From positions 372,001-436,000 of the forward strand of contig NZ_BDMM01000001.1 of assembly GCF_002157625.1 (NCBI RefSeq): a stretch of 64,000 nt of DNA. The letters are read 5' to 3'. Below the pieces are notes generated by a model, which was not told the origin of the DNA, made no database searches, and saw nothing but the letters and a program-made list of their open reading frames with translations. The stretch comes from Brevundimonas sp. SH203 (GTDB lineage: Bacteria > Pseudomonadota > Alphaproteobacteria > Caulobacterales > Caulobacteraceae). The position numbers and the translations under genes were made by a program. Positions 1-64,000 of the stretch are shown in pieces; the stretch's first letter is position 1; each line of letters begins with the position of its first letter.

Positions 1-2905
1 CGGTCAGGGCCTCGGCCCGCCCCATGCGCGCCCGGTCGTTGTAAAGGCCCGTCATGGTCTGGGATGTATTGTCGCGCAGCACCCCGGCCCTCAGGGCGTC
101 CAGCTCCTCGGCCAGCACGGCGATCTCGGCCGCCGCCGCTCCCGTCAGATCGGGGAAGGGAAAGGCGTCGAAACAGACGCCCTTCACATAGACCGCCTCT
201 CGCTCGTATTCGCCGATCCGCCCGGCGTTGGCGGCGAACCAGGCGCGATGATGCCGCGACGACAGCACCCCCAGCACCGCCGGATCGTCGCTGGCGATCA
301 CCACAAGCTTGTTGTCCGGCAAGATGGAGGCGTCCAGGAACCGGAACCAGCGGTGTTTGGCCGTCTCGACCGTGACGATGTAGCGGTTCAAGCCCTGCAG
401 GGCCGCCCGAAGATCGCGACGCGGTTCGCCGAATATCCACCAGTTGTCGCGGTATGACGCCCTGTTATTGCGGTCCCGTTCGGGCTTCACCGCTTCGAGC
501 AGGTGCTGGAACAGCAGGGGGTGGCGACGGCGCGCCTCGGCCTCCTCCCAGCCGAACAGGTCGATGACCTGCACGCCCCGGGGCCGATCCGCCAGGTCGC
601 GCCCGTTGCGATAATCCCGAACCGGCGATGGCGCATCGGCGTTCGAACCGGCCAGCAGCGCCCTGGCCCGTTCGGGCGTGACCTGAAAGCCCGCTCCCAT
701 CAGTTGCACGCCGCGATAGGCCAGGCCGGCGTTGGCCTTGAGCGGGCGAATCTGGGTCAGACGACTATCCAGCATCAGGTCGGCGCCGATGTCGCCGTGC
801 CGCTCCTCGAACATCAGGGCTTCGGCGTCGACAGGTCGCAGCCAGCGTCCATGACCGTCCGGCTCGCCCCGCTCCGCGACGGACATGGCGATCCTGACAT
901 CGGCGCATCCGACGCCCCTGACCCAGGGGTGGCCGGGGATGGCGAAGGCCAGCCGGATCGGCGGCGAGGCGCGCAGATGATGGTCGATCACCCGGCGCGA
1001 AAAGGTCTGGGTGATCGAATTGGTCGTGATGAAGCCGAACCGGCGCAGGATCGATCCCGGCGCCTTCAGGATTTCAGCCGCGCGGTCCCACCACAGGGTG
1101 ACGAAGTCCGCCGACAGGAACCGCCCGCCCCTGATCGTGGCCAGGGCGTCTACATAACCGTCGCCCAGTTCGCGTCTCAAATCCTTGCCGCCGATGAAGG
1201 GCGGATTGCCGACGATGAAATGCACGGACGGCCACGGCGCCGGGCGCGGATCGACATAGGTTTCGGCCTCGCGCCCGCCCGCCGACCGTCCCGGCGCCGT
1301 CTCCATGCGCGCCCATTCCAACAGGGCGTCCGCGTGTCGGATCGTGCGAAAGTTCTTCAGGATCGGCTCGGAAGGCGACGCGCCGCCCGTCGCCTTGAAA
1401 TACCATTGCAGATAGCCGATCCACATCACCATCTCGGCGATCCAGGCGGCGTTGGCGTTCTTCTCGACGCCATAGAACTGCTCCGGGCTGACGACCTGTC
1501 CTTGGAAGGCCAGAACGCCCTGGTGTTCGCCCATTTCGCCCAGGGCGCCGAACACCTCTTCCTCCAGATCCTTCATCATCCGCATGGCGACATAGAGGAA
1601 GTTGCCGGTGCCGCAGGCCGGGTCCAGGACGCGCGTCTTGCACAGGCGCTCGTGGAAGGCATGAATGCGGCGACGCGCCTTCACGCCATCGCCCTGCATG
1701 AAGTCGGCGAACGCCTCGCCCTCGACGGCCTCCCATTCCGCGCGCAGCGGCTCCATGATCGTCGGCTCGATCAACCGCTCGACATAGGCGCGCGGCGTAT
1801 AATGGGCGCCCAGCTCCGCCCGTTCCGCCGGATCGAGCGCCTGTTCCAACAGCGTCCCGAAGATGGCCGGCTCCACATCGGTCCAGTCGCATTTCGCCGC
1901 CGCGATCAGGGCCGACAGCTCCTCCTCGGTGATCGGAAGCGTCTCGACCGTCTGGTAGAGGCCGCCGTTGAAGCGACGGATGCGTTGCCGGGTCGCGACG
2001 CAATAGCCGCCCTGATCCATGGTGTTGAACAGTTCGCGCGCGCCCTCGTGAAACTGATCGGCCGTGCCGCGATGGCTTTCAAGCAGGGTCAGAAAGCTGC
2101 GCTGTTCGATCAGTTTGATGCTGTCGGCGAACATGGCGAAGATGCACTGCATGACGAACCGGGCCGTCTTGGCGGCCTGGGCCGCGCGCTCCACCCGCCC
2201 CAGGCCCTGCTGGCGCCGGCCGTTGATCGACTTGACCAGCCAGGCGAGCGACGTCGCGATGTCGGTCGTGACCTCGGCGGATCGGGCGGCCGGGTCCAGC
2301 GACATCGGATCGGTCCAGACCCGACGCAGCCGCTCGCGCACCTCGGGCGAGCGCAGCTGGTCCAGGGCGATGCGATGGCCCGCGCGGTCGGGAAACGGCG
2401 CATAGATCTTGCCCTGTCGCGCGAAGTCGGACCACAGCTCGATCGACCGGCCGACATCCACGGTGATCAGGAACGGCGGCCATTCATCCAGCGCCTTGGC
2501 GTAGTTTTCCGCCTGGCGTTTGGCGATGCGCATGACGCGATCCAGCGCCTGTTGTGACGGCGCACGCGATCTGGCGGCGGGTCTGTTCAGCCGCGCAAGT
2601 TGCGCGGCCGGGTCCAGCGGGCCGCCGTCCCGACGCTTGCGCGACTGCTTGGCCTCCAGAACGAAGCAGCCGCGTCTGGCGCAATCGATCCAGCCCGTCG
2701 TCGTCAGTCCGTTGTCGTGACGAAACTGGATGGGGCGTTCGAAACAGTAGTCCAGGTCCCCCGCCCGCTCGTCATCGGGGGCCGGGGCGCCGATCAGTCG
2801 GCAAAGCTGGATGATGAAGGTCTGATAATGGGCGCGCTCGCTGATCGGCGCGGCGGACCAGTGGGCGATGAAGGCGTCCACATCGTCTGATTGTTCTGCG
2901 AGCAT
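1..2905 (-). CDS. MmeI-like (type IIL/IIG) single-chain restriction-modification enzyme, partial
   Basis: At least 968 codons; the C-terminus runs off the left edge. It is predicted to methylate adenine and cut DNA from one polypeptide. Residues 74-86 hold D74-x9-E84-A-K86, the PD-(D/E)xK nuclease signature in the position and spacing known for MmeI. The SAM-binding motif DPACGTGNF starts at D428 and the N6-adenine catalytic motif NPPF is at 567-570, followed by GGKD. A region of about 250 residues after that should be the target-recognition domain, and the last visible residues (TGLYNDR) resemble the start of the MmeI C-terminal domain. MmeI is about 919 residues, so little is probably missing. 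The gene starts 37 bp after hutI on the same strand, with GAGGT about 20 bases upstream as a weak ribosome site. No separate methylase or nuclease gene is visible nearby. Many annotations call this family class I SAM-dependent DNA methyltransferase; the nuclease motif argues for more than methylation. Confidence 0.85.
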   Translation of the reverse strand, partial: MLAEQSDDVDAFIAHWSAAPISERAHYQTFIIQLCRLIGAPAPDDERAGDLDYCFERPIQFRHDNGLTTTGWIDCARRGCFVLEAKQSRKRRDGGPLDPAAQLARLNRPAARSRAPSQQALDRVMRIAKRQAENYAKALDEWPPFLITVDVGRSIELWSDFARQGKIYAPFPDRAGHRIALDQLRSPEVRERLRRVWTDPMSLDPAARSAEVTTDIATSLAWLVKSINGRRQQGLGRVERAAQAAKTARFVMQCIFAMFADSIKLIEQRSFLTLLESHRGTADQFHEGARELFNTMDQGGYCVATRQRIRRFNGGLYQTVETLPITEEELSALIAAAKCDWTDVEPAIFGTLLEQALDPAERAELGAHYTPRAYVERLIEPTIMEPLRAEWEAVEGEAFADFMQGDGVKARRRIHAFHERLCKTRVLDPACGTGNFLYVAMRMMKDLEEEVFGALGEMGEHQGVLAFQGQVVSPEQFYGVEKNANAAWIAEMVMWIGYLQWYFKATGGASPSEPILKNFRTIRHADALLEWARMETAPGRSAGGREAETYVDPRPAPWPSVHFIVGNPPFIGGKDLRRELGDGYVDALATIRGGRFLSADFVTLWWDRAAEILKAPGSILRRFGFITTNSITQTFSRRVIDHHLRASPPIRLAFAIPGHPWVRGVGCADVRIAMSVAERGEPDGHGRWLRPVDAEALMFEERHGDIGADLMLDSRLTQIRPLKANAGLAYRGVQLMGAGFQVTPERARALLAGSNADAPSPVRDYRNGRDLADRPRGVQVIDLFGWEEAEARRRHPLLFQHLLEAVKPERDRNNRASYRDNWWIFGEPRRDLRAALQGLNRYIVTVETAKHRWFRFLDASILPDNKLVVIASDDPAVLGVLSSRHHRAWFAANAGRIGEYEREAVYVKGVCFDAFPFPDLTGAAAAEIAVLAEELDALRAGVLRDNTSQTMTGLYNDRARMGRAEALT

Positions 2906-2942
2906 GCAGACAATCTAAAGTTACCTCACAGCGAAACGCAAC

Positions 2943-4154
2943 CTATGCGAGCCGTCCGTCCACATAGGTCGCATGATGCAGCGGCTTGCCCAGCCAATAG
3001 CAAAGCTCGGCCGGGCGGGAGATGTCCCAGATCGCCAGATCGGCGGCCTTGCCGGGTTCGAGGGTTCCGACCTGATCCAGCATCCCCAGCGCGCGGGCGG
3101 CCTCTCGCGTCGCGCCGGCCAGGGCCTCTTCCGGCGTCAGGCGGAACTGGACGCAGGCCAGGTTCAGCGCGGCGGTCATGGAGGCGACCGGCGAGGTGCC
3201 GGGATTGCAGTCGGTGGCGACGGCCATTCGCACCCCATGACGGCGCAGCAGATCGACGGGCGGCGCCTGGGTCTCGCGCAGCATCAGATAGGCGCCGGGC
3301 AGCAGGACGGCCACGACGCCGGCGGTGGCCATGGCGGCGACGCCTTCCTCGGTCGCATGTTCGATGTGATCGGCGGACAGCGCCCGATGACGCGCCGCCA
3401 GCGCCGCCCCGCCGCCGTTCGACAGCTGATCGGCGTGCAGCTTGACCGGCAGGCCCAGCGCGCGCGCCCTGTCGAACAGTCGCGAAACCTCCTCGGTGGA
3501 AAAGGCGATGGGCTCGCAATAGGCGTCGACCGCATCGACCAGGCCCTCGGCATGGGCGGCCGGCAGGATGTCGTCGATGGCCAGATCGACGTAGGCGGCG
3601 CGGTCGTCGCGATATTCGGGCGGCACGGCGTGCAGGCCCAGATAGCTGGTTCGGACGCGCACCCCGCCCTCGCGGCCGATGCGGCGGGCGACGCGCAGCA
3701 TCTTCAGCTCGGTTTCGCGATCCAGCCCATAGCCGGACTTGATCTCGACCGTGGTCACGCCGGTCGCCTTCAGACCGGCCAGCCGGCCCATGGCCGAGGC
3801 GAACAGGTCGTCTTCGGACGCCGCCCGCGTCGCCTTGACCGAGGAGACGATGCCGCCGCCGGCGCGGGCGATCTGCTCATAGTTCGCGCCGCCCAGCCGC
3901 TGCTCGAACTCGGCAGAACGGTCCCCGCCGAACACCAGATGGGTGTGACAGTCGATCAGTCCGGGCGTGATCCAGCGTCCGTCCAGCCGCTCGACCTGGG
4001 CGCCCTCCACGGCCGGCAGATCGGCGCGCGATCCGACCCAGGCGATGCGGCCGTTCGCGATCACGACCGCCGCGTCGGTGATGGCGCCATAGAGCGCCGC
4101 GCCCTCGACCAGGGTGGCGACGTGACAGTCGATCAGCAGGCAGTCGGCCTTCAT
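2943..4154 (-). CDS. hutI: Imidazolonepropionase
   Basis: 403 aa, normal length for the family. It hydrolyses 4-imidazolone-5-propionate to N-formimidoyl-L-glutamate in the cytoplasm, step three of histidine breakdown. It is an amidohydrolase-fold metalloenzyme: the metal pair H70-x-H72 lies in [10 protein letters not shown], another His at H240 in KLHADQ, and the metal-binding Asp at D315 in [10 protein letters not shown]. The ATG at 4154 is chosen because it overlaps the hutC stop as ATGA (translational coupling) and matches the usual HutI N-terminus; an upstream extension would run 41 codons into hutC. It is the last hut gene of the leftward arm and should be repressed by HutC. Confidence 0.97.
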
Positions 4155-4864
4155 CGGCGGATGTCCTTCATATGGCCGGGCGAAAAGCGCGCGACCAGAT
4201 CGTAGCGGTCGCCGGGGAAGGTCTGCCACACCCGCGTCACCCCCTGCCCGTCCCGCCACGTCCGCCGCTCGACGCACAGACAGGCGGCGTCAAGCTTCAG
4301 GCCCAGAAGGCGCGCGGCGGTCGGGTCCGCCTCAATGGCGGAAATCCGGTTCTCGGCCTCGGTCCAGGGTTCTGAGGTCAGAAGCCAGCCGCCCGGCGCA
4401 AGCGTCTGAAAATCCACATCGACCGCCTGAGGCGCGGCGGCCAGCGCGATCAACCGATGCTCCAGCGCCAAGGGCGTTCCGTCCGCGCTGTGAAGACAGG
4501 TCAGGTCCAGCAACCGGCCTCCGGCGGCCAGTTCGGTCTCGTCGTCGTCGCGTGCGTCACGTTCCACGCGATCCAACAGCGCATAGCCATAGGCCTGTCC
4601 CCTCGCCGCCACCTCGGCCTGCAGGTCGGGAATGGACAGGACGGCGGCGTGGGCCTTGGGCTGGGCGACGAAGGTGCCGGCGCGGCGGCGGCGCGTCACC
4701 AGCCCCCGTCCCGCCAGTTCAGAAATCGCCTTGGACACCGTCATGCGCGAGCAGCGATAGGTGTCGGTCAACTCGTGTTCGAACGGAATGCGGTCGCCGG
4801 GCGACAGCTCGCCGGACAGGATGCGGCGCTCCAGATCGGCGTAGATGCGCTGGTGCAGCGTCAT
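4151..4864 (-). CDS. hutC: Histidine utilization repressor, GntR/HutC family
   Basis: 237 aa. The N-terminal winged helix-turn-helix (about residues 4-72, with [20 protein letters not shown]) is the GntR DNA-binding domain. The C-terminal half (about 90-230) is a UTRA ligand domain, which in HutC binds urocanate as inducer. It is coupled on both sides: its ATG overlaps the hutF stop and its stop overlaps the hutI start, both as ATGA. The likely operator is the perfect palindrome at 6280-6293 between hutF and hutG, so HutC probably controls both arms and its own synthesis. Function is inferred from family and location. Confidence 0.95.
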
Positions 4865-6252
4865 GCCGTCGCCTCGCCCAGCACCCGCAGCAGGGCCTGG
4901 CGGTAACGCGCCTGAATGGCGTCGCGGGCGATATGGCGGCCGTTCGTCACCACCTCGCGCCCCGCCCGCCAGACCGAACGGATCGGGCCGGATCGCGGTG
5001 CGCCGAAGATCCAGCTGTCCAGAACCGCATCGCCCGCGCGTCCGGCGAAGGCGATCCCCTCGACATCCAGCGCCACGATGTCGGCCCAGCCGCCCACGAC
5101 CAGAACCGCCGCCGCCCCGCCCGCCTGCGCCCCGCCCGCCAGGGCGCGGTCATGGAGGGCGCGGCCCGTCGATCGCTGCGGATCGGCCATGACCGCCCGG
5201 CCCCGCCGCGCCAGCCGCTGGCTGTATTCCAGCATCCGCAGTTCTTCCGCTGCGCCGATCTGGACGTTGGAATCCGTGCCGATGCCGAACCGTCCGCCGG
5301 CCTGGGCGAAATCGACGGCGGGAAAGACGCCGTCGCCCAGATTGGCCTCGGTGATCGGACACAGGCCGACCACGGCGCCGCGATCCACGATCCCGCGCCA
5401 CTCCGCCTCGGTCACATGGGTCGAATGGATCAGGCACCAGCGCGGATCGACCGGCGCATTGGCCAGCAGCCATTCCACCGGCCGCGCCCCGGACCAGTCC
5501 AGACAGTCCTCGACCTCCCTGGTCTGTTCCGAGACGTGAATGTGGATCGGCCCATCGCCCGCCAGCGCCGGCATCATCGCCAGTTCGTCGGGAGAGATGG
5601 CGCGCAGGCTGTGGGGCGCCACGCCGACCACGGCGCCGTCCAGCCCGGCGACCAGGGCGCGGCAACGCGCCGTCAGATCGGCGAACCCGTCCAGATCGGT
5701 GACGAACCGCCGCTGGCCGTGGGCGGGCGGTTGGCCGCCGAAACCGGCGTGGGCGTAGAAGACCGGCAGCAGGGTCAGGCCGATCCCCGTCGTCCGGGTC
5801 GCCGCCACGACCCGACCGGCGATCTCGGCGATGTCGGCATAGGCCGCGCCCGACGGATCGTTATGCAGATAGTGAAACTCGCAGACCTGGGTGAAGCCGC
5901 CCTCCAGCATTTCCATGAAGGCCAGGGCGGTGATGGCCTCGATCTCCTCCGGCCCGCCTCGGTCCAGAAAGCGATACATCAGCGCCCGCCAGGTCCAGAA
6001 GTCGTCGTCCGACGGCCCGCGCGCCTCGGTCAGACCCGCCATCGCCCGCTGGAAGGCGTGGCTGTGCAAATTGGTCATGCCGGGCAGAGCGACGCCCTGA
6101 TCCGCTTCGCCCGGCGCCCGCTCGACGCCGGTTTCCAGCGTGGCGATCCGTCCGTTCGCCAGCCCGATCCGCACCCCTGTCGCCCAGCCGTCCGGCAGCA
6201 GGGCGGCCTGGAACCAGAGGCTGCGATCCACAGGGTGCGCTTCAGGGGTCAC
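4861..6252 (-). CDS. hutF: Formimidoylglutamate deiminase
   Basis: About 463 aa from a GTG start. It converts N-formimidoyl-L-glutamate to N-formyl-L-glutamate and ammonia, the first of the two steps (HutF/HutG) used instead of single-step HutG hydrolysis. Amidohydrolase-fold metal residues are H63-x-H65 in NLHSHAFQRA, with HIHVSEQ and GTDSN further on. The GTG at 6252 is chosen because the open frame upstream of it runs through the HutC-type palindrome (6280-6293), which should be promoter/operator; a second GTG at 6231 just before DRSLWF is the alternative. There is no strong ribosome site at either. First gene of the leftward operon. Confidence 0.93.
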   Translation of the reverse strand: MTPEAHPVDRSLWFQAALLPDGWATGVRIGLANGRIATLETGVERAPGEADQGVALPGMTNLHSHAFQRAMAGLTEARGPSDDDFWTWRALMYRFLDRGGPEEIEAITALAFMEMLEGGFTQVCEFHYLHNDPSGAAYADIAEIAGRVVAATRTTGIGLTLLPVFYAHAGFGGQPPAHGQRRFVTDLDGFADLTARCRALVAGLDGAVVGVAPHSLRAISPDELAMMPALAGDGPIHIHVSEQTREVEDCLDWSGARPVEWLLANAPVDPRWCLIHSTHVTEAEWRGIVDRGAVVGLCPITEANLGDGVFPAVDFAQAGGRFGIGTDSNVQIGAAEELRMLEYSQRLARRGRAVMADPQRSTGRALHDRALAGGAQAGGAAAVLVVGGWADIVALDVEGIAFAGRAGDAVLDSWIFGAPRSGPIRSVWRAGREVVTNGRHIARDAIQARYRQALLRVLGEATA

Positions 6253-6279
6253 TGGACAGGTCCGCGTCTCTACGATCAA

Positions 6280-6293
6280 TATGTCTAGACATA
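6280..6293. promoter_or_regulatory. Putative HutC operator in the divergent hut promoter region
   Basis: TATGTCTAGACATA is a perfect 14-bp palindrome with the GT-N-TA-N-AC core (GTCTAGAC) typical of HutC-subfamily GntR regulators. It lies in the only intergenic gap between the two hut arms, 27 bp from the hutF GTG and 37 bp from the hutG ATG, so one site could govern both directions. Binding is inferred from motif and position. Confidence 0.8.
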
Positions 6294-6330
6294 CCACGAC
6301 GGATCGATTTGGCGAGGGAGGCTGAAGCGG

Positions 6331-7149
6331 ATGAAGGACTGGCTGACCATCCAAGAGGGTTCGGCGCCGCTGGTGATCGGCCTACCGCACACCGGAACCG
6401 GGATTCCGCCCGAGATCGAGGCGCGGATGACCTCGCCCTGGCTGGCGCGCAAGGACGCGGATTGGTGGGTGGACCGGCTCTACGACTTCGCCGCCGACAT
6501 GGGCGCGACCGTGGTGCGGACGGCGATCTCGCGCAGCGTCATCGACGTGAACCGCGACCCGTCCGGCGCGTCCCTCTATCCCGGCATGACGACGACGGGG
6601 CTTTGCCCGACCGAGACCTTCGATGGCGAACCGCTGTATCGCGAGAGGCAGGCGCCCGACGCGGACGAGATCGCGGAGCGGCGCGCCACCTGGTTCGATC
6701 CCTATCACGCCGCTTTGCAAAGCCAGCTGGATCGGCTGATCGCGCGCGGCCCGGTCGTTCTCTATGACGCCCATTCGATCCGCTCGGTCGTGCCGCGCCT
6801 GTTTGAGGGCGAACTGCCCCAGTTCAACATCGGCGACAACGACGGGGCGACCTGCGCGCCCGAACTGACGCAAGGCGTCGAGGCCGCCTGCGCCATCAGC
6901 GGCTCCAGCCTGATCGTCAACGGCCGGTTCAAGGGCGGCTGGACCACGCGCCACTATGGGCGGCCCGGCGCGGGGATACACGCCATCCAGATGGAGCTGG
7001 CCGACCGGGGCTATATGGCCGACCCCGCCGGGTCGGTGTCGCCCGACAACTGGCCCAGCCCCTATCGACCCGAGCAGGCGGAGGCGATGCGGGGCCATCT
7101 GCGCCGCGTCCTCGGCGCCTGCATCGCCTTCGCAGAAAGCCAGAGATGA
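6331..7149 (+). CDS. hutG: N-formylglutamate deformylase
   Basis: 272 aa. It hydrolyses N-formyl-L-glutamate to glutamate and formate, the last step of the HutF-dependent pathway. It belongs to the N-formylglutamate amidohydrolase family: [12 protein letters not shown] near the N-terminus and [10 protein letters not shown] in the middle carry the conserved metal-binding His/Asp residues. A good ribosome site (GAGGGAGG) precedes the ATG. Its stop overlaps the hutU start (ATGA). First gene of the rightward arm, close to the HutC operator. Confidence 0.95.
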
Positions 7150-8810
7150 ACACGCCGAACACCCGTATCGTCCGCAGCCCGCGCGGGCCGGACATGACCG
7201 CCAGGACCTGGGCCGCCGAGGCCGCCCTGCGGATGCTGATGAACAATCTGGACCCCGAGGTCGCCGAGCGACCGCAGGATCTGGTCGTCTATGGCGGCAT
7301 CGGCAAAGCGGCGCGCGACTGGGCCGCGTTCGACCGTATCGTGGAAACCCTGCGCGCGCTGGAACCGGACGAAACCCTGCTGGTCCAGTCGGGCAAGCCG
7401 GTCGGCGTCTTCCGCACCCATGTCGATGCGCCGCGCGTGCTGATCGCCAACTCCAACCTGGTGCCGAAGTGGGCGACCTGGGAGCATTTCGGCGAACTCG
7501 ATCGCAAGGGGCTGATGATGTACGGCCAGATGACGGCCGGATCGTGGATCTACATCGGCACCCAGGGCATCGTGCAGGGCACCTACGAAACCTTCATGGA
7601 GGCCGGGCGCCAGCACCACGGCGGCGACTGGTCCGGCAAATGGATCTTGACGGCGGGGCTGGGCGGCATGGGCGGCGCCCAGACGCTGGCGGCGACCATG
7701 GCCGGTGCATCGTGTCTGGCGATCGAATGCCAGCGTAGCCGGATCGAGATGCGGCTGAAGACCCGCTATCTCGACGTCATGGCCGAAACGCTGGACGAGG
7801 CGCTGGCCCTGATCCAGCAGGCCAAGAAAACCGGAAAACCCATATCCGTCGGCCTGTTGGGAAATGCAGCCGATGTTCTGCCTGAACTGGTGAAGCGCGG
7901 CGCCCGCCCCGATCTGGTGACGGATCAGACCAGCGCCCATGATCTGGTCAACGGCTATCTGCCCTCCGGCTGGACCGTGGCGGATTGGGAAGATCGGCGC
8001 GTCAGCGATCCGGCCTCGGTTGCGGCGGCGGCGCGCAAATCCATCGTCGCCCATGTGCAGGCCATGCTGGACTTCCAGTCGGCGGGCGTTCCGGTGGTCG
8101 ATTACGGCAACAACATCCGCCAGGTCGCCTTCGACGAAGGGGTGACGAACGCCTTCGACTTCCCCGGTTTCGTGCCCGCCTATATCCGCCCGCTGTTCTG
8201 CCGGGGCGTCGGGCCGTTCCGCTGGGCCGCCCTGACCGGCGATCCCGAAGACATTCGCAAGACCGACGCGGCGATGAAGCGTCTGTTCCCAGACAATGCG
8301 GGCCTGCATCGCTGGCTGGACATGGCGGGCGAGCGGATTGCCTTCCAGGGTCTGCCCGCCCGCATCTGCTGGATCGGCTTGGGGGACCGCCACCGCGCGG
8401 GTCTGATGTTCAACGCGATGGTGGCGTCCGGCGAACTGTCCGGCCCCATCGTCATCGGCCGCGACCATCTGGATTCCGGCTCGGTCGCCAGTCCGAACCG
8501 CGAGACGGAGGCCATGATGGACGGATCGGACGCGGTCAGCGACTGGCCCTTGCTGAACGCCCTGTTGAACACGGCGTCGGGCGCGTCCTGGGTGTCGCTG
8601 CATCACGGCGGCGGGGTCGGCATGGGCTATTCCCAGCATTCGGGCGTCGTCATCGTCGCCGACGGCACGCCGGAGGCCGCCCGGCGGCTTGAGCGCGTCC
8701 TGTGGAACGACCCGGCCACGGGCGTCATGCGCCATGCCGATGCGGGGTACGACATCGCCCGCGCCGCCGCCCGCGAACACGAACTGAACCTGCCCAGCCT
8801 GAAGGCCTGA
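7146..8810 (+). CDS. hutU: Urocanate hydratase
   Basis: 554 aa, full length for urocanase. It adds water to urocanate to give 4-imidazolone-5-propionate, with tightly bound NAD+ acting as electrophile. The Rossmann-type NAD motif [10 protein letters not shown] is at 171-180; the conserved active-site cysteine is C408 in [12 protein letters not shown]; and the Gly-rich [13 protein letters not shown] signature is near the C-terminus. The start overlaps the hutG stop by four bases and hutH follows after two bases, so the three genes are one transcript. Confidence 0.97.
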
Positions 8811-8812
8811 CG

Positions 8813-10342
<1,530 letters not shown>

Positions 10343-10344
10343 GA

Positions 10345-10917
10345 TCAGCCGGCCAGCACGCCCAAGTGCTCCAGGAGGATCATCGTGCCCAGGCCGATCA
10401 GGGCGACGCCGCCCACGATCTCGGCCGCCTTGCCGAACTTCTGGCCCACGACCCGGCCGATCAGCATGCCGAAGGTGGTCAGGATGAAGGTGGTGCAGCC
10501 GATCGAGGCGGCGATCACCCAGATGTTGGCGCCGATGAAGGCCAGACCCACGCCGATGGCCGCCGCATCGATGCTGGTGCCGACGGCGGTGGCGATCAGG
10601 GCCCAGGGGCCGGAGCGGCGGGGTGCGGCGTCCTCGTCGGCGTCGCGCGGCTTGGCGCCTTCCCAGATCATCTTGCCGCCGACGATCAGCAGCAGGGTGA
10701 AGGCGATCCAGTGATCGATCTTCTCGACCAGGCCGGCGGCGATGAGGCCCAACCCCCAGCCGATCAGTGGGGTGATGGCCTCGATCACGCCGAACACCAG
10801 ACCGGCCTTGATGGCGGCCGGCACGGTCGGTCGGTGAGACGCCCCTCGCCCCACGGCGGCCGCGAAGGCGTCCGTGGACATGCTGAGGGACAGGACGGCG
10901 ATGGTTCCTGGGGTCAT
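10345..10917 (-). CDS. mntP: Mn(II) efflux pump MntP
   Basis: 190 aa, the family's usual length. A small integral membrane exporter with about six hydrophobic segments arranged as two related halves (old name DUF204), expelling manganese when it is in excess. The first half has LSMSTDAFAAAVGRG and the second has GTSIDAAAIGVG, each with the conserved membrane Asp. A charged loop around residues 85-100 separates them. The ATG at 10917 is preferred because the longer frame upstream runs into a manganese riboswitch. Regulation by Mn is therefore expected at the RNA level. Confidence 0.95.
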   Translation of the reverse strand: MTPGTIAVLSLSMSTDAFAAAVGRGASHRPTVPAAIKAGLVFGVIEAITPLIGWGLGLIAAGLVEKIDHWIAFTLLLIVGGKMIWEGAKPRDADEDAAPRRSGPWALIATAVGTSIDAAAIGVGLAFIGANIWVIAASIGCTTFILTTFGMLIGRVVGQKFGKAAEIVGGVALIGLGTMILLEHLGVLAG

Positions 10918-10977
10918 GCGAACAGACTCCACCGGGCAGGCGACAGCGGTCCCCTCGCCGGCCGGTGCGGCGGTGGA

Positions 10978-11098
10978 ACGCGCTGGTCTCGCTAGGCGGT
11001 GATCCGCTGATCGCGCCACGCGCCGAGGCGCGAGTGTGTTGACGCGATCCCGACGATGCGACGCCGGAAGCTACTCCCCAACAGGAGGCGGCGCTCTA
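10978..11098 (-). ncRNA. yybP-ykoY manganese riboswitch in the mntP leader
   Basis: Read leftward, the leader shows the family's conserved pieces in order: GGGGAGTAG at 11079-11071, then GTCAACACACTC at 11043-11032, then GCGAGACC (within 10992-10981). These are the two loop elements that dock to hold Mn(II) in the yybP-ykoY class, with GC-rich stems between them. The mntP start is about 60 bases downstream. Location and gene type fit a Mn-responsive switch that turns on the exporter. Outer boundaries are approximate. Confidence 0.9.
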
Positions 11099-11132
11099 CA
11101 CGACCGGGCGCGCGCTTGGCAACCGCCGGCGA

Positions 11133-12164
11133 TCAGTCGAAGGGTCGCAGAGGCGCCCGGCGCAGCGCCGCCAGATTGGCGGAGTCGGTGCAGAAACAGA
11201 CGGTTCGCAGCTGGCGCATCACCTGCTGAAAATGTGCGATCACCGCCTCGGTCGAGGTCGCGGCCGCCGCCAGGACGCCCGCCGCCTGCCCCACCAGATC
11301 GGCGCCCAGCCGAATCGCCTTGGCCGCATCCACCCCGTCGCGGACGCCGCCGGAACCGATGATGACGGCTTCCGGGCAGGCGCGACGGACGTCGACGAGG
11401 GCCTGGGCGGTCGGCGCGCCCCAGTCGGAGAAGGCGGCGGCGTGGGCCTTGTCCAACGGGTCCGACGCCCGCTCGCCCTCCACCAGCGCCCAGTTGGTCC
11501 CGCCCGCGCCCGCGACGTCCACCGCCGCCGCGCCCATGTCGATCAGCCGCCGGGCGGTGCGGCCGGACAGGCCCGCGCCGGTTTCCTTCACCACGACCGG
11601 CGCCTCAAGCTTCAGGATCAAAGCCTCCAGCGCCGCGCCCACGCCCCACCAATCGCGATCGCCCTCGGGCTGACACGCCTCCTGCAGCGGGTTCAGGTGA
11701 ACGACCAGGGCGTCGGCGTCGATCATGTCCATGGCTCGCCGCGCCTCGTCCGGGCCGAAGCCGCGCGTCAGCTGGGCCGCGCCGATGTTGGACAGGATCA
11801 CCGTGTCGGGCGCGCGGCGACGCAGCGTCCGGTCCAGACCGGCTTCGGCCCCGCCCTCGATCGCGGCCCGCTGCGATCCCACCGCCAGGGCGACGCCCAG
11901 ATGCTGGGCCGCCTCGGCCAGACGGGCGTTGATCGCCTCGGCCCGACTGGGGCCGCCGGTCATGGCGCTGATCAGCAGGGGCGCCTTCAGCCGCCGTCCC
12001 AGGAAGTCGGCGCCCAGGTCGATCTTGTCGTGGTCGAGGTCCGGCAGGGCCTCATGCACGAAATGCACGCGGTCGAAACCGGCTTCTCGCGCATGACGCC
12101 CCCGCCCCGCCAGAACGACGTCCAGATGCTGGTCCTTCCGATCGGGCGGGGCGGCGTCGCTCAT
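11133..12164 (-). CDS. fni: Isopentenyl-diphosphate delta-isomerase, type 2 (FMN-dependent)
   Basis: 343 aa. It interconverts isopentenyl and dimethylallyl diphosphate using reduced FMN, feeding isoprenoid (for example carotenoid or quinone) synthesis. Motifs of the TIM-barrel flavoprotein: RKDQHLDVVL at the N-terminus, LISAMTGG, VVVKETGAGLS, AGAGGTNWA and the phosphate-binding GSGGVRDGVDAAKAI. The ATG at 12164 is five bases after the stop of the upstream PPC-repeat gene; longer frames would extend into that gene. The two may be cotranscribed although no functional link is evident. Confidence 0.93.
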   Translation of the reverse strand: MSDAAPPDRKDQHLDVVLAGRGRHAREAGFDRVHFVHEALPDLDHDKIDLGADFLGRRLKAPLLISAMTGGPSRAEAINARLAEAAQHLGVALAVGSQRAAIEGGAEAGLDRTLRRRAPDTVILSNIGAAQLTRGFGPDEARRAMDMIDADALVVHLNPLQEACQPEGDRDWWGVGAALEALILKLEAPVVVKETGAGLSGRTARRLIDMGAAAVDVAGAGGTNWALVEGERASDPLDKAHAAAFSDWGAPTAQALVDVRRACPEAVIIGSGGVRDGVDAAKAIRLGADLVGQAAGVLAAAATSTEAVIAHFQQVMRQLRTVCFCTDSANLAALRRAPLRPFD

Positions 12165-12169
12165 GCGGA

Positions 12170-14053
12170 TTACTGGGACGACGTCTGGCTCCGCGCCTCG
12201 CCGCTGCGCGTGCTGGCGGCGGGCTGGCGTTCGACCGTCAGGGCGTAGGCGCCCGTCTGGTTCGGGCCATAGGCGCGGGCGCGCACGACATACCAACCGT
12301 CGTCCGGCGCGGTCCAATCCAGCTTGGCATGGGCGTCCGACAGGCCGTCGTCGTCCGTCGCCAGGCTGGAGAAATCGCCGTCATCGTCCTGTCGGCCCAG
12401 ATCGATGAAGGAATCGAAGGCGTTGGACACCATGGTCAGCCGTAGCTTCTCATCCTTCTTGGCCTGGAAGCGATAGGCGTCGAAATAGGCGCCTTCGTCC
12501 GTCATGGCCGACGCCGCCTTCAACACTCCGCGCACGGTCGAACCGACCAGCAGGCTGCCGGGCTTGGGCTCCGGCCCGCGATCCGACAGTTCGAAGGAAT
12601 ACAGGCCCTTGCCGTCGCCGCTCAGCGGCATGGCGCGCACGACGTAATCGCCGTCGTCCGGCAGGGTGAAGGTCAGGCGCGAATCCGTGCCCTCGGCCAG
12701 GCCGTCGTCGTCGCTGGCCAGAACCTCGAAGTCCTCGCCCGCCTTGCCGATCTCCAGATAGGCGTCGAAGTCGCCCGAACGCAGGATCGCCTGGACCCGC
12801 TGGCCCTTGGTCCCGCTGAACGTATAGGCGTGATAGTGTTTGCCGTCGTCGCCCTGCGGGTCCGCATCGGTGATCTCGCCCTCTGCGGTCTGGCCGAAGA
12901 CGGCGGGCGTGGGCGGCGGCGGCGGGGCCGTCTCCGTCAGCTTCAAGGTATAGTCGCCCTCGGCCTCGTCGCCGAAACCGCGGGCTTCGATGATGTAGTC
13001 GCCATCGGCGTCCAGGGTGCGGCCGATGCGCGAATCGGTGCCCGAGCCCGCGCCGTCGTCGTCTTCCGCCACCGTCGTCCCGTCCGAGGCGCGGCGCAGC
13101 GTCAGATAGGTGTCGAACTCGCTGGACTTCATCTCGATGGCGATGCGCTGGCCGGCGGTTCCGGTGAAGCGATAGGTGTCGGCGCGCTGGCCGGCGTCGT
13201 TCGTGGCGCTTTGTGCGTTCAGTTCGCCCTTCACATCGTCGCCGACCGCGATCGGCTTGGACGGCGGAGCGGGCGGCGCCTCGGCGAGACCCAGCTCATA
13301 ACGCCCCAGCCGCTCGTCTATGCCGGTGGCGCGGATGATGTATTCGCCCGCCGACGGGGCCGTGAAGATCAGGCGCGAGTTCAGCCCGCCGCCCGCCGCA
13401 TCGTCGTTGTTGGCGATCTCGGTGAAGTCCGGCCCGTTCATCCGGCCGACCCGCACCAGGGGATCGATGTCGCTGGAATCCAGGGTGATGACGAAACGGT
13501 CGCCCGCGTTTGCGCGGAAGGCGTAGGCATCGTAGCGGCCGCCGTCCTCCTGCTCGGGATCGCGGTCCGTCAGCTCGCCGCTGACGGTCGAACCGACGCG
13601 AATGCCGGTCGGGCGCGGGGCGCGCGGTGCGGGCGGGCGCTCCTGCAGCGACAGCCGATAGTCGCCGCCGTCCAGTCCGCTGAGCGTGCGCGCCCTCAAC
13701 ACATAGACGCCGTCCCGTTCGGGCGTGAAACGCAGGCGGGCGTTGGTGCCGTCGCCCAGACCGTCGTCGTCCTGGGCCAGGGCGTCGCCCGTTGCGCCGT
13801 CGGCATAGACCTCCAGATAGGCGTCAAACGCATCGGAGCGCAGAACGGCCTCCAGACGCTGGCCGGCCCGAGCCTGGAACCGATAGTCGTCGTAGCGATA
13901 TTCGTCGTCCGCCGCCCTGGCGTCGCCGTCCGTCAGGGCGCCGTTGACGCTGGCGCCGATCCGCAGGGGTTGGGCCTCCTGCGCCAGGGCGTGACCTGCG
14001 GCTCCGATCAGGGCGATCAGGCTGACGGCGGCGGCGAGCGAGGGACGGCTCAT
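12170..14053 (-). CDS. Secreted protein with five tandem PPC (pre-peptidase C-terminal) domains
   Basis: 627 aa. A signal peptide (about residues 1-24, ending AHALAQ-like) is followed by five copies of a domain of roughly 110 residues beginning near 30, 150, 262, 375 and 495. Each copy reads approximately: Y-D-A-Y-x-F, then G-Q-R, then F-D-(A/S/T)-Y-(L/I), an acidic DDDG-(L/A)-x-(D/E)-G-(T/L)-(N/D)-(S/A)-R loop, then D-G-x-Y-x-(V/I)-R-A. Such PPC beta-sandwich domains usually hang off secreted peptidases and are removed after export; here there is no catalytic domain at all. The acidic loops suggest calcium binding. Likely periplasmic or surface-located. Proline-rich linkers (PPAPRAPRP, PPPPPTP) separate the repeats. 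Function unknown. Confidence 0.85.
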   Translation of the reverse strand: MSRPSLAAAVSLIALIGAAGHALAQEAQPLRIGASVNGALTDGDARAADDEYRYDDYRFQARAGQRLEAVLRSDAFDAYLEVYADGATGDALAQDDDGLGDGTNARLRFTPERDGVYVLRARTLSGLDGGDYRLSLQERPPAPRAPRPTGIRVGSTVSGELTDRDPEQEDGGRYDAYAFRANAGDRFVITLDSSDIDPLVRVGRMNGPDFTEIANNDDAAGGGLNSRLIFTAPSAGEYIIRATGIDERLGRYELGLAEAPPAPPSKPIAVGDDVKGELNAQSATNDAGQRADTYRFTGTAGQRIAIEMKSSEFDTYLTLRRASDGTTVAEDDDGAGSGTDSRIGRTLDADGDYIIEARGFGDEAEGDYTLKLTETAPPPPPTPAVFGQTAEGEITDADPQGDDGKHYHAYTFSGTKGQRVQAILRSGDFDAYLEIGKAGEDFEVLASDDDGLAEGTDSRLTFTLPDDGDYVVRAMPLSGDGKGLYSFELSDRGPEPKPGSLLVGSTVRGVLKAASAMTDEGAYFDAYRFQAKKDEKLRLTMVSNAFDSFIDLGRQDDDGDFSSLATDDDGLSDAHAKLDWTAPDDGWYVVRARAYGPNQTGAYALTVERQPAASTRSGEARSQTSSQ

Positions 14054-14147
14054 GAATTTCTCCAGCTTTGGACCGGGATCATAGACGACGAACCGCCGCG
14101 GCTGTAAATCGCCGCCATCCTGAAATTTCCCGCCAGACGGAGCCGCC

Positions 14148-15068
14148 ATGTCGGTCGAACCCCAGTCCGCGACCCTGATCGACGGCAAGGCCTTTTCCGC
14201 AACGCTGGTCCAGCGCGTCGCCGCCGCCGTCGAGCGCCTTGAGGCGGATCACGGCGTCAAACCCGGTCTGGCGGTCGTCATCGTCGGCGAGGACCCCGCC
14301 AGCCAGATCTATGTCCGCAACAAGGGCGAGACGACCCTGCGCGCCGGTATGCGATCCGACACCCATCGTCTGGCCGAGACGACCAGCCAGGCCGAGCTTC
14401 TGGCCTTGATCGCCCAGTTGAACGCCGATGCGGGCATCCACGGCATTCTGGTTCAACTGCCCCTGCCTGCCTACATCGACGCGACCGTGGTGCTGGACGC
14501 CATCGCCCCGGACAAGGACGTGGACGGGTTCCACGTCGTCAACGCCGGTCGCCTGGCCGTGGGTCTGCCGGGCCTTGTGCCCTGCACGCCGCTGGGCTGT
14601 CTGATGCTGCTGAAGGATCAGCTGGGCGATCTGTCGGGCCTGAACGCGGTCGTGGTGGGCCGATCCAACATCGTGGGCAAGCCGATGGCGCAACTGCTGC
14701 TGGGTGAAAGCTGCACCGTCACCATCGCCCATTCGCGCACCCGCGACCTGCCGGCCGTCTGCCGCGAGGCCGATATTCTGGTGGCGGCGGTCGGACGGCC
14801 CGAGATGATCCGAAACGACTGGATCAAGCCCGGCGCCACGGTCATCGACGTCGGCATCAACCGCGTGCCGTCCGCCGATCCGGTCAAGGCCGCCGAGGGC
14901 AAGACCCGCGTCGTCGGCGATGTGGCCAAGACGGCCGTGGAGGTCGCCGGCCGCCTGACCCCGGTTCCCGGCGGCGTCGGCCCCATGACCATCGCCTGTC
15001 TGCTGGCAAACACCTATTCGGCCGCCTGCCGCATCAACAATATCGAACCGGAGCCATTGGGCGCTTGA
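14148..15068 (+). CDS. folD: Bifunctional methylenetetrahydrofolate dehydrogenase/cyclohydrolase
   Basis: 306 aa. It interconverts 5,10-methylene-, 5,10-methenyl- and 10-formyl-tetrahydrofolate with NADP, supplying one-carbon units. Signatures: [14 protein letters not shown] with the catalytic lysine, [23 protein letters not shown], the NADP-binding [15 protein letters not shown], and the C-terminal [12 protein letters not shown]. Divergent from the PPC-repeat gene, leaving a 94-bp intergenic gap that must hold both promoters. Confidence 0.97.
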
Positions 15069-15129
15069 TGCATTGTCGCGGCGGGCCGATATTCGGCCCA
15101 ACGGCGATCGTCGCCGACAGGGAGATGTC

Positions 15130-15813
15130 ATGGTCCGCCTCAACGCTCGCGCGCTCGCCGTCGGCGCCGTCCTTCTGATCACGCCTGCGGCCGCCGGTTG
15201 CGGCTACAACACCATTCCGACCAAGCAGGAGCGCGCCGAGGCCGCCTGGGCCGACGTGCAGAGCCAGTATCAGCGCCGCGCCGATCTGGTTCCCAATCTG
15301 GTCGCCACCGTCCAGGGCGCGGCGATCCAGGAGCGCACCACCCTGACGGACGTGATCAACGCCCGCGCCCGCGCCACCTCGGTCAACGTCTCGGCCAGCG
15401 ACCTGAACAACCCTCAAGCCTTCCAGCAGTATCAGGAGGCCCAAGGCCAGCTGTCCGGCGCCCTGTCGCGCCTGCTGGTCACGGTGGAAGCCTATCCCCA
15501 GCTTCAGGCCAACCAGAACTTCCTGACGCTGCAGTCGCAGCTGGAAGGCACCGAGAACCGCATCCAGATCGCCCGCCGCGACTATAACGAGGCCGTGCGC
15601 GACTATAACACCACCCTGCGCACCTTCCCGCAGGTGATCTGGGCCAAGACTCTGCACGGCGGTTCCAAGCCCATGCAGCTGTTCACCGCCACCGCCTCCG
15701 CCCAGTCGGCGCCGCAGGTCAACTTCAACCTGAACGCCCCGCCGTCCAACGCCTCCGCGCCCGGCGGCGGCGCGCCCGCCGTCGCGCCCGGTTCCACCCC
15801 GCCGGCCCAGTGA
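15130..15813 (+). CDS. lemA: LemA family protein, predicted lipoprotein
   Basis: 227 aa. Hydrophobic N-terminal segment ending in AAAGC-GYN, a plausible lipobox, then the LemA core (QYQRRADLVPNLVATVQGAA, RARATSVNV, LSRLLVTVEAYPQL, NRIQIARRDYNEAV) which forms a helical bundle. The tail of about 50 residues is low-complexity Ala/Pro/Gly. ATG at 15130 is preceded by GGGAGATG; an upstream TTG start would lack a signal. It overlaps the next gene (GTGA), so it forms an operon with two TPM-domain proteins. LemA/TPM pairs are common, and their role in envelope processes is not well defined. Confidence 0.88.
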   Translation: MVRLNARALAVGAVLLITPAAAGCGYNTIPTKQERAEAAWADVQSQYQRRADLVPNLVATVQGAAIQERTTLTDVINARARATSVNVSASDLNNPQAFQQYQEAQGQLSGALSRLLVTVEAYPQLQANQNFLTLQSQLEGTENRIQIARRDYNEAVRDYNTTLRTFPQVIWAKTLHGGSKPMQLFTATASAQSAPQVNFNLNAPPSNASAPGGGAPAVAPGSTPPAQ

Positions 15814-16643
15814 CACGCCCTCACGCGCCGGGGCGACGTCCGACCGGCGTCGCCGCCTGGCTGATCGGCCTGGCCGTCGTCCTGCTGTTCGCCGTTCCGG
15901 CGATGGCGCAGTCCAGGATCGCGTTTCCACCCCTGACCGGCCGCGTGGTCGATCAGGCGGGTCTGCTCGATCCCGCGACCGAACAGGCCCTGACCGAAAA
16001 GCTGGCGGCGCTTGAGGCCGCGACCAGCGATCAGCTGGTCGTCGTCACCGTCAGCAGCCTTCAGGACCAGGAGATCGAGGACTACGGCTATCAGCTGGGT
16101 CGCGCCTGGGGCATCGGTCAGAAGGAAAACGACAACGGCGCGCTGCTGATCGTCGCGCCCAATGAGCGCAAGGTCCGGGTCGAGGTCGGCTATGGGCTGG
16201 AGCCGATCCTGACGGACGCCTTCTCGTCCCAGGTCATCCGAGACGACATCCTGCCGTCCTTCCGCGACGGCGATTACAAGACCGGCGTGGTCAAGGGCGT
16301 GGACGCCCTGATCGCCCAGCTTTCGCTGGACCCGGCCGAGGCCCAGGCCCGCGCCAAGGCCGTCGCCGACCAGCAGACGACGCATAAGGGCGGATCGATC
16401 GCGCCCCTGATGATCGTGGCGCTGATCTTCCTGTTCATGTTCATGGCCGCCGCACGCTCGGGTCGCGGGCGGCGCAGCGGCGTAGGCTCGGTCCTGCTGT
16501 GGGCCGCGTCAGAGGCGCTGCGCAACTCGGGCCGGGACGGCGGCGACTGGGGCGGCGGCGGAGGCGGCGGGTTCGGAGGCGGGGGCGGTTTCGGCGGCGG
16601 CGGCGGCGGGTTCGGCGGCGGCGGAGCATCGGGAGGATGGTGA
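15810..16643 (+). CDS. TPM domain protein with glycine-rich tail (YgcG-like)
   Basis: 277 aa. A signal or anchor segment at about 13-33, then a TPM (TPM_phosphatase) domain at about 40-165 containing VVDQAGLLDP, LVVVTVSSLQ, NDNGALLIVAPNERKVRVEVGYGLE. A second transmembrane segment lies near 200-218 (IAPLMIVALIFLFMFMAA), followed by a tail of about 40 residues that is mostly Gly with Phe (GGGGGFGG-type repeats). The topology suggests a periplasmic TPM domain anchored in the inner membrane. The GTG start overlaps the lemA stop. Related to YgcG/MET-like proteins; biochemical activity uncertain. Confidence 0.85.
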   Translation: MTRPHAPGRRPTGVAAWLIGLAVVLLFAVPAMAQSRIAFPPLTGRVVDQAGLLDPATEQALTEKLAALEAATSDQLVVVTVSSLQDQEIEDYGYQLGRAWGIGQKENDNGALLIVAPNERKVRVEVGYGLEPILTDAFSSQVIRDDILPSFRDGDYKTGVVKGVDALIAQLSLDPAEAQARAKAVADQQTTHKGGSIAPLMIVALIFLFMFMAAARSGRGRRSGVGSVLLWAASEALRNSGRDGGDWGGGGGGGFGGGGGFGGGGGGFGGGGASGGW

Positions 16644-17320
16644 TGCAGATCTCGGACAGCGACCGCACCCGCATCGCAGAGGCCATCGCCGGCGCCGAAG
16701 AACAGACCTCGGGCGAAATCTTCTGCGTCGTGTCGCGGCGGGTCTCGTCCTATCTGGACGTCAGTCTGGCGTGGGCGGCCGGCGCCGCCCTGATCGCGCC
16801 CATCGTCTTCGTCCCCCTCGTTCTGGACCTGCGCTGGCCCGTCGGCGGATGGGAGGCGGCGCATCAGGCGGCCGAGGCGGCGAGCACCGGACAGGCCCTG
16901 GCGATTTACGCCCTGTCCCAGGCGGTGGTGTTCGTCGGCGTCTTCCTGCTGACGCGGATTCCGGCGCTGCGTCGTCTGGCGACGCCCGCCGGCGTGCGGC
17001 GCGGCCGGGTGCGAAAGGCGGCCCTGCAGCAGTTCCTGGCCCACGGCGTCCATGTGACGCGCGAACGCACCGGCGTCCTGATCTTCGCCGCCTTGGACGA
17101 ACATCAGGTCGAGCTGATCGCCGACGAAGGCATCCACGCCAAGGTGGAGGAAGGCGCCTGGGCCCAGGCCGTCGCCGCATTGACCCGAGAGTTGCGCGCC
17201 GACAAGCCCGTCGAAGGCTTTTCCGCCGCCATCGGCCTGTGCGGCCAGATGCTGGCCCGGCATTTCCCGCCGCGCGCGGACAACCCCAATGAGTTGCCGG
17301 ATCATCTGATCCTGCTGTGA
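16643..17320 (+). CDS. Second TPM domain membrane protein
   Basis: 225 aa. The N-terminus is a short TPM-like part (RIAEAIAGAEEQTSGEIFCVVSRR), then two hydrophobic segments (about residues 41-63 and 90-112) and a C-terminal TPM half (LQQFLAHGVHVTRERTGVLIFAALDEHQVELIADEGIHAKV). The TPM fold is therefore split by an inserted membrane hairpin, the usual design of this subfamily. The ATG at 16643 has GGGAGG six bases upstream and overlaps the previous stop; ATG at 16637 is possible. Third gene of the lemA operon. Confidence 0.85.
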   Translation: MQISDSDRTRIAEAIAGAEEQTSGEIFCVVSRRVSSYLDVSLAWAAGAALIAPIVFVPLVLDLRWPVGGWEAAHQAAEAASTGQALAIYALSQAVVFVGVFLLTRIPALRRLATPAGVRRGRVRKAALQQFLAHGVHVTRERTGVLIFAALDEHQVELIADEGIHAKVEEGAWAQAVAALTRELRADKPVEGFSAAIGLCGQMLARHFPPRADNPNELPDHLILL

Positions 17321-17394
17321 ATCGTCGTATCGGGGTCGCAATCGAGGACCACAAGGCCTAGCCCACGGTCGAAGCCAGACGACATTCCCACGCC

Positions 17395-18132
17395 ATGCCC
17401 CGCCTTCTCACCTACAATGTCCACCGCTGCGTCGGCACAGACCGCCGGCTGGACGTCGAGCGCATCGTCGCCGTCATCGGCGAATACGAGCCGGACATCG
17501 TCTGCCTGCAGGAGCTGGATGTCGGGCGTTCGCGCACCAACGGCGTGGATCAGGCCCGCGCCATCGCCGACGGTCTGGTCATGACCTCGCGCTTTCATCC
17601 GGCGATGCGGATCGAGGCCGAACAGTATGGCGACGCCATCCTGACGGCGCACCCGGAACGACTGATCCGCGCCGACAGCCTGCCGACCGTCGCCGGCATT
17701 CCGGGGCTGGAGCCGCGCGGAGCCATCTGGTCCGAGATCCAGATCGACGGCGTGGCCCTGAACGTGTTCAACACCCATCTGGGTCTGGTGCCGCGCGAGC
17801 AGCGGTTACAGGCCGCAGCGCTGGCGGGTTCGGGCTGGCTGGGCGGCTGCACAGGCCCGACGCTGCTGGCGGGCGACTTCAACGCCACCTCGATCACCCG
17901 CCCCTATCAGACCCTGTGCCGCAGTCTTGAGGATTGCCAGCGTCAGCTGGGGCTGAAGCCCAGCGTGAAGACCTTCCCCTCGGCCTTTCCCGCCATCCGC
18001 ATCGACCACTGTTTCGTCAGCCCGCACATTCGCATCCGCGCGGTGCGCTCGGCCTTTTCGCCCCTCGCGCGGGTGGCGTCGGACCATTTGCCGCTCATCG
18101 TCGATTTCGACGTGGTTCAGCCCGGCGCCTGA
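17395..18132 (+). CDS. Endonuclease/exonuclease/phosphatase family protein
   Basis: 245 aa. Metal-dependent phosphodiesterase fold: LTYNVHRCVG at the N-terminus, CLQELD with the metal-binding Glu, NVFNTHLG, LLAGDFNA, and the terminal RIDHCFVS and ASDHLPL with the catalytic His. No signal peptide, so probably cytoplasmic. Substrate unknown; related proteins act on DNA, phospholipid head groups or other phosphodiesters. Its 3' end overlaps the 3' end of the convergent phospholipase D gene by 16 bp. Confidence 0.85.
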   Translation: MPRLLTYNVHRCVGTDRRLDVERIVAVIGEYEPDIVCLQELDVGRSRTNGVDQARAIADGLVMTSRFHPAMRIEAEQYGDAILTAHPERLIRADSLPTVAGIPGLEPRGAIWSEIQIDGVALNVFNTHLGLVPREQRLQAAALAGSGWLGGCTGPTLLAGDFNATSITRPYQTLCRSLEDCQRQLGLKPSVKTFPSAFPAIRIDHCFVSPHIRIRAVRSAFSPLARVASDHLPLIVDFDVVQPGA

Positions 18133-19595
18133 CCGCCTTCGGACGCCGGTCGCGTGCGGTGCGAGCGGTTCAGTCGTTTCCACGGTCGCCAGGCGTCGGT
18201 CGAGGATGTGGGATCACCCAGCTGCCACTCCGCGAACATCCGCTGGATGCGCGTCGGCGGGTCCGAGCCCAACGGCTTCAGCCGATCCGTCTCGAAGCTG
18301 CAGATCGCCTGACCGACCGAGCCGAACACCCCCTCCACCGCCGCATAGTCCTCGGTCGCCACGCCCAGCCAGTGGGCGATGGTGCGGTGGCGATGGGCGG
18401 TGATGACCGCACGACCCGCCGCATCGGTCGGCTCGGCGGCGATGTCGCATTCGGTGTCCAGCCCCATCGACCGATTGTTCAGATTGGTCGAGCCGATCCG
18501 CAGCAGCCGGTCGTCGATGATAGACATCTTGGCGTGGACGATGATCCGGTCGCCGTCCTCGGTCAGGGGCGCGAAGGCGAAGAACCGATTGTATTTGTCC
18601 GCCTGCTCCAGCCGATACAGCACCTCGGCGCGCGCGGTGTCCATCGTCAGGCTGTCGAACCAGCTGGGGCTCTTGGCCGTGGAGACGACGACGATCTGCG
18701 GCCCGTCCGGTTCGGCCAGACGCTGGGCCAGCGCCGCTGCGATCACGGGCGAGGTGAAATACTGGTTCTCCAGATAGATCAGCCGTCTGGCGCGTCGGAT
18801 CGATTCCAGATGCAGGGCCTCGCTCTCGCGCACCTCGCGCCGTCCGCCCCATTTGGGCTCGGTGCGGGCGATGCCGACCGGCACGTCGGTCATCTGCACC
18901 GGAACCCCGTCGGGCCAAGGATCGCCCTCGACCTCGTCGGGGATGGTGCGCTCCCAGGTGGCCTTGAACCAGCGTTCGCGCGCCAGATCGCCCAGCGCCC
19001 GCGCCGCCGGGCCGTCCATCACCGACATCACCTCGTGACGCGCCTTGCAGATCACGCCGCTGGGCAGGGCGCGACGCGGATCGCCGTCCAGATGCTCGTC
19101 GGAATCCCAGCGGTCGGTCGAGATGTCGCCCCCGCCGCAGAAGGCGATCTTGTCGTCGATCACCACGACCTTCTGATGGTGGCAGGCGCCGATGGGACCG
19201 GGCGAATCCAGCCGGAACTCCACCATCCGCTTGCGGAACCAGCGCTGGGCGCGATGGGGATAGAAGCCCTGCGACGCCGCGATCAGTAGCGGCGACTTCC
19301 AGATCAGCAGCCGCACGTCCAGGTCCGGCTTCTTCTTGACCAACATCCTCAGCTGCCGGCCGATCTCGGCGCTCTTGTCGCTCGGGCGCGTTTCGGGGTC
19401 CAGGTGGGTGCGCGGATCGAACTGCCAGCCCAGAAGGACGATGGACCGTTCCGCCTTCTGAATGGCCGAGGACAGGGCGTCGAAATAGGCTTCGTTTTCC
19501 ATCAGCACGGAAAACCGATGGGCGACCGCCGAGGTCCACAGACCCGGCCCCGGCTCCAGCAAACTGCCGTCGTAACTGTCGCCGCCTTGCCCCAT
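18117..19595 (-). CDS. Phospholipase D family protein
   Basis: 492 aa. Two HKD motifs, HHQKVVVIDD and HAKMSIIDDRLLRIGSTNLNNRS, form the phosphatidyl-transferase/phosphodiesterase active site; each is preceded by the usual ENQYFTS or LGWQFD segments. The size and paired motifs match bacterial PLD-like enzymes including cardiolipin-synthase relatives, but there is no N-terminal membrane anchor, so a soluble phospholipase is more likely. ATG at 19595 (MGQGG) chosen; upstream frame lacks family similarity. Neighbouring EEP hydrolase on the other strand could also act on lipid phosphodiesters, which is only a suggestion from proximity. Confidence 0.87.
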   Translation of the reverse strand: MGQGGDSYDGSLLEPGPGLWTSAVAHRFSVLMENEAYFDALSSAIQKAERSIVLLGWQFDPRTHLDPETRPSDKSAEIGRQLRMLVKKKPDLDVRLLIWKSPLLIAASQGFYPHRAQRWFRKRMVEFRLDSPGPIGACHHQKVVVIDDKIAFCGGGDISTDRWDSDEHLDGDPRRALPSGVICKARHEVMSVMDGPAARALGDLARERWFKATWERTIPDEVEGDPWPDGVPVQMTDVPVGIARTEPKWGGRREVRESEALHLESIRRARRLIYLENQYFTSPVIAAALAQRLAEPDGPQIVVVSTAKSPSWFDSLTMDTARAEVLYRLEQADKYNRFFAFAPLTEDGDRIIVHAKMSIIDDRLLRIGSTNLNNRSMGLDTECDIAAEPTDAAGRAVITAHRHRTIAHWLGVATEDYAAVEGVFGSVGQAICSFETDRLKPLGSDPPTRIQRMFAEWQLGDPTSSTDAWRPWKRLNRSHRTRPASEGGQAPG

Positions 19596-19766
19596 GCAAC
19601 CCCTTTGCCTGATTCGCGTGACACGGTGTCGGAGCGCCCTGTCCTCCGTTTCACGCGGTGGGCGCCGGGTCAATCTTTGACGGCGCGCGGCCATGAGGCG
19701 GGATTGTGACGTTCGTCGATCTGGGGCATAAGGTGCGGGGTGGTCGAGGCCGCGAGGGAGGGTGAA

Positions 19767-19946
19767 ATGCAGGGACTGATCGAGCTGATCGCCGGCTTCA
19801 TCGCGTTGCTGGCCGCGGCCGTCCTGTCGCAGTTCGGCGTGAACACCCACAACGCCAACCATTCCGACCGCGAGGTCCGCCGGGTCGTCGAATGTCAGGA
19901 CGCCGCCGCCTCAACGGCTGCGGTGGAAGGCAAGCGCGACTGCTGA
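19767..19946 (+). CDS. Small membrane protein, 59 aa
   Basis: MQGLIELIAGFIALLAAAVL forms one hydrophobic helix, followed by a polar tail ending GKRDC with many charged residues (NANHSDREVRRVVECQD). A strong ribosome site, GAGGGAGG, ends six to seven bases before the ATG, which favours this start over an in-frame GTG at 19740. It lies 125 bp upstream of the TipN-like gene on the same strand. Not recognised; the clean ribosome site and membrane-helix profile support a real gene. Confidence 0.6.
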   Translation: MQGLIELIAGFIALLAAAVLSQFGVNTHNANHSDREVRRVVECQDAAASTAAVEGKRDC

Positions 19947-20071
19947 GGCGGCGCTCGCTCGGGCGTCGATCGACAGCTTAGGCGCGCCAGCAGGTTCCGT
20001 CCGCCTCATTCCTGTTCTAGGGTCTCGAAGGCGCTGTCGGACGCCTGCGTAGAGATCGAGTTTTTGAGCTG

Positions 20072-22636
20072 ATGAAGTCTCCCAAACGGCCGCCGCTGAA
20101 GCTGACCGACGAAGACGTCGTCGCCCCCGTCGATGCGCCGTCCGTCGAGGAGACGCCGCTCGCCGAGGCCGGGATCGAACCGGAACCCTTGACCGACGCC
20201 GATCTGGAGATCGTCCAGCCCGCCTTCGAACGGCCGATGTCCGAACGCCGCCGCCGTCGCCTGCTGGAAGAACAACGGCAGGCCGAGGAGCGCGCCGCCG
20301 CTCTGGCGCCGACCGCAGACCCCGACGCGCGCTCGAACGCCGAAGTCGAAATGGCCGTCGCGGCCGGCAAGCCCCCTGCCCCGTTCGAACTGTCGTCGCC
20401 CCCCGCCGTCAAGCCGGTCGTCGCCAAGCGGACGAACGAGCCGTCAGGCCGCCATGCCTATCTGATCGCCGGCGTCGCCTCGGCCCTGTGGATCGGCGGC
20501 GTCGCTTCCTGGGCCGCCTATGAGTTCGGCGCGGGCGGGGCGGAGCTGGACCCGCTGCGCATCGCCATCTACGCCCTGATCGCCCTGGCCCCGGCGGGCC
20601 TGGCCATCATGCTGGCCCATGCGGTGCGGCAGGGGGCGGGTTTGGCCGCCGAAACCCGTCGCGCGCGTCAACTGGCCGAGGCGCTGGTCGCCCCGACCGC
20701 CCTGGCCGCCCAGCAGACCGGCGACGTGCTTCAGTCCCTGCGCTCCGACATCGACCACGCCGCCCTGGCGGCCGAGCGGGCGCGCCACGACATGGCCCTG
20801 CTGCGCGAAGCTCTGGCCGAAGAGACGGCGCGTCTGAACGAGGCGGCCGACAACGCCGGGCGCACCGCCCGTCGTCTGGCAGAGAACCTGGGCCGCGAGC
20901 GCGATCAGATGCAGACCCTGGGCCTGCATCTGGACACCCAGGCCACCGGCGTCATCGACGCGGTCGAACGTCAGTCCCGCATGGTGGCGGACGCCTCGGA
21001 CCTGGCCCAGGCCCAGTTGCGCGAGGCCGAAGCGGCGCTGGCCGCCCGCGCCGCCGATCTGGCCGCCGCCGCCGGCGAGGCCCAGGACGCCGCCCGCGTC
21101 GCCGCCGAGGACCTGGCCCGCCAGACGATCCGGCTGGAGAACGCCGGATCGGGCGTGGCCGAACAGATTCAATCGGTCGAAGAGGGCTTGGGCCAACAAC
21201 GCGCCTCGCTGGTCACGGCCGCCTATGCGCTGCGTACCGATCAGGAGGACTTCTCCGCCCAGGTCGAGAGCCAGCGCGCCCAGTTGGTCGAACATCTGTC
21301 GGCGACCCGCGCCGCCGCCGGCGATCTGGACCGCACGACCCAGACCTCGGTCGACGCCCTGCGCGATCTGGTCGAGGCCGCGACCGATCAGTTCCGCGCC
21401 CTTGTGGATATGTCCCAGCGCGAGGCCGACGGCTTCGATTCCGCCACCAAGGTCGCCCTGGACCGTTTCGAGGCCCTGGCCGCCGAGGCCCGCGACGCCC
21501 TGATGGAGGAAACCCGCCGCGCCCTGGAGCAGATGCGCGCCACGGCCGAGGATTCCCGCGCCGCCGCCGCCGACGCCGCCGAACAGGCGCGTCTGCGCGC
21601 CGACCGCTTGGGCGAAACCCTGTTCGACGCCGCGCAGAAGGCCGACAACGCCGCCGACGCCCGTATCGAGGATGCGCGTCGCATCGTGGGCGAAACCTCC
21701 GGTATCGTGGAGGAGGCCGGCGAACGCATGGTCAATCGTCTAGAGGCTCTGGTGGGTCGCCTGAACGAGGCCCTGTCCGAGATCGACACCGCCGTCGCCG
21801 ACATCGACGAACGCGCCGCCCGCCTGCCCCAGGAGGCCCGCGCCCGCGCCGAGGCCGTGCGGGCCACGGTCGAGGACGGTCTGGCGTCGCTGGCCGCCGC
21901 CTCGCGCAAGGCCGCCGAGGACACCGAGGCGCTGGACCTGGGCTTCCAGGAGCGGGTGCGCCGAAACTACGACATGCTGACCGAGGCTGTGCGGCTGATG
22001 GGGGTGGTGTCCGGCGACGCCGCGCCCGCCCGCCGTCGTGACCCCTCGCCCGAGCCCGAACGCACAGAACCGCGCGCGCCGCGAACGCCGATCCCGCCGC
22101 CAGTCGATGACCGCAAGATCGGCCTGCGCAGCCGCCTGCGTCTTGAACCGACCGAAGCGCCGCGTCCCTCGGCCGATGACCGTCTGGACTGGAGCGATCT
22201 GGTGACGCACGACGACGGCGACCAACCGTCGTCGGACCTTGACGTCCCCGCCGCGACCGCCGGCCCCACGCCGGCCGAGGCCGACGCCCTGTCCGAGCGG
22301 GTGATGGCCGCCATTCGCCGCATGGGCGTCGATCCCAACGCCCTGCTGCCCCGCTCGCGGGTCGAGGAGGCGGCGCGCGCCATCGGCAAGGGCGACCCAG
22401 ACGGCGGGCGCCAGATCGTGCGCCGCGTGGCGCCGGCCGCCGTGCGCAGCGTCTCGCGTCGTGTGCTGAGCGACGCGGATTTGCGCGCCGACGCCGAACG
22501 CTATGTGCGTCACTTCGCCGGCGGCCTGGCCGCCTCGGCTCGCGCGGGCGACACGACGGCGGTGCAGACCGCCCTGGCGTCCGACGCCGGACGCGCCTTC
22601 ATGTTGCTGGACGCGGCCGTCGGCGATCTGGGCTAG
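20072..22636 (+). CDS. tipN: TipN-like polar coiled-coil membrane protein
   Basis: 854 aa. An acidic/basic N-terminal region (1-125) is followed by two transmembrane helices (about 129-150 and 162-185) and a very long coiled coil (about 190-650) rich in Ala, Glu, Arg and Asp heptads. A proline-rich linker (about 670-720) and a compact C-terminal domain (about 750-854) follow. This two-helix plus giant coiled-coil layout and size match Caulobacter TipN, the new-pole marker that guides polarity and flagellum placement. The MipZ gene in the same window fits a Caulobacterales cell-cycle background. The symbol is assigned on architecture; primary-sequence confirmation is lacking. Confidence 0.65.
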   Translation: MKSPKRPPLKLTDEDVVAPVDAPSVEETPLAEAGIEPEPLTDADLEIVQPAFERPMSERRRRRLLEEQRQAEERAAALAPTADPDARSNAEVEMAVAAGKPPAPFELSSPPAVKPVVAKRTNEPSGRHAYLIAGVASALWIGGVASWAAYEFGAGGAELDPLRIAIYALIALAPAGLAIMLAHAVRQGAGLAAETRRARQLAEALVAPTALAAQQTGDVLQSLRSDIDHAALAAERARHDMALLREALAEETARLNEAADNAGRTARRLAENLGRERDQMQTLGLHLDTQATGVIDAVERQSRMVADASDLAQAQLREAEAALAARAADLAAAAGEAQDAARVAAEDLARQTIRLENAGSGVAEQIQSVEEGLGQQRASLVTAAYALRTDQEDFSAQVESQRAQLVEHLSATRAAAGDLDRTTQTSVDALRDLVEAATDQFRALVDMSQREADGFDSATKVALDRFEALAAEARDALMEETRRALEQMRATAEDSRAAAADAAEQARLRADRLGETLFDAAQKADNAADARIEDARRIVGETSGIVEEAGERMVNRLEALVGRLNEALSEIDTAVADIDERAARLPQEARARAEAVRATVEDGLASLAAASRKAAEDTEALDLGFQERVRRNYDMLTEAVRLMGVVSGDAAPARRRDPSPEPERTEPRAPRTPIPPPVDDRKIGLRSRLRLEPTEAPRPSADDRLDWSDLVTHDDGDQPSSDLDVPAATAGPTPAEADALSERVMAAIRRMGVDPNALLPRSRVEEAARAIGKGDPDGGRQIVRRVAPAAVRSVSRRVLSDADLRADAERYVRHFAGGLAASARAGDTTAVQTALASDAGRAFMLLDAAVGDLG

Positions 22637-22707
22637 GAAACCGCGCACTTGACGATGAACCCAAGTTGCCGCCACTTGCGGTTCACCGAACTGTCACGGG
22701 CGGGGCG

Positions 22708-23328
22708 ATGGCCGGCACAATGAGCGAGATCGACAGCCCAGCGAGCGGCGACGCCAGAAATGGCGACCGCCGCCCCGGCATCATCATCTGCGCCTATGAG
22801 GGCGAAGACGCGGGCTGGGATCTGGTCGAGGACCTGTCCGGCGAGATCTGGAGCCCGGCGGGCGCGCGCGCCGTCCCCATTTCCGGCAACGACCCCGACG
22901 CCCTGGCCTCGACCCTGGCGGCGCGACTGGGCAGCGGCGACTGCCGGGCCGTCCTGCTGGTCGGCCGCACGCACAAGGGTCAGGGCTTCCGCGTCCAGAT
23001 GCGGGCCGAGAACCGCACGCTGGACTACAAGCATCGCCTGTCCAGCACCGGCCCCGGCGTCGCCCGCGCCACCGCCCCGGTCGCCGACATCCTGCGCGCC
23101 CTGTCCGCCGCCGGTCTTCAGGCCGACGCCTCGTCCGAGGCGGAAGAGGACGCCGGTTCCTATCTGCTCTATCGCGTTCTCGCCGATCTGCCGGACGGGG
23201 CCGTCACGCCCTCCATCGGCCTGTTGCGCGCGCCGGCCCCGGCCAATGAGGCCGCCGTGCGCAAGGGTGTGAAGGCCGCAGCCTCGGCCATGGCCAGCCA
23301 CCTGACACCCCTGCCCCGCGTCAATTGA
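22708..23328 (+). CDS. Pyroglutamyl-peptidase-like protein without catalytic residues
   Basis: 206 aa, no signal peptide. The order of segments follows peptidase C15 (pyroglutamyl peptidase I): an N-terminal strand GIIICAYEG, then VLLVGRTHKGQGFRVQMRAEN (compare GLAGGRTxISxERxAxN), ILRALSAAGLQADASSEAEEDAGSYLLYRVL (compare LxxAGIPAxVSNxAGTxxCNxxxY) and SIGLLRAP (compare GFIHVP). The catalytic Cys and His positions would be Leu here and the Glu position is Gln or Met, so it should be inactive as a peptidase. The start at 22708 (MAGTMSEID) or 22720 is uncertain. It follows the TipN-like gene by 71 bp. Family assignment is by eye and distant. Confidence 0.55.
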   Translation: MAGTMSEIDSPASGDARNGDRRPGIIICAYEGEDAGWDLVEDLSGEIWSPAGARAVPISGNDPDALASTLAARLGSGDCRAVLLVGRTHKGQGFRVQMRAENRTLDYKHRLSSTGPGVARATAPVADILRALSAAGLQADASSEAEEDAGSYLLYRVLADLPDGAVTPSIGLLRAPAPANEAAVRKGVKAAASAMASHLTPLPRVN

Positions 23329-23371
23329 ACCGACGAGAGACATCGGGCGATCTACGGTCTAGGTTGGCTAG

Positions 23372-23728
23372 ATGATCGCGAGTCGCAAACTGATCCTCTT
23401 CGCCGCTCTGAACGGCGCCATGGCGGTCGCGGTGGGCGCTTTCGCGGCCCACGGCGCCGGGCCTCAGATCAAGCCCCTTCTGACCACCGGCGCCCAGTAT
23501 CAGCTGATCCACGCCGTTCTGGCCGTCGCCGCCGCTCAATGGCAGGCGGGCGGGCGACTGGCGTCGATCGCCGGCTGGCTGGCGTCCGTTGGCGGTCTGA
23601 TCTTCTGCCTGTCCCTGCTGCTGATCGCCTTTCTGGGCGTGCCAGCCTTCGGCGCGGTCGCGCCCGTCGGAGGGGTGCTGATGATCGCCGGCTGGCTGTG
23701 CCTGGCCTTCGCCGCCCTTCGTTCCTGA
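23372..23728 (+). CDS. DUF423 family membrane protein
   Basis: 118 aa with four predicted transmembrane helices. The family hallmark AAxxGAxAVAxGAFGAHG-like segment is present as LNGAMAVAVGAFAAHG, followed by GAQYQLIHAVLA and GGLIFCLSLLLIAFLG and ending VGGVLMIAGWLCLAFAAL. Inner-membrane protein of unknown function found widely in proteobacteria (YgdD-like). It stands between the pseudoenzyme gene and pip on the same strand. Confidence 0.9.
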   Translation: MIASRKLILFAALNGAMAVAVGAFAAHGAGPQIKPLLTTGAQYQLIHAVLAVAAAQWQAGGRLASIAGWLASVGGLIFCLSLLLIAFLGVPAFGAVAPVGGVLMIAGWLCLAFAALRS

Positions 23729-23761
23729 TCGTTTCGTCCCTACTGCAGAAAGCCCATCTTC

Positions 23762-24742
23762 ATGGCCTTCCCCACGCCCGCCGAGCCGCGTCGTATCCTC
23801 TATCCCGAGGTCGAGGCCTATGCCTCGGGCTGGATGGCGACCGAGGGCGTGCATGAAATCTATTACGAGGAATCCGGCAATCCTCAGGGCGTGCCGGTCA
23901 TCGTGCTGCACGGCGGTCCGGGCGGCGCGGTCAATCCGGGAATGCGGCGCTTCTTCGATCCGGCCGTCTATCGCATCATCATGTTCGACCAGCGCGGTTG
24001 CGGCCTGTCGCGCCCCCACGCCTCGCTGGAAGACAACACGACCTGGACACTGATCGCAGACATCGAGCGGCTGCGCGTCCTGTGCGGGGTCGAGAAATGG
24101 GTGGTGTTCGGCGGATCGTGGGGATCAACCCTGTCGATGGCCTACGCCATCACCCACCCCGAGAGGGTCCAGGCCCTGGTGCTACGCGGCATCTTCCTGC
24201 TGGCCAAGAAGGAGCTGCACTGGTTCTATCAGGACGGCGCCTCGATGATTTTCCCCGACGCCTGGGAGCGGTTCCTGGAGCCCATCCCCGAGGCCGAGCG
24301 GGGCGACCTGATGGCCGCCTATTACAAGCGGCTGATCGGCGACGACGCAGCCGAGCGCGAGCGGTGCGCCGTCGCCTGGTCGAGCTGGGAAGGCGAAACC
24401 GTCAGCGTCGAAGGCCCCAACGCCCGGCCCGAAAAGTTCGCCGAGCCGGAGTTCGCCGTGGCCTTCGCCCGGATCGAGAACTGGTTCTTCACCAACGCCG
24501 GCTTCTTCGAGGAAGACGGCTGGATTTTGAAGCAGGTGGACCGGATGCGCCACATCCCCTGCTGGATCGCGCAGGGGCGGTTCGACGTGGTCACGCCCAT
24601 TTCCGGCGCCTGGGCCCTGCACCGCGCCTGGCCCGAGGCCCGTCTGGACATTGTGGACGACGCCGGCCACGCCTCGTCAGAGCCGGGCATCGTCGACAGC
24701 CTGGTGCGCGCCACCGACTGGGCCGCGACCGTCGGGGCCTGA
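23762..24742 (+). CDS. pip: Prolyl aminopeptidase
   Basis: 326 aa. An alpha/beta hydrolase that removes N-terminal proline from peptides. Signatures: LHGGPGG (oxyanion region), FDQRGCGLSRPH, the nucleophile elbow GGSWGSTL, the acid in QGRFDVVTP and the catalytic His in DDAGHASSEPG. It is close in size and motif spacing to characterised family S33 enzymes. A strong hairpin immediately downstream separates it from the convergent doxX gene. Confidence 0.95.
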   Translation: MAFPTPAEPRRILYPEVEAYASGWMATEGVHEIYYEESGNPQGVPVIVLHGGPGGAVNPGMRRFFDPAVYRIIMFDQRGCGLSRPHASLEDNTTWTLIADIERLRVLCGVEKWVVFGGSWGSTLSMAYAITHPERVQALVLRGIFLLAKKELHWFYQDGASMIFPDAWERFLEPIPEAERGDLMAAYYKRLIGDDAAERERCAVAWSSWEGETVSVEGPNARPEKFAEPEFAVAFARIENWFFTNAGFFEEDGWILKQVDRMRHIPCWIAQGRFDVVTPISGAWALHRAWPEARLDIVDDAGHASSEPGIVDSLVRATDWAATVGA

Positions 24743-24747
24743 CGGAA

Positions 24748-24778
24748 AAGGCCGCCATGTCGCGAACATGGCGGCCTT
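24748..24778. terminator. Bidirectional intrinsic terminator between pip and doxX
   Basis: A perfect 13-bp stem (AAGGCCGCCATGT paired with ACATGGCGGCCTT) with a five-base loop lies six bases after the pip stop and 14 bases from the doxX stop. Flanking A and T residues are short, so termination may be only moderate, but the stem is very stable. Confidence 0.85.
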
Positions 24779-24791
24779 GTCATGCGGCGGG

Positions 24792-25190
24792 TCAGAACCG
24801 GCGCGTAGTTCGGTCGTCCAGGCTCCAGGCGCCGGGGCCTGCGGTGAAGATGTACAGGAAGACGAAGCAGAACAGGATGGCGGCGTCGCCTCCGTTGACC
24901 GCCGGCATCGGATCGCGCGGGAAGTGGAACATCCAATAGGCCACCGCCATCTGGCCCGATGCGATGAAGGCCGCCGGACGGGTGAACAAGCCCAGCACCA
25001 GAAGCACGCCCGTCACCAGCTCGATCGCCCCGCCCAGGCCGAACAGCGAGAACAGCGCCTGCTGTCCCGGCTCGGCCCCGGCTGGAAATCCGAACAGTTT
25101 GACGACGCCGTGGGCCAGAAACAGCAGGCCGGCGACGATCCTGAGCGCGGCCAGGGCGCGCGGCTGCCATTCGCTGGTCTGATTGAACAT
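24792..25190 (-). CDS. DoxX family membrane protein
   Basis: 132 aa with four transmembrane helices. DoxX-family features: ALRIVAGLLFLAHGVVKLFGF, GGAIELVTGVLLVLGLFTRPAAF and GQMAVAYWMFHFPR. Related proteins are linked to oxidative stress or respiratory quinone metabolism, but the family is functionally loose. It follows the pirin gene on the same strand by about 65 bp and is probably cotranscribed, opposite the LysR regulator. Confidence 0.9.
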   Translation of the reverse strand: MFNQTSEWQPRALAALRIVAGLLFLAHGVVKLFGFPAGAEPGQQALFSLFGLGGAIELVTGVLLVLGLFTRPAAFIASGQMAVAYWMFHFPRDPMPAVNGGDAAILFCFVFLYIFTAGPGAWSLDDRTTRRF

Positions 25191-25254
25191 GATTTCCCCC
25201 TCGATCTCGTTTCACAGCCGGAGGCAGGCCCGGCTGTGAAACTTGATCCGAAAA

Positions 25255-25953
25255 TCAGGCGGCGTCCACCAGCACGATCTCGGCGTCCGACAGGGCCTTG
25301 ACCGTGACCACGTCCTCCTGGGCGATGGCGGCGCCGTCGCGGGCGTTCAGGCGCACGCCATTGACCTCGATCTCGCCCTTGGCCGGAACCAGATAGGCCC
25401 GGCGGTTGACGCCCAGCGGATAGTCGGCGCTGTCACCCGCGTTCAGCGTGGCGGCGACGATCCGCGCATCGGTGCGGATGGTCAGGGCGTCGTCGTCGCC
25501 CTCGAAGCCCGAGGCCAGGACCACGAACTGACCGGAGCGCTCGCCCTTCGGGAACGGCTTCGTGCCCCAGCTGGGCGCATCGCCGCGTCGGGTCGGCTCA
25601 ATCCAGATCTGGAAGATCCGGGTCAACTCCGGCTCCGCATTGTATTCAGCGTGGCGGATGCCGGTCCCCGCGCTCATCACCTGAACGTCGCCCGCCACCG
25701 TGCGGCCCTTGTTGCCCAGGCTGTCCTCATGGGTGATGGCGCCGTCGCGGACATAGGTGATGATCTCCATGTCGGCGTGCGGGTGGGGCGGAAAGCCCGT
25801 GCCGGCCTCGATCTCGTCGTCGTTCCAGACGCGCAGATTGCCCCAGCTCATCCGCTTGGGATCATAGTAGTTGGCGAAGGAGAAGTGGTGCTTGGCGTTC
25901 AGCCAGCCGTGGTCGGCGCCGCCCAGCGACTCAAAAGGTCTGCGTTCGATCAT
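25255..25953 (-). CDS. Pirin family protein (YhhW-like)
   Basis: 232 aa with two cupin beta-barrels. The N-terminal cupin keeps the metal ligands: PPHPHADMEIITYVRDG supplies two His and one Glu, and SAGTGIRHAEYN the third His. YhhW-type pirins can show quercetin 2,3-dioxygenase activity. It begins 119 bp from the divergently transcribed LysR gene, the classic arrangement of a LysR regulator and its target. Confidence 0.92.
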   Translation of the reverse strand: MIERRPFESLGGADHGWLNAKHHFSFANYYDPKRMSWGNLRVWNDDEIEAGTGFPPHPHADMEIITYVRDGAITHEDSLGNKGRTVAGDVQVMSAGTGIRHAEYNAEPELTRIFQIWIEPTRRGDAPSWGTKPFPKGERSGQFVVLASGFEGDDDALTIRTDARIVAATLNAGDSADYPLGVNRRAYLVPAKGEIEVNGVRLNARDGAAIAQEDVVTVKALSDAEIVLVDAA

Positions 25954-26039
25954 GGGTCTGTCCTCAGGCCGGGCCGTCCCGGCGTCATCTGCTTGACGAC
26001 AGGATAGAGATCGGCGACCGAACAGAAATAGAAACCAGC

Positions 26040-26054
26040 GAAACTCATTGTTTC
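26040..26054. promoter_or_regulatory. Putative LysR-regulator binding palindrome
   Basis: GAAAC-TCATT-GTTTC is a 15-bp interrupted palindrome 18 bp upstream of the LysR start, in the divergent promoter region shared with the pirin/doxX operon. LysR-type regulators usually bind such interrupted dyads in this place and repress themselves while controlling the neighbour. Prediction from position and symmetry only. Confidence 0.5.
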
Positions 26055-26072
26055 CGTTCTTATAGGTCGCCC

Positions 26073-26999
26073 ATGCCCCGTCTGCCCGATCTGGAAGCTC
26101 TGGCCATCTTCGCGAAAGTGGCGGAAACCCAGTCGTTTTCCGGCGCGGCGGACAGCCTGTCGCTGTCCAAGGCCACTGTGTCCAAGGCGGTGACGCGGCT
26201 GGAGCAACAACTTCAGACCACCCTGCTGCATCGCACCTCGCGCCGGTTCGCCGTGACCGACACCGGCCGAAACCTGGCGGCGCGCGCGGCCCATATGCTG
26301 GCCGAGGCCGAAGGGGCGGTGTCGGAGGTGCTGGACATGTCGATGACGCCGCGCGGCCTTGTGCGTCTGGCGGCGCCCATGTCCTTCGGCATGGCCTATG
26401 TGGCCCCCGCCCTGCCCGAATTCCTGGCCATGAACCCGGACGTGTCGATCGACCTGCATCTGTCGGACGAGGTGATCGATCTGGTCGGCGGCGGGTTCGA
26501 CTGCGCCTTGCGGATCGCCGCCCTGCCCGATTCCTCGCTTACGGCGCGAAAGTTGAGGTCGGTCAAACGCGCCCTGGTCGCCTCGCCGTCCTATCTGGAG
26601 CAGCGGGGGCGGCCGACGCATCCAAACGACCTGAGCCGCCACGCCTGTCTATGCTACGCCTATATGCCGACGCCGGACATCTGGCGGTTCAGCAATGCGG
26701 AGGGCGAAGAGGTCGTGGTGCGGCCGCAGGGGCCTTTGCGAGCCAACAATTCCGACGCCCTGACGGCGTCCCTGTGCGCGGGACTGGGCGTCTTCCCCCA
26801 GCCGGACTTCATCTACTGGAAGGATGTGGCGGGCGGCCAACTGGAGACGGTCATGACCGACTGGAGCCTGCCGCCCATTGCCCTTCACCTCGTCGCACCC
26901 AACAGCGGGCCGCGTCCCGCGCGGGTCACGGCCCTGATGGACTATCTGGCGGCGCGGTTCAGCGGGCCTTTGTGGCCCGGCGATACGGTCGGGCGCTAG
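26073..26999 (+). CDS. LysR family transcriptional regulator
   Basis: 308 aa. N-terminal winged helix (about 1-65: LEALAIFAKVAETQSFSGAADSL, then SKATVSKAVTRLEQQLQTTLLHRTSRR) and a periplasmic-binding-protein-like effector domain (about 88-295). The C-terminal domain and length match the AaeR/DmlR-like subgroup. Likely controls the divergent pirin and doxX genes. Effector unknown. Confidence 0.93.
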   Translation: MPRLPDLEALAIFAKVAETQSFSGAADSLSLSKATVSKAVTRLEQQLQTTLLHRTSRRFAVTDTGRNLAARAAHMLAEAEGAVSEVLDMSMTPRGLVRLAAPMSFGMAYVAPALPEFLAMNPDVSIDLHLSDEVIDLVGGGFDCALRIAALPDSSLTARKLRSVKRALVASPSYLEQRGRPTHPNDLSRHACLCYAYMPTPDIWRFSNAEGEEVVVRPQGPLRANNSDALTASLCAGLGVFPQPDFIYWKDVAGGQLETVMTDWSLPPIALHLVAPNSGPRPARVTALMDYLAARFSGPLWPGDTVGR

Positions 27000-27003
27000 A
27001 AGG

Positions 27004-27303
27004 TCAGCCGCACTTCACTTCGCGCACGATGTCGGTCGCCTGATCATAGACGAAGTTCACGCGGTTCTCGCGATAGTCCATCGTCGCCGGGCAGGTGGTG
27101 CAAAGCACGCGGAAGGTCTGGCCCGCCGGCGCCGTCGGTATGGTCGAACGATTGCGGCCGACATAGCTCTGATAATCCGAAACCTTGCAGGCCTTGAACC
27201 CGCCGTCCGACCCGCCGGTCGGCGGCGTCGTGGTCTGGGTCGGCGCACAGGCCGAGAGGGCGAGCGCGCCGCCGGCGAAAAGCGTGCTGGCGATGATTTT
27301 CAT
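27004..27303 (-). CDS. I78-like peptidase-inhibitor-family lipoprotein, copy 1
   Basis: 99 aa. A lipoprotein signal ends in ALSAC-APT (lipobox, Cys about 19). After a Thr/Pro/Gly linker the domain reads ACKVSDYQSYVGRNRS, RVLCTTCPATMDYRENRVNFVYDQ and ends REVKCG. The C-terminal pattern D-Y-R-x-x-R-(V/L)-N-x-x-Y-D and final CG match peptidase inhibitor family I78 (Elafin-like proteobacterial inhibitors). The C-T-T-C pair is an addition. Followed on its 5' side by a homologous gene, so probably a duplicated pair. Confidence 0.75.
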   Translation of the reverse strand: MKIIASTLFAGGALALSACAPTQTTTPPTGGSDGGFKACKVSDYQSYVGRNRSTIPTAPAGQTFRVLCTTCPATMDYRENRVNFVYDQATDIVREVKCG

Positions 27304-27325
27304 GATCCGTCCCTTTCCGTTCGGC

Positions 27326-27682
27326 TCAGCCGCAGCGCACCTGTTCGATGACGCCGGTCTGTTCATTGTAGAGGATGTTCAGGCGATAGGCCGAGAAGTC
27401 CTGCGTCACCGGGCAGGTGGTGCAGGTCACGCGGCGGTTGACCACCTCGACCGGCACGGGGATTTCGGTGCGCGACTTGCCGACCAGATATTGCATCTCG
27501 CCGGCCTTGCAGAAATCTTCGGTCTGTCCCGTCGGCATCCGGCTGCCGACAGGCGGATTCAGTTGCGCCTGTTCGATCGTGCGGGGCGCGGGCGCTTCGG
27601 ACACCGGGGTCGAACAGGCCGCCAGCAAGCTCAAGGCGATCAGGCCGCCTTTTCCCAGCGCCCTTCGTCCGACTGTTTCCAA
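27326..27682 (-). CDS. I78-like lipoprotein, copy 2 (unusual start)
   Basis: About 118 aa. It is a paralogue of the next gene: FCKAGEMQYLVGKSRTEIP, VTCTTCPVTQDFSAYRLNILYNEQ and the final QVRCG align with copy 1. The lipobox is LLAAC-STP. No ATG or GTG gives a signal peptide; the best start is TTG at 27682, inside the 3' end of holC by 43 bases, giving METVGRRALGKGGLIALSLLAAC. A CTG at 27658 is the alternative. The gene is thus out of frame and overlapping with holC, and likely translated by coupling. Confidence 0.7.
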   Translation of the reverse strand: METVGRRALGKGGLIALSLLAACSTPVSEAPAPRTIEQAQLNPPVGSRMPTGQTEDFCKAGEMQYLVGKSRTEIPVPVEVVNRRVTCTTCPVTQDFSAYRLNILYNEQTGVIEQVRCG

Positions 27683-28098
27683 TAGGCCAGGTTGGCGCCC
27701 TGATCCTTCAGCGCCTTCCAGCGTCCGCGCGCGTGCTGCAGCGCCGGTTCGTCCCGCCCGTCGAAAATTATGAAGCATCGTTCGAACCCTTCCGTTGCGC
27801 CCATGTCTGCATCGTCGAAAATGAACAGCGCCTGAGCGCCGTTCAGGTTCTCTCCCGTCTCGCTCAACAGCACGGGCTGACGCTCAGCGTGGGTCTGATC
27901 GGCCCGGCCGTGGGGCAGGAAGCTGTTGTCGCGAAACGTCCAGAGAAGCTCGTCCACATCGTCCAAACGATGCGAGTGCGACGACTTCACCATGGCCCGC
28001 CAACCCCGTTCGAGCGTCTTTTCGAGCAGGGTCGGCAGCACCTGGTCCAGCGTCGACCGCTCCAGATGGTAGAACCAGATTTGGGGCTTGCCGCTCAT
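27640..28098 (-). CDS. holC: DNA polymerase III, chi subunit
   Basis: 152 aa. Chi links the clamp loader to single-strand-binding protein. Family features: FYHLERSTLDQVLPTLLEKTLERGWRA near the start, DDVDELLWTFRDNSFLPHG, and QPVLLSETGENLNGAQALFIFDDA. Transcribed 21 bp downstream of pepA on the same strand, the usual pepA-holC order of proteobacteria. The last 43 bases are shared with the next lipoprotein gene in a different frame. Confidence 0.93.
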   Translation of the reverse strand: MSGKPQIWFYHLERSTLDQVLPTLLEKTLERGWRAMVKSSHSHRLDDVDELLWTFRDNSFLPHGRADQTHAERQPVLLSETGENLNGAQALFIFDDADMGATEGFERCFIIFDGRDEPALQHARGRWKALKDQGANLAYWKQSDEGRWEKAA

Positions 28099-28119
28099 CC
28101 GGCCCTACCTATCCGACGA

Positions 28120-29595
28120 TCAGGCTTCGTAGGTGTCGGCCACCATGCGGTCCAGGGTGCGCACGGCGAAGCCGACGCCGCCCTCGGGCACGGTGGGGTT
28201 GGGGCTCTTGTTGGCCCAGGCGGTGGGTGCGATGTCCAGGTGCGCCCACGGCACACCGTTGGTGAAGCGTTGCAGGAACAGGGCGGCGGTGATCGAGCCG
28301 CCGGCGCGGCCGTTGCCGGTGTTCTTCACATCGGCGATCTTAGAATCGATGTGCTGCTCGTAGATGGCGGGGATCGGCATGCGCCAGAAGTTCTCGCCCA
28401 CCTTCTTGGCGGCCGCCAGGATCGGATCGGCCACATCGTCGGAGTTGGAGAAGACGCCGGCGTAATCCAGGCCCAGCGCCACGATCATGGCGCCCGTCAG
28501 GGTGGCCAGGTCGATCATGAACTTGGGCTTGAAGCGGCCCTGCGTGTACCACAGGGCGTCGGCCAGGACGAGGCGGCCCTCGGCGTCGGTATTGATGACC
28601 TCGACCGTCTGACCCGACATGGACACCACCACATCGCCCGGACGCTGGGCGTTTCCGTCAGGCATGTTCTCGACCAAGCCCAGAACGCCCACGGCGTTGA
28701 CCTTGGCCTTGCGGCCGGCCAGGGCGATCATGGTTCCGGTTACGGCGGCCGCGCCGCCCATGTCCCACTTCATGTCCTCCATGCCGTCGGCCGGCTTGAT
28801 GGAGATGCCGCCGGTGTCGAAGCAGACGCCCTTGCCGACGAAGGCTATGGGCTGACCGTCCGCCTCGCCGCCCTTCCACTGGATCACGGCCAGCTGGCTT
28901 TCGCGACGGCTGCCCTGGCCGACGCCCAGCAGGGTGCGCATGCCCAGCTTCTCCATCTCGGCTTCGCCGAGGATTTCGACCTCAAGGCCCAGGCTTTCCA
29001 GCGCCTTGACGCGCTTGGCGAACTCGGCCGGATAGAGGACGTTGGCCGGCTCGGACACCAGGTCGCGGGCGAAGATCACCCCGTCCGCCACGGCCGACAG
29101 CGGCTCCAGCGCCGCCTCCGACGCCCGCAGGTCCGAGGTCACGACGCGGACGGCGGTGATCGACGGAATCTTGTCGGCCTTTTGCGTGGTGCGGTATTTG
29201 TCGAAGCGATAGGCGGCCAGACGCGCGGCGAAACCGGCGCGCGCCGCCTGTTCCGGCGTCAGGTCCGAGGCGTCGATGGTCAGAACCTCGGCGCCCGACA
29301 GCTTGACCGCCCCATAGGCCGAACCGGCGAAGGCCTCGACCGCCAGATCGTCCAGCTTGGCCTTGTCGCCCGCACCGATCAGCAGCACCGCATCGGCGTC
29401 CACGCCCGTCGGGGCGGCGATCAACAGGCTTTGGCCCGTCTTGCCGGTGAAACGGCCCTTGGTCATCGCCTTGGTCAGGGCGCCGCCCGCCTTGCCGTCC
29501 AGCGTCGAACCGGCCGCGGTCAGGGCGCGATCTTCGAATACCGGAACCGCGACGATTTCGGCGGCGTCCACGGCGGCGATGAATTCGATCTTCAT
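28120..29595 (-). CDS. pepA: Leucyl aminopeptidase (cytosol aminopeptidase)
   Basis: 491 aa. M17 metallopeptidase releasing N-terminal residues. The signature NTDAEGRLVLADAL and the upstream GKGVCFDTGGISIKPADGMEDMKWDMGGAA contain the metal-binding Lys, Asp and Glu residues and the catalytic Arg. N-terminal 150 residues form the hexamer-specific domain. Divergent from lptF with a 143-bp gap. PepA in some bacteria also binds DNA; nothing here tests that. Confidence 0.96.
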   Translation of the reverse strand: MKIEFIAAVDAAEIVAVPVFEDRALTAAGSTLDGKAGGALTKAMTKGRFTGKTGQSLLIAAPTGVDADAVLLIGAGDKAKLDDLAVEAFAGSAYGAVKLSGAEVLTIDASDLTPEQAARAGFAARLAAYRFDKYRTTQKADKIPSITAVRVVTSDLRASEAALEPLSAVADGVIFARDLVSEPANVLYPAEFAKRVKALESLGLEVEILGEAEMEKLGMRTLLGVGQGSRRESQLAVIQWKGGEADGQPIAFVGKGVCFDTGGISIKPADGMEDMKWDMGGAAAVTGTMIALAGRKAKVNAVGVLGLVENMPDGNAQRPGDVVVSMSGQTVEVINTDAEGRLVLADALWYTQGRFKPKFMIDLATLTGAMIVALGLDYAGVFSNSDDVADPILAAAKKVGENFWRMPIPAIYEQHIDSKIADVKNTGNGRAGGSITAALFLQRFTNGVPWAHLDIAPTAWANKSPNPTVPEGGVGFAVRTLDRMVADTYEA

Positions 29596-29738
29596 TCAAT
29601 CAACTCCAGCCAGGCCCCACCCGGCTCTTTTAAAGACTAGAAAGACAATGGCGCGTCCGCTTGTCGCCGACGCGCCCTGATGTGCTACTAGATGCGCCTC
29701 AATGTCGCCGCCTGCAACCGGGCGAAGTCCATCCGCCC

Positions 29739-30875
29739 ATGACCCTGATTCAAAGATACCTTTTTCGCCAGATCCTGTTCCCGGTGGTCGCCGCCTGCGC
29801 GGCCTTGGCGGGAATCGGAATTCTGAGCCAGAGCCTCGACCAACTCCAGGTGATCGTGGAACGGGGCCAGAGCGTGTGGATCATGGTCAAGCTGACGCTC
29901 TTGGCCCTGCCGCAGCTGCTGGCGGTGATTCTGCCCATCGGCCTGTTCGTCGGCGCCCTGATCGCCCTGACGCGGCTGCAGCGCGAGCAGGAGCTGACGG
30001 CCAGTTTCGCCGGCGGCATGACCCGCTGGCAGGTGATCTCGCCTGCCGCCCGCATCGCCGTGCTGGTCGCCCTGGTCACTCTGCTGGTCAATATCTTCCT
30101 GCTGCCCTGGGCGCAGCAGGAGGCGCGGCGCCAGGCCTTCGACATCCGCACCGACCTGGCGGCCCTGCTGGTCGAGGAGGGCCAATTCGTTCAGGGGCCT
30201 GACGGCCTGACCGTCTATGTGCAGCAGATCGAACAGAACGGCCTGTTGAAGAACCTGTTCGTCTATCTGGATGACAAGAACAAGGTCACGACTTGGAACG
30301 CCGCCGAGGCCCGGTTCAGCCGCGACGCCGCCGGCACGCCGGTCCTGACCATGATCGACGGTTCGGCCCAGCGCTATTCGTCCGGCGGGGTGCTGGAGAC
30401 CCTGTCCTTCGGGCGTTACGATTTCTCGCTGGCGCCCTTCGTCGGCGTGACCGACACCCTGCGCTACAAGCCGACCGACCTCTATCTGCGGCAGTTGCTG
30501 AACCCTTCGCCCAAGATCCTTGAGGTTGCCGGCACCCGCGGCGAGCTGCTGGCCGAGGCGCATTCGCGTCTGTCCTCGCCCCTCTACGCCCTGGTCGCCA
30601 TGGCGCTGGCGTTGTCGGCCATTCTGGGCGGATCGTTCAGCCGCACCGGCTATACTTTGCGGATCGCCAAGGCGGCGGGGCTGTTCCTGCTGCTGCGGGT
30701 CGTCGGCTACGGCCTGGTCGCCAGCGGCGCCTGGAACGCGAGCCTGAACGTGCTGCAGTATCTGGCGCCCATCCTCGCCATCGCGATCTCCATGCGGGTC
30801 CTGTTCCGCGCCCTGAAGCCGCGTCGCAGCCGCACCGCCCGCGTCCTGCGCGATCTGAAGGCGAGGTTCGCATGA
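29739..30875 (+). CDS. lptF: LPS export ABC transporter permease LptF
   Basis: 378 aa. YjgP/YjgQ family: three transmembrane helices, a periplasmic beta-jellyroll (about 130-270, containing VQGPDGLTVYVQQ), then three more helices. With LptG and the ATPase LptB it extracts LPS from the inner membrane. ATG at 29739 (MTLIQRYLFRQILF) is the family N-terminus; an upstream frame has no support. The stop overlaps the lptG start. Confidence 0.95.
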   Translation: MTLIQRYLFRQILFPVVAACAALAGIGILSQSLDQLQVIVERGQSVWIMVKLTLLALPQLLAVILPIGLFVGALIALTRLQREQELTASFAGGMTRWQVISPAARIAVLVALVTLLVNIFLLPWAQQEARRQAFDIRTDLAALLVEEGQFVQGPDGLTVYVQQIEQNGLLKNLFVYLDDKNKVTTWNAAEARFSRDAAGTPVLTMIDGSAQRYSSGGVLETLSFGRYDFSLAPFVGVTDTLRYKPTDLYLRQLLNPSPKILEVAGTRGELLAEAHSRLSSPLYALVAMALALSAILGGSFSRTGYTLRIAKAAGLFLLLRVVGYGLVASGAWNASLNVLQYLAPILAIAISMRVLFRALKPRRSRTARVLRDLKARFA

Positions 30876-32023
30876 CCGCCGTCACCCCGCGCTCGACCGC
30901 GCCTGTCCGTCGATCCCCGCATATCCCGCGCCTGGACGTCATCGAACGCTATGTCCTGGTTCAGCAATCCAAGTCGTTGGCCGTATCGCTGGCGGTGATC
31001 GCCGCCCTGGTCATGCTGATCGACTTCGTGGAGGTGTCGCGCGGCCTGGGGTCGAACCAGGAACTGTCGGCGGTGCGCATCTTCGGCCTGGTGCTGTTGA
31101 AGTCGCCCTCGGTGATTCTGCAGTTGACGCCGTTTGTCTTCCTGTTCGGCACCCTATCGGCCTTCATCGGTCTGAACCGGCGCAGCGAACTGATCGCCAT
31201 GCGGGCGGCGGGGGTCTCGGCCTGGCGGTTCGTGCTGCCGGCGGCCGGCATGGCCTTCGTCCTGGGCATACTGACGGTGACGGTGCTGGGGCCGTTGGCT
31301 TCGGCCGGCGACGGCCTGTGGCAGCGCGAGCGGGCCCGTATCTCCGGCACCGCGCCCGGCGGCGATCCGAACGCGGCCATCTGGCTGCGCGAAGGCGACG
31401 ATCAACGCCAGATGATCATTCGCGCCGGCCGCCAGGACCGCGCCAACGCCCGCCTGCTGGACGTCAGCTTCTTCATCTACACCACCGCCCCCGGCGGCGG
31501 CCGCACCTTTTCCGAACGGATCGACGCCAAGTCGGCGTCGCTGAACGCCGGCAGCTGGCGGCTGACCGACGCGGTCGGCGCCCAGATCGGCCAGCGCGCC
31601 GTCAGCTATTCCAGCCTGACCCTGGTTTCCAGCCTGGCCGACGAAGAGGCGTTCGAACGGTTCGCCCGGCCGCAGTCGACGCCCTTCTGGTCCCTGCCCA
31701 ATCAGATCCGGCGCATCGAGAATGCGGGCTTCACCTCGACCGCCTATCGCCTGCGCTTCCAGCAGCTTCTCGCCACGCCGCTGGTGTTCGCGGCCATGTC
31801 GATCCTGGCGGCCGCCTTCTCGCTGCGCCTGATGCGCCTGGGCGACCTGGCGCGGATGAGCGCGGCGGCCGTAGTGCTTGGGTTCGCCTTCTTCTTCCTG
31901 AACCAGTTTTCGTCGGCCATGGGCTCGGCCGAGGTCGTGGCGCCCTTTATCGCCGCGTGGCTGCCGCCGGTTCTGACGGCGCTCGCAGCCTTTACCTTGC
32001 TGTTCTATACCGAAGACGGCTAA
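30872..32023 (+). CDS. lptG: LPS export ABC transporter permease LptG
   Basis: 383 aa with the same six-helix plus jellyroll plan as LptF. N-terminal IPRLDVIERYVLVQQ and VSRGLGSNQELSAVRIFGLVLLKSP, and the coupling-helix region FLFGTLSAFIGLNRRSELIAMRAAGVS that contacts LptB, are typical. Start overlaps lptF by four bases. LptG and LptF together form the membrane part of the transporter whose outer-membrane end is LptD, the next gene. Confidence 0.95.
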   Translation: MTAVTPRSTAPVRRSPHIPRLDVIERYVLVQQSKSLAVSLAVIAALVMLIDFVEVSRGLGSNQELSAVRIFGLVLLKSPSVILQLTPFVFLFGTLSAFIGLNRRSELIAMRAAGVSAWRFVLPAAGMAFVLGILTVTVLGPLASAGDGLWQRERARISGTAPGGDPNAAIWLREGDDQRQMIIRAGRQDRANARLLDVSFFIYTTAPGGGRTFSERIDAKSASLNAGSWRLTDAVGAQIGQRAVSYSSLTLVSSLADEEAFERFARPQSTPFWSLPNQIRRIENAGFTSTAYRLRFQQLLATPLVFAAMSILAAAFSLRLMRLGDLARMSAAAVVLGFAFFFLNQFSSAMGSAEVVAPFIAAWLPPVLTALAAFTLLFYTEDG

Positions 32024-32056
32024 TCGGGCGCTCGCTTCTCAGAATACGGATGGCCT

Positions 32057-34510
32057 ATGCAGGGTGATCGCCACGATCGGCGCCGCAACGCTTTCAGAGC
32101 AAGGCTTCTGGCCGGCGCCGCCTTGTTCGCCTGCGCGCCCCTGGCCACGCCGGTCCTCGCCCAGACGACGCCGCCCGCCGTCAAGGTCGCCGCGCCGTCC
32201 GACGGCCTGGCGCCGAACGCCGTCTTCGTGGACGCCGACAACGCCCAGCGCATCGGCGATTCTATCGTGGTCAGCGGCACGCCCGAGAACCGCGCCTATG
32301 TGCGCACGCGCGGTCATGTGCTGCGCGGCGAGAACCTGTCCTATGATCTAAACGCCGGCTCGGCGACGGGCCAAGGTCATGTCGAGGCCATCGCGCCGAA
32401 CGGCACGGTGGTTTACGCCAGCCTGCTTGAGCTGGACCAGAACCTGACCACCGGGGTCGCCGTCGATTTCGCCACCCGCCTGGCGAACGGCGCCAGCCTG
32501 ATGGCCGCGACCGCCGTGCGTCGCAGCGAAAACGTCAACGAGCTGAACTACGCCCGGTTCACACCCTGCCCGCTGTGCGACGCCAACGGCCCGCGTCGCC
32601 CCACCATCTCGATCCAGGCCGAGCGGGTGGTTCAGGACGAACAGCTTCGCGCCATCCTGTATCGGAACGCCGTCTTCTACATCGGCCCGCTGCCGGTCTT
32701 CTACACACCCTTCTTCGCCCACCCCGATCCGTCGGTCGAGCGAGCGTCCGGCGTGCTGGTGCCGATCGTCAACTTCGACGAAGGCCGGGGCGTGTCGGTG
32801 GAGGTTCCCTATCTCCACGTCGTCTCGCCGTCCGAAGACTGGCTGATCAGCCCGCAGATCAACACCAAGGTCGCCCCGTTGCTGAACCTGCAATGGCGCC
32901 GTCGGTTCGCCGATGGGATGATCGTAGCGCGCGGCGGCTATACCAACGAGCGCAACTTCGGCGACTTCGACATCAACGGCGACGGTCGGCTGGAAAGCAA
33001 CGTCCGCTTCGGCGACCGCGAGAACCGCAGCTATCTGCTGTCGCACGGAGAGTTCGATCCCGACGGTCCCTGGCGCTTCGGCTTCACGGCGGAACGCACG
33101 TCGGACAAGACGCTGTTCGACCGCTATGATGTCCGTTCGCCCTATCAGGACAACGGCCTCTATTACGGCGACCGCCGCCGGCTGATCAGCCAGATCTACG
33201 CCGAGCATCAGACCGACCGTTCCTATGTGTCGGTCGCGGCCTTCTCCATCCAGAGCCTGCGCCTGGACCCCGCCTACGCCGCCACCGACTTCCGCGACGC
33301 CAACGGCTTCAAGGTGTTCGAGGACGACCACACCCTGCCGCTGGTCGCGCCCCTGATCGACGCGCGATGGGAGCCGCACGCGCTGGTCATGGGCGGACGA
33401 TTGCGTCTGAAGGGTTCGGCGGTGTCGCTGTATCGCGACAGCTTCGTCGGCGCCCCGATCCTGAACCCCGAAATCGTGCCGCCGGTCACGGCGGGCCTGA
33501 ACGGTGTGGACAGCCGCCGCATCACCGGCCAGCTGGAATGGCGGCGCACCGTCATCCTGCCGGTCGGGCTGCGCGTCGAGCCGTTCGTGGACACCCGCGT
33601 CGACTTCTATTCCATGTCGGACCTGCCGCCGATGATGGGGATCGACAGCGACGCCACCATCAGCCGTTCGCGCCTCAGCGCCGGGGTGGACGTGACCTAT
33701 CCGCTGATCAAGCGCGTGGGCGACGCCGACATCATCCTGGAGCCGGTCGGTCAGTTCTCGGTCTCCAACAAGGTCAATCTGGACCCCCGCATTCCCATCG
33801 AGGACGCCCAGGTTCTGGAGTTGGACGAATCCTCCCTGTTTCGCATGGATCGCTTCTCCGGCTTCGACCTGCTGGAGGGCGGCGCGCGTCTGACTGCCGG
33901 CGGACGCGCCACGATCCGCTGGTCCGAGGGGCGAAAGGCCAGCTTGTTCATTGGCCGCAGCTATCGCTTCCAGCAGCAGGACGACTTCAAGACCTCCATT
34001 CCCGATGCGCCCGCGCGCCTGTATGATCCCACGGGTCTGGCGTCCGAAACCTCCGACTGGGTGGTGCAGGGCGACTTCTCTCCGTCGGATCGGATTCGCA
34101 GCTGGTTCCACGCCACCGTGGACGGATCGGGCCAGGTCCGCCGGGCCGAGGCCGCGCTGGACGGACGCTGGGGCCGCCGTAACCTGGCCACCGTCAGCTA
34201 CATCCTGGATCAGTCGAACCCGGTGAACGGGCCGTTGAACCGCAACTATCAGTTCGTGCAGCTGGCGGGTCAGCAGTTCCTGTATCGCAACTGGGGCTTC
34301 ACCGTCGCCGGCATCGCCGATCTGGACCAGAACGAGATCACCCGGTCCGAGGTCGGCCTGCTGTTCGACGACGATTGCTTCCGGTTCGAGCTGGGTTATC
34401 GCCGCGACAACACCCGCGCGCGGCCCGGCGGACCATCGGACGGCATCTATGTGCGCCTAAACCTCGCCACTTTCGGAGGTTCAGGTTATGGACAGGGCGA
34501 GATGCGTTGA
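32057..34510 (+). CDS. lptD: LPS assembly protein LptD
   Basis: 817 aa. Signal peptide ending ATPVLAQ (about 34 residues), an OstA-like N-terminal domain (about 40-180) and a large outer-membrane beta-barrel (about 270-817; aromatic ends such as FELGYRRDN and final RLNLATF strand). It inserts LPS into the outer leaflet with lipoprotein LptE, which is not in this window. It follows lptG by 33 bp and precedes surA, matching the conserved alphaproteobacterial order. Confidence 0.95.
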   Translation: MQGDRHDRRRNAFRARLLAGAALFACAPLATPVLAQTTPPAVKVAAPSDGLAPNAVFVDADNAQRIGDSIVVSGTPENRAYVRTRGHVLRGENLSYDLNAGSATGQGHVEAIAPNGTVVYASLLELDQNLTTGVAVDFATRLANGASLMAATAVRRSENVNELNYARFTPCPLCDANGPRRPTISIQAERVVQDEQLRAILYRNAVFYIGPLPVFYTPFFAHPDPSVERASGVLVPIVNFDEGRGVSVEVPYLHVVSPSEDWLISPQINTKVAPLLNLQWRRRFADGMIVARGGYTNERNFGDFDINGDGRLESNVRFGDRENRSYLLSHGEFDPDGPWRFGFTAERTSDKTLFDRYDVRSPYQDNGLYYGDRRRLISQIYAEHQTDRSYVSVAAFSIQSLRLDPAYAATDFRDANGFKVFEDDHTLPLVAPLIDARWEPHALVMGGRLRLKGSAVSLYRDSFVGAPILNPEIVPPVTAGLNGVDSRRITGQLEWRRTVILPVGLRVEPFVDTRVDFYSMSDLPPMMGIDSDATISRSRLSAGVDVTYPLIKRVGDADIILEPVGQFSVSNKVNLDPRIPIEDAQVLELDESSLFRMDRFSGFDLLEGGARLTAGGRATIRWSEGRKASLFIGRSYRFQQQDDFKTSIPDAPARLYDPTGLASETSDWVVQGDFSPSDRIRSWFHATVDGSGQVRRAEAALDGRWGRRNLATVSYILDQSNPVNGPLNRNYQFVQLAGQQFLYRNWGFTVAGIADLDQNEITRSEVGLLFDDDCFRFELGYRRDNTRARPGGPSDGIYVRLNLATFGGSGYGQGEMR

Positions 34511-34582
34511 GCATGACGCTTTACGGGGCGCGACCGCCTGCCCGTCTGGCTGGCGGACCGCTGTGAGGAATCAGGACGAGCA

Positions 34583-35968
34583 ATGGGTTTGATGCGTTAT
34601 TCGACGGGGGCTGCGCTCGCGGCGCTCCTGCTCGCCGGTTCGGCCCATGGCCAGACGGCCGCGGCTCGGCCGCAAGGCCCGGCCCAGACTCCGGCTCAGA
34701 TTCCGGCCCAGGGCGTCGCGGCCGGCGCGCCGAATCCGGCGGCCGAGGAAGCCCCCACGACCGCCCGCGCCGAGCCCAAGTTCGAAATGGCCGACGGCAT
34801 CGTCGCCACCGTCAACGACAAGATCATCACCGGCTATGATCTGCGCCAGCGGATGCTGATGCTGATCGCGTCGTCTCAGGTCCAGCCGACCGAACAGAAC
34901 CTGCCCGCGATCCAGCAGGCGGCGTTGAACGCCCTCATCGAGGATCGCCTCAAGAATCAGGAAATGGCCAAGTTCGAGAGCCTGAAAGTCACCGACGAAG
35001 AGGTGGATCAGGAAATCGCCGAAATGGCCCGCGCCGCCGGCACGACTCCGGCCAATTATCTGCAGTTCCTGCAACAGGGCGGCATCCAGCCCGCCGCCTT
35101 CCGCGACAACCTGCGCACCCAGATCGGCTGGAGCCAGCTGGTGCCCGGCCGCTTCAACAGCCGCGCCCGCCCCAGCAGCCTGCAGGTCGATCAGGAACTG
35201 CGTCGCCTGAACGAGGCGGCCTCCAAGCCCCAGTTCCTGCTGGGCGAAATCTACATCGACGCCTCGCGCGTCGGCGGCCCGCAGGCGGCGCTGAACGGCG
35301 CGCGTCAACTGGTGCAGCAGATTATCCAGGGCGCGCCCTTCCAGGCCGTGGCCCAGCAGTTCTCCTCGGCGCCCTCCGCCAACGCCCGCGTGCCGGGCGA
35401 CGCCGGCTGGGTCGTGCGCGATTCGCTGCAGCCGGCCGTCCAGACCGTGGTCGATCAGCTCCAGCCCGGCCAACTGTCCAACCCCATCGTGGTCGATGGC
35501 GGGGTCTATATCCTCTACCTGCGCGACAAGCGCGACGGCGCCTCGACCAGCTTGGTGTCGCTGCGTCAGGTCATGGTCGAACTGCCCGAAACCGCGTCCG
35601 AAGCCGATGTGGCCGCCGCCACTCAGAAGCTTCAGGCGATGCGGACCGGCCTGACCTGCGACAACATCCTGTCGCAGGCCCGCGCGACCGAGGGCGTGAT
35701 CGGCGCTGACCTGGGCGAGGCCGACGTGGCCAACCTGGCGCCCCAGTTCCAGCAGTTCGCCCGCACCGGCGAACTGGGCGCTGTCTCCACCCCGATTCGC
35801 ACGCCCTTGGGTCTGCACCTGGTCGCCGTCTGCGGTCGTCGCGTCGGCGGCCCCGAGGCCCCCAATCGTCAGCAGGTCGAAAACCGCCTGCGGGCGCAGA
35901 ACCTTCAGGTTCTGGAGCGGCGCTATCTGCGCGACCTGCGCAGCGACGCCCTGATCGAGTTCAAGTGA
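34583..35968 (+). CDS. surA: Periplasmic peptidyl-prolyl isomerase/chaperone SurA
   Basis: 461 aa. Signal peptide ending GSAHGQ, a Pro/Ala/Gln-rich linker (about 25-65), then the SurA_N helical chaperone core (IVATVNDKIITGYDLRQRM; about 70-220) and two parvulin domains (PQFLLGEIYIDAS, DAGWVVRDSLQPAVQ; then VSLRQVMVELPE, IGADLGEADVANLAP). It escorts barrel proteins such as the upstream LptD. ATG at 34583 has AGGA about nine bases upstream. Its stop overlaps the pdxA GTG. Confidence 0.93.
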   Translation: MGLMRYSTGAALAALLLAGSAHGQTAAARPQGPAQTPAQIPAQGVAAGAPNPAAEEAPTTARAEPKFEMADGIVATVNDKIITGYDLRQRMLMLIASSQVQPTEQNLPAIQQAALNALIEDRLKNQEMAKFESLKVTDEEVDQEIAEMARAAGTTPANYLQFLQQGGIQPAAFRDNLRTQIGWSQLVPGRFNSRARPSSLQVDQELRRLNEAASKPQFLLGEIYIDASRVGGPQAALNGARQLVQQIIQGAPFQAVAQQFSSAPSANARVPGDAGWVVRDSLQPAVQTVVDQLQPGQLSNPIVVDGGVYILYLRDKRDGASTSLVSLRQVMVELPETASEADVAAATQKLQAMRTGLTCDNILSQARATEGVIGADLGEADVANLAPQFQQFARTGELGAVSTPIRTPLGLHLVAVCGRRVGGPEAPNRQQVENRLRAQNLQVLERRYLRDLRSDALIEFK

Positions 35969-36969
35969 CGCAATCGGTCGCGCCTCTGGTCCTGACGCTG
36001 GGCGAACCCGCCGGCGTGGGACCAGAGATCGTCGCCGCCGCCTGGACCGCCCTGAAAGACGAACCGATGGCCTTTGCGGTCATCGGCGACGCCGCTGTGA
36101 TGCGCGCGCAGGGCGTTCCTGTGGTCGAGGTCAACACGCCCGGCGACGCCGCCGACCGCTTCGCCCGCGCCCTGCCCGTCATCCATCGCCCCCTTCCCGC
36201 CCCGGTCGAGGTCGGCCGCCCCGATCCCGCCAACGCCCTGGCCGTCGCCGACGGCATCGAAGAGGCGGTCGGTTTCGCCCTGTCCGGCGAGGCCTCGGGC
36301 GTCGTCACCGCCCCCATCGCCAAGGCGCCCATGTACGCCTCGGGCTTCCGCTTTCCGGGCCATACCGAGTTCATTGCCGAACTGACCGCCGACGCGCCCT
36401 ATGCCGGCACGCGCGGGCCGGTGATGATGCTGACGGCGCGGGACCTGCGCGCCTGTCTCGTCACCATCCACGTCGCGCTGGATCAGGCCCCCGAACTGGT
36501 CACGGCCGAGCGCATCGCGCGCACCGCGCGCGTCGTGCATGAAAGCCTGAAGCGCGACTTCGCCATCGCGCGCCCCCGTCTGGCCATGGCGGCCCTGAAC
36601 CCTCATGCGGGCGAAGGCGGCGCCCTGGGGCTTCAGGAGATCGAGATCCTGATCCCCGTCGCCCATCAACTGCGCGCCGAGGGTATCGACATCACCGATC
36701 CCAAACCGGCCGACACTCTGTTCCATGACGAGGCCCGCGCGACCTATGACGCCGCCATCTGCATGTATCACGACCAGGCCCTGATCCCGGTCAAGACGCT
36801 GGACTTCTGGGGCGGGGTGAACGTGTCGCTGGGCCTGCCGGTCATCCGCACCTCGCCCGACCATGGCACGGGGTTCGACATCGCAGGTCAGGGAATCGCG
36901 CGCCCCGACAGCCTGATCGCCGCCATCCGTCTGGCTTCGGAGATGGCGGCGGCGCGCGCCGCGCGCTAA
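35965..36969 (+). CDS. pdxA: 4-hydroxythreonine-4-phosphate dehydrogenase
   Basis: 334 aa, GTG start overlapping the surA stop. It oxidises 4-phospho-hydroxy-L-threonine in pyridoxal phosphate synthesis. Signatures: LGEPAGVGPEI, FPGHTEFIAEL, HVALDQAPELVTAERI, LNPHAGEGG and CMYHDQALIPVK with the metal-binding His residues. surA-pdxA-rsmA is a conserved gene order. Confidence 0.96.
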   Translation: MTQSVAPLVLTLGEPAGVGPEIVAAAWTALKDEPMAFAVIGDAAVMRAQGVPVVEVNTPGDAADRFARALPVIHRPLPAPVEVGRPDPANALAVADGIEEAVGFALSGEASGVVTAPIAKAPMYASGFRFPGHTEFIAELTADAPYAGTRGPVMMLTARDLRACLVTIHVALDQAPELVTAERIARTARVVHESLKRDFAIARPRLAMAALNPHAGEGGALGLQEIEILIPVAHQLRAEGIDITDPKPADTLFHDEARATYDAAICMYHDQALIPVKTLDFWGGVNVSLGLPVIRTSPDHGTGFDIAGQGIARPDSLIAAIRLASEMAAARAAR

Positions 36970-36978
36970 CAGACGGTC

Positions 36979-37788
36979 GTGACCGACCTCCCCTCCCTCC
37001 GCGAAACCCTCGACGCTCACGGCCTTTCGGCCAAGAAGAGCTTCGGCCAGCATTTCCTGCTGGACCTGAACGTCACCCGCAAGATCGTGCGCCTCGCCGG
37101 CCCGTTCGAGGGTCGCGCCGTGATCGAGGTCGGCCCCGGCCCCGGCGGCCTGACCCGCGCCCTGCTGGAATCCGACGCCGGTCCCGTGGTTCTGGTCGAA
37201 AAGGACCCGCGCTTCATCCCCCTGCTGTCGGAACTGGACGACGTTTCGGGCCGACTGACAATCGTCGAGGCGGACGCCTTGAAGGTGGAGGAGGCCGATC
37301 TGGTCACCGGCCCCGCCCATCTGGTTTCCAACCTGCCCTACAACGTCGGCACGGCCCTGCTGATCAAATGGCTGACCGGCCCGTGGCTGCCGCACAGCCT
37401 GACCCTGATGTTCCAGAAGGAGGTTGCGGAGCGTGTCGCCGCCGGTCCCGGCGAGGACGCCTATGGCCGTCTGGCCGTGATCTCCCAGGCCGTCTGCACC
37501 GCGCGCATCGTCATGCACCTGCCCGCCGCCGCCTTCACCCCGCCGCCCAAGGTCGCCTCGGCCGTCGTGCATCTGGTTCCGCTGGCCGAACGCCCCAGCC
37601 CGGAACGCCTGAAAAAGCTGGAGCGCGTCACCGCCGCCGCCTTTGGCCAGCGCCGCAAGATGCTGCGCTCCAGCCTGAAGCAACTGGGCGGCGCCGCCCT
37701 GTGCGAGGCCGCCGGCATCGAACCCGACGCCCGCGCCGAGACCATCGATGTCGCGGGCTTCCTGCGGCTGGCGGACGCCCTGGCCTGA
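36979..37788 (+). CDS. rsmA: 16S rRNA dimethyladenosine transferase
   Basis: 269 aa, GTG start. It dimethylates two adjacent adenines in the 3' end hairpin of 16S rRNA (KsgA). Motifs: SFGQHFLLDLNVTRKIV, SAM-binding VIEVGPGPGGLTRALL and the catalytic NLPY in SNLPYNVGT, with the C-terminal helical domain after residue 190. Ten bases after pdxA. Confidence 0.96.
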   Translation: MTDLPSLRETLDAHGLSAKKSFGQHFLLDLNVTRKIVRLAGPFEGRAVIEVGPGPGGLTRALLESDAGPVVLVEKDPRFIPLLSELDDVSGRLTIVEADALKVEEADLVTGPAHLVSNLPYNVGTALLIKWLTGPWLPHSLTLMFQKEVAERVAAGPGEDAYGRLAVISQAVCTARIVMHLPAAAFTPPPKVASAVVHLVPLAERPSPERLKKLERVTAAAFGQRRKMLRSSLKQLGGAALCEAAGIEPDARAETIDVAGFLRLADALA

Positions 37789-37797
37789 GAACCTGAC

Positions 37798-38922
37798 ATG
37801 ACCGTCGAACCCTTCCGCGCCATATCCGTCAGCCGTCTGGCGCACCAGCTGAAGTCCGAGGGCCGGTCGATCATCCATATGGAGTTCGGCCAGCCGTCCA
37901 CCGGCGCGCCCGCCGCCGCCATCGCCCGCGCCCATCAGGTGCTGGACCAGGACGCCATGGGCTATTGGGAAAGCCCCGACCTGTGCGCCCGCATCGCCCG
38001 CCTTTATGACGAACGGTACGGTGTCGCCGTCGCGCCCGAGCGGATCATCCTGACCAATGGCGCGTCGCCTGCGCTGGTTCTGGCCTTGAGCATCAGGTTC
38101 CGTCCCGGCGACCGCATCGCCCTGGCCCGGCCAGGCTATGTCGCCTATCGCAACACCCTGCGCGCCCTGCATCTGGAGCCGGTGGAAATCGCCTGCGGGC
38201 CGGAAACCCGATTTCAGCTGACCGCCGCCCAGTTGGAGGCGTTGGAGCCTGCGCCTGCGGGCGTCATCATCGCCAGCCCGGCCAATCCGACCGGGACCAT
38301 CATTCCTGAGGATGAACTGGCCGCCATCGCCGCCGTCTGCCGCCAGCGCAACATCGCCATCCTCTCGGACGAGATCTATCACAGCCTCAGCTATGTCGGC
38401 CCGACGCCGTCCATGCTGCAGTTCGCGCCGGACGCCATCGTGATCAACAGCTTCTCCAAATACTGGAGCATGGCCGGCTGGCGCTTAGGCTGGCTTCTGG
38501 TTCCAGAAGCGCAGATCGCGGCGGCCCGCGCCTATATCGGCAATATGTTCCTGACCCCGCCGTCGCTAAGCCAGCACGCGGGTCTGGTCGCCATGGACCA
38601 GACAGACGAACTTGAAGGCCACATCCAGACCTACGCCCGCAATCGCGACCTGATGCTGGAGGCCCTGCCTGCGCTGGGTCTAAAGAAGATCGCCCCGCCG
38701 GACGGCGCCTTCTACATCTGGGCCGACATCGGCCATCTGACCGACGACAGCGTCGCCTTCTGCGAGCAGATGCTGCGCGACACCGGCGTCGCGACCGCGC
38801 CCGGCGTCGATTTCGATCCCGTCGACGGGCGACGCTTCATCCGCTTCAGCTTCGCCGTTTCGACGCCGGAGATCGAGGACGCCCTAAGCCGCCTTCGTCC
38901 CTGGTTCGCCGCTCGCGGTTGA
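37798..38922 (+). CDS. Class I/II pyridoxal phosphate aminotransferase
   Basis: 374 aa. Fold-type I aminotransferase: MEFGQPSTGAPAAAI near the start, ASPANPTGTI, SDEIYHSLSY, and the PLP lysine in NSFSKYWSMAGWRLGW. Substrate not clear from the sequence; closest in pattern to aspartate/aromatic-type enzymes. It sits nine bases after rsmA. Its last 39 bases overlap the 3' end of the convergent histidine-kinase gene. Confidence 0.9.
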   Translation: MTVEPFRAISVSRLAHQLKSEGRSIIHMEFGQPSTGAPAAAIARAHQVLDQDAMGYWESPDLCARIARLYDERYGVAVAPERIILTNGASPALVLALSIRFRPGDRIALARPGYVAYRNTLRALHLEPVEIACGPETRFQLTAAQLEALEPAPAGVIIASPANPTGTIIPEDELAAIAAVCRQRNIAILSDEIYHSLSYVGPTPSMLQFAPDAIVINSFSKYWSMAGWRLGWLLVPEAQIAAARAYIGNMFLTPPSLSQHAGLVAMDQTDELEGHIQTYARNRDLMLEALPALGLKKIAPPDGAFYIWADIGHLTDDSVAFCEQMLRDTGVATAPGVDFDPVDGRRFIRFSFAVSTPEIEDALSRLRPWFAARG

Positions 38923-40662
38923 CCCGGCGTCCGCCGTCGACGTCGCCCTGTGCAGCGCTTCGTACAGCCGCTTGGGCTCAAGAGGTTTGGGCAACCAGTC
39001 GGTCATGCCGGCGGCGTAGCAAGCCTCCACCTGTTCCGTTTCGGTCCCGGCGCTGAAGCCGATCACCGGCACGGCCGCATTCAGCCCATCGGATGCGCGC
39101 AGGCGGCGCGTCGTCTCGTTCCCGTCGATGCCCGGCATATTGACGTCCATCAGCACCACGTCGAAGGCGCGTTCGGCCAGCAGCGACAGGGCCAGATGAC
39201 CGTCAGAGGCGGTCGCCAGATCGACCTCCAGCGGTTGCAGCACCAAGGCGATGGTGCGGCGGTTGATTTCGTGGTCGTCCACGGCCAGGACGCGGATACG
39301 CCGCGCCAGGGTCGGCCCCGCGCCGTCCACGCCGCCCTGCGCCTCCGTCGGTTGCCCCGCCGGCAGATCGACGCACAGGCTGAAGGCCGCGCCCTCGCCA
39401 GGCGCGCTCGACACCGTAAGATCTCCGCCCATCAACCGCGCCAGCTCCCGGCTGACGGTCAGGCCCAGCCCCGTCCCGCCATAGGTGCGCGCCACCTCGG
39501 CCGAGCCTTGCGCGAAGGGCGAGAACAGCCGCCCCATCGCCTCCGGTGTGATGCCGGCGCCCTGATCCACGACGGTCAGGGTCAGGCTGTACCGTTCCTC
39601 TGCCCGTGGCGCTGCGACCTCCAGCCGGATGACGCCGACGGGCGTGAACTTGATGGCGTTGGAGATCAGGTTGTTGATGATCTGGCGCAGGCGATAGGGA
39701 TCGCCTCGCAGCCAGACGGCCTCGTCGTGATCGACCGCCAACTCCAGAACCAGGCCCTTCTCGCTCGCCGGGGCGCTCCAGAAACGGGCCGTGTCGCGCA
39801 CCAGTTCGCCCAGTTCGAAGTCCCGGCTTTCGATGGTCATCGCCCCGGCCTCCATCTTGGAGTGATCCAGGAGGTCGTTCAGCATTCCTGTCATCAACCG
39901 GCCGGCGTCGATGATCAGTTCGGCAGTCTCGGCGCGCTTTTCGGGCAGTTTGTCGTCGCGGATGACATGGGCGCCGGCCAGGATGGCGCTAACCGGCGTG
40001 CGAAGCTCATGGCTCACGATGGCGGCCATGGAGGCGCGGTCGGCCATGGCGATCTGCGCCTGCTCCAGACGCCGTTCCGCCTCCGCGCGCGACTGCACCT
40101 CGGCCTGCCGCGCGTGATACACCCGCCAATAGATGTTCAGCATCATGCCCGCGAACAGCGCCGCCGACAGGGTCATGACGGCCACGCCGCGCGTGTCGCC
40201 CTGCACCAGCCGGATCATCGGCATCAGGGCCAGGAAAAACAGATAGGGCCCGCCGCCGATGAAGAACAGGACGCGCGATCCGATGCCCGACGCGACATTG
40301 GTCAGCAGTCCCCCCGCCAGGGTCAGGGCCGCCAGCGTCACCAGCGCGGGGTGATCGGTCGTCCAGATGATCAGCGCCATTCCGCCGAACAGCGTGGACA
40401 TCAGGGTCGTGGAGATCAGCGCAAGGACGATCGCCAACCGATCCGTCGATGGCTCCGCCCGCCGGAACGGCGCCATGGCCAACAGCTCGAATCCCTGAAC
40501 GATCAGCGCGACGGTCAGCCACAGCGGAATCCACTGGATCATGCCGCCGCTATTCAGCGCCCAAGCCATGACGGCCGCCAGAAGCAGACGCACGGGCACC
40601 TGTTTGACGCGCTCCCTGGCGCTGCCTCCCAGGATCGGTCCCATCGTGTCCAAAACTGTCAT
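38884..40662 (-). CDS. Hybrid sensor histidine kinase
   Basis: 592 aa. Six predicted transmembrane helices (about 22-178) with almost no periplasmic part, a short coiled linker (180-210), HisKA with the phospho-acceptor H218 in VSHELRTP, an HATPase with NNLISNAIKFT, DQGAGI and GGTGLGL, and a C-terminal receiver domain (about 455-575) with D506 in LMDVNMPGIDG and the conserved Lys in LPKPLE. There is no response regulator or Hpt gene adjacent, so it is an orphan. The membrane-embedded sensor suggests a signal in or at the membrane. Confidence 0.92.
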   Translation of the reverse strand: MTVLDTMGPILGGSARERVKQVPVRLLLAAVMAWALNSGGMIQWIPLWLTVALIVQGFELLAMAPFRRAEPSTDRLAIVLALISTTLMSTLFGGMALIIWTTDHPALVTLAALTLAGGLLTNVASGIGSRVLFFIGGGPYLFFLALMPMIRLVQGDTRGVAVMTLSAALFAGMMLNIYWRVYHARQAEVQSRAEAERRLEQAQIAMADRASMAAIVSHELRTPVSAILAGAHVIRDDKLPEKRAETAELIIDAGRLMTGMLNDLLDHSKMEAGAMTIESRDFELGELVRDTARFWSAPASEKGLVLELAVDHDEAVWLRGDPYRLRQIINNLISNAIKFTPVGVIRLEVAAPRAEERYSLTLTVVDQGAGITPEAMGRLFSPFAQGSAEVARTYGGTGLGLTVSRELARLMGGDLTVSSAPGEGAAFSLCVDLPAGQPTEAQGGVDGAGPTLARRIRVLAVDDHEINRRTIALVLQPLEVDLATASDGHLALSLLAERAFDVVLMDVNMPGIDGNETTRRLRASDGLNAAVPVIGFSAGTETEQVEACYAAGMTDWLPKPLEPKRLYEALHRATSTADAGSTASGEPGTKAA

Positions 40663-40810
40663 GACGCCCTCATTGCTCTCGACCTTAGGGGCGAGAGGGC
40701 GAACAGGACGTAAATCGCCGCGACTAGGGAATCCTACCTACCCACCTGTTTACCTTCCGATTTCTCCCCATCGGGCAGAAGGCGGTCAGTAGCGTTGCGT
40801 AGAGTACCCG

Positions 40811-40840
40811 AACGCCGCAGGCTCCACAGTCTGCGGCGTT
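40811..40840. terminator. Intrinsic terminator downstream of gmk
   Basis: A 10-bp stem AACGCCGCAG/CTGCGGCGTT with a ten-base loop ends four bases before the gmk stop codon on the leftward side. It separates gmk from the histidine kinase gene that follows in the same direction. The leftward T-run is weak. Confidence 0.6.
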
Positions 40841-40843
40841 TTC

Positions 40844-41485
40844 TCAGACCGCTTCGCGCAGCAGGGCGGCCTTGTAGTCGCCGACCCACAGGTTCCTGAA
40901 CCGGCGCGAGCGTTCCGCATGATAGATGTGGGCCAACTCGGCGTAGGATCGGTCGAAATCCTCGTTGACCAGCACATAGTCGAAGGCGTCGCAGTGTTCG
41001 ATTTCACCTTTTGCGTTGGCCACGCGGCGCTCGATCACGGCCTCCGAGTCCTGCGAGCGCGTCACCAGGCGGCGGCGCAACTCTTCCAGGCTGGGCGGCA
41101 GGATGAAGACCCGCACCGCATCCTGCGGGCATTTTTCCGCGACATCGCGCGCGCCCTGCCAGTCGATGTCGAACAGCACGTCGCGACCCTCGGCCAGGGC
41201 GCGATCCACCGGCCCACGCGGACTACCGTAGCGGTTGCCGTGGACATCCGCCCATTCCAGGAAGGCGTCGGCGTCGATCAGCTTCTGGAAGCGGTCGTGG
41301 TCCACGAAATGATAGTCGCGCCCGTCCACCTCGCCCGGCCGAATGCCGCGCGTGGTCATGGAGACGGACAGCTCAAGTCCCTTGTGATCCGCCATCAATC
41401 GGCGGCATAGCGACGTCTTGCCGGCGCCCGAAGGGCTGGCGACGATCAGGAGGACGCCCCGGCGGGGCGTGCGTTCATTCGACAT
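40844..41485 (-). CDS. gmk: Guanylate kinase
   Basis: 213 aa. It phosphorylates GMP to GDP. P-loop ASPSGAGKTSL, GMP-binding SVSMTTRGIRPGEVDGRDYHFV, and FDIDWQGARDV are diagnostic. ATG at 41485 gives the usual N-terminus; a GTG at 41500 is possible. The start overlaps the 3' end of yicC by 11 bases. Last gene of the fab/mltG/yicC/gmk run. Confidence 0.96.
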   Translation of the reverse strand: MSNERTPRRGVLLIVASPSGAGKTSLCRRLMADHKGLELSVSMTTRGIRPGEVDGRDYHFVDHDRFQKLIDADAFLEWADVHGNRYGSPRGPVDRALAEGRDVLFDIDWQGARDVAEKCPQDAVRVFILPPSLEELRRRLVTRSQDSEAVIERRVANAKGEIEHCDAFDYVLVNEDFDRSYAELAHIYHAERSRRFRNLWVGDYKAALLREAV

Positions 41486-42359
41486 TCTGGACCTGCTCAC
41501 GCAACTGTTCGATGACGGCCTTGAGCTCCAGGCCGATTCCGGTGAGCGCGGTCGTAGCCGATTTCGAGCAGAGGGTATTCGCCTCTCTCATGAATTCCTG
41601 CATCAGAAAGTCGAGTTTCCGCCCGGCTGGCGCCGAGGCCACAAGCTGGCGCGCGGCCGCAACATGGGCCGTCAGCCGATCCAGTTCCTCGCGCACATCG
41701 GCCTTGGTCGCCAGGGCGGCGGCTTCCAGGAAAATCCGCTCGTCCAGGCCCGGCGCGTCGGGCGCCAGTTCCTTGATGCGGCGCGTGAACCGCTCGCGGA
41801 TCGTTTCGACCTGGGCGGCGGCCTCGCCTTCGGCCTGGGCCGTCAGGGCCTCGATCCGGCCGATGAAGTCCTCCAGCACCGGCGCAAGAAGCGCGCCCTC
41901 CTGCTGGCGCGATGCCTTCAGGGCGTCCAGCGCCTGCTCCACCGTGCGGGCCATGGCGGCTTCCAGAACCGTTCGCGCTTCTGGATCGTCCACCTCTTCC
42001 GGCGCCTCGATCACGCCGCGCAAGGCCAGAAGACCGTCCGCCGACGGCGGCGTCGCCCCGTCCTCGGCCAGTTCGTTGGCCAGGGTCAGATAGCGCGCCA
42101 GCACCGCCGCATTGATGACGACCGAGGCTTCGCCCGCATCCGTTCGCTTCGCCTGAAGGCCGATGCTGACCTGGCCGCGTGCGAACCGCGCCTGGCCCGC
42201 CGCCTTGGCCGCCCGCTCGACGGCGTCGAAACCGTGCGGTCCCCGGAAGCGGACCTCCAGATTGCGTCCGTTGACCGAGCGGGCCTCGACCGACCAGGTC
42301 CAGTCCTCCCCCGCCCCGTCGGCCCGGCCGAAGCCGGTCATGCCTGAAAGCACGTTCAT
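41475..42359 (-). CDS. yicC: YicC family endoribonuclease
   Basis: 294 aa. Signatures: MTGFGRADG at the start, VEARSVNGRNLEVRFR, and the C-terminal GRKLDFLMQEFMREANTLCSKS that defines the family. YicC-type proteins have endoribonuclease activity and influence small-RNA decay in other bacteria. Coupled with mltG upstream (four-base overlap) and gmk downstream. Confidence 0.94.
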   Translation of the reverse strand: MNVLSGMTGFGRADGAGEDWTWSVEARSVNGRNLEVRFRGPHGFDAVERAAKAAGQARFARGQVSIGLQAKRTDAGEASVVINAAVLARYLTLANELAEDGATPPSADGLLALRGVIEAPEEVDDPEARTVLEAAMARTVEQALDALKASRQQEGALLAPVLEDFIGRIEALTAQAEGEAAAQVETIRERFTRRIKELAPDAPGLDERIFLEAAALATKADVREELDRLTAHVAAARQLVASAPAGRKLDFLMQEFMREANTLCSKSATTALTGIGLELKAVIEQLREQVQNVE

Positions 42360-43507
42360 CTCGCCCCCTGACTGGCGCCGGCCGGCAAGGTGAGGGTCGC
42401 CTGGCCCGTCGCGGCCTGTTCTGGCGACATCATCGGCGCCGGATTCATGCCCGGCGCGACGGACGCGGGGTCTTCCGGCGGCAGACCGGCCTTCTGACGC
42501 TCGATCTGGCGCCAGCGAGCCACGTTCTGCTGATGCTCCTCATAGGTCAGGGCGAAGGCGTGACCGCCCGACCCGTCCGCGACGAAGAACAGGGCCGGGT
42601 CCGCCGACGGGTTCAACACGGCCTTCAGCGCATCCACGCCGGGATTGGCGATCGGCGACGGCGGCAGGCCGTTGATCTGATAGGTGTTCCATGGCGTCGC
42701 CGCCAACAGTTCCGAACGTCGGATGCCACGCCCCAGGGGCCGCCCCTTGGTGATGCCGTAAACGATGGTCGGATCGCTCTCCAGCCGCATTCCGGCGCGC
42801 AGCCGGTTGGAGAAGACCGCCGCCACGCGGGGCCGCTCCGCCGCCAGGCCCGTCTCCTTTTCGACGATGGAGGCCAGAACGACCGCCTCTTCCGGCGTGC
42901 GGGCCACGGTCGCGGGCGAACGCTGGGCCCACAATTGACGCAGATTCTCCGTCGCCGCGCGCTGCATCCGGTCGATCACCGACTGTCGCGTGTCGCCGCG
43001 CGAGACCTCATAGGTGTCGGGCCACAGGCTGCCTTCCGCAGGCGTGTCCGCAACTGCGCCCGTCAGGACCGCTTCCTTGTTCAGGATGTCGACGGCCTGA
43101 AGCGACGACCAGCCTTCCGGCAGGGTCACGAAATGGCGCACCACCCGCCCCTCGACCAGCAGGTTCAACACCCCCGCCAGCGACATGCCCGACGGCACTT
43201 CGTATTCCCCGGCCCTCAATCGGCGATCCGCCCCGGTCAGGGTCGCCGCCGCGCGGAACAGGTCGGTCGAGCGGATCACGCCCTCGGCCTTCATCTTGGC
43301 GGCTATGGCCGAGACGCCCGAGCCGCTGGCCAAGGTCACGACCGTCTTGTCGCCCTGCCGCGCCGACGGGCCGGGCGCGTAATAGACGGCCCAGACCGCG
43401 ATCAGCGCCACCAGCAGGAACAGGCCGAAGGTCGCCGATGCGGTCAGCAGCGAGACCGTGAATCCCGACCGTCCTCCCGACTTTTCGACCCGTCCCCGCC
43501 CGAACAC
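42356..43507 (-). CDS. mltG: Endolytic transglycosylase MltG
   Basis: 383 aa, GTG start directly next to the fabF stop. One transmembrane helix (about 18-43), a LysM-like region, and the YceG catalytic domain with the Glu-containing LASIVEKETG (211-220), GLWPDTY-like SLWPDTYEV and TYQINGLPPSPIANPG. It cuts nascent peptidoglycan in the membrane and ends glycan strands. The Pro/Met/Gln-rich C-terminal tail of about 60 residues is an addition. Confidence 0.95.
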   Translation of the reverse strand: MFGRGRVEKSGGRSGFTVSLLTASATFGLFLLVALIAVWAVYYAPGPSARQGDKTVVTLASGSGVSAIAAKMKAEGVIRSTDLFRAAATLTGADRRLRAGEYEVPSGMSLAGVLNLLVEGRVVRHFVTLPEGWSSLQAVDILNKEAVLTGAVADTPAEGSLWPDTYEVSRGDTRQSVIDRMQRAATENLRQLWAQRSPATVARTPEEAVVLASIVEKETGLAAERPRVAAVFSNRLRAGMRLESDPTIVYGITKGRPLGRGIRRSELLAATPWNTYQINGLPPSPIANPGVDALKAVLNPSADPALFFVADGSGGHAFALTYEEHQQNVARWRQIERQKAGLPPEDPASVAPGMNPAPMMSPEQAATGQATLTLPAGASQGAR

Positions 43508-44779
<1,272 letters not shown>

Positions 44780-44850
44780 GGCGCGTGCTCCTTCAGCTCC
44801 AAACCTTCCCTTACGGAATCACATGGGGATTCGTCTGGGTCAGAAACAGT

Positions 44851-44893
44851 AAAGGCCGCCGGGCCTCTCCGCTAGGAGCGCCGGGCGGCCTTT
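44851..44893. terminator. Hairpin between acpP and fabF
   Basis: AAAGGCCGCC and GGCGGCCTTT form a 10-bp stem with a GC-rich loop region, ending in TTT in both directions. Placed between acpP and fabF, it may end most acpP messages and let only part through to fabF, fitting the very high ACP requirement. Confidence 0.7.
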
Positions 44894-44932
44894 TGAACCG
44901 TCAGCCTTTCGGCCTTCCGTCGGGGGCTAGGA

Positions 44933-45172
44933 TCAGCCGGCCGACTTTTCGTCGATGAACTTGACCGCATCGCCGACCGTCTGGATGTGCTCGGCGGCGT
45001 CATCCGGGATCTCGATGTCGAATTCTTCTTCGAAGGCCATCACCAGCTCGACGTTGTCGAGCGAGTCGGCGCCCAGGTCGTCGATGAAGCTGGCCTTTTC
45101 CGTGACCTTGTCCGGATCGGCGTCCAGGTGGTCGATGACGATCTTGCGAACGCGCTCGAGGGTGTCGGACAT
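44933..45172 (-). CDS. acpP: Acyl carrier protein
   Basis: 79 aa, acidic four-helix protein carrying acyl chains on a phosphopantetheine arm attached to S37 in [28 protein letters not shown] at 45172 ([10 protein letters not shown]) is the standard ACP start; longer frames upstream are spurious. Two 11-bp direct repeats lie just upstream (45193-45203 and 45222-45232). It sits between fabG and fabF. Confidence 0.98.
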
Positions 45173-45192
45173 CAGTGTCTCTCTGCCTGTTT

Positions 45193-45232
45193 GAAATCGC
45201 CGTAGAGGCGGGGGTAGCTCGGAAATCGCCGT
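45193..45232. repeat. Two 11-bp direct repeats upstream of acpP
   Basis: GAAATCGCCGT occurs at 45193-45203 and again at 45222-45232, 29 bp apart start to start (nearly three helical turns), 21 to 60 bases upstream of the acpP ATG. This spacing would suit a protein bound to one face of the DNA, or the repeats may act in the leader RNA. Function unknown. Confidence 0.6.
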
Positions 45233-45255
45233 CTCACGGCAGCGAAGGCGACGCA

Positions 45256-45311
45256 AGCCCGAAAGCCCGAACCGCCGTTGCACCCAGCCCTTTAGCACAG
45301 GCTTTCGGGCT
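45256..45311. terminator. Inverted repeat downstream of fabG
   Basis: AGCCCGAAAGCC (45256-45267) and GGCTTTCGGGCT (45300-45311) pair perfectly over 12 bp around a 32-base loop. Position between the fabG stop and the acpP promoter suggests termination of the fabD-fabG message or a structure at the acpP promoter. Confidence 0.55.
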
Positions 45312-45351
45312 GGAAATAGTCTGTTGCGCGTCGTGATGACGGCGGATGGCC

Positions 45352-46092
45352 TTAAATCATCGCCATTCCGCCGTTCACATGCAGGGTCTGGCCCGTCACA
45401 TAGGCGGCTTCGTTGGACGACAGATAGACGGCGGCGGCGGCGATCTCGTCGCCCGTGCCCAGCCGGCCGGCCGGAATACGGCCCAGGATGGCCTCGCGCT
45501 GCTGGTCGTTCAGCACATCGGTCATCGGCGAGGCGATGAAGCCCGGCGCGATGCAATTGACCGTGATGCCGCGCGAACCGACTTCCTGGGCCAGCGACTT
45601 GGAAAAGCCGATCATGCCGGCCTTGGAGGCCGAATAGTTGGTCTGGCCCGGGTTGCCGGTCACGCCGACGACCGAGGTCACGCCGATGATTCGCCCCGAA
45701 CGGCGCTTCATCATCCCCTTCACCGCCGCGCGGGTCAGGCGGAAATAGGATTCCAGATTGATCTGGATGACGGACTGGAAGTCCTCGTCCTTCATCCGCA
45801 TCAACAGGCCGTCCTTGGTGATGCCGGCGTTGGCCACCAGGATGTCCAGCGGCGCGCCCGCCGCCGTCTCGGCCGCATTGACCAGATTATCGACCGACTC
45901 CGGGTCCGACAGATTGGCGGTGGCGAAATGGGCGCGCTCACCCAGTTCCTTGGCCAGGTCCGCCAGCACCGCCTCGCGCGTGCCGGACAGCACAACGGTC
46001 GCGCCCTGTGCGTGCAGCGCCCGCGCCACCGCCCCGCCGATGCCGCCCGTCGCGCCCGTCACTAGCGCGGTCTTGCCTGCAAGATTGAACAT
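45352..46092 (-). CDS. fabG: 3-oxoacyl-ACP reductase
   Basis: 246 aa. NADPH-dependent SDR enzyme reducing beta-ketoacyl-ACP. [12 protein letters not shown] for the cofactor, NAGI, S140 in IIGVTSVVG and Y153-x3-K157 in NYSASKAGM complete the active site. It is preceded by a large inverted repeat and by fabD. A long terminator-like inverted repeat follows. Confidence 0.97.
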
Positions 46093-46101
46093 CTACTTTC
46101 T

Positions 46102-46229
46102 CCGCTCATCCCGGCGAAAGCCGGGACCCAGTGCTTTCACGCGCAGGATGGCCGGGATCACCGCTTCTGCGCAAACGCAAACGCTCATCGCCCAAAGAAC
46201 TGGGTCCCGGCTTTCGCCGGGATGAGCGG
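46102..46229. repeat. Bipartite inverted-repeat element with GAAA-loop hairpins (fabG-fabD gap)
   Basis: Two perfectly inverted 31-nt arms lie at 46102-46132 and 46199-46229, separated by 66 bp. Each arm contains its own hairpin, CCCGGC-GAAA-GCCGGG on one strand, that is, a GNRA-type tetraloop, flanked by TCATC and GACCCAG. This is an intergenic REP-like element of a kind common in alphaproteobacterial genomes. It fills nearly all of the 141-bp gap between the fabG and fabD genes, which lie on the same strand. Confidence 0.85.
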
Positions 46230-46233
46230 CAAA

Positions 46234-47178
46234 TCAAAAGGCCTTGGCGAACGCTTCCAACTCTTCCGGCGTGTTCAGCGGCAGGCTCTCGGCGTCCGGC
46301 GCGATGCGCTTGGCCATGCCGGTCAGCACCTTGCCCGATCCGACCTCGACGAAGCGGGTCACGCCGCCTTCGCCGGCCATCCATTCCATGCTTTCGCGCC
46401 AGCGCACGCGGCCCGTGACCTGTTCGACCAGCAGGCGGCGGATGACCTCCGGGTCGCTTTCGGGGCGGGCCAGGACGTTGGCGATCACCGGCACAGCCGG
46501 CGCGACGATCTTGGCGTTGGCCAGGGCCTGGGCCATTTCGTCGGCGGCCGGCTGCATCAGCGGACAGTGGAAGGGCGCCGAGACGTTCAACGGGATCGCC
46601 CGCGCGCCCAGTTCCTTGGCCTTTTCGATGGCGCGATCCACCGCCGCCTTCTCGCCCGAGATGACGATGTTTCCGGCGTTGTTGTCGTTGGCGACCACGC
46701 AGACGCCCAGTTCCGCGCCCGCCGCCGCAGCGGCCTCGGCCAGGGCCAGGTCGGTTTTGGGGCCGATCAGAGAGGCCATCGCCCCCTGCCCCACCGGCAC
46801 TGCCCGCTGCATGGCCTGACCGCGCAGCTTCAGCAGCCGCGCCGTATCCGACAGGCTGATCGCGCCCGCCGCCGCCAGGGCCGAATACTCACCCAGCGAG
46901 TGACCGGCGACATAGGCCGCCGTCGCCACGTCGAACCCGAACTCGACCTTCAGCGCCCGGATCGCCGCCATGGACACGGCCATCAGGGCGGGCTGGGCGT
47001 TCTCGGTCAAGGTCAGCTGGTCCTCGGGGCCTTCGCGCATCAGCACCGACAGCTTCTGGCCCAGGGCCTCGTCCACCTCGGCGAAGACGTCGCGGGCCGA
47101 GCCGAAGGCGTCCGCCAGTTGCGCGCCCATGCCGACCGCCTGGCTGCCCTGGCCCGGAAACAGAAGTGCGAGGGTCAT
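46234..47178 (-). CDS. fabD: Malonyl-CoA-ACP transacylase
   Basis: 314 aa. It loads malonate from CoA onto ACP. FPGQGSQAVGMG at the N-terminus, nucleophile S94 in AGHSLGEYSALAAAG, and VSAPFHCPLM with the catalytic His. First gene of the leftward fab cluster, about 70 bp after the cytochrome b561 gene, so it has its own promoter in a short gap. Confidence 0.97.
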   Translation of the reverse strand: MTLALLFPGQGSQAVGMGAQLADAFGSARDVFAEVDEALGQKLSVLMREGPEDQLTLTENAQPALMAVSMAAIRALKVEFGFDVATAAYVAGHSLGEYSALAAAGAISLSDTARLLKLRGQAMQRAVPVGQGAMASLIGPKTDLALAEAAAAAGAELGVCVVANDNNAGNIVISGEKAAVDRAIEKAKELGARAIPLNVSAPFHCPLMQPAADEMAQALANAKIVAPAVPVIANVLARPESDPEVIRRLLVEQVTGRVRWRESMEWMAGEGGVTRFVEVGSGKVLTGMAKRIAPDAESLPLNTPEELEAFAKAF

Positions 47179-47249
47179 CGACCGCTCCCTGAATCGTTCA
47201 TCGAGGCGCGGAGCCGTAAGCCCTCGCTTCCGTCAGGGCAAGCGTCGGT

Positions 47250-48566
47250 TCACGACCCGCGTCGCGCGGAAACCTCAATCCGAACCCCGATCATTTTGGA
47301 CACCCAGTCCGCCGCCGCGTCCGAGGCCATGCCAAGATCCAGCGCCGTTCGGTCCAGCTCCAGGGCGCCTTCCACCTTGGCCACGCCGCCGGATTCGCTG
47401 AATTGGAACGGCAGGACCACCGGGATGGTCGTGGTCTTTATCCTGAGGTCGCCCGCCGCCTCGTAGCGATCGCCGCCCAGGGACCGGAAGCGGGTCGCCT
47501 CGAACCGCGCGGTCGGATACTGCGCCGGGTCGAACCATTCCGCGCCCAGCAGAGAACCTTCCTGCGTCGGATCGCCCGTCCGCGCCGAGGCCGTCTGGAC
47601 CAGAACCACGGCCTTCGATCCCGCCAGGTCCGACGGGTCGAACCAGACGTGCCCCGTCCACTGGTCGAACCGGCCCTTGAACGACTTGCCGGCGTGGGTT
47701 CCGGTGAAGGCGATGGTTGAGGCGGCCGGGTCGATGGTCCAGACCGCCGCCGTTCCCGGCGTGACGGGCGCCTCCAGTTTCGGCTGGCCAGCGGCGGGCG
47801 CGACGGCCTGGAGCGTGATCGTGGCCAGCTGGCTTTCGGTCAGGGCATAGGGTCGGGCGGCGATGGCGCCGGCGAACGCGACCGCCAGCACCAGGGCGAC
47901 ACCCGCCGCGCGTTCGGCCCAGACCGGCGTCGGCGTCGGCGAGACCGCCTCATCGGTATGGCCGGACTTCAGGCCCGGAACCATATGACCCAGCACCCCG
48001 TCCCTATCGACGAACTGGTGCTTCAGGGCTGCGCCGACGTGCAGAATGATCAGCACCACCGCGCCCCACGCCATGAACGAATGGGCGCCCATCGCCTGGA
48101 AGGCCAGGGCCCGACGCATCTGGATCGACAGCTCGGCCACGCCCGGCAGGTGCGGAATGGGAAAGAGGCCGAACCAGCTGGTCGCCACCTCCAGCGCACG
48201 ATCCTGCGACACCGCCCAGCCGGCCGACACGTACAGCCAACCCGTCAGCGGCAGCGCCAGCAACAGGGCGTAGAAGGCCACATGGGTCGCGCCCGCCGCA
48301 AAGGCCTCCCACCACTTCATAGTCCTGGGCAGGGCCGGCGGGCGATGCGTCAGCCGCCAGACGATCCGAACCGCCGTCAGCGCCAGGATCAAAAAGCCGA
48401 TCGACTTGTGAATCTGGAACACCCGATAGGCCAGGGCCTGGTTCTCGGGGCTTTCGATCGCCGACGTCATCCAGAGACCCATCGGGATCATCGAGACGAT
48501 CAAAAGCGCGATGGCCCAATGCAGGGCGATGGCGACGGTGGAATAGCGGTTGCGGGCGTGGGACAT
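47250..48566 (-). CDS. Cytochrome b561 fused to a YceI domain
   Basis: 438 aa. The N-terminal half (about 8-180) is a four-helix cytochrome b561 with heme-ligand histidines in ALHWAIALLI, QIHKSIGFLIL, THVAFYALLL and IILHVGAALKHQF. A transmembrane segment (about 220-240) then leads to a periplasmic YceI lipocalin-like domain (about 275-435: WTIDPAASTIAFTGTHAGKSFKG). YceI domains bind isoprenoid or quinone-like lipids, so the fusion suggests electron transfer involving a quinone at the periplasmic face. ATG at 48566 (MSHARNRYST) chosen. A separate YceI lipoprotein gene lies just upstream. Confidence 0.92.
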   Translation of the reverse strand: MSHARNRYSTVAIALHWAIALLIVSMIPMGLWMTSAIESPENQALAYRVFQIHKSIGFLILALTAVRIVWRLTHRPPALPRTMKWWEAFAAGATHVAFYALLLALPLTGWLYVSAGWAVSQDRALEVATSWFGLFPIPHLPGVAELSIQMRRALAFQAMGAHSFMAWGAVVLIILHVGAALKHQFVDRDGVLGHMVPGLKSGHTDEAVSPTPTPVWAERAAGVALVLAVAFAGAIAARPYALTESQLATITLQAVAPAAGQPKLEAPVTPGTAAVWTIDPAASTIAFTGTHAGKSFKGRFDQWTGHVWFDPSDLAGSKAVVLVQTASARTGDPTQEGSLLGAEWFDPAQYPTARFEATRFRSLGGDRYEAAGDLRIKTTTIPVVLPFQFSESGGVAKVEGALELDRTALDLGMASDAAADWVSKMIGVRIEVSARRGS

Positions 48567-48635
48567 GGAAAACTCGGCCTTGGGACGCACAGAAAGGGCG
48601 GCGGGATCGACCGCCACCCTTCCACATCTCGGAAC

Positions 48636-49337
48636 TTAGGCGCCGGGCGCGGCGGCCGGGGCGACTTCCTGAATGAACTCGCCATCGAAGCGGATCGTGA
48701 TCTCGTCGCCGACGGGGCCGACCGCCATGCCGAACTCGGATCGTTTGAACCGGCCTTCCGCCGCGAAGCCGACGGCCGGCACATTGGCGAACGGATGGCG
48801 GTCGATCTCGCCGTTGAAGGTCGCGTCCAGCGTCACCGGATGGGTCTGGCCCAGGAAGGTCAGGTCGCCCGTCACCTTGGCCTTGCGCGCGCCGGTCTTC
48901 TTCACCGACGTCGAGACGAAGGTGATCTGCGGGAAGGCCTTGGCGTTCAGCCAGGTCGGATTGTTGGCCATGTCGTCGTTCCAGTCGGCATAGGCCGAAC
49001 CCGCGTGCGACGCCTTATAATTGGCGGGATAGGCCGCATTGACCGAGGCAGGATCAATGGTCGCGGTGATCTTGGAGTTTTCCAGATTGGCCGGATCGAG
49101 CGTCAGCTTGGCCTCGAATTTGTCGAACCGCGCAGTGTAGTGCGAAATCGTATTGTGCAGCAGCGACCACTGCAGCGTGGCGTGGGTGGGGTCCAGCACA
49201 TAGACCCCGGCCGGCGCCTTCACCGACACCGGGGCTTCGGCTGCGGCGTCCGGGGCCGCGGCGGGCGCTTCGCCCGGCTTGTTGCACGCGGCCAGCAGGG
49301 CCAGCGCGGACACGGCGGCGAGGGTAGCGATCTTCAT
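48636..49337 (-). CDS. YceI family lipoprotein
   Basis: 233 aa. Lipoprotein signal ending ALLAAC-NKP, an Ala/Pro linker, then a YceI beta-barrel (VYVLDPTHATLQWSLLHNTISHYTARFDKF; VTGDLTFLGQTHPVTLDATFNG). Expected in the periplasm, tethered to a membrane, binding a hydrophobic ligand. It directly precedes the cytochrome b561-YceI fusion gene (69-bp gap), so the two probably act together. Confidence 0.92.
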   Translation of the reverse strand: MKIATLAAVSALALLAACNKPGEAPAAAPDAAAEAPVSVKAPAGVYVLDPTHATLQWSLLHNTISHYTARFDKFEAKLTLDPANLENSKITATIDPASVNAAYPANYKASHAGSAYADWNDDMANNPTWLNAKAFPQITFVSTSVKKTGARKAKVTGDLTFLGQTHPVTLDATFNGEIDRHPFANVPAVGFAAEGRFKRSEFGMAVGPVGDEITIRFDGEFIQEVAPAAAPGA

Positions 49338-49430
49338 TTCCGGCTCCGTCCAAATCAAGGGATGGAAACGATCTAGGACAGTTGAAACTGATACGCAACA
49401 GCTTCTGTTTCGGATCGTGGCTGGCCTGAC

Positions 49431-49859
49431 TCAGGCCTGCCGTCGCCCTTTCAACAGCCGATCCCGCGCGGCGTTGACCCGTGTCGCCAGGCCTTCGGTG
49501 CCGCCTTGATCGGGATGGGCGCGGGCCATGGCGCGCTTCCAGGCCGCGCGGATTTCGGCCTCGTCCGCGCCCGGCCGGACGCCCAGCACGGCGCGGGCGT
49601 CGGCCTCGCTGATCGGCTCGGACCGAACGACGGCCCGCAGACGCGACGACCAAGCCAGATAGAGGCCCGCCCCGGCCATCGCCGCCGCCGCCAACCAAGC
49701 CCCGCGAAAGGCCGCCAGCGCGCCGCCGGCGAGCAGGACCGCGCCCAGCAGGGTCGCCGTCACGCGCCAATGGGCCCGCCCCCGCCGCTCGGTCTGGCGA
49801 CCCAACCGAACCAAAGCCCAGACGGCGATGGCCGCCAGCGCCAACCAGATCAAACCCAT
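49431..49859 (-). CDS. Membrane-anchored J-domain protein
   Basis: 142 aa. Two hydrophobic segments (about 1-18 and 33-70), then a shortened C-terminal J domain with the HPD motif in AHPDQGGTEGLATRVNAARDRLL. Similar in layout to bacterial DnaJ-like proteins of the TIM14 type, likely recruiting DnaK at the membrane. Client unknown. Next to mipZ on the same strand, 24 bp downstream. Confidence 0.85.
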   Translation of the reverse strand: MGLIWLALAAIAVWALVRLGRQTERRGRAHWRVTATLLGAVLLAGGALAAFRGAWLAAAAMAGAGLYLAWSSRLRAVVRSEPISEADARAVLGVRPGADEAEIRAAWKRAMARAHPDQGGTEGLATRVNAARDRLLKGRRQA

Positions 49860-49883
49860 CAGGTCGTCAGGCCCGTCAAACCG

Positions 49884-50720
49884 TCAGGCCGCCACGTCCA
49901 AAGGGGCGATCACCTGCTCCAGCCCCATGGCCATCATCAGGTTGCGCATCTCCTGTCGCGCCGCGACGTGGGCCAACGACACGGCCACGGGGCGAATGTC
50001 GTTGGACAGGTCCGCCACCGTCAGGCCAAAGGGGAACAGTTCGCGATAGATGACCCGATCGCGCAGGCCCGGCCCGACGCGGAAACCGACCCGTTTGGCC
50101 AGTTTGTTCATCCGTTCTTCCAGACGCTTGCGGTTGCGGGCCTCGGCGACGGCCAGGCGGTTGGTCACGACCAGCCAGTCGATGGTCGCGTGGCGCCCCT
50201 GGGCAATGGCCCGCTGCTTGCGCGCCTCCCAGACGCTCTCGGAATAGATCGAGGGTTTCAGCAGCTCCAGAGACACCGGATCGACCTCGCCCAGCAGGTC
50301 GAAATCGACGAAACTGTCGTTCATCGGCGTCACGATCTGGTCGGCGCGGGCGTGGGCGGCGCTGGACACCGCCGTATCGCCGCCCGGCGTGTCGATCAGG
50401 ATGCAGTCCACGCCCTGGCCCGCCGCTTCGTCGAAGGCGCGTTCGAAGGCCGCGATCTGGTCAGCGACCGCCGCCTTGGCCAGGGCCTTGCCGTCGCCCA
50501 TGTCGGGAATGAAAGGCTGGGGCAGCTCATGTCCGTTCGCGGCCAGCCAGGCGGCGCGATTGTTGAAGAAGCGCTGCATCGACCGCTGGCGCAGGTCCAG
50601 GTCGATGATCCCCACCGTCCGGCCCGCGTGCAGCAGGCCGGTGACGATGTGGATGGCTAGGGTGGACTTGCCCGCCCCGCCCTTTTCGTTGCCGAGAACG
50701 ATCACATGCGGCTGCGTCAT
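49884..50720 (-). CDS. mipZ: Division-plane positioning ATPase MipZ
   Basis: 278 aa. ParA/MinD-family ATPase with deviant Walker A KGGAGKST (13-20), IIDLDLRQRS, LIDTPGGD and VTPMNDSFVDFDLLGEVDP. Caulobacter MipZ has the same hallmark segments, including NRKRLEERMNKLAKRVGFRVGPGLRDRVIYRELFPFGLT-type sequence near residues 195-235. It forms a bipolar gradient with ParB and blocks FtsZ assembly away from midcell. A CtrA-like half-matching box lies about 85 bp upstream. Confidence 0.96.
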   Translation of the reverse strand: MTQPHVIVLGNEKGGAGKSTLAIHIVTGLLHAGRTVGIIDLDLRQRSMQRFFNNRAAWLAANGHELPQPFIPDMGDGKALAKAAVADQIAAFERAFDEAAGQGVDCILIDTPGGDTAVSSAAHARADQIVTPMNDSFVDFDLLGEVDPVSLELLKPSIYSESVWEARKQRAIAQGRHATIDWLVVTNRLAVAEARNRKRLEERMNKLAKRVGFRVGPGLRDRVIYRELFPFGLTVADLSNDIRPVAVSLAHVAARQEMRNLMMAMGLEQVIAPLDVAA

Positions 50721-50801
50721 TTCGAGGGAATCCTCTGTGCCGACCGGCGCGACTCAGGCGCGGTCCAGTTCGGCGAAGAGTCGGCCGCCGCGCGCCAAAC
50801 G

Positions 50802-50817
50802 TCAACGGAACCTTAAC
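50802..50817. promoter_or_regulatory. CtrA-like box upstream of mipZ
   Basis: TCAA-N7-TTAAC resembles the CtrA consensus TTAA-N7-TTAA with one mismatch in the first half. It lies about 85 bp upstream of the mipZ start in the 128-bp gap between mipZ and the SPOR gene. CtrA control is plausible for a Caulobacterales division gene but rests on one site. Confidence 0.35.
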
Positions 50818-50848
50818 GCAGACCTGTGGACGGCGCCTCAGCCAGGGA

Positions 50849-51544
50849 TCAGCTGTTGCGGGCACACCAGGCGTCGGCGACATCGGCCGCGCGGCAGACG
50901 GCGATGGCCGCCTCCCTGGAAACCGGCCCGACCTTCAATCGAGTCAAGGTCCGCCCCTGAACCTCGACCGGCTCGAACACCGGAGCCAGCGCGGCCAGAT
51001 CGGCGGACGCCTTCAACCGCGTCCAGGCCGTGCGCGCCGCCTGAGGACTGGAATAGGCGCCCAGCTGGATGGTGCGGCCGCCGGTCGGCGCGGGGCGAAG
51101 GCTGGCGTCATGCCTCAAGGGCGCCCGGTCCAGAGCCGGCGACGTCGTGGCGACTTCACGGATCATGATGGGGGCTGCGGCCTGAACCGCAGGCTGAACC
51201 TGGCGGATCACGGCGTCGCGCAGTCCGGCGTCGTCGGCCACCCGCCGCACGCCGGCCTGGTCGTCGCGGGCGTCCCACATGGCGTGGGGGTCCATGACCG
51301 CGACCCTCATGGCTCTGAACCTGGCCGGGCGCAGCCCCGCCGCCTCGACCGACCGCGCAGGCCCGGAATGACCGACGCCGGGCGTCAAAGGCACCTCGAC
51401 CGAGGCCACCTGGTCGGCCAGGGATGTGAATCGATGCGGATCGGTATTGGCCGCCCCGCACGCGGACAGCGCGGCGGAACCGACCAGGGCCGCAATTACG
51501 GCCGGGACGATCTGAACGGGACGGGTCGCTTCTGCGGGCGTCAT
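50849..51544 (-). CDS. SPOR-domain protein
   Basis: 231 aa. N-terminal signal/lipoprotein-like segment (IVPAVIAALVGSAALSAC-GAAN) and a C-terminal SPOR domain (about 150-230: GRTIQLGAYSSPQAARTAWTRL and VEVQGRTLTRLKVGPVSREAAIAVCRAAD), which binds denuded peptidoglycan at the division site. The region between is low-complexity and unrecognised. Directly upstream of mipZ in the same direction, so both are potential division genes. Confidence 0.82.
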   Translation of the reverse strand: MTPAEATRPVQIVPAVIAALVGSAALSACGAANTDPHRFTSLADQVASVEVPLTPGVGHSGPARSVEAAGLRPARFRAMRVAVMDPHAMWDARDDQAGVRRVADDAGLRDAVIRQVQPAVQAAAPIMIREVATTSPALDRAPLRHDASLRPAPTGGRTIQLGAYSSPQAARTAWTRLKASADLAALAPVFEPVEVQGRTLTRLKVGPVSREAAIAVCRAADVADAWCARNS

Positions 51545-51756
51545 GAGAACGACCCTAAGGCCCAGCCTTTTAGGTCTGGTGCATCAACAGGCTTAAGCGG
51601 AAAGGTTAATCCCTTCATCATGTTGGACGCCTCCCCTGCTCGTGATCCGCATGGCGACCGAACGGCGCGCCACCTGTCGGGACTCGAATCGACAAGGCTT
51701 CAGCGTCGGCATGGTTCCGACGAGGCAGGATCGGAGATACGGCGGCCTGAAAAGAA

Positions 51757-51790
51757 AACGGGCCGCATCCGTCGCCGGATGCGGCCCGTT
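51757..51790. terminator. Intrinsic terminator after the chorismate mutase gene
   Basis: A perfect 15-bp stem (AACGGGCCGCATCCG with its complement) closed by a TCGC loop, flanked by A-rich sequence on one side and TTCTTT on the other. It lies 26 bp downstream of the chorismate mutase stop and works in either direction. The rest of 51545-51756 holds no recognisable gene. Confidence 0.85.
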
Positions 51791-51816
51791 CTTTAGATGT
51801 CAGCCGATCCAGAAAG

Positions 51817-52575
51817 TCAGCCGATGGCGCCGACGCAGCCTTCCGCGTCGCCCGGCGACAGTTCGGCGTCGGTCAGGGCGATGGTCCAGCCATGGTGCGT
51901 ATTCAGGCCCCAGCGCCGAGCGCCGCCGCCGTCGCCGGCGTCGCCGCCCGCCGTCACGATGACGCGGCGGCCCTTCGGCAGGGCCGGCGGATCGATCTTG
52001 CCGACGGCCAGCGAGGTCGGGGTCGCACCGCCGTAACCGTCGAAGACGCTCAGCATCGACCATTCGCGACGCAGGCCCATCCACCAGGCGTCCTCGGTAT
52101 TGATGGCCAGGACGGCGATCCCGTGCCCTTCGGCCGCGAAGGCCAGGGCTTTTTGCGGGTCGCGCACCATCTTGATGTCCGCCGCAGCGCCGAAGCGCAG
52201 ACGCGCGCCGTCGAAGGCCCGCGTCGGCTCGATCGGGGCCCAGACCTGGACCTGAAGACGCCCCTGACGCGCCAGGCCCCAGCCGACGATCTCGCGCCAC
52301 AGATGCTCGACCGCCTCGGCGTTCTCGGGCTGGCATTTCGAAAGCATGCGCGACAGCACCGTCTGTTCGCGGTCGGGGCGCAGCTTGGTGTGCGGGCCCG
52401 TCGGGGCGTCCTTGGCGCGGCCCACGGTGGCGGCGACGGCCAGGCGCTGTTCGAACAGGGCCAGGATCTGATCGTCGATCCCGTCGATCTCGGCGCGCAG
52501 GGCGGCCAGCGCCTGCTGTTCGGGGGTCAGCTCGGCCACGTCAGGCCAGACTTGCTGAAGATTGGAAATGGGCAT
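51817..52575 (-). CDS. Chorismate mutase (AroQ-type) with C-terminal domain
   Basis: 252 aa. Residues about 20-110 are an AroQ helical chorismate mutase (LAALRAEIDGIDDQILALFEQRLAVAATVGRAK, and RPDREQTVLSRML), making prephenate from chorismate. The C-terminal region (about 115-252: FGAAADIKMVRDPQKALAFAAEGHGIAVLAI) resembles the periplasmic-binding or prephenate-dehydratase-like extension seen in alphaproteobacterial homologues; its role is unclear. The ATG at 52575 lies 108 bases after a Phe/Tyr-rich leader peptide, so expression is probably attenuated. Confidence 0.9.
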   Translation of the reverse strand: MPISNLQQVWPDVAELTPEQQALAALRAEIDGIDDQILALFEQRLAVAATVGRAKDAPTGPHTKLRPDREQTVLSRMLSKCQPENAEAVEHLWREIVGWGLARQGRLQVQVWAPIEPTRAFDGARLRFGAAADIKMVRDPQKALAFAAEGHGIAVLAINTEDAWWMGLRREWSMLSVFDGYGGATPTSLAVGKIDPPALPKGRRVIVTAGGDAGDGGGARRWGLNTHHGWTIALTDAELSPGDAEGCVGAIG

Positions 52576-52615
52576 GGGACAAGGCTTTCGGCATTCTGAA
52601 TTCGATATGTGCAAG

Positions 52616-52648
52616 GGCGAACAGCCGCTCTGATCCAGAGCGGTCGCC
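52616..52648 (-). terminator. Putative attenuator hairpin upstream of chorismate mutase
   Basis: In the leftward RNA, CCGCUCUG and CAGAGCGG pair (8 bp, GAU loop) and an outer GGCGA/UCGCC pair adds 5 bp with a CUGU bulge. The outer stem shares bases 52645-52648 with a CCGGCG segment that can instead pair with CGCCGG inside the leader peptide (52688-52693). The two folds exclude each other, the layout of an attenuator. There is no clear U-run after the hairpin, so it may act on translation instead. Confidence 0.5.
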
Positions 52649-52683
52649 GGTGAAGCAGTCAGGGACGGTGTGCGCCCGACGCC

Positions 52684-52785
52684 TCAGCCGGCGTATCGAA
52701 AGCCGTAAAAGCCGTAGCCGAAATAGAGGCCGGACACCGCGCGCGAACGGTCGAAAGAAACAGAGAGGGCGCGCTGGCGGGACAT
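52684..52785 (-). CDS. Phe/Tyr-rich leader peptide for the chorismate mutase gene
   Basis: 33 codons, ATG at 52785, TGA at 52684-52686. Residues 21-31 read YFGYGFYGFRY: four Tyr and three Phe in eleven codons, and Phe also at 11. The peptide begins MSRQRALSVSFDRS. It is too concentrated to be chance and lies directly before an aromatic-pathway gene and after a stop codon. The stalled-ribosome logic of phe/pheA leader peptides fits. Too short for ordinary gene finders. Confidence 0.8.
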   Translation of the reverse strand: MSRQRALSVSFDRSRAVSGLYFGYGFYGFRYAG

Positions 52786-52830
52786 GGTCCGGTTCCGGTT
52801 ATGCGGATCGGGTTGCGATCCGTGCGGGCC

Positions 52831-52860
52831 TTAAGACACGCAAAGACCGTGCGCCGTCAA
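52831..52860 (-). promoter_or_regulatory. Candidate promoter for the leader/chorismate mutase transcript
   Basis: Read leftward, TTGACG (52860-52855) and TCTTAA (52836-52831) are separated by 18 bp, close to a sigma-70-type promoter. The -35 box overlaps the stop codon of the prephenate dehydratase gene. A start near 52824 would leave about 39 bases before the leader ATG. Confidence 0.5.
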
Positions 52861-53432
52861 CCCTTGGAAGCACTCAACAGGACGAAGCGCGTTCGATTAT
52901 CGCTCGAATCCTGCAAATCGTTGCGCAGGATCGACAGGCCATAGACTTCCGCCGCCCCGACGGCGGCGATGGCGGCGCGGGTCGGATCGCCGGCTTCGGC
53001 CACATCGCGCGCGGCGCCCGCCGTGTCGAAATGTTCGATGACCTTCATGTGCAGGGTCTTCAGCGTCTGCTCGCACTGGGCCAGGGCGATGGGGTGGCTT
53101 TCGACCGTTCGAACGTCGGACAGCCGCGCGCCGGGCAAGCCCATCAGGGCGTGTCGGATGGGACGCCACACCTCGGCGACCGGCTCCATCCCCAGTTCCC
53201 GCACCAGGGTCGCGGCGGGCTCGACCATGCCGATGGTCGAGTTCTCGACCGGGATCAGGGCGCAACCGCAATCGCCGGACGTCAGGGCCTCAAGCGCGCC
53301 CTCGAAGGTTTCGAACGCCACCGCCTCGTCCCACGGCCGCAAGGCCAGACAGGCCTCGTGACTGAAGGCGCCCGGCGCACCCTGATAGGCGACACGGCCG
53401 GGCTGTTCGTCTTGGTGGGCAGGCGTGTCCAT
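52857..53432 (-). CDS. pheA: Prephenate dehydratase, catalytic domain only
   Basis: 191 aa from ATG at 53432, where GGAAG lies eight bases upstream; ATG at 53438 and 53501 are alternatives. It converts prephenate to phenylpyruvate in phenylalanine synthesis. Family motifs: VAYQGAPGAFSHEA, IPVENSTIGMV, ESHPIALAQC and the essential NRTRF motif at 179-183. The protein ends eight residues after TRF, so the usual C-terminal ACT domain (about 80 residues) that binds phenylalanine is absent. Feedback inhibition should therefore be lost or supplied by another protein. Confidence 0.9.
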   Translation of the reverse strand: MDTPAHQDEQPGRVAYQGAPGAFSHEACLALRPWDEAVAFETFEGALEALTSGDCGCALIPVENSTIGMVEPAATLVRELGMEPVAEVWRPIRHALMGLPGARLSDVRTVESHPIALAQCEQTLKTLHMKVIEHFDTAGAARDVAEAGDPTRAAIAAVGAAEVYGLSILRNDLQDSSDNRTRFVLLSASKG

Positions 53433-53595
53433 ATCCATCACTTCCCGAGCGCGGCCCGGAAAGCCCTTTGTCGTTGCCAGTCGATCAGACAGCGCGTCCA
53501 TGTCCGCGCCGTGACCGCATCCGGTCGTATCTGCGGCGCCCGTCCCCGCCCCACAAGCCGAATGTGGCGCGACGGCGCGCTGTCAGGACGGCGAA

Positions 53596-53621
53596 AGGGC
53601 GACCGCCACGACGGTCGCCCT
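53596..53621. terminator. Terminator between DAHP synthase and pheA
   Basis: AGGGCGACCG and CGGTCGCCCT form a perfect 10-bp stem with a six-base loop, 15 bp downstream of the DAHP synthase stop. No long T-run. It probably separates the DAHP synthase transcript from pheA. Confidence 0.75.
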
Positions 53622-53636
53622 GCTCATTCGCGTCGA

Positions 53637-55007
53637 TCAGGCCGCTTCGGACCGGCTCACGCGGCCCGACTTCAGCCGTTCGGCGACCAGGAAGGCCAGC
53701 TCCAGCGCCTGATCCGCGTTCAGGCGCGGATCGCAATGGGTATGATAGCGGTTGGACAGGTCGTCCTCCGTCACCGCCTGGGCGCCGCCCAGACATTCGG
53801 TGACGTTCTGGCCCGTCATTTCCAGATGCACGCCGCCGGGGTGGACGCCTTCCGCCTCGGCCACGTCGATGAAGGTCCGCACCTCGCCCATGATCCGGTC
53901 GAACGGCCGGGTCTTGTAGCCGTTTCCGGCCTTCAGCGTATTGCCGTGCATCGGGTCGATGGACCAGATCACCTTGCGTCCCGAGGCCTTCACTTCGCGC
54001 ATCAGCTTGGGCAGGCGTTCGCCCACCTTGTCGTGACCGAAGCGGCCGATCAGCGTCAGACGCCCCGAGACATTGTCCGGGTTCAGCGCGTCGATCAGCG
54101 GCAGCAGGTCGTCGGCCGTCATGGTCGGACCGCACTTCACGCCGATGGGGTTCTTGATCCCCTTCATGAACTCGACGTGGGCGCCGTCCAGTTGGCGGGT
54201 GCGTTCGCCGATCCAAAGCATATGGGCCGAGGTGTCGAACCAGTCGCCAGAACCGCCGTCCAGGCGCGTCAGAGCGCTTTCGACGTTCAGCAGCAGGGCC
54301 TCGTGGCTGGTGAAGACCTCGACCCGGCTCAGATCGGGATGGGTCTCGGGCGTGACGCCGACCGCCTCCATGAAGGCCAGGGCCTCGGTGATCTTGTCGG
54401 CCAGTTCACGGTACTGGGCGCCCGCAGCATTGTCGCCGGCGAAGCCCAGCGTCCAGCGGTGAATGTTGTACAGGTCCGCATACCCCCCGCCCGCAAAGGC
54501 GCGCAGCAGGTTCAGCGTCGAGGCCGACTGGTTATAGGCCCGGATCAGACGCTGCGGATCGGGCGCGCGTTCCTCGGGCGTGAAGCCCATGCCGTTGATG
54601 ATGTCGCCGCGATAGCTGGGCAGTTCGACGCCGTCGACCTCTTCCAGCGGCGAGGACCGCGGCTTGGCGAACTGTCCGGCGATGCGGCCCACCTTCACCA
54701 CCGGTTTGCGGCCGGCGAAGGTCAGCACCACCGCCATCTGAAGGATCAGACGGAAGGTGTCGCGGATGTTGTCGGTCGAGAACTCCTTGAAGCTCTCGGC
54801 GCAGTCGCCGCCCTGAAGCAGGAAGGCCTCGCCCTGCTCCACCTGCGCCAGTTTCGACGTCAGGCGGCGGGCCTCGCCGGCGAAGACGAGCGGCGGCAGG
54901 GCGCGCAGCTCGTCCTCGACCACGGCCAGAGCCTTGGGATCGGGATAGTCCGCCGGCATGTGCAGGGCGGTCTTGGTTCTCCAGCTTTCGGGGGTCCAGC
55001 GTGTCAT
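53637..55007 (-). CDS. 3-deoxy-7-phosphoheptulonate synthase, class II
   Basis: 456 aa. First step of the shikimate pathway, condensing PEP and erythrose 4-phosphate. Class II markers: [58 protein letters not shown] and [18 protein letters not shown] at 55007 (MTRWTPESW) is the family start. Followed by pheA and the chorismate mutase gene on the same strand, a small aromatic amino-acid cluster. Confidence 0.95.
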
Positions 55008-55073
55008 CGTGCAAGAATAGAGCTTCACGACCGCCCAAACAACGAAAACAAGAATAGATTTTGCGGCTGAGCC

Positions 55074-55214
55074 TCAGTCTTCGGCGGGCGGCGCCTTTTC
55101 GGTCGCATTCTCGGCCTTGCGCTGGGCCTTGGCCGCCGCCTTTTCGGCCGCCTTCGCCGCCGCCGCCCGTTCGCGCTCCTGCCGCTCGAAACTGTAGTTG
55201 GGTTTGCGGGCCAT
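55074..55214 (-). CDS. Conserved small basic/alanine-rich protein, 46 aa
   Basis: It begins MARKPNYSFERQERERAAAA and continues as a highly charged Ala/Lys/Glu helix, ending KAPPAED. Many alphaproteobacteria have a similar short protein starting MARKPNY-x-FERx. AAAGGA lies eight bases upstream of the ATG. Function unknown. It lies 67 bp upstream of the DAHP synthase gene in the same direction. Confidence 0.75.
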   Translation of the reverse strand: MARKPNYSFERQERERAAAAKAAEKAAAKAQRKAENATEKAPPAED

Positions 55215-55477
55215 GAAGCGTCCTTTCCTCAAATCACGTCGACGACAAGGTGGCGGCAGGCGGCCTCCGACGCAATGCGCCAGTCCGTCCGTCGTCGGAC
55301 CAATGTCAGAGCAGCCGCTCGTGTCGGGTCACGAACTTGGTCAGGGCGTCCCCCATGATAAAAAGGCGAGCGAGAATCGTCATGACCCAAAAACGCCCGA
55401 ACGGCGAACCTGTTCGACGGCGCGAACCTTGGTCGCAGGCGTCGCACCCGCCCGCCCCGGACTATGGTTGGCTCCGA

Positions 55478-55633
55478 TCACAGATCCTTGGCCGGCCTGT
55501 TCGGCTCGTCCGGCTCGCCGTCTGCATCCTTGTCGGTGAAATGAGTCCGGGCCCGCCCCTCGAACACGGTGGACAGCGCGAACAGGGCGCCCGCCAGAAT
55601 CACTGCGCCGACGAAGAGGATGATCAGCATCAT
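55478..55633 (-). CDS. Small membrane protein, 51 aa, with acidic tail
   Basis: One transmembrane helix (about 2-22: MLIILFVGAVILAGALFALS), then FEGRARTHF and an acidic tail TDKDADGEPDEPNRP. The D-K-D-A-D-G spacing resembles half of an EF-hand calcium loop. A start at 55630 (second ATG) is equally possible. Not recognised; supported by the clean helix-plus-tail profile. The 263-bp stretch between this gene and the previous one contains no convincing gene. Confidence 0.6.
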   Translation of the reverse strand: MMLIILFVGAVILAGALFALSTVFEGRARTHFTDKDADGEPDEPNRPAKDL

Positions 55634-55716
55634 GCTGTCTCAACGCGGCGGCACGCGCCGGGTTCAGGCTGACATCCAGCCCGATGCCGCCAGTCGTCAT
55701 TCAAATCTGGAGAAGA

Positions 55717-55791
55717 TGGTGGATGCGACAGGGATTGAACCTGTGACCCCCTCGGTGTGAACGAGGTGCTCTCCCGCTGAGCTACGCATCC
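55717..55791 (-). tRNA. tRNA-Val (anticodon CAC)
   Basis: 75 nt with CCA encoded. Acceptor GGATGCG pairs with CGCATCC; D-arm AGCTCAGCGGGAGAGC; anticodon stem CCTCG/CGAGG with loop TTCACAC giving anticodon CAC (reads GUG); T-arm ACAGG-TTCAATC-CCTGT. All stems pair fully. It lies between the small membrane protein gene and the transporter gene. Confidence 0.95.
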
Positions 55792-55847
55792 ATGCCTTGC
55801 GGAGGCGGCGACATAGCCCGGTCGCCCGGCCCGCGCAAGCGTCCGTT

Positions 55848-57137
55848 TCAGATTCCGGCGGCGCGAACGGTTTCCGGCGTCTCGGCCTCGGGGTCGCCGG
55901 GCAGCCAGGCGACGTGGCCGTCATAGATGTCCTGGTTCAGGATGCCCTCTTCTCTGGCCACCAGAACCGGCACCAGCATCTGTCCGGTCACGTTGGTCGC
56001 GGTGCGCATCATGTCGATGACCCGGTCGATCGCGACGATATAGCCGATGCCTTCCAGCGGCAGGCCGGCGGTGGACAGGGTCAGGGTCAGCATGACGATG
56101 CTGGTCCCCGGCACCCCGGCCGTGCCCAGCGACCCCAGCACCGCCGTCAGGCCGATCAGCACATACTGCGTCAACGTCAGGTCGATCTTGAAATACTGGG
56201 CGATGAAGATCGAGGCGATGGCCGGATAGATGGCGCCGCAGCCGTCCATCTTCACATTGGCGCCCAGGGGCACGGCGAAGGCGGCATAGGCCTGGGGCAC
56301 GCCCAGTCGCTCGACCGTCTGACGCAGGGTGATCGGCAGGGTGCCTAGAGAGGACGAGGTGGCGAAGGCCGTCTGCTGGGCCGCAAACGCGCCTCGGAAG
56401 AAGCTCGTGACCTTCAGACCATGCACCTTCAGCAGGCCCGAATAGACGATCAGGATATGGAACAGGCAGGCGGCGTAGATGGCGCCGATGAACTTCAACA
56501 GCGGCAGCAGCGCCTCCCAGCCATAGCCGCCGACCACCGAACCGATCAGGCCGAACACTCCGATGGGCGTCAGCTGGATCACCCAGCGCGTGATGCGGAA
56601 GATGATGGCCGCCCCCTCGTCCACCAACCGCCGCACCCCCTGCGCCCGGTCGCCCAGCGCCACCAGCGCCATGCCGACCAGGGCCGAGAAGAAGATGATC
56701 TGTAACACCTTGCCCTCGGCCAAGGCGGCGAAGGGATTGGTCGGGACCACGCCGATCAGCACCTCCAGCGGCGTCGGGATGACCCGCTCCTTGACCTCGC
56801 CCAGCGGCAGGTTCGACAGGCCGACGCCCGGATTGATGATATGGCCGAAGGCGAAGCCGACCAGCACGGCCAGCAGGGAGGTGATGGCGAACCAGACGAT
56901 GGTGCGCACGCCCAGCCGCACGGCCCCCGCCCCCTCGCCCAGCTTGGCGATGGAACTGGCGATGGTGAACAGCACCAGCGGCGCCACCACCATGCGGATC
57001 AGGTTCAGATAGACGTCCCCGATCGGCTGCAGCCAGACCTCGGCCCGTTCCCGCAGGATCAGACCCGCCGCTATGCCCAGGACGAAGCCGGCGGCGGTCC
57101 GCTGCCACAGCGGGATTTTCAGAAAACGAGCGAACAT
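55848..57137 (-). CDS. Dicarboxylate/amino acid:cation symporter (DAACS family)
   Basis: 429 aa (ATG at 57137; a GTG three codons upstream is possible). About eight membrane helices plus the two re-entrant hairpins of GltPh-type carriers: the serine-rich AFATSSSLGTLPIT, GANVKMDGCG and GVPGTSIVMLTLTL. The conserved DRVIDMMRTATNVTGQ in the last helix binds substrate and Na+. It should import a C4-dicarboxylate or acidic amino acid with cations. Substrate is not resolved from sequence. Confidence 0.93.
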   Translation of the reverse strand: MFARFLKIPLWQRTAAGFVLGIAAGLILRERAEVWLQPIGDVYLNLIRMVVAPLVLFTIASSIAKLGEGAGAVRLGVRTIVWFAITSLLAVLVGFAFGHIINPGVGLSNLPLGEVKERVIPTPLEVLIGVVPTNPFAALAEGKVLQIIFFSALVGMALVALGDRAQGVRRLVDEGAAIIFRITRWVIQLTPIGVFGLIGSVVGGYGWEALLPLLKFIGAIYAACLFHILIVYSGLLKVHGLKVTSFFRGAFAAQQTAFATSSSLGTLPITLRQTVERLGVPQAYAAFAVPLGANVKMDGCGAIYPAIASIFIAQYFKIDLTLTQYVLIGLTAVLGSLGTAGVPGTSIVMLTLTLSTAGLPLEGIGYIVAIDRVIDMMRTATNVTGQMLVPVLVAREEGILNQDIYDGHVAWLPGDPEAETPETVRAAGI

Positions 57138-57236
57138 GAAGGGCACTTTCGACGGGGTGCGCCAATCTGTCCATCGCCGGCCCGATCCGCAACCGTCACG
57201 GCGATCATTGATCGACAGATTTGCTGAAACCGCCCT

Positions 57237-57950
57237 TCAGAATTTCAGCGCCTTGGAGACGTAGAAATCCGACAACAGGCCGTCGACCGCCTCTTCCACA
57301 TCCTCGAAATCGTCGATCAGAACGTCGGCGCCCAGCGTCTCGACCGGAACCGGCGTGAAGCCGAAAGTGACCAGGATGCAAGGCATTCCGGCGTCTTTAG
57401 CCGCGCCGGCGTCGGGCGCCGCGTCGCCGACCATGATCGCCCGCTCGGGATCGCCCCCGGCCGTGGCCACGGCCTCCTTCAGGTGCGCGCCCGACGGTTT
57501 GCGCGCGCTGACCCGGTCGGGACCGACGATGGCCGCGAAATGCCGGGCGAGATCCAGTTTCTGCAGCAACAGTTCGGACAGGTCCGACCGCTTGTTGGTC
57601 GCCACCACCAGAATCGCGCCGCGCGCCGCCAGCCGCTCCAGCGTCTCGACCACGCCGTCGAACGGCCGGGAGCCGTCGGCGATATGGGCGGCGTAGTCGA
57701 CCAGGAACCGTTCGAACAGTTCGTCCGACTGCGCCCGCTCGACCGGCGCCCCGGCCGCCTCGAATCCGTGAACCAGCAAGGCCCGCGCCCCCGACCCGAT
57801 CAGGGTCGAGGCCGAATCCATCTCGACGGGCGGCAGACCTTCCTCGACCAGCAGGCGGTTCAGGGTTCCGATCAGGTCCGGCGCGGAATCGACCAGCGTT
57901 CCGTCCAGGTCGAAGGCGATGGTCCAGCCTTCCAGATCACGATCGGTCAT
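57237..57950 (-). CDS. gph: Phosphoglycolate phosphatase (HAD family)
   Basis: 237 aa. HAD phosphatase: nucleophile Asp in AFDLDGTLVDSAPDL, cap domain (about 17-85), motif II in LVVATNKRS, Lys in SARKPSGAHL and motif III in IMVGDAAPDAGAAKDAG. The usual Gph sequence is GD-x-x-x-D; here GDAAPD fits. ATG at 57950 (MTDRDLEGW); the in-frame ATG at 57977 falls inside an intergenic repeat arm. Exact substrate within the HAD group is inferred. Confidence 0.88.
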   Translation of the reverse strand: MTDRDLEGWTIAFDLDGTLVDSAPDLIGTLNRLLVEEGLPPVEMDSASTLIGSGARALLVHGFEAAGAPVERAQSDELFERFLVDYAAHIADGSRPFDGVVETLERLAARGAILVVATNKRSDLSELLLQKLDLARHFAAIVGPDRVSARKPSGAHLKEAVATAGGDPERAIMVGDAAPDAGAAKDAGMPCILVTFGFTPVPVETLGADVLIDDFEDVEEAVDGLLSDFYVSKALKF

Positions 57951-57970
57951 GGTCTTTCCTCGTTCTTTCT

Positions 57971-58080
57971 CCGTCATCCTCGGTCTTGACCCGAGGATCG
58001 GAGGGCCCGCCCTCTATGCGAAACGGCGACGCACCGCTGCTCGTCAAATCCGATCCCCGGGTCAAGCCCGAGGATGACGG
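57971..58080. repeat. Bipartite inverted-repeat element between gph and glmU
   Basis: Two 32-nt inverted arms, 57971-58002 and 58049-58080, match at 30 of 32 positions and are separated by 46 bp. Each contains a short internal hairpin (CTCGG-x7-CCGAG) and ends in TCATCC-type sequence, like the element at 46102-46229 but with a different core. It occupies most of the gap between the divergent gph and glmU genes. Confidence 0.8.
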
Positions 58081-58130
58081 CGTGTGACGGTCGTTGTAGA
58101 CGGCGAGACGACTAGCCCTCGGGACGATTC

Positions 58131-59510
58131 ATGACCAGCCAGACACGCGCTCGCGCCGCCATCATTCTCGCCGCTGGCCAGGGAACTCGGATGAAGTCGT
58201 CCCTGCCCAAGGTGCTGCACCCCGTCGCCCACCGCGCCATGCTGGACCACGCCATCGACGCGGCCGAGGGCCTGGGCTGCGAGCGGATCGTCGTGGTGGT
58301 CGGAACCCACTCGCCAGAGGTCCGCGCCCATGTGGTCAAACGCCTGGGCGAGGCCGCCATCGCGGTCCAGGACCCGCCGCTGGGCACCGGCCACGCCGTC
58401 CGCGCCGCCGAACGGGCCCTGTCCGGCTTCGACGGCGAGGTGGTCGTCACCTATGGCGACGTCCCGCTGCTGAAGGCCGCCGACATCGCGCCGGTCTTCA
58501 ATGCGGACGGCGTGACCGTCATCGGCTTCGAGGCGCGCGATCCCGGCGCCTATGGCCGCCTGATCCTGGACGGCGAGACATTGACCGCCATCACCGAGGC
58601 CAAGGAGGCGTCGGCCGAGGTTCTGGCCGTGACCGCCTGCAACTCCGGCGTCATGGCCGCCCCGGCCGCCCTACTCTTCGCTCTCCTGGCGGACGTGACG
58701 AACGACAACGCCAAGGGCGAATACTATCTGACCGACGTGGTCGAGCTGGCGCGCAAGGGCGGCCATCCGACCCGCGCCGTCTTCGCCGCCGAGGACGCGG
58801 TGATGGGCGTCAACTCCCAGGCCGAACTGGCCCAGGCCGAGGCCCTGTTCCAGCAGGTCCAGCGCGAGACCTTCCTCGCCGCCGGCGTGACCATGAGCGC
58901 TCCCGACACCGTCCACTTCGCCTGGGACACCCAGGTCGCCGGCGGGACCGTGATCGAGCCCTTCGTCGTGTTCGGCCCCGGCGCCGCAGTCGAAGGCGGC
59001 GCCCGCATCCGCAGTTTCAGCCACATCGAGGGCGCGCGCGTCGGCCCCGGCGCCGAGATCGGCCCCTACGCCCGGCTGCGTCCCGGCGCGGATCTGGCCG
59101 AGGGAGTCAAGATCGGCAACTTCGTCGAGGTGAAGAACGTGACGATGGCCAAGGGCGCCAAGGCCAACCACCTGTCCTATCTGGGCGACGGCGCGGTGGG
59201 CGCGGGCGCCAACATCGGCGCCGGCACGATCTTCTGCAACTACGACGGCTTCAACAAGGCCCGGACCGAGATCGGCGCGGGCGCCTTCGTCGGCTCGAAC
59301 TCCAGCCTCGTCGCGCCGGTCCGCATCGGCGACGGCGCCCTGATCGCCTCGGGCTCGGTCGTGACCGAGGACGTGCCGGCCGACGCCCTGGCCTTCGGTC
59401 GCGCCCGCCAGACCATCAAGCCCGAGGCCGCCGCCGCCTTCCGCGAAACGGCCAAGGCCAAAAAGGCCGCATCCAAGGCCGCCCAATCCAGGAACGATCC
59501 GTCCAAATGA
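58131..59510 (+). CDS. glmU: UDP-N-acetylglucosamine pyrophosphorylase / GlcN-1-P acetyltransferase
   Basis: 459 aa, bifunctional. N-terminal nucleotidyltransferase (about 1-225) with [20 protein letters not shown] and a C-terminal left-handed beta-helix acetyltransferase (about 250-440) with hexapeptide repeats such as [27 protein letters not shown] and [11 protein letters not shown]. Produces UDP-GlcNAc for peptidoglycan and LPS. The stop overlaps the rpiA start (ATGA). Confidence 0.97.
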
Positions 59511-60190
59511 GCGACCTCCAGAAGAAGAACGCCGGCGAAGCGGCCGCCGCCCATGTCGAGGCCGGCATGATCGTGGGTCTGGGCACCGGCTCGACCGCCG
59601 CCTGGTTCGTCAAGGCGCTGGCCGCGCGCAACCTGTCCGGCCTGCGCTGCGTGCCGACGTCCGAAAAGACCGCCGACCTGGCGCGCGAACTGGGCCTGAC
59701 GCTGTCGACGCTGGAGGATACGCCCCGCATCGACCTGACGGTCGACGGCGCCGACGAAGTCGGGCCGGGCCTGGCCCTGATCAAGGGCGGCGGCGCGGCC
59801 CTGCTGCGCGAGAAACTGGTGTGGGAGGCGTCCAGCCGCTGCATCGTCATCGCCGACGCCGCCAAGGTCGTGCCCGTGTTGGGGACCTTCCCCCTGCCCA
59901 TCGAGGTCGTGGCCTTCGGTCACAAGACCACGGCCAACCGCATCGCCGATGTCCTGATCGACCACGAGATCAACCAGCCCGCCCGCGTGCGTCAGGCGGA
60001 TCGCGGCCTGGTCCGCACCGACGGCGGCAATCTGATCTATGATGCGGCGTGCAGGGCGATCAACGATCCGGTGCGTCTGGCCGACGACCTGAAGCTGATC
60101 ACCGGCGTGGTCGAACACGGCCTGTTCCTGGACCTGGCCGATCTGGCCATCATCGGAACCGACGACGGCTTCGAGGAACGCCTGCCCTAA
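59507..60190 (+). CDS. rpiA: Ribose-5-phosphate isomerase A
   Basis: 227 aa. Interconverts ribose 5-phosphate and ribulose 5-phosphate. [40 protein letters not shown] and [10 protein letters not shown] are diagnostic. Coupled to glmU. Its TAA shares bases with the TAG of the convergent sugar transferase gene (CTAA at 60187-60190). Confidence 0.96.
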
Positions 60191-60849
60191 TAGACGCCGC
60201 GTCGGCTCAGCACGGCCGGGACCGTGCGCGCCAGAAGGGCGAGATAGACGCCAGGGTTCAGATGTCTGGCCAGCCAGACATCCATCGCCACCCGACGACG
60301 ATAAGGCACGTCGTTGCGGCCGGACACCTGCCACAGGCCCGTCAGACCCGGCCGCACGGCGCAATAGTCGGCCAGCCGCCGCCCATACAGGCTCGCCTCG
60401 TCCATCACGATGGGTCGAGGCCCGACCAGGGACATCTCGCCCCTCAACACGTTCAGCAACTGCGGCAGTTCGTCGATGCTGGAGCGTCGCAACAGTCCGC
60501 CCAGGCGTGTCACGCGCGCGTCGTGGCGAAACTTTCGCGACGCGCGCCACTCCGCATCGATCAGGTCCGGCAGACGCGCCTCCGCATCCGGCGTCATGGT
60601 GCGAAACTTCAGACAGGCGAAGGCGCGTCCGCCGCGTCCGATCCTTTGCTGGCGAAACAGCACCGGCCCGCCGCCCTGCCCCCACACCGCCAAGACCGTG
60701 ACCGCCATCAGAGGCAAAAAGAACAGGATCGCCGCCGACGCCAGACCGATATCCAGCGCCCTGATCAGGCATCCCTCTTCCCACCCCAGCGCCGGCGCAC
60801 GGAAACGTCTTGCGGCCCACGGCGTCCGGATCGCCTCCATGCTCGACAT
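60187..60849 (-). CDS. Undecaprenyl-phosphate sugar phosphotransferase-like enzyme
   Basis: 220 aa. Bacterial sugar transferase (initiating phosphoglycosyl transferase) core: one membrane segment (about 32-52: RALDIGLASAAILFFLPLMAVTVL), then GGPVLFRQQRIGRGGRAFACLKFRTM, KFRHDARVTRLGGLLRRSSIDELPQLLNVLRGEMSLVGPRP and RPGLTGLWQVSGRND. It starts a polysaccharide such as holdfast, capsule or exopolysaccharide by moving a sugar phosphate to undecaprenyl phosphate. ATG at 60849 has GGGGAGG upstream. No glycan gene cluster is adjacent. Confidence 0.9.
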   Translation of the reverse strand: MSSMEAIRTPWAARRFRAPALGWEEGCLIRALDIGLASAAILFFLPLMAVTVLAVWGQGGGPVLFRQQRIGRGGRAFACLKFRTMTPDAEARLPDLIDAEWRASRKFRHDARVTRLGGLLRRSSIDELPQLLNVLRGEMSLVGPRPIVMDEASLYGRRLADYCAVRPGLTGLWQVSGRNDVPYRRRVAMDVWLARHLNPGVYLALLARTVPAVLSRRGVY

Positions 60850-60962
60850 CGCAACGCCTCCCCGGAAACAGTCGCGCTTGGTTGATCGAAACACAACTCT
60901 CAATGTCGGTTGGCCAATCAGATCGAATTGACGGCGCAGATGGAAACCACCATAGGTTGTTA

Positions 60963-61136
60963 ATGCAGTCTCAGCCCGCCAATGATGACGAACGGCGCCG
61001 ATCCCATACGATGGGATCATCCGAAGAGTCCCGCTGGTCGGGACGTCTGACGGTCGGCCTGCTGGCTGGGCTCAGTCTTCTGCTGTGGGCGCTGATCGCC
61101 GGCGGCGTCTATGTGATCGTCCGCATCCTGCTTTAG
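60963..61136 (+). CDS. Small membrane protein, 57 aa
   Basis: A charged N-terminus (DDERRRSHTMGSSEESRW) and one transmembrane helix (about 29-57: LTVGLLAGLSLLLWALIAGGVYVIV). Start at 60963 has no ribosome site; an internal ATG at 61011 would give 41 aa and sits on a 19-bp palindrome (61000-61018). A TTGACG box 30 bp upstream is compatible with a near-leaderless message. Unrecognised. Its stop abuts the stop of the convergent lipoprotein gene. Confidence 0.5.
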   Translation: MQSQPANDDERRRSHTMGSSEESRWSGRLTVGLLAGLSLLLWALIAGGVYVIVRILL

Positions 61137-61634
61137 TCAGTCGCCGTTCCAGGCCGTCAGGGCGACGGGCGCGCGTCGGCCGTCGACCTGAACGGTTCCC
61201 GATATGACCACGGTGCGATCCCCCAGATTGCGGCGCGCCGTGGCCAGGGCGTCCTGGTCGATCCGCGCCTCGAACCGCACCTCGCCGCCCGCCGTCGCAC
61301 CCGTCATGCGAACGGCGTCGTCGGTGATCTGATAGCGAATCGGCAGAACCCTCACCTCGCCCTGAGGCCCGGCCAGCGTCAGGATCAGCGGCGGCGCGCC
61401 GCGATCGCCCGCCTCCCACGCCTCGAACGCCGCCGTCTGGCCGATGAACAGCGAGACGACGCCTGAGCCGTCTGGCTGAGCCGGCCGGTATTCCCCCGAC
61501 ACATCTCCGCTGAGCGCATGGCGAAAGGCGGTCGTCTTCGCGTCGTTCGCGGGCCGCCCCCGCTCGACCCGCTGGTCACAGGCCCCGACGGCCAGCACCG
61601 CCAGCAGGGCGACGACGCCAAGACGGCGGCTCAA
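61137..61634 (-). CDS. Predicted lipoprotein of unknown function
   Basis: 165 aa. Lipoprotein signal ending LAVGAC-DQR (Cys about 19). The rest has a beta-rich profile: VSGEYRPAQPDGSGVVSLFIGQTAAF, LTLAGPQGEVRVLPIRYQI, VRFEARIDQDALATARRN and VISGTVQVDGRRAPVALTAW. No family recognised. The start overlaps the stop of the M28 peptidase gene by four bases, so the two are cotranscribed. Confidence 0.75.
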   Translation of the reverse strand: MSRRLGVVALLAVLAVGACDQRVERGRPANDAKTTAFRHALSGDVSGEYRPAQPDGSGVVSLFIGQTAAFEAWEAGDRGAPPLILTLAGPQGEVRVLPIRYQITDDAVRMTGATAGGEVRFEARIDQDALATARRNLGDRTVVISGTVQVDGRRAPVALTAWNGD

Positions 61635-62587
61635 TGGTCCAGCCCCTTGTCCAGGGCGTGAAAGCCGGCGATGGCCAGTTCCGTCGCGCTGGTGAACACC
61701 GCCGGATTGATCCGCTCAAAAGTGTCGCTGGGCCGGTGATAGTCGGGGTGAAACTCGACGCCCATATACAGGAACGGCACGCCCGCCTCATGGAAGGCGG
61801 CGTGATCCGACGAATCGACCCAATTGTTCTCGCCCGTATCCTGCGGCGTGTCCTTGCCGAAGGCGAAGGACACCGCCCCCTGCGCCGGGATCGGTTCCAG
61901 GATGCGGCGCAGATCGGGGTGCTGATAACCGCCCGTGACCCACAGATGTCCGTCGGTTTCCGCCCGCGCCGTCATGTCGAAGTTCAGGTTCAGGCTGATG
62001 GACGACAGCGGCACGGGCGGCGCCTTGACGAATTCTCGCGCGCCCAGCAGCCCCCGCTCCTCCCCGTCCAGCGCCACGATCAGCACGCTATGCTCCGGCG
62101 CCTGGGCCTTCAGCCGCCGCGCCAGTTCCAGCATCGTCGCCACGCCCGAGGCGTTGTCGTCCGCCCCGTGATAGATCTGGCCGTCGTTCATGCCGACGTG
62201 GTCGTAATGGGCCGTCACCACGATATAACGATCCGCGACGCGCGTGCCGGGGATCAGGCCGACGATATTGACGCCGCTGAACCGCTTCACGCCCTCGCGC
62301 GTGCGCCCCGTCGCTTCGAACGGTTGAAGCCGCCCGAAGGGCGCCGGCTGAACCCCCATCGCCTCCAGCCGCGACACGATATAGGCCCGCGCCCGCTCGC
62401 CCCCCGCCGACCCCGTGTCGCGCCCCTGCATGTCGTCGCCCGACAGGACGCGCACATCGTCCAGCAAGGGGCTGGATGCGACGGGCGCCGCCGCCGGCGC
62501 GGTGGCTACGGGCGCGGGCGAAACCGGCGTGCAACCGCTCAGCAGGATGGCAGCGACGGAAAGCGAAAAAGCGATGGGACGGATCAT
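61631..62587 (-). CDS. M28 family metallopeptidase, predicted lipoprotein
   Basis: 318 aa. Lipoprotein signal ending ILLSGC-TPV. The zinc aminopeptidase domain has the metal ligands in VVTAHYDHVG, YHGADDNASGVATMLELARRL, ALDGEERGLLGAREFV and DSSDHAAFHEAGVPFLYMG. Membrane-tethered peptidase trimming N-terminal residues of peptides in the periplasm or outside. Substrate unknown. Divergent from ligA. Confidence 0.92.
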   Translation of the reverse strand: MIRPIAFSLSVAAILLSGCTPVSPAPVATAPAAAPVASSPLLDDVRVLSGDDMQGRDTGSAGGERARAYIVSRLEAMGVQPAPFGRLQPFEATGRTREGVKRFSGVNIVGLIPGTRVADRYIVVTAHYDHVGMNDGQIYHGADDNASGVATMLELARRLKAQAPEHSVLIVALDGEERGLLGAREFVKAPPVPLSSISLNLNFDMTARAETDGHLWVTGGYQHPDLRRILEPIPAQGAVSFAFGKDTPQDTGENNWVDSSDHAAFHEAGVPFLYMGVEFHPDYHRPSDTFERINPAVFTSATELAIAGFHALDKGLDH

Positions 62588-62679
62588 GCGAACTCCACAA
62601 AGACCGTCCGACCCTAACCGCAGCCGAACCCCGCGTCAGCCGTTCGTTGACGGGTCACGCGGCGGTCAACAGGTGATAA

Positions 62680-64000
<1,321 letters not shown>

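Follow-up and report, generated by a model that had tools for sequence, protein, structure and literature searches.

In this work, we describe a conserved leader ORF rich in Phe and Tyr codons, and an RNA fold built on it, upstream of the chorismate mutase (CM) gene of Brevundimonas sp. SH203, within the whole stretch of 64,000 nucleotides that was analysed (hereafter the window). This ORF very likely belongs to some amino-acid-responsive control of CM and, in the reading that we consider probable, it is part of a cis-acting translation attenuator through which the supply of charged Phe- and Tyr-tRNA determines how much CM is made. Comparison among relatives, at the level of sequence, demonstrates the conservation of the leader, its codon pattern, its pairing segments and their complementarity, and folding models predict the masking and unmasking of the CM Shine-Dalgarno (SD). 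The computational evidence supports the original prediction of a Phe/Tyr leader peptide with stall-dependent control of CM.

The genes of the locus are arranged leftward in the order class II DAHP synthase (55028-53637), prephenate dehydratase (53501-52857), leader (52785-52684) and CM (52575-51817). The CM gene (51817..52575, minus strand, taken from the ORF list), i.e. the gene presumably under control, encodes a CM_2 domain (PF01817, E 6.3e-16) followed by a C-terminal region, and its product, which would feed the Phe/Tyr pathway, shares 96% identity with the CM of the nearest named record among GTDB-species genomes. About 150 CM residues after the CM_2 domain (51817-52263, minus strand) have no Pfam match; NCBIfam hypothetical-protein models (PRK06034) match part of this C-terminal portion, below their cut-offs. 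Elsewhere in the genome, beyond the window, lies a gene for another stand-alone CM_2 protein (G000:C1:363789-364022; L001 1351-1764).

The leader frame (52684..52785, minus strand) translates to MSRQRALSVSFDRSRAVSGLYFGYGFYGFRYAG. As originally described, it comprises 33 codons, residues 21-31 hold four Tyr and three Phe, and its stop lies 108 bases before the CM start, an ATG at 52575. Screening GTDB-species genomes for the CM protein yielded 74 loci, of which 63 were read for the leader; outside this count were L062 (a contig end, starting at the CM gene), L067-L068 (contig-end fragments) and L069-L076 (distant relatives). A leader ending in FRxAG was present upstream of CM in 63/63 of these Brevundimonas-type loci, FR and AG being the motif by which leaders were found, and each locus had exactly one FRxAG within 320 nt before the CM match, whatever the codons and the frame. 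The end codons (n=63) were TTT in 63, CGA in 63, TAC in 60 or CGC in 3, GCC in 63, GGC in 63 and TGA in 63, i.e. the pattern TTT CGA xxx GCC GGC was constant despite a search in which codons were left free. The constant CGA/GCC and codons 29-33 were also supported by 13/13 leader-bearing stretches of the family sample. Between R and A, 55 distinct tails carried Y (52), R (2) or H (1). One FRGAG with unrelated codons, returned by the codon-free search in L141, was taken as a chance match. In the CM genes of the same loci, TTT accounts for 12 of the 260 codons for Phe, and CGA for 26 of the 1130 codons for Arg; since both are rare there, their constancy in the leader is held by something besides the peptide.

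Substitution patterns separate two parts of the leader. Among 36 distinct 33-codon leaders, pN/pS was 0.98 for codons 2-20, a rough value as these codons are near saturation, and 0.28 for codons 21-28. A search that left the end of the frame open (35 distinct 33-codon leaders) gave 0.98 and 0.29, the latter being favoured by the requirement that codons 21-31 include four or more Phe/Tyr, a demand not made of the 36-leader set; zero changes were found in codons 29-33 of these 35 leaders, although their last codons were not fixed in the search. These comparisons were restricted by length, 19 of the 63 loci having no frame of exactly 33 codons. As judged from these ratios, leader codons 2-20 drift and the aromatic residues of codons 21-28 are kept under selection. 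The 15 codons before Phe29 (55 distinct tails, 77 loci) include 122 Phe and 162 Tyr, i.e. 284 of 825, and 0 Trp, with an aromatic residue at positions -5, -3 and -2 in 41, 49 and 50 of the 55 tails, respectively. Distant relatives rebuild the aromatic run with other codons and lengths (e.g. PFYFYGYFGFRYAG and GYYFYFSRYYFRYAG), consistent with codon-based sensing of Phe and Tyr. The short ORF, rich in the product amino acids and under selection, thus has what characterises the leaders of ribosome-mediated amino-acid attenuators.

Compared with shuffles, the RNA from leader to CM (231 nt) has a folding z-score of -3.0. RNAalifold, given no structure, predicts three helices (P1, P2 and P3) from 42 aligned sequences, and all three are held in the unconstrained minimum free energy (MFE) fold of the window from the leader tail through the CM start (-62.4 kcal/mol). 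The 5' strand of P1 is the anti-SD segment GGCUUUCG (52697..52704, minus strand; codons Gly28-Phe29-Arg30, with TTT/CGA in 63/63 loci), supported by RNAalifold and the window MFE. It is complementary to the 3' strand CGAAAGCC (52583..52590, minus strand), supported by RNAalifold, the alignment and the window MFE, inside which lies the CM Shine-Dalgarno GAAAG (52589-52585), 9 nt before the CM ATG; the genome's own 16S gene ends ...GGATCACCTCCTTTCTAAGG. Helix P2 (52645..52693, minus strand; 52693-52675 with 52663-52645) forms a long hairpin spanning the stop codon of the leader and is found by RNAalifold, the alignment and the MFE. P3 (52625..52643, minus strand) is the hairpin CCGCUCU/AGAGCGG.

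The alignment (A1) retained 42 of 49 representatives, leaving out L015, L019, L020, L025, L027, L065 and L117, and its selection required a GAAAG-like SD and a fixed leader core, which favours P1, so that the invariance of SD and core in A1 is partly built in; of 107 loci, seven had been dropped for having no GAAAG-like SD (L040, L047, L056, L058, L103, L106 and L116). Paired cells amounted to 89.2% in P1, 96.0% in the P2 base, 97.6% in P3 and 92.0% for the whole structure, versus 37-49% when partners were slid by 1-3 columns. P3 is the best-covarying helix, with two-sided changes at 4/7 pairs. Covariation in P1 comes down to a single pair that changed on both sides, in one sequence, and among the 12 P2 base pairs 6 are constant throughout; as P1 and the P2 base are nearly invariant, covariation neither proves nor disproves them. 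When CM starts were set by homology and the SD disregarded, GAAAG occurred at most 20 nt upstream of the start in 59/63 loci, the remaining 4/63 being without it. The leader-SD duplex averaged -12.7 kcal/mol versus -7.0 kcal/mol for shuffled start regions. With GAAAG held fixed (40 of the 42 sequences), the flanking complementarity was mildly unusual (median p 0.14; 10/40 at or below 0.05, p-values that ignore relatedness). In the models, the leader thus supplies a strand that is complementary to the SD and closes it in the free RNA, an effect weaker in the SD-unselected set described below.

The leader segment UUCGAUA has another complement, UAUCGAA (copy A; 52601..52607, minus strand), upstream of the SD. 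In a helix search against shuffles, which took 83 of 87 sequences, this region offered a complement of at least 7 bp in 64/83, with a mean longest helix of 6.8 versus 4.8 in shuffled sequences. Copy A may be a decoy or an alternative partner of the leader segment.

The original prediction had placed the main switch elsewhere, in a competition between the pairing of CGCCGG (52693-52688) with CCGGCG (52650-52645) and the outer stem GGCGA/UUCGC of a hairpin at 52616-52648. The complementarity is correct and invariant in the 42 aligned sequences, and the hairpin exists. However, of these mutually exclusive 2:3 and 3:4 helices, P2 is conserved and the competing outer stem is poorly so: it shows 71% of cells paired and no two-sided change, and forcing it in the window gives -58.6 instead of -62.4 kcal/mol. 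The outer-stem switch was demoted because of this weak conservation and its cost of 3.8 kcal/mol. Judged from the alignment, the conserved output helix is GGCUUUCG:CGAAAGCC at the CM SD, which had been missed. The remarks that the hairpin has no U-run and that it may act on translation both hold up.

The effect of a ribosome on the leader was modelled by masking 32 nt around the A-site codon and computing the unpaired probability of GAAAG (GAGA in two sequences) in the 42 sequences. The mean was 0.11 in free RNA, stayed at 0.08-0.13 for A-site positions between 16 and 6 codons ahead of Phe29, and reached 0.37-0.46 at positions -5 to +5 relative to it. Late stalls produced a gain greater than 0.2 in 27/42 sequences and a loss greater than 0.2 in 0/42, and early stalls a gain in 1/42. 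Opening positions in the window include Tyr24, Phe26, Tyr27, Phe29 and Tyr31, with Tyr21 and Phe22 outside. When the leader-CM interval was shuffled with GAAAG kept (40 of the 42 sequences, the two without GAAAG being omitted), free access was 0.35 versus 0.11 in native sequences and the gain 0.15 versus 0.33; 33/40 sequences exceeded the mean of their own shuffles in gain of access.

In a set that was not selected for the SD (n=64, region -16 to -6), the unpaired probability was 0.28 in free RNA, 0.27 with early stalls, 0.45 with late stalls and 0.41 at the stop codon; 23/64 sequences gained more than 0.2, 56/64 gained something, none lost more than 0.2, and early stalls gave 0/64. RNA folding thus depends, in these models, on the position of the ribosome on the leader. 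The SD-unselected and free-codon checks make the modelled effect smaller and the codon evidence stronger, and our overall assessment is the same with or without them. As the site is almost as open with the ribosome placed at the stop as in a late stall (0.41 versus 0.45), control needs differences in dwell time, and stalling and resting at the stop look alike in these models.

The mechanism that we propose would start from a promoter at the 3' end of the prephenate dehydratase gene, giving a transcript with the leader ORF, the three-way fold (P1, P2 and P3) and CM. In the free RNA, leader GGCUUUCG would pair with CGAAAGCC and bury the CM Shine-Dalgarno GAAAG in P1, while P2 and P3 would keep both P1 strands together. 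When Phe or Tyr is short, a ribosome would stall on uncharged tRNA at about codons 24-31, covering the anti-SD segment and the P2 base and exposing the CM site. When both are ample, it would reach the stop codon and depart, and P1 would re-form. The promoter, the stall on uncharged tRNA, the timing, the regulation in the cell and the role of this CM in Phe/Tyr supply are all inferred. The codon pattern suggests an amino-acid shortage, not an antibiotic, as the trigger of the stall.

A probable leader-CM promoter carries a -35-like TTGACG (52855..52860, minus strand), which overlaps the stop codon of prephenate dehydratase, and a possible -10, TCTTAA (52831..52836, minus strand), assigned by its position 18 nt after TTGACG. 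The consensus scan scored no classical promoter, so that this one is proposed from conservation. Among 92 distinct upstream stretches, TTGAC is separated from the in-frame leader ATG by 34-36 nt in 25 and by 64-80 nt in 67. The shorter spacing is that expected with the ATG as first transcribed base, which suggests a leaderless mRNA for the leader peptide. One or the other class is seen in relatives such as L034, L035, L059 and L107, and a hairpin lies between TTGAC and ATG in those stretches of the 64-80 nt class that were looked at. In the window, a 5'-UTR hairpin, CGGATCG..CGATCCG (52804..52822, minus strand), was noted by eye near the 5' end, which is predicted at about 52822-52824; its stem bases differ in several relatives.

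Control at the level of transcription is the main rival, to which we grant a minor but real chance. The leader would then decide between antitermination and termination before CM, via P3 as a weak intrinsic terminator or via Rho acting on the untranslated C-rich stretch. Proteobacterial amino-acid leaders are classically transcriptional, as in E. coli pheL-pheA (excerpts of PMC11802643), the bases preceding CM, pooled, are rich in C and poor in G (683 and 291 of 1764, respectively), and P3 covaries best of the helices. Yet the terminator scan found no terminator-like site in the leader, nor an intrinsic terminator with a U-run before CM as in the pheL/trpL/hisL type, and intrinsic termination in the leader was discarded on this basis. 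By eye, no U run follows P3 in the aligned relatives. Moreover, the sensing codons have their conserved complement in the SD, and such a partner would be superfluous for termination. The scan returned two terminator-like sites versus 0.8 expected, so that the one located after CM (51757..51773, minus strand) is weak.

Translation attenuation by charged tRNA also has to be weighed against arrest by the nascent chain, in which the C-terminal FRxAG would stall the ribosome on free Phe/Tyr or another signal and open the CM site. The TnaC nascent chain arrests the ribosome in this manner in response to Trp. Such an arrest would account for a residue that varies between R and A when FR and AG themselves occur, a single time per locus, in 63/63 loci, but the TTT and CGA codons are frozen as well, which a peptide motif would not require, and an arrest set off by abundance would, unless inverted, act in the wrong direction on a biosynthetic gene. 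The g3 frame extends beyond AG, so that arrest at the stop codon cannot be general; we regard this explanation as very improbable. The same low probability is given to direct sensing, i.e. the P1-P2-P3 junction as a riboswitch aptamer or regulatory-protein site with an incidental ORF. It would explain invariance beyond pairing needs, in the third positions of codons 29-33 (63/63 loci) and in CCGGCGACCG in the alignment, but strands with a double duty in coding and pairing can explain this too; selection acts on the aromatic codons while the remaining peptide drifts, and the leader has no Rfam match up to E 5. Finally, plain translational coupling or re-initiation, whereby the leader would boost CM translation independently of amino acids, a general role of the kind proposed for leader genes (excerpts of PMC4833913), is scarcely credible, with leader stop and CM start 108 nt apart in the window and neither the Phe/Tyr selection nor the absence of Trp predicted by it.

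Among known systems, the erm/cat translation attenuators, in which stalling within a short leader releases a downstream Shine-Dalgarno from sequestration, are induced by antibiotics. The proposed attenuator resembles them in that a leader stall would free a sequestered SD, their trigger being antibiotics and not amino-acid shortage. The E. coli pheL-pheA transcription attenuator has a terminator. According to excerpts of PMC11802643, its leader peptide precedes a fused CM-PDT and is regulated by Phe-tRNA charging; the likeness lies in a leader peptide upstream of chorismate mutase activity, whereas pheL-pheA is Phe only and fused, and the Brevundimonas leader has Phe and Tyr, an unfused CM and no terminator found by the scan. 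By amino acids, the nearest system is the AroR leader of the C. glutamicum aroF operon, likewise a mixed Phe/Tyr leader peptide on an aromatic-pathway gene. The same excerpts describe it as containing Phe-Tyr-Phe and acting on transcription of a DAHP synthase gene under Phe limitation, Tyr being without effect, unlike the Brevundimonas leader, which precedes CM. AroR also shows that mixed Phe/Tyr leaders have a precedent; the original prediction had called such control of the branch-point mutase less usual.

By architecture, the nearest system is the LEU element of Actinobacteria, located upstream of leuA, which also has an upstream ORF with a run of product-amino-acid codons. According to PMC1262725, this leucine codon run pairs with the leuA SD, terminator-like attenuator elements are described as missing and a pseudoknot is described; on the basis of mutants, its authors held classical attenuation to be unlikely and preferred a protein-binding site. 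The LEU element differs in phylum, sequence and pathway, the Brevundimonas leader having Phe/Tyr instead of leucine codons, a CM gene instead of leuA downstream and a three-way fold. In Caulobacter, ribosome profiling reported leader CDSs at trpS and ilvIH (PMC4117421), and the words phenylalanine, tyrosine and chorismate do not occur in its main text. No description of the Brevundimonas CM leader was found among the matches listed in the open-access PMC literature, subscription literature being outside this scope. The CM leader would be an amino-acid leader attenuator in a new form, not of the terminator type and without Rfam match.

The distribution of the leader was assessed in samples of family, order and class. 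A CM match was found in 177 of 199 family genomes; of 40 CM upstream stretches, drawn from divergent genus members and other genera of the family, 13 had the leader and 27/40 did not. Loss of the frame or paired segments in relatives, which would have spoken against the original prediction, was looked for: frame and P2 are kept within the genus, and the core is absent from these 27 stretches. The exact gapped core pattern was found in 42/199 family genomes, one copy each, i.e. in 36/40 of the window's genus, 2/2 of g3, 1/1 of g9 and 3/3 of g10, so that the leader is known in three further genera of the family. In L117 and L118 (genus g3), the leader frame continues past the AG codons to a later stop and TTTCGATACGCCGG is retained; no convincing P1 partner was found there by eye. 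The exact core 15-mer is single-copy in the 3.1-Mb genome, which, with the 63/63 loci and the folding z-score, speaks against a chance feature. A search of Rfam over 51000-56000, up to E 5, returned nothing for the leader. In the order sample, covariance model R1 matched 45 of 46 genus genomes, the remaining one (G092) being also without a close CM (best E 1.3e-4). Outside the genus, no R1 match was found in 398 order genomes or 385 class genomes, with strict filters that can miss weak copies. The order sample counted 42/398 positive genomes, all within the genus; as it does not list the g3, g9 and g10 carriers, the zero for other genera is uninformative on those.

The ACT domain of prephenate dehydratase usually senses Phe. 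The only prephenate dehydratase found in the genome (52857-53501, minus strand) ends directly after the catalytic domain: its alignment with PDB 6vh5 (prephenate dehydratase:ACT) covers residues 21-203, and that of the enzyme from a leaderless genus 25-300. Of 193 genomes with a prephenate dehydratase match, 31 were read for length, together with G092 (32 stretches), and the C-terminal ACT part was present in 21/32. From match start to stop, 177-184 codons were counted in 8 leader-bearing genomes (g1, g3, g9 and g10) and 275-284 in 21 stretches of leaderless genera, the exceptions being two g17 (176, leaderless) and G092 (178, genus g1, no leader). The Pfam ACT model gave no match even in the long enzymes, so that the ACT loss is deduced from length and the PDB alignments. 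Since the short enzymes form one clade (support 0.911), the loss may be a single event. For this reason, and because g17 is ACT-less without a leader, the ACT-less dehydratase was rejected as independent support, and its association with the leader is suggestive only. The dehydratase adjoins leader-CM in g3, as in the window, and lies elsewhere in g9 and g10; the leader therefore stays with CM.

The loss of ACT in this clade suggests a shift of control from enzyme to mRNA. In an extension of this idea that we hold to be improbable, the frozen FRxAG-stop end would be bifunctional, its two dozen nucleotides providing both a nascent-peptide/amino-acid sensing signal and the anti-SD strand of an invariant three-way junction. 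Instead of tRNA charging alone, a combined peptide-RNA Phe/Tyr sensor would then set CM and take the place of the feedback that disappeared with the ACT domain. The leader represents a compact case of dual coding, in peptide codons and RNA pairing, and its core supports the search model R1. If translation attenuation by charged Phe- and Tyr-tRNA is the true reading, this would be an amino-acid attenuator whose sensing codons double as the anti-Shine-Dalgarno strand, and the chorismate branch point would be controlled for both Phe and Tyr by a genus-wide RNA element.
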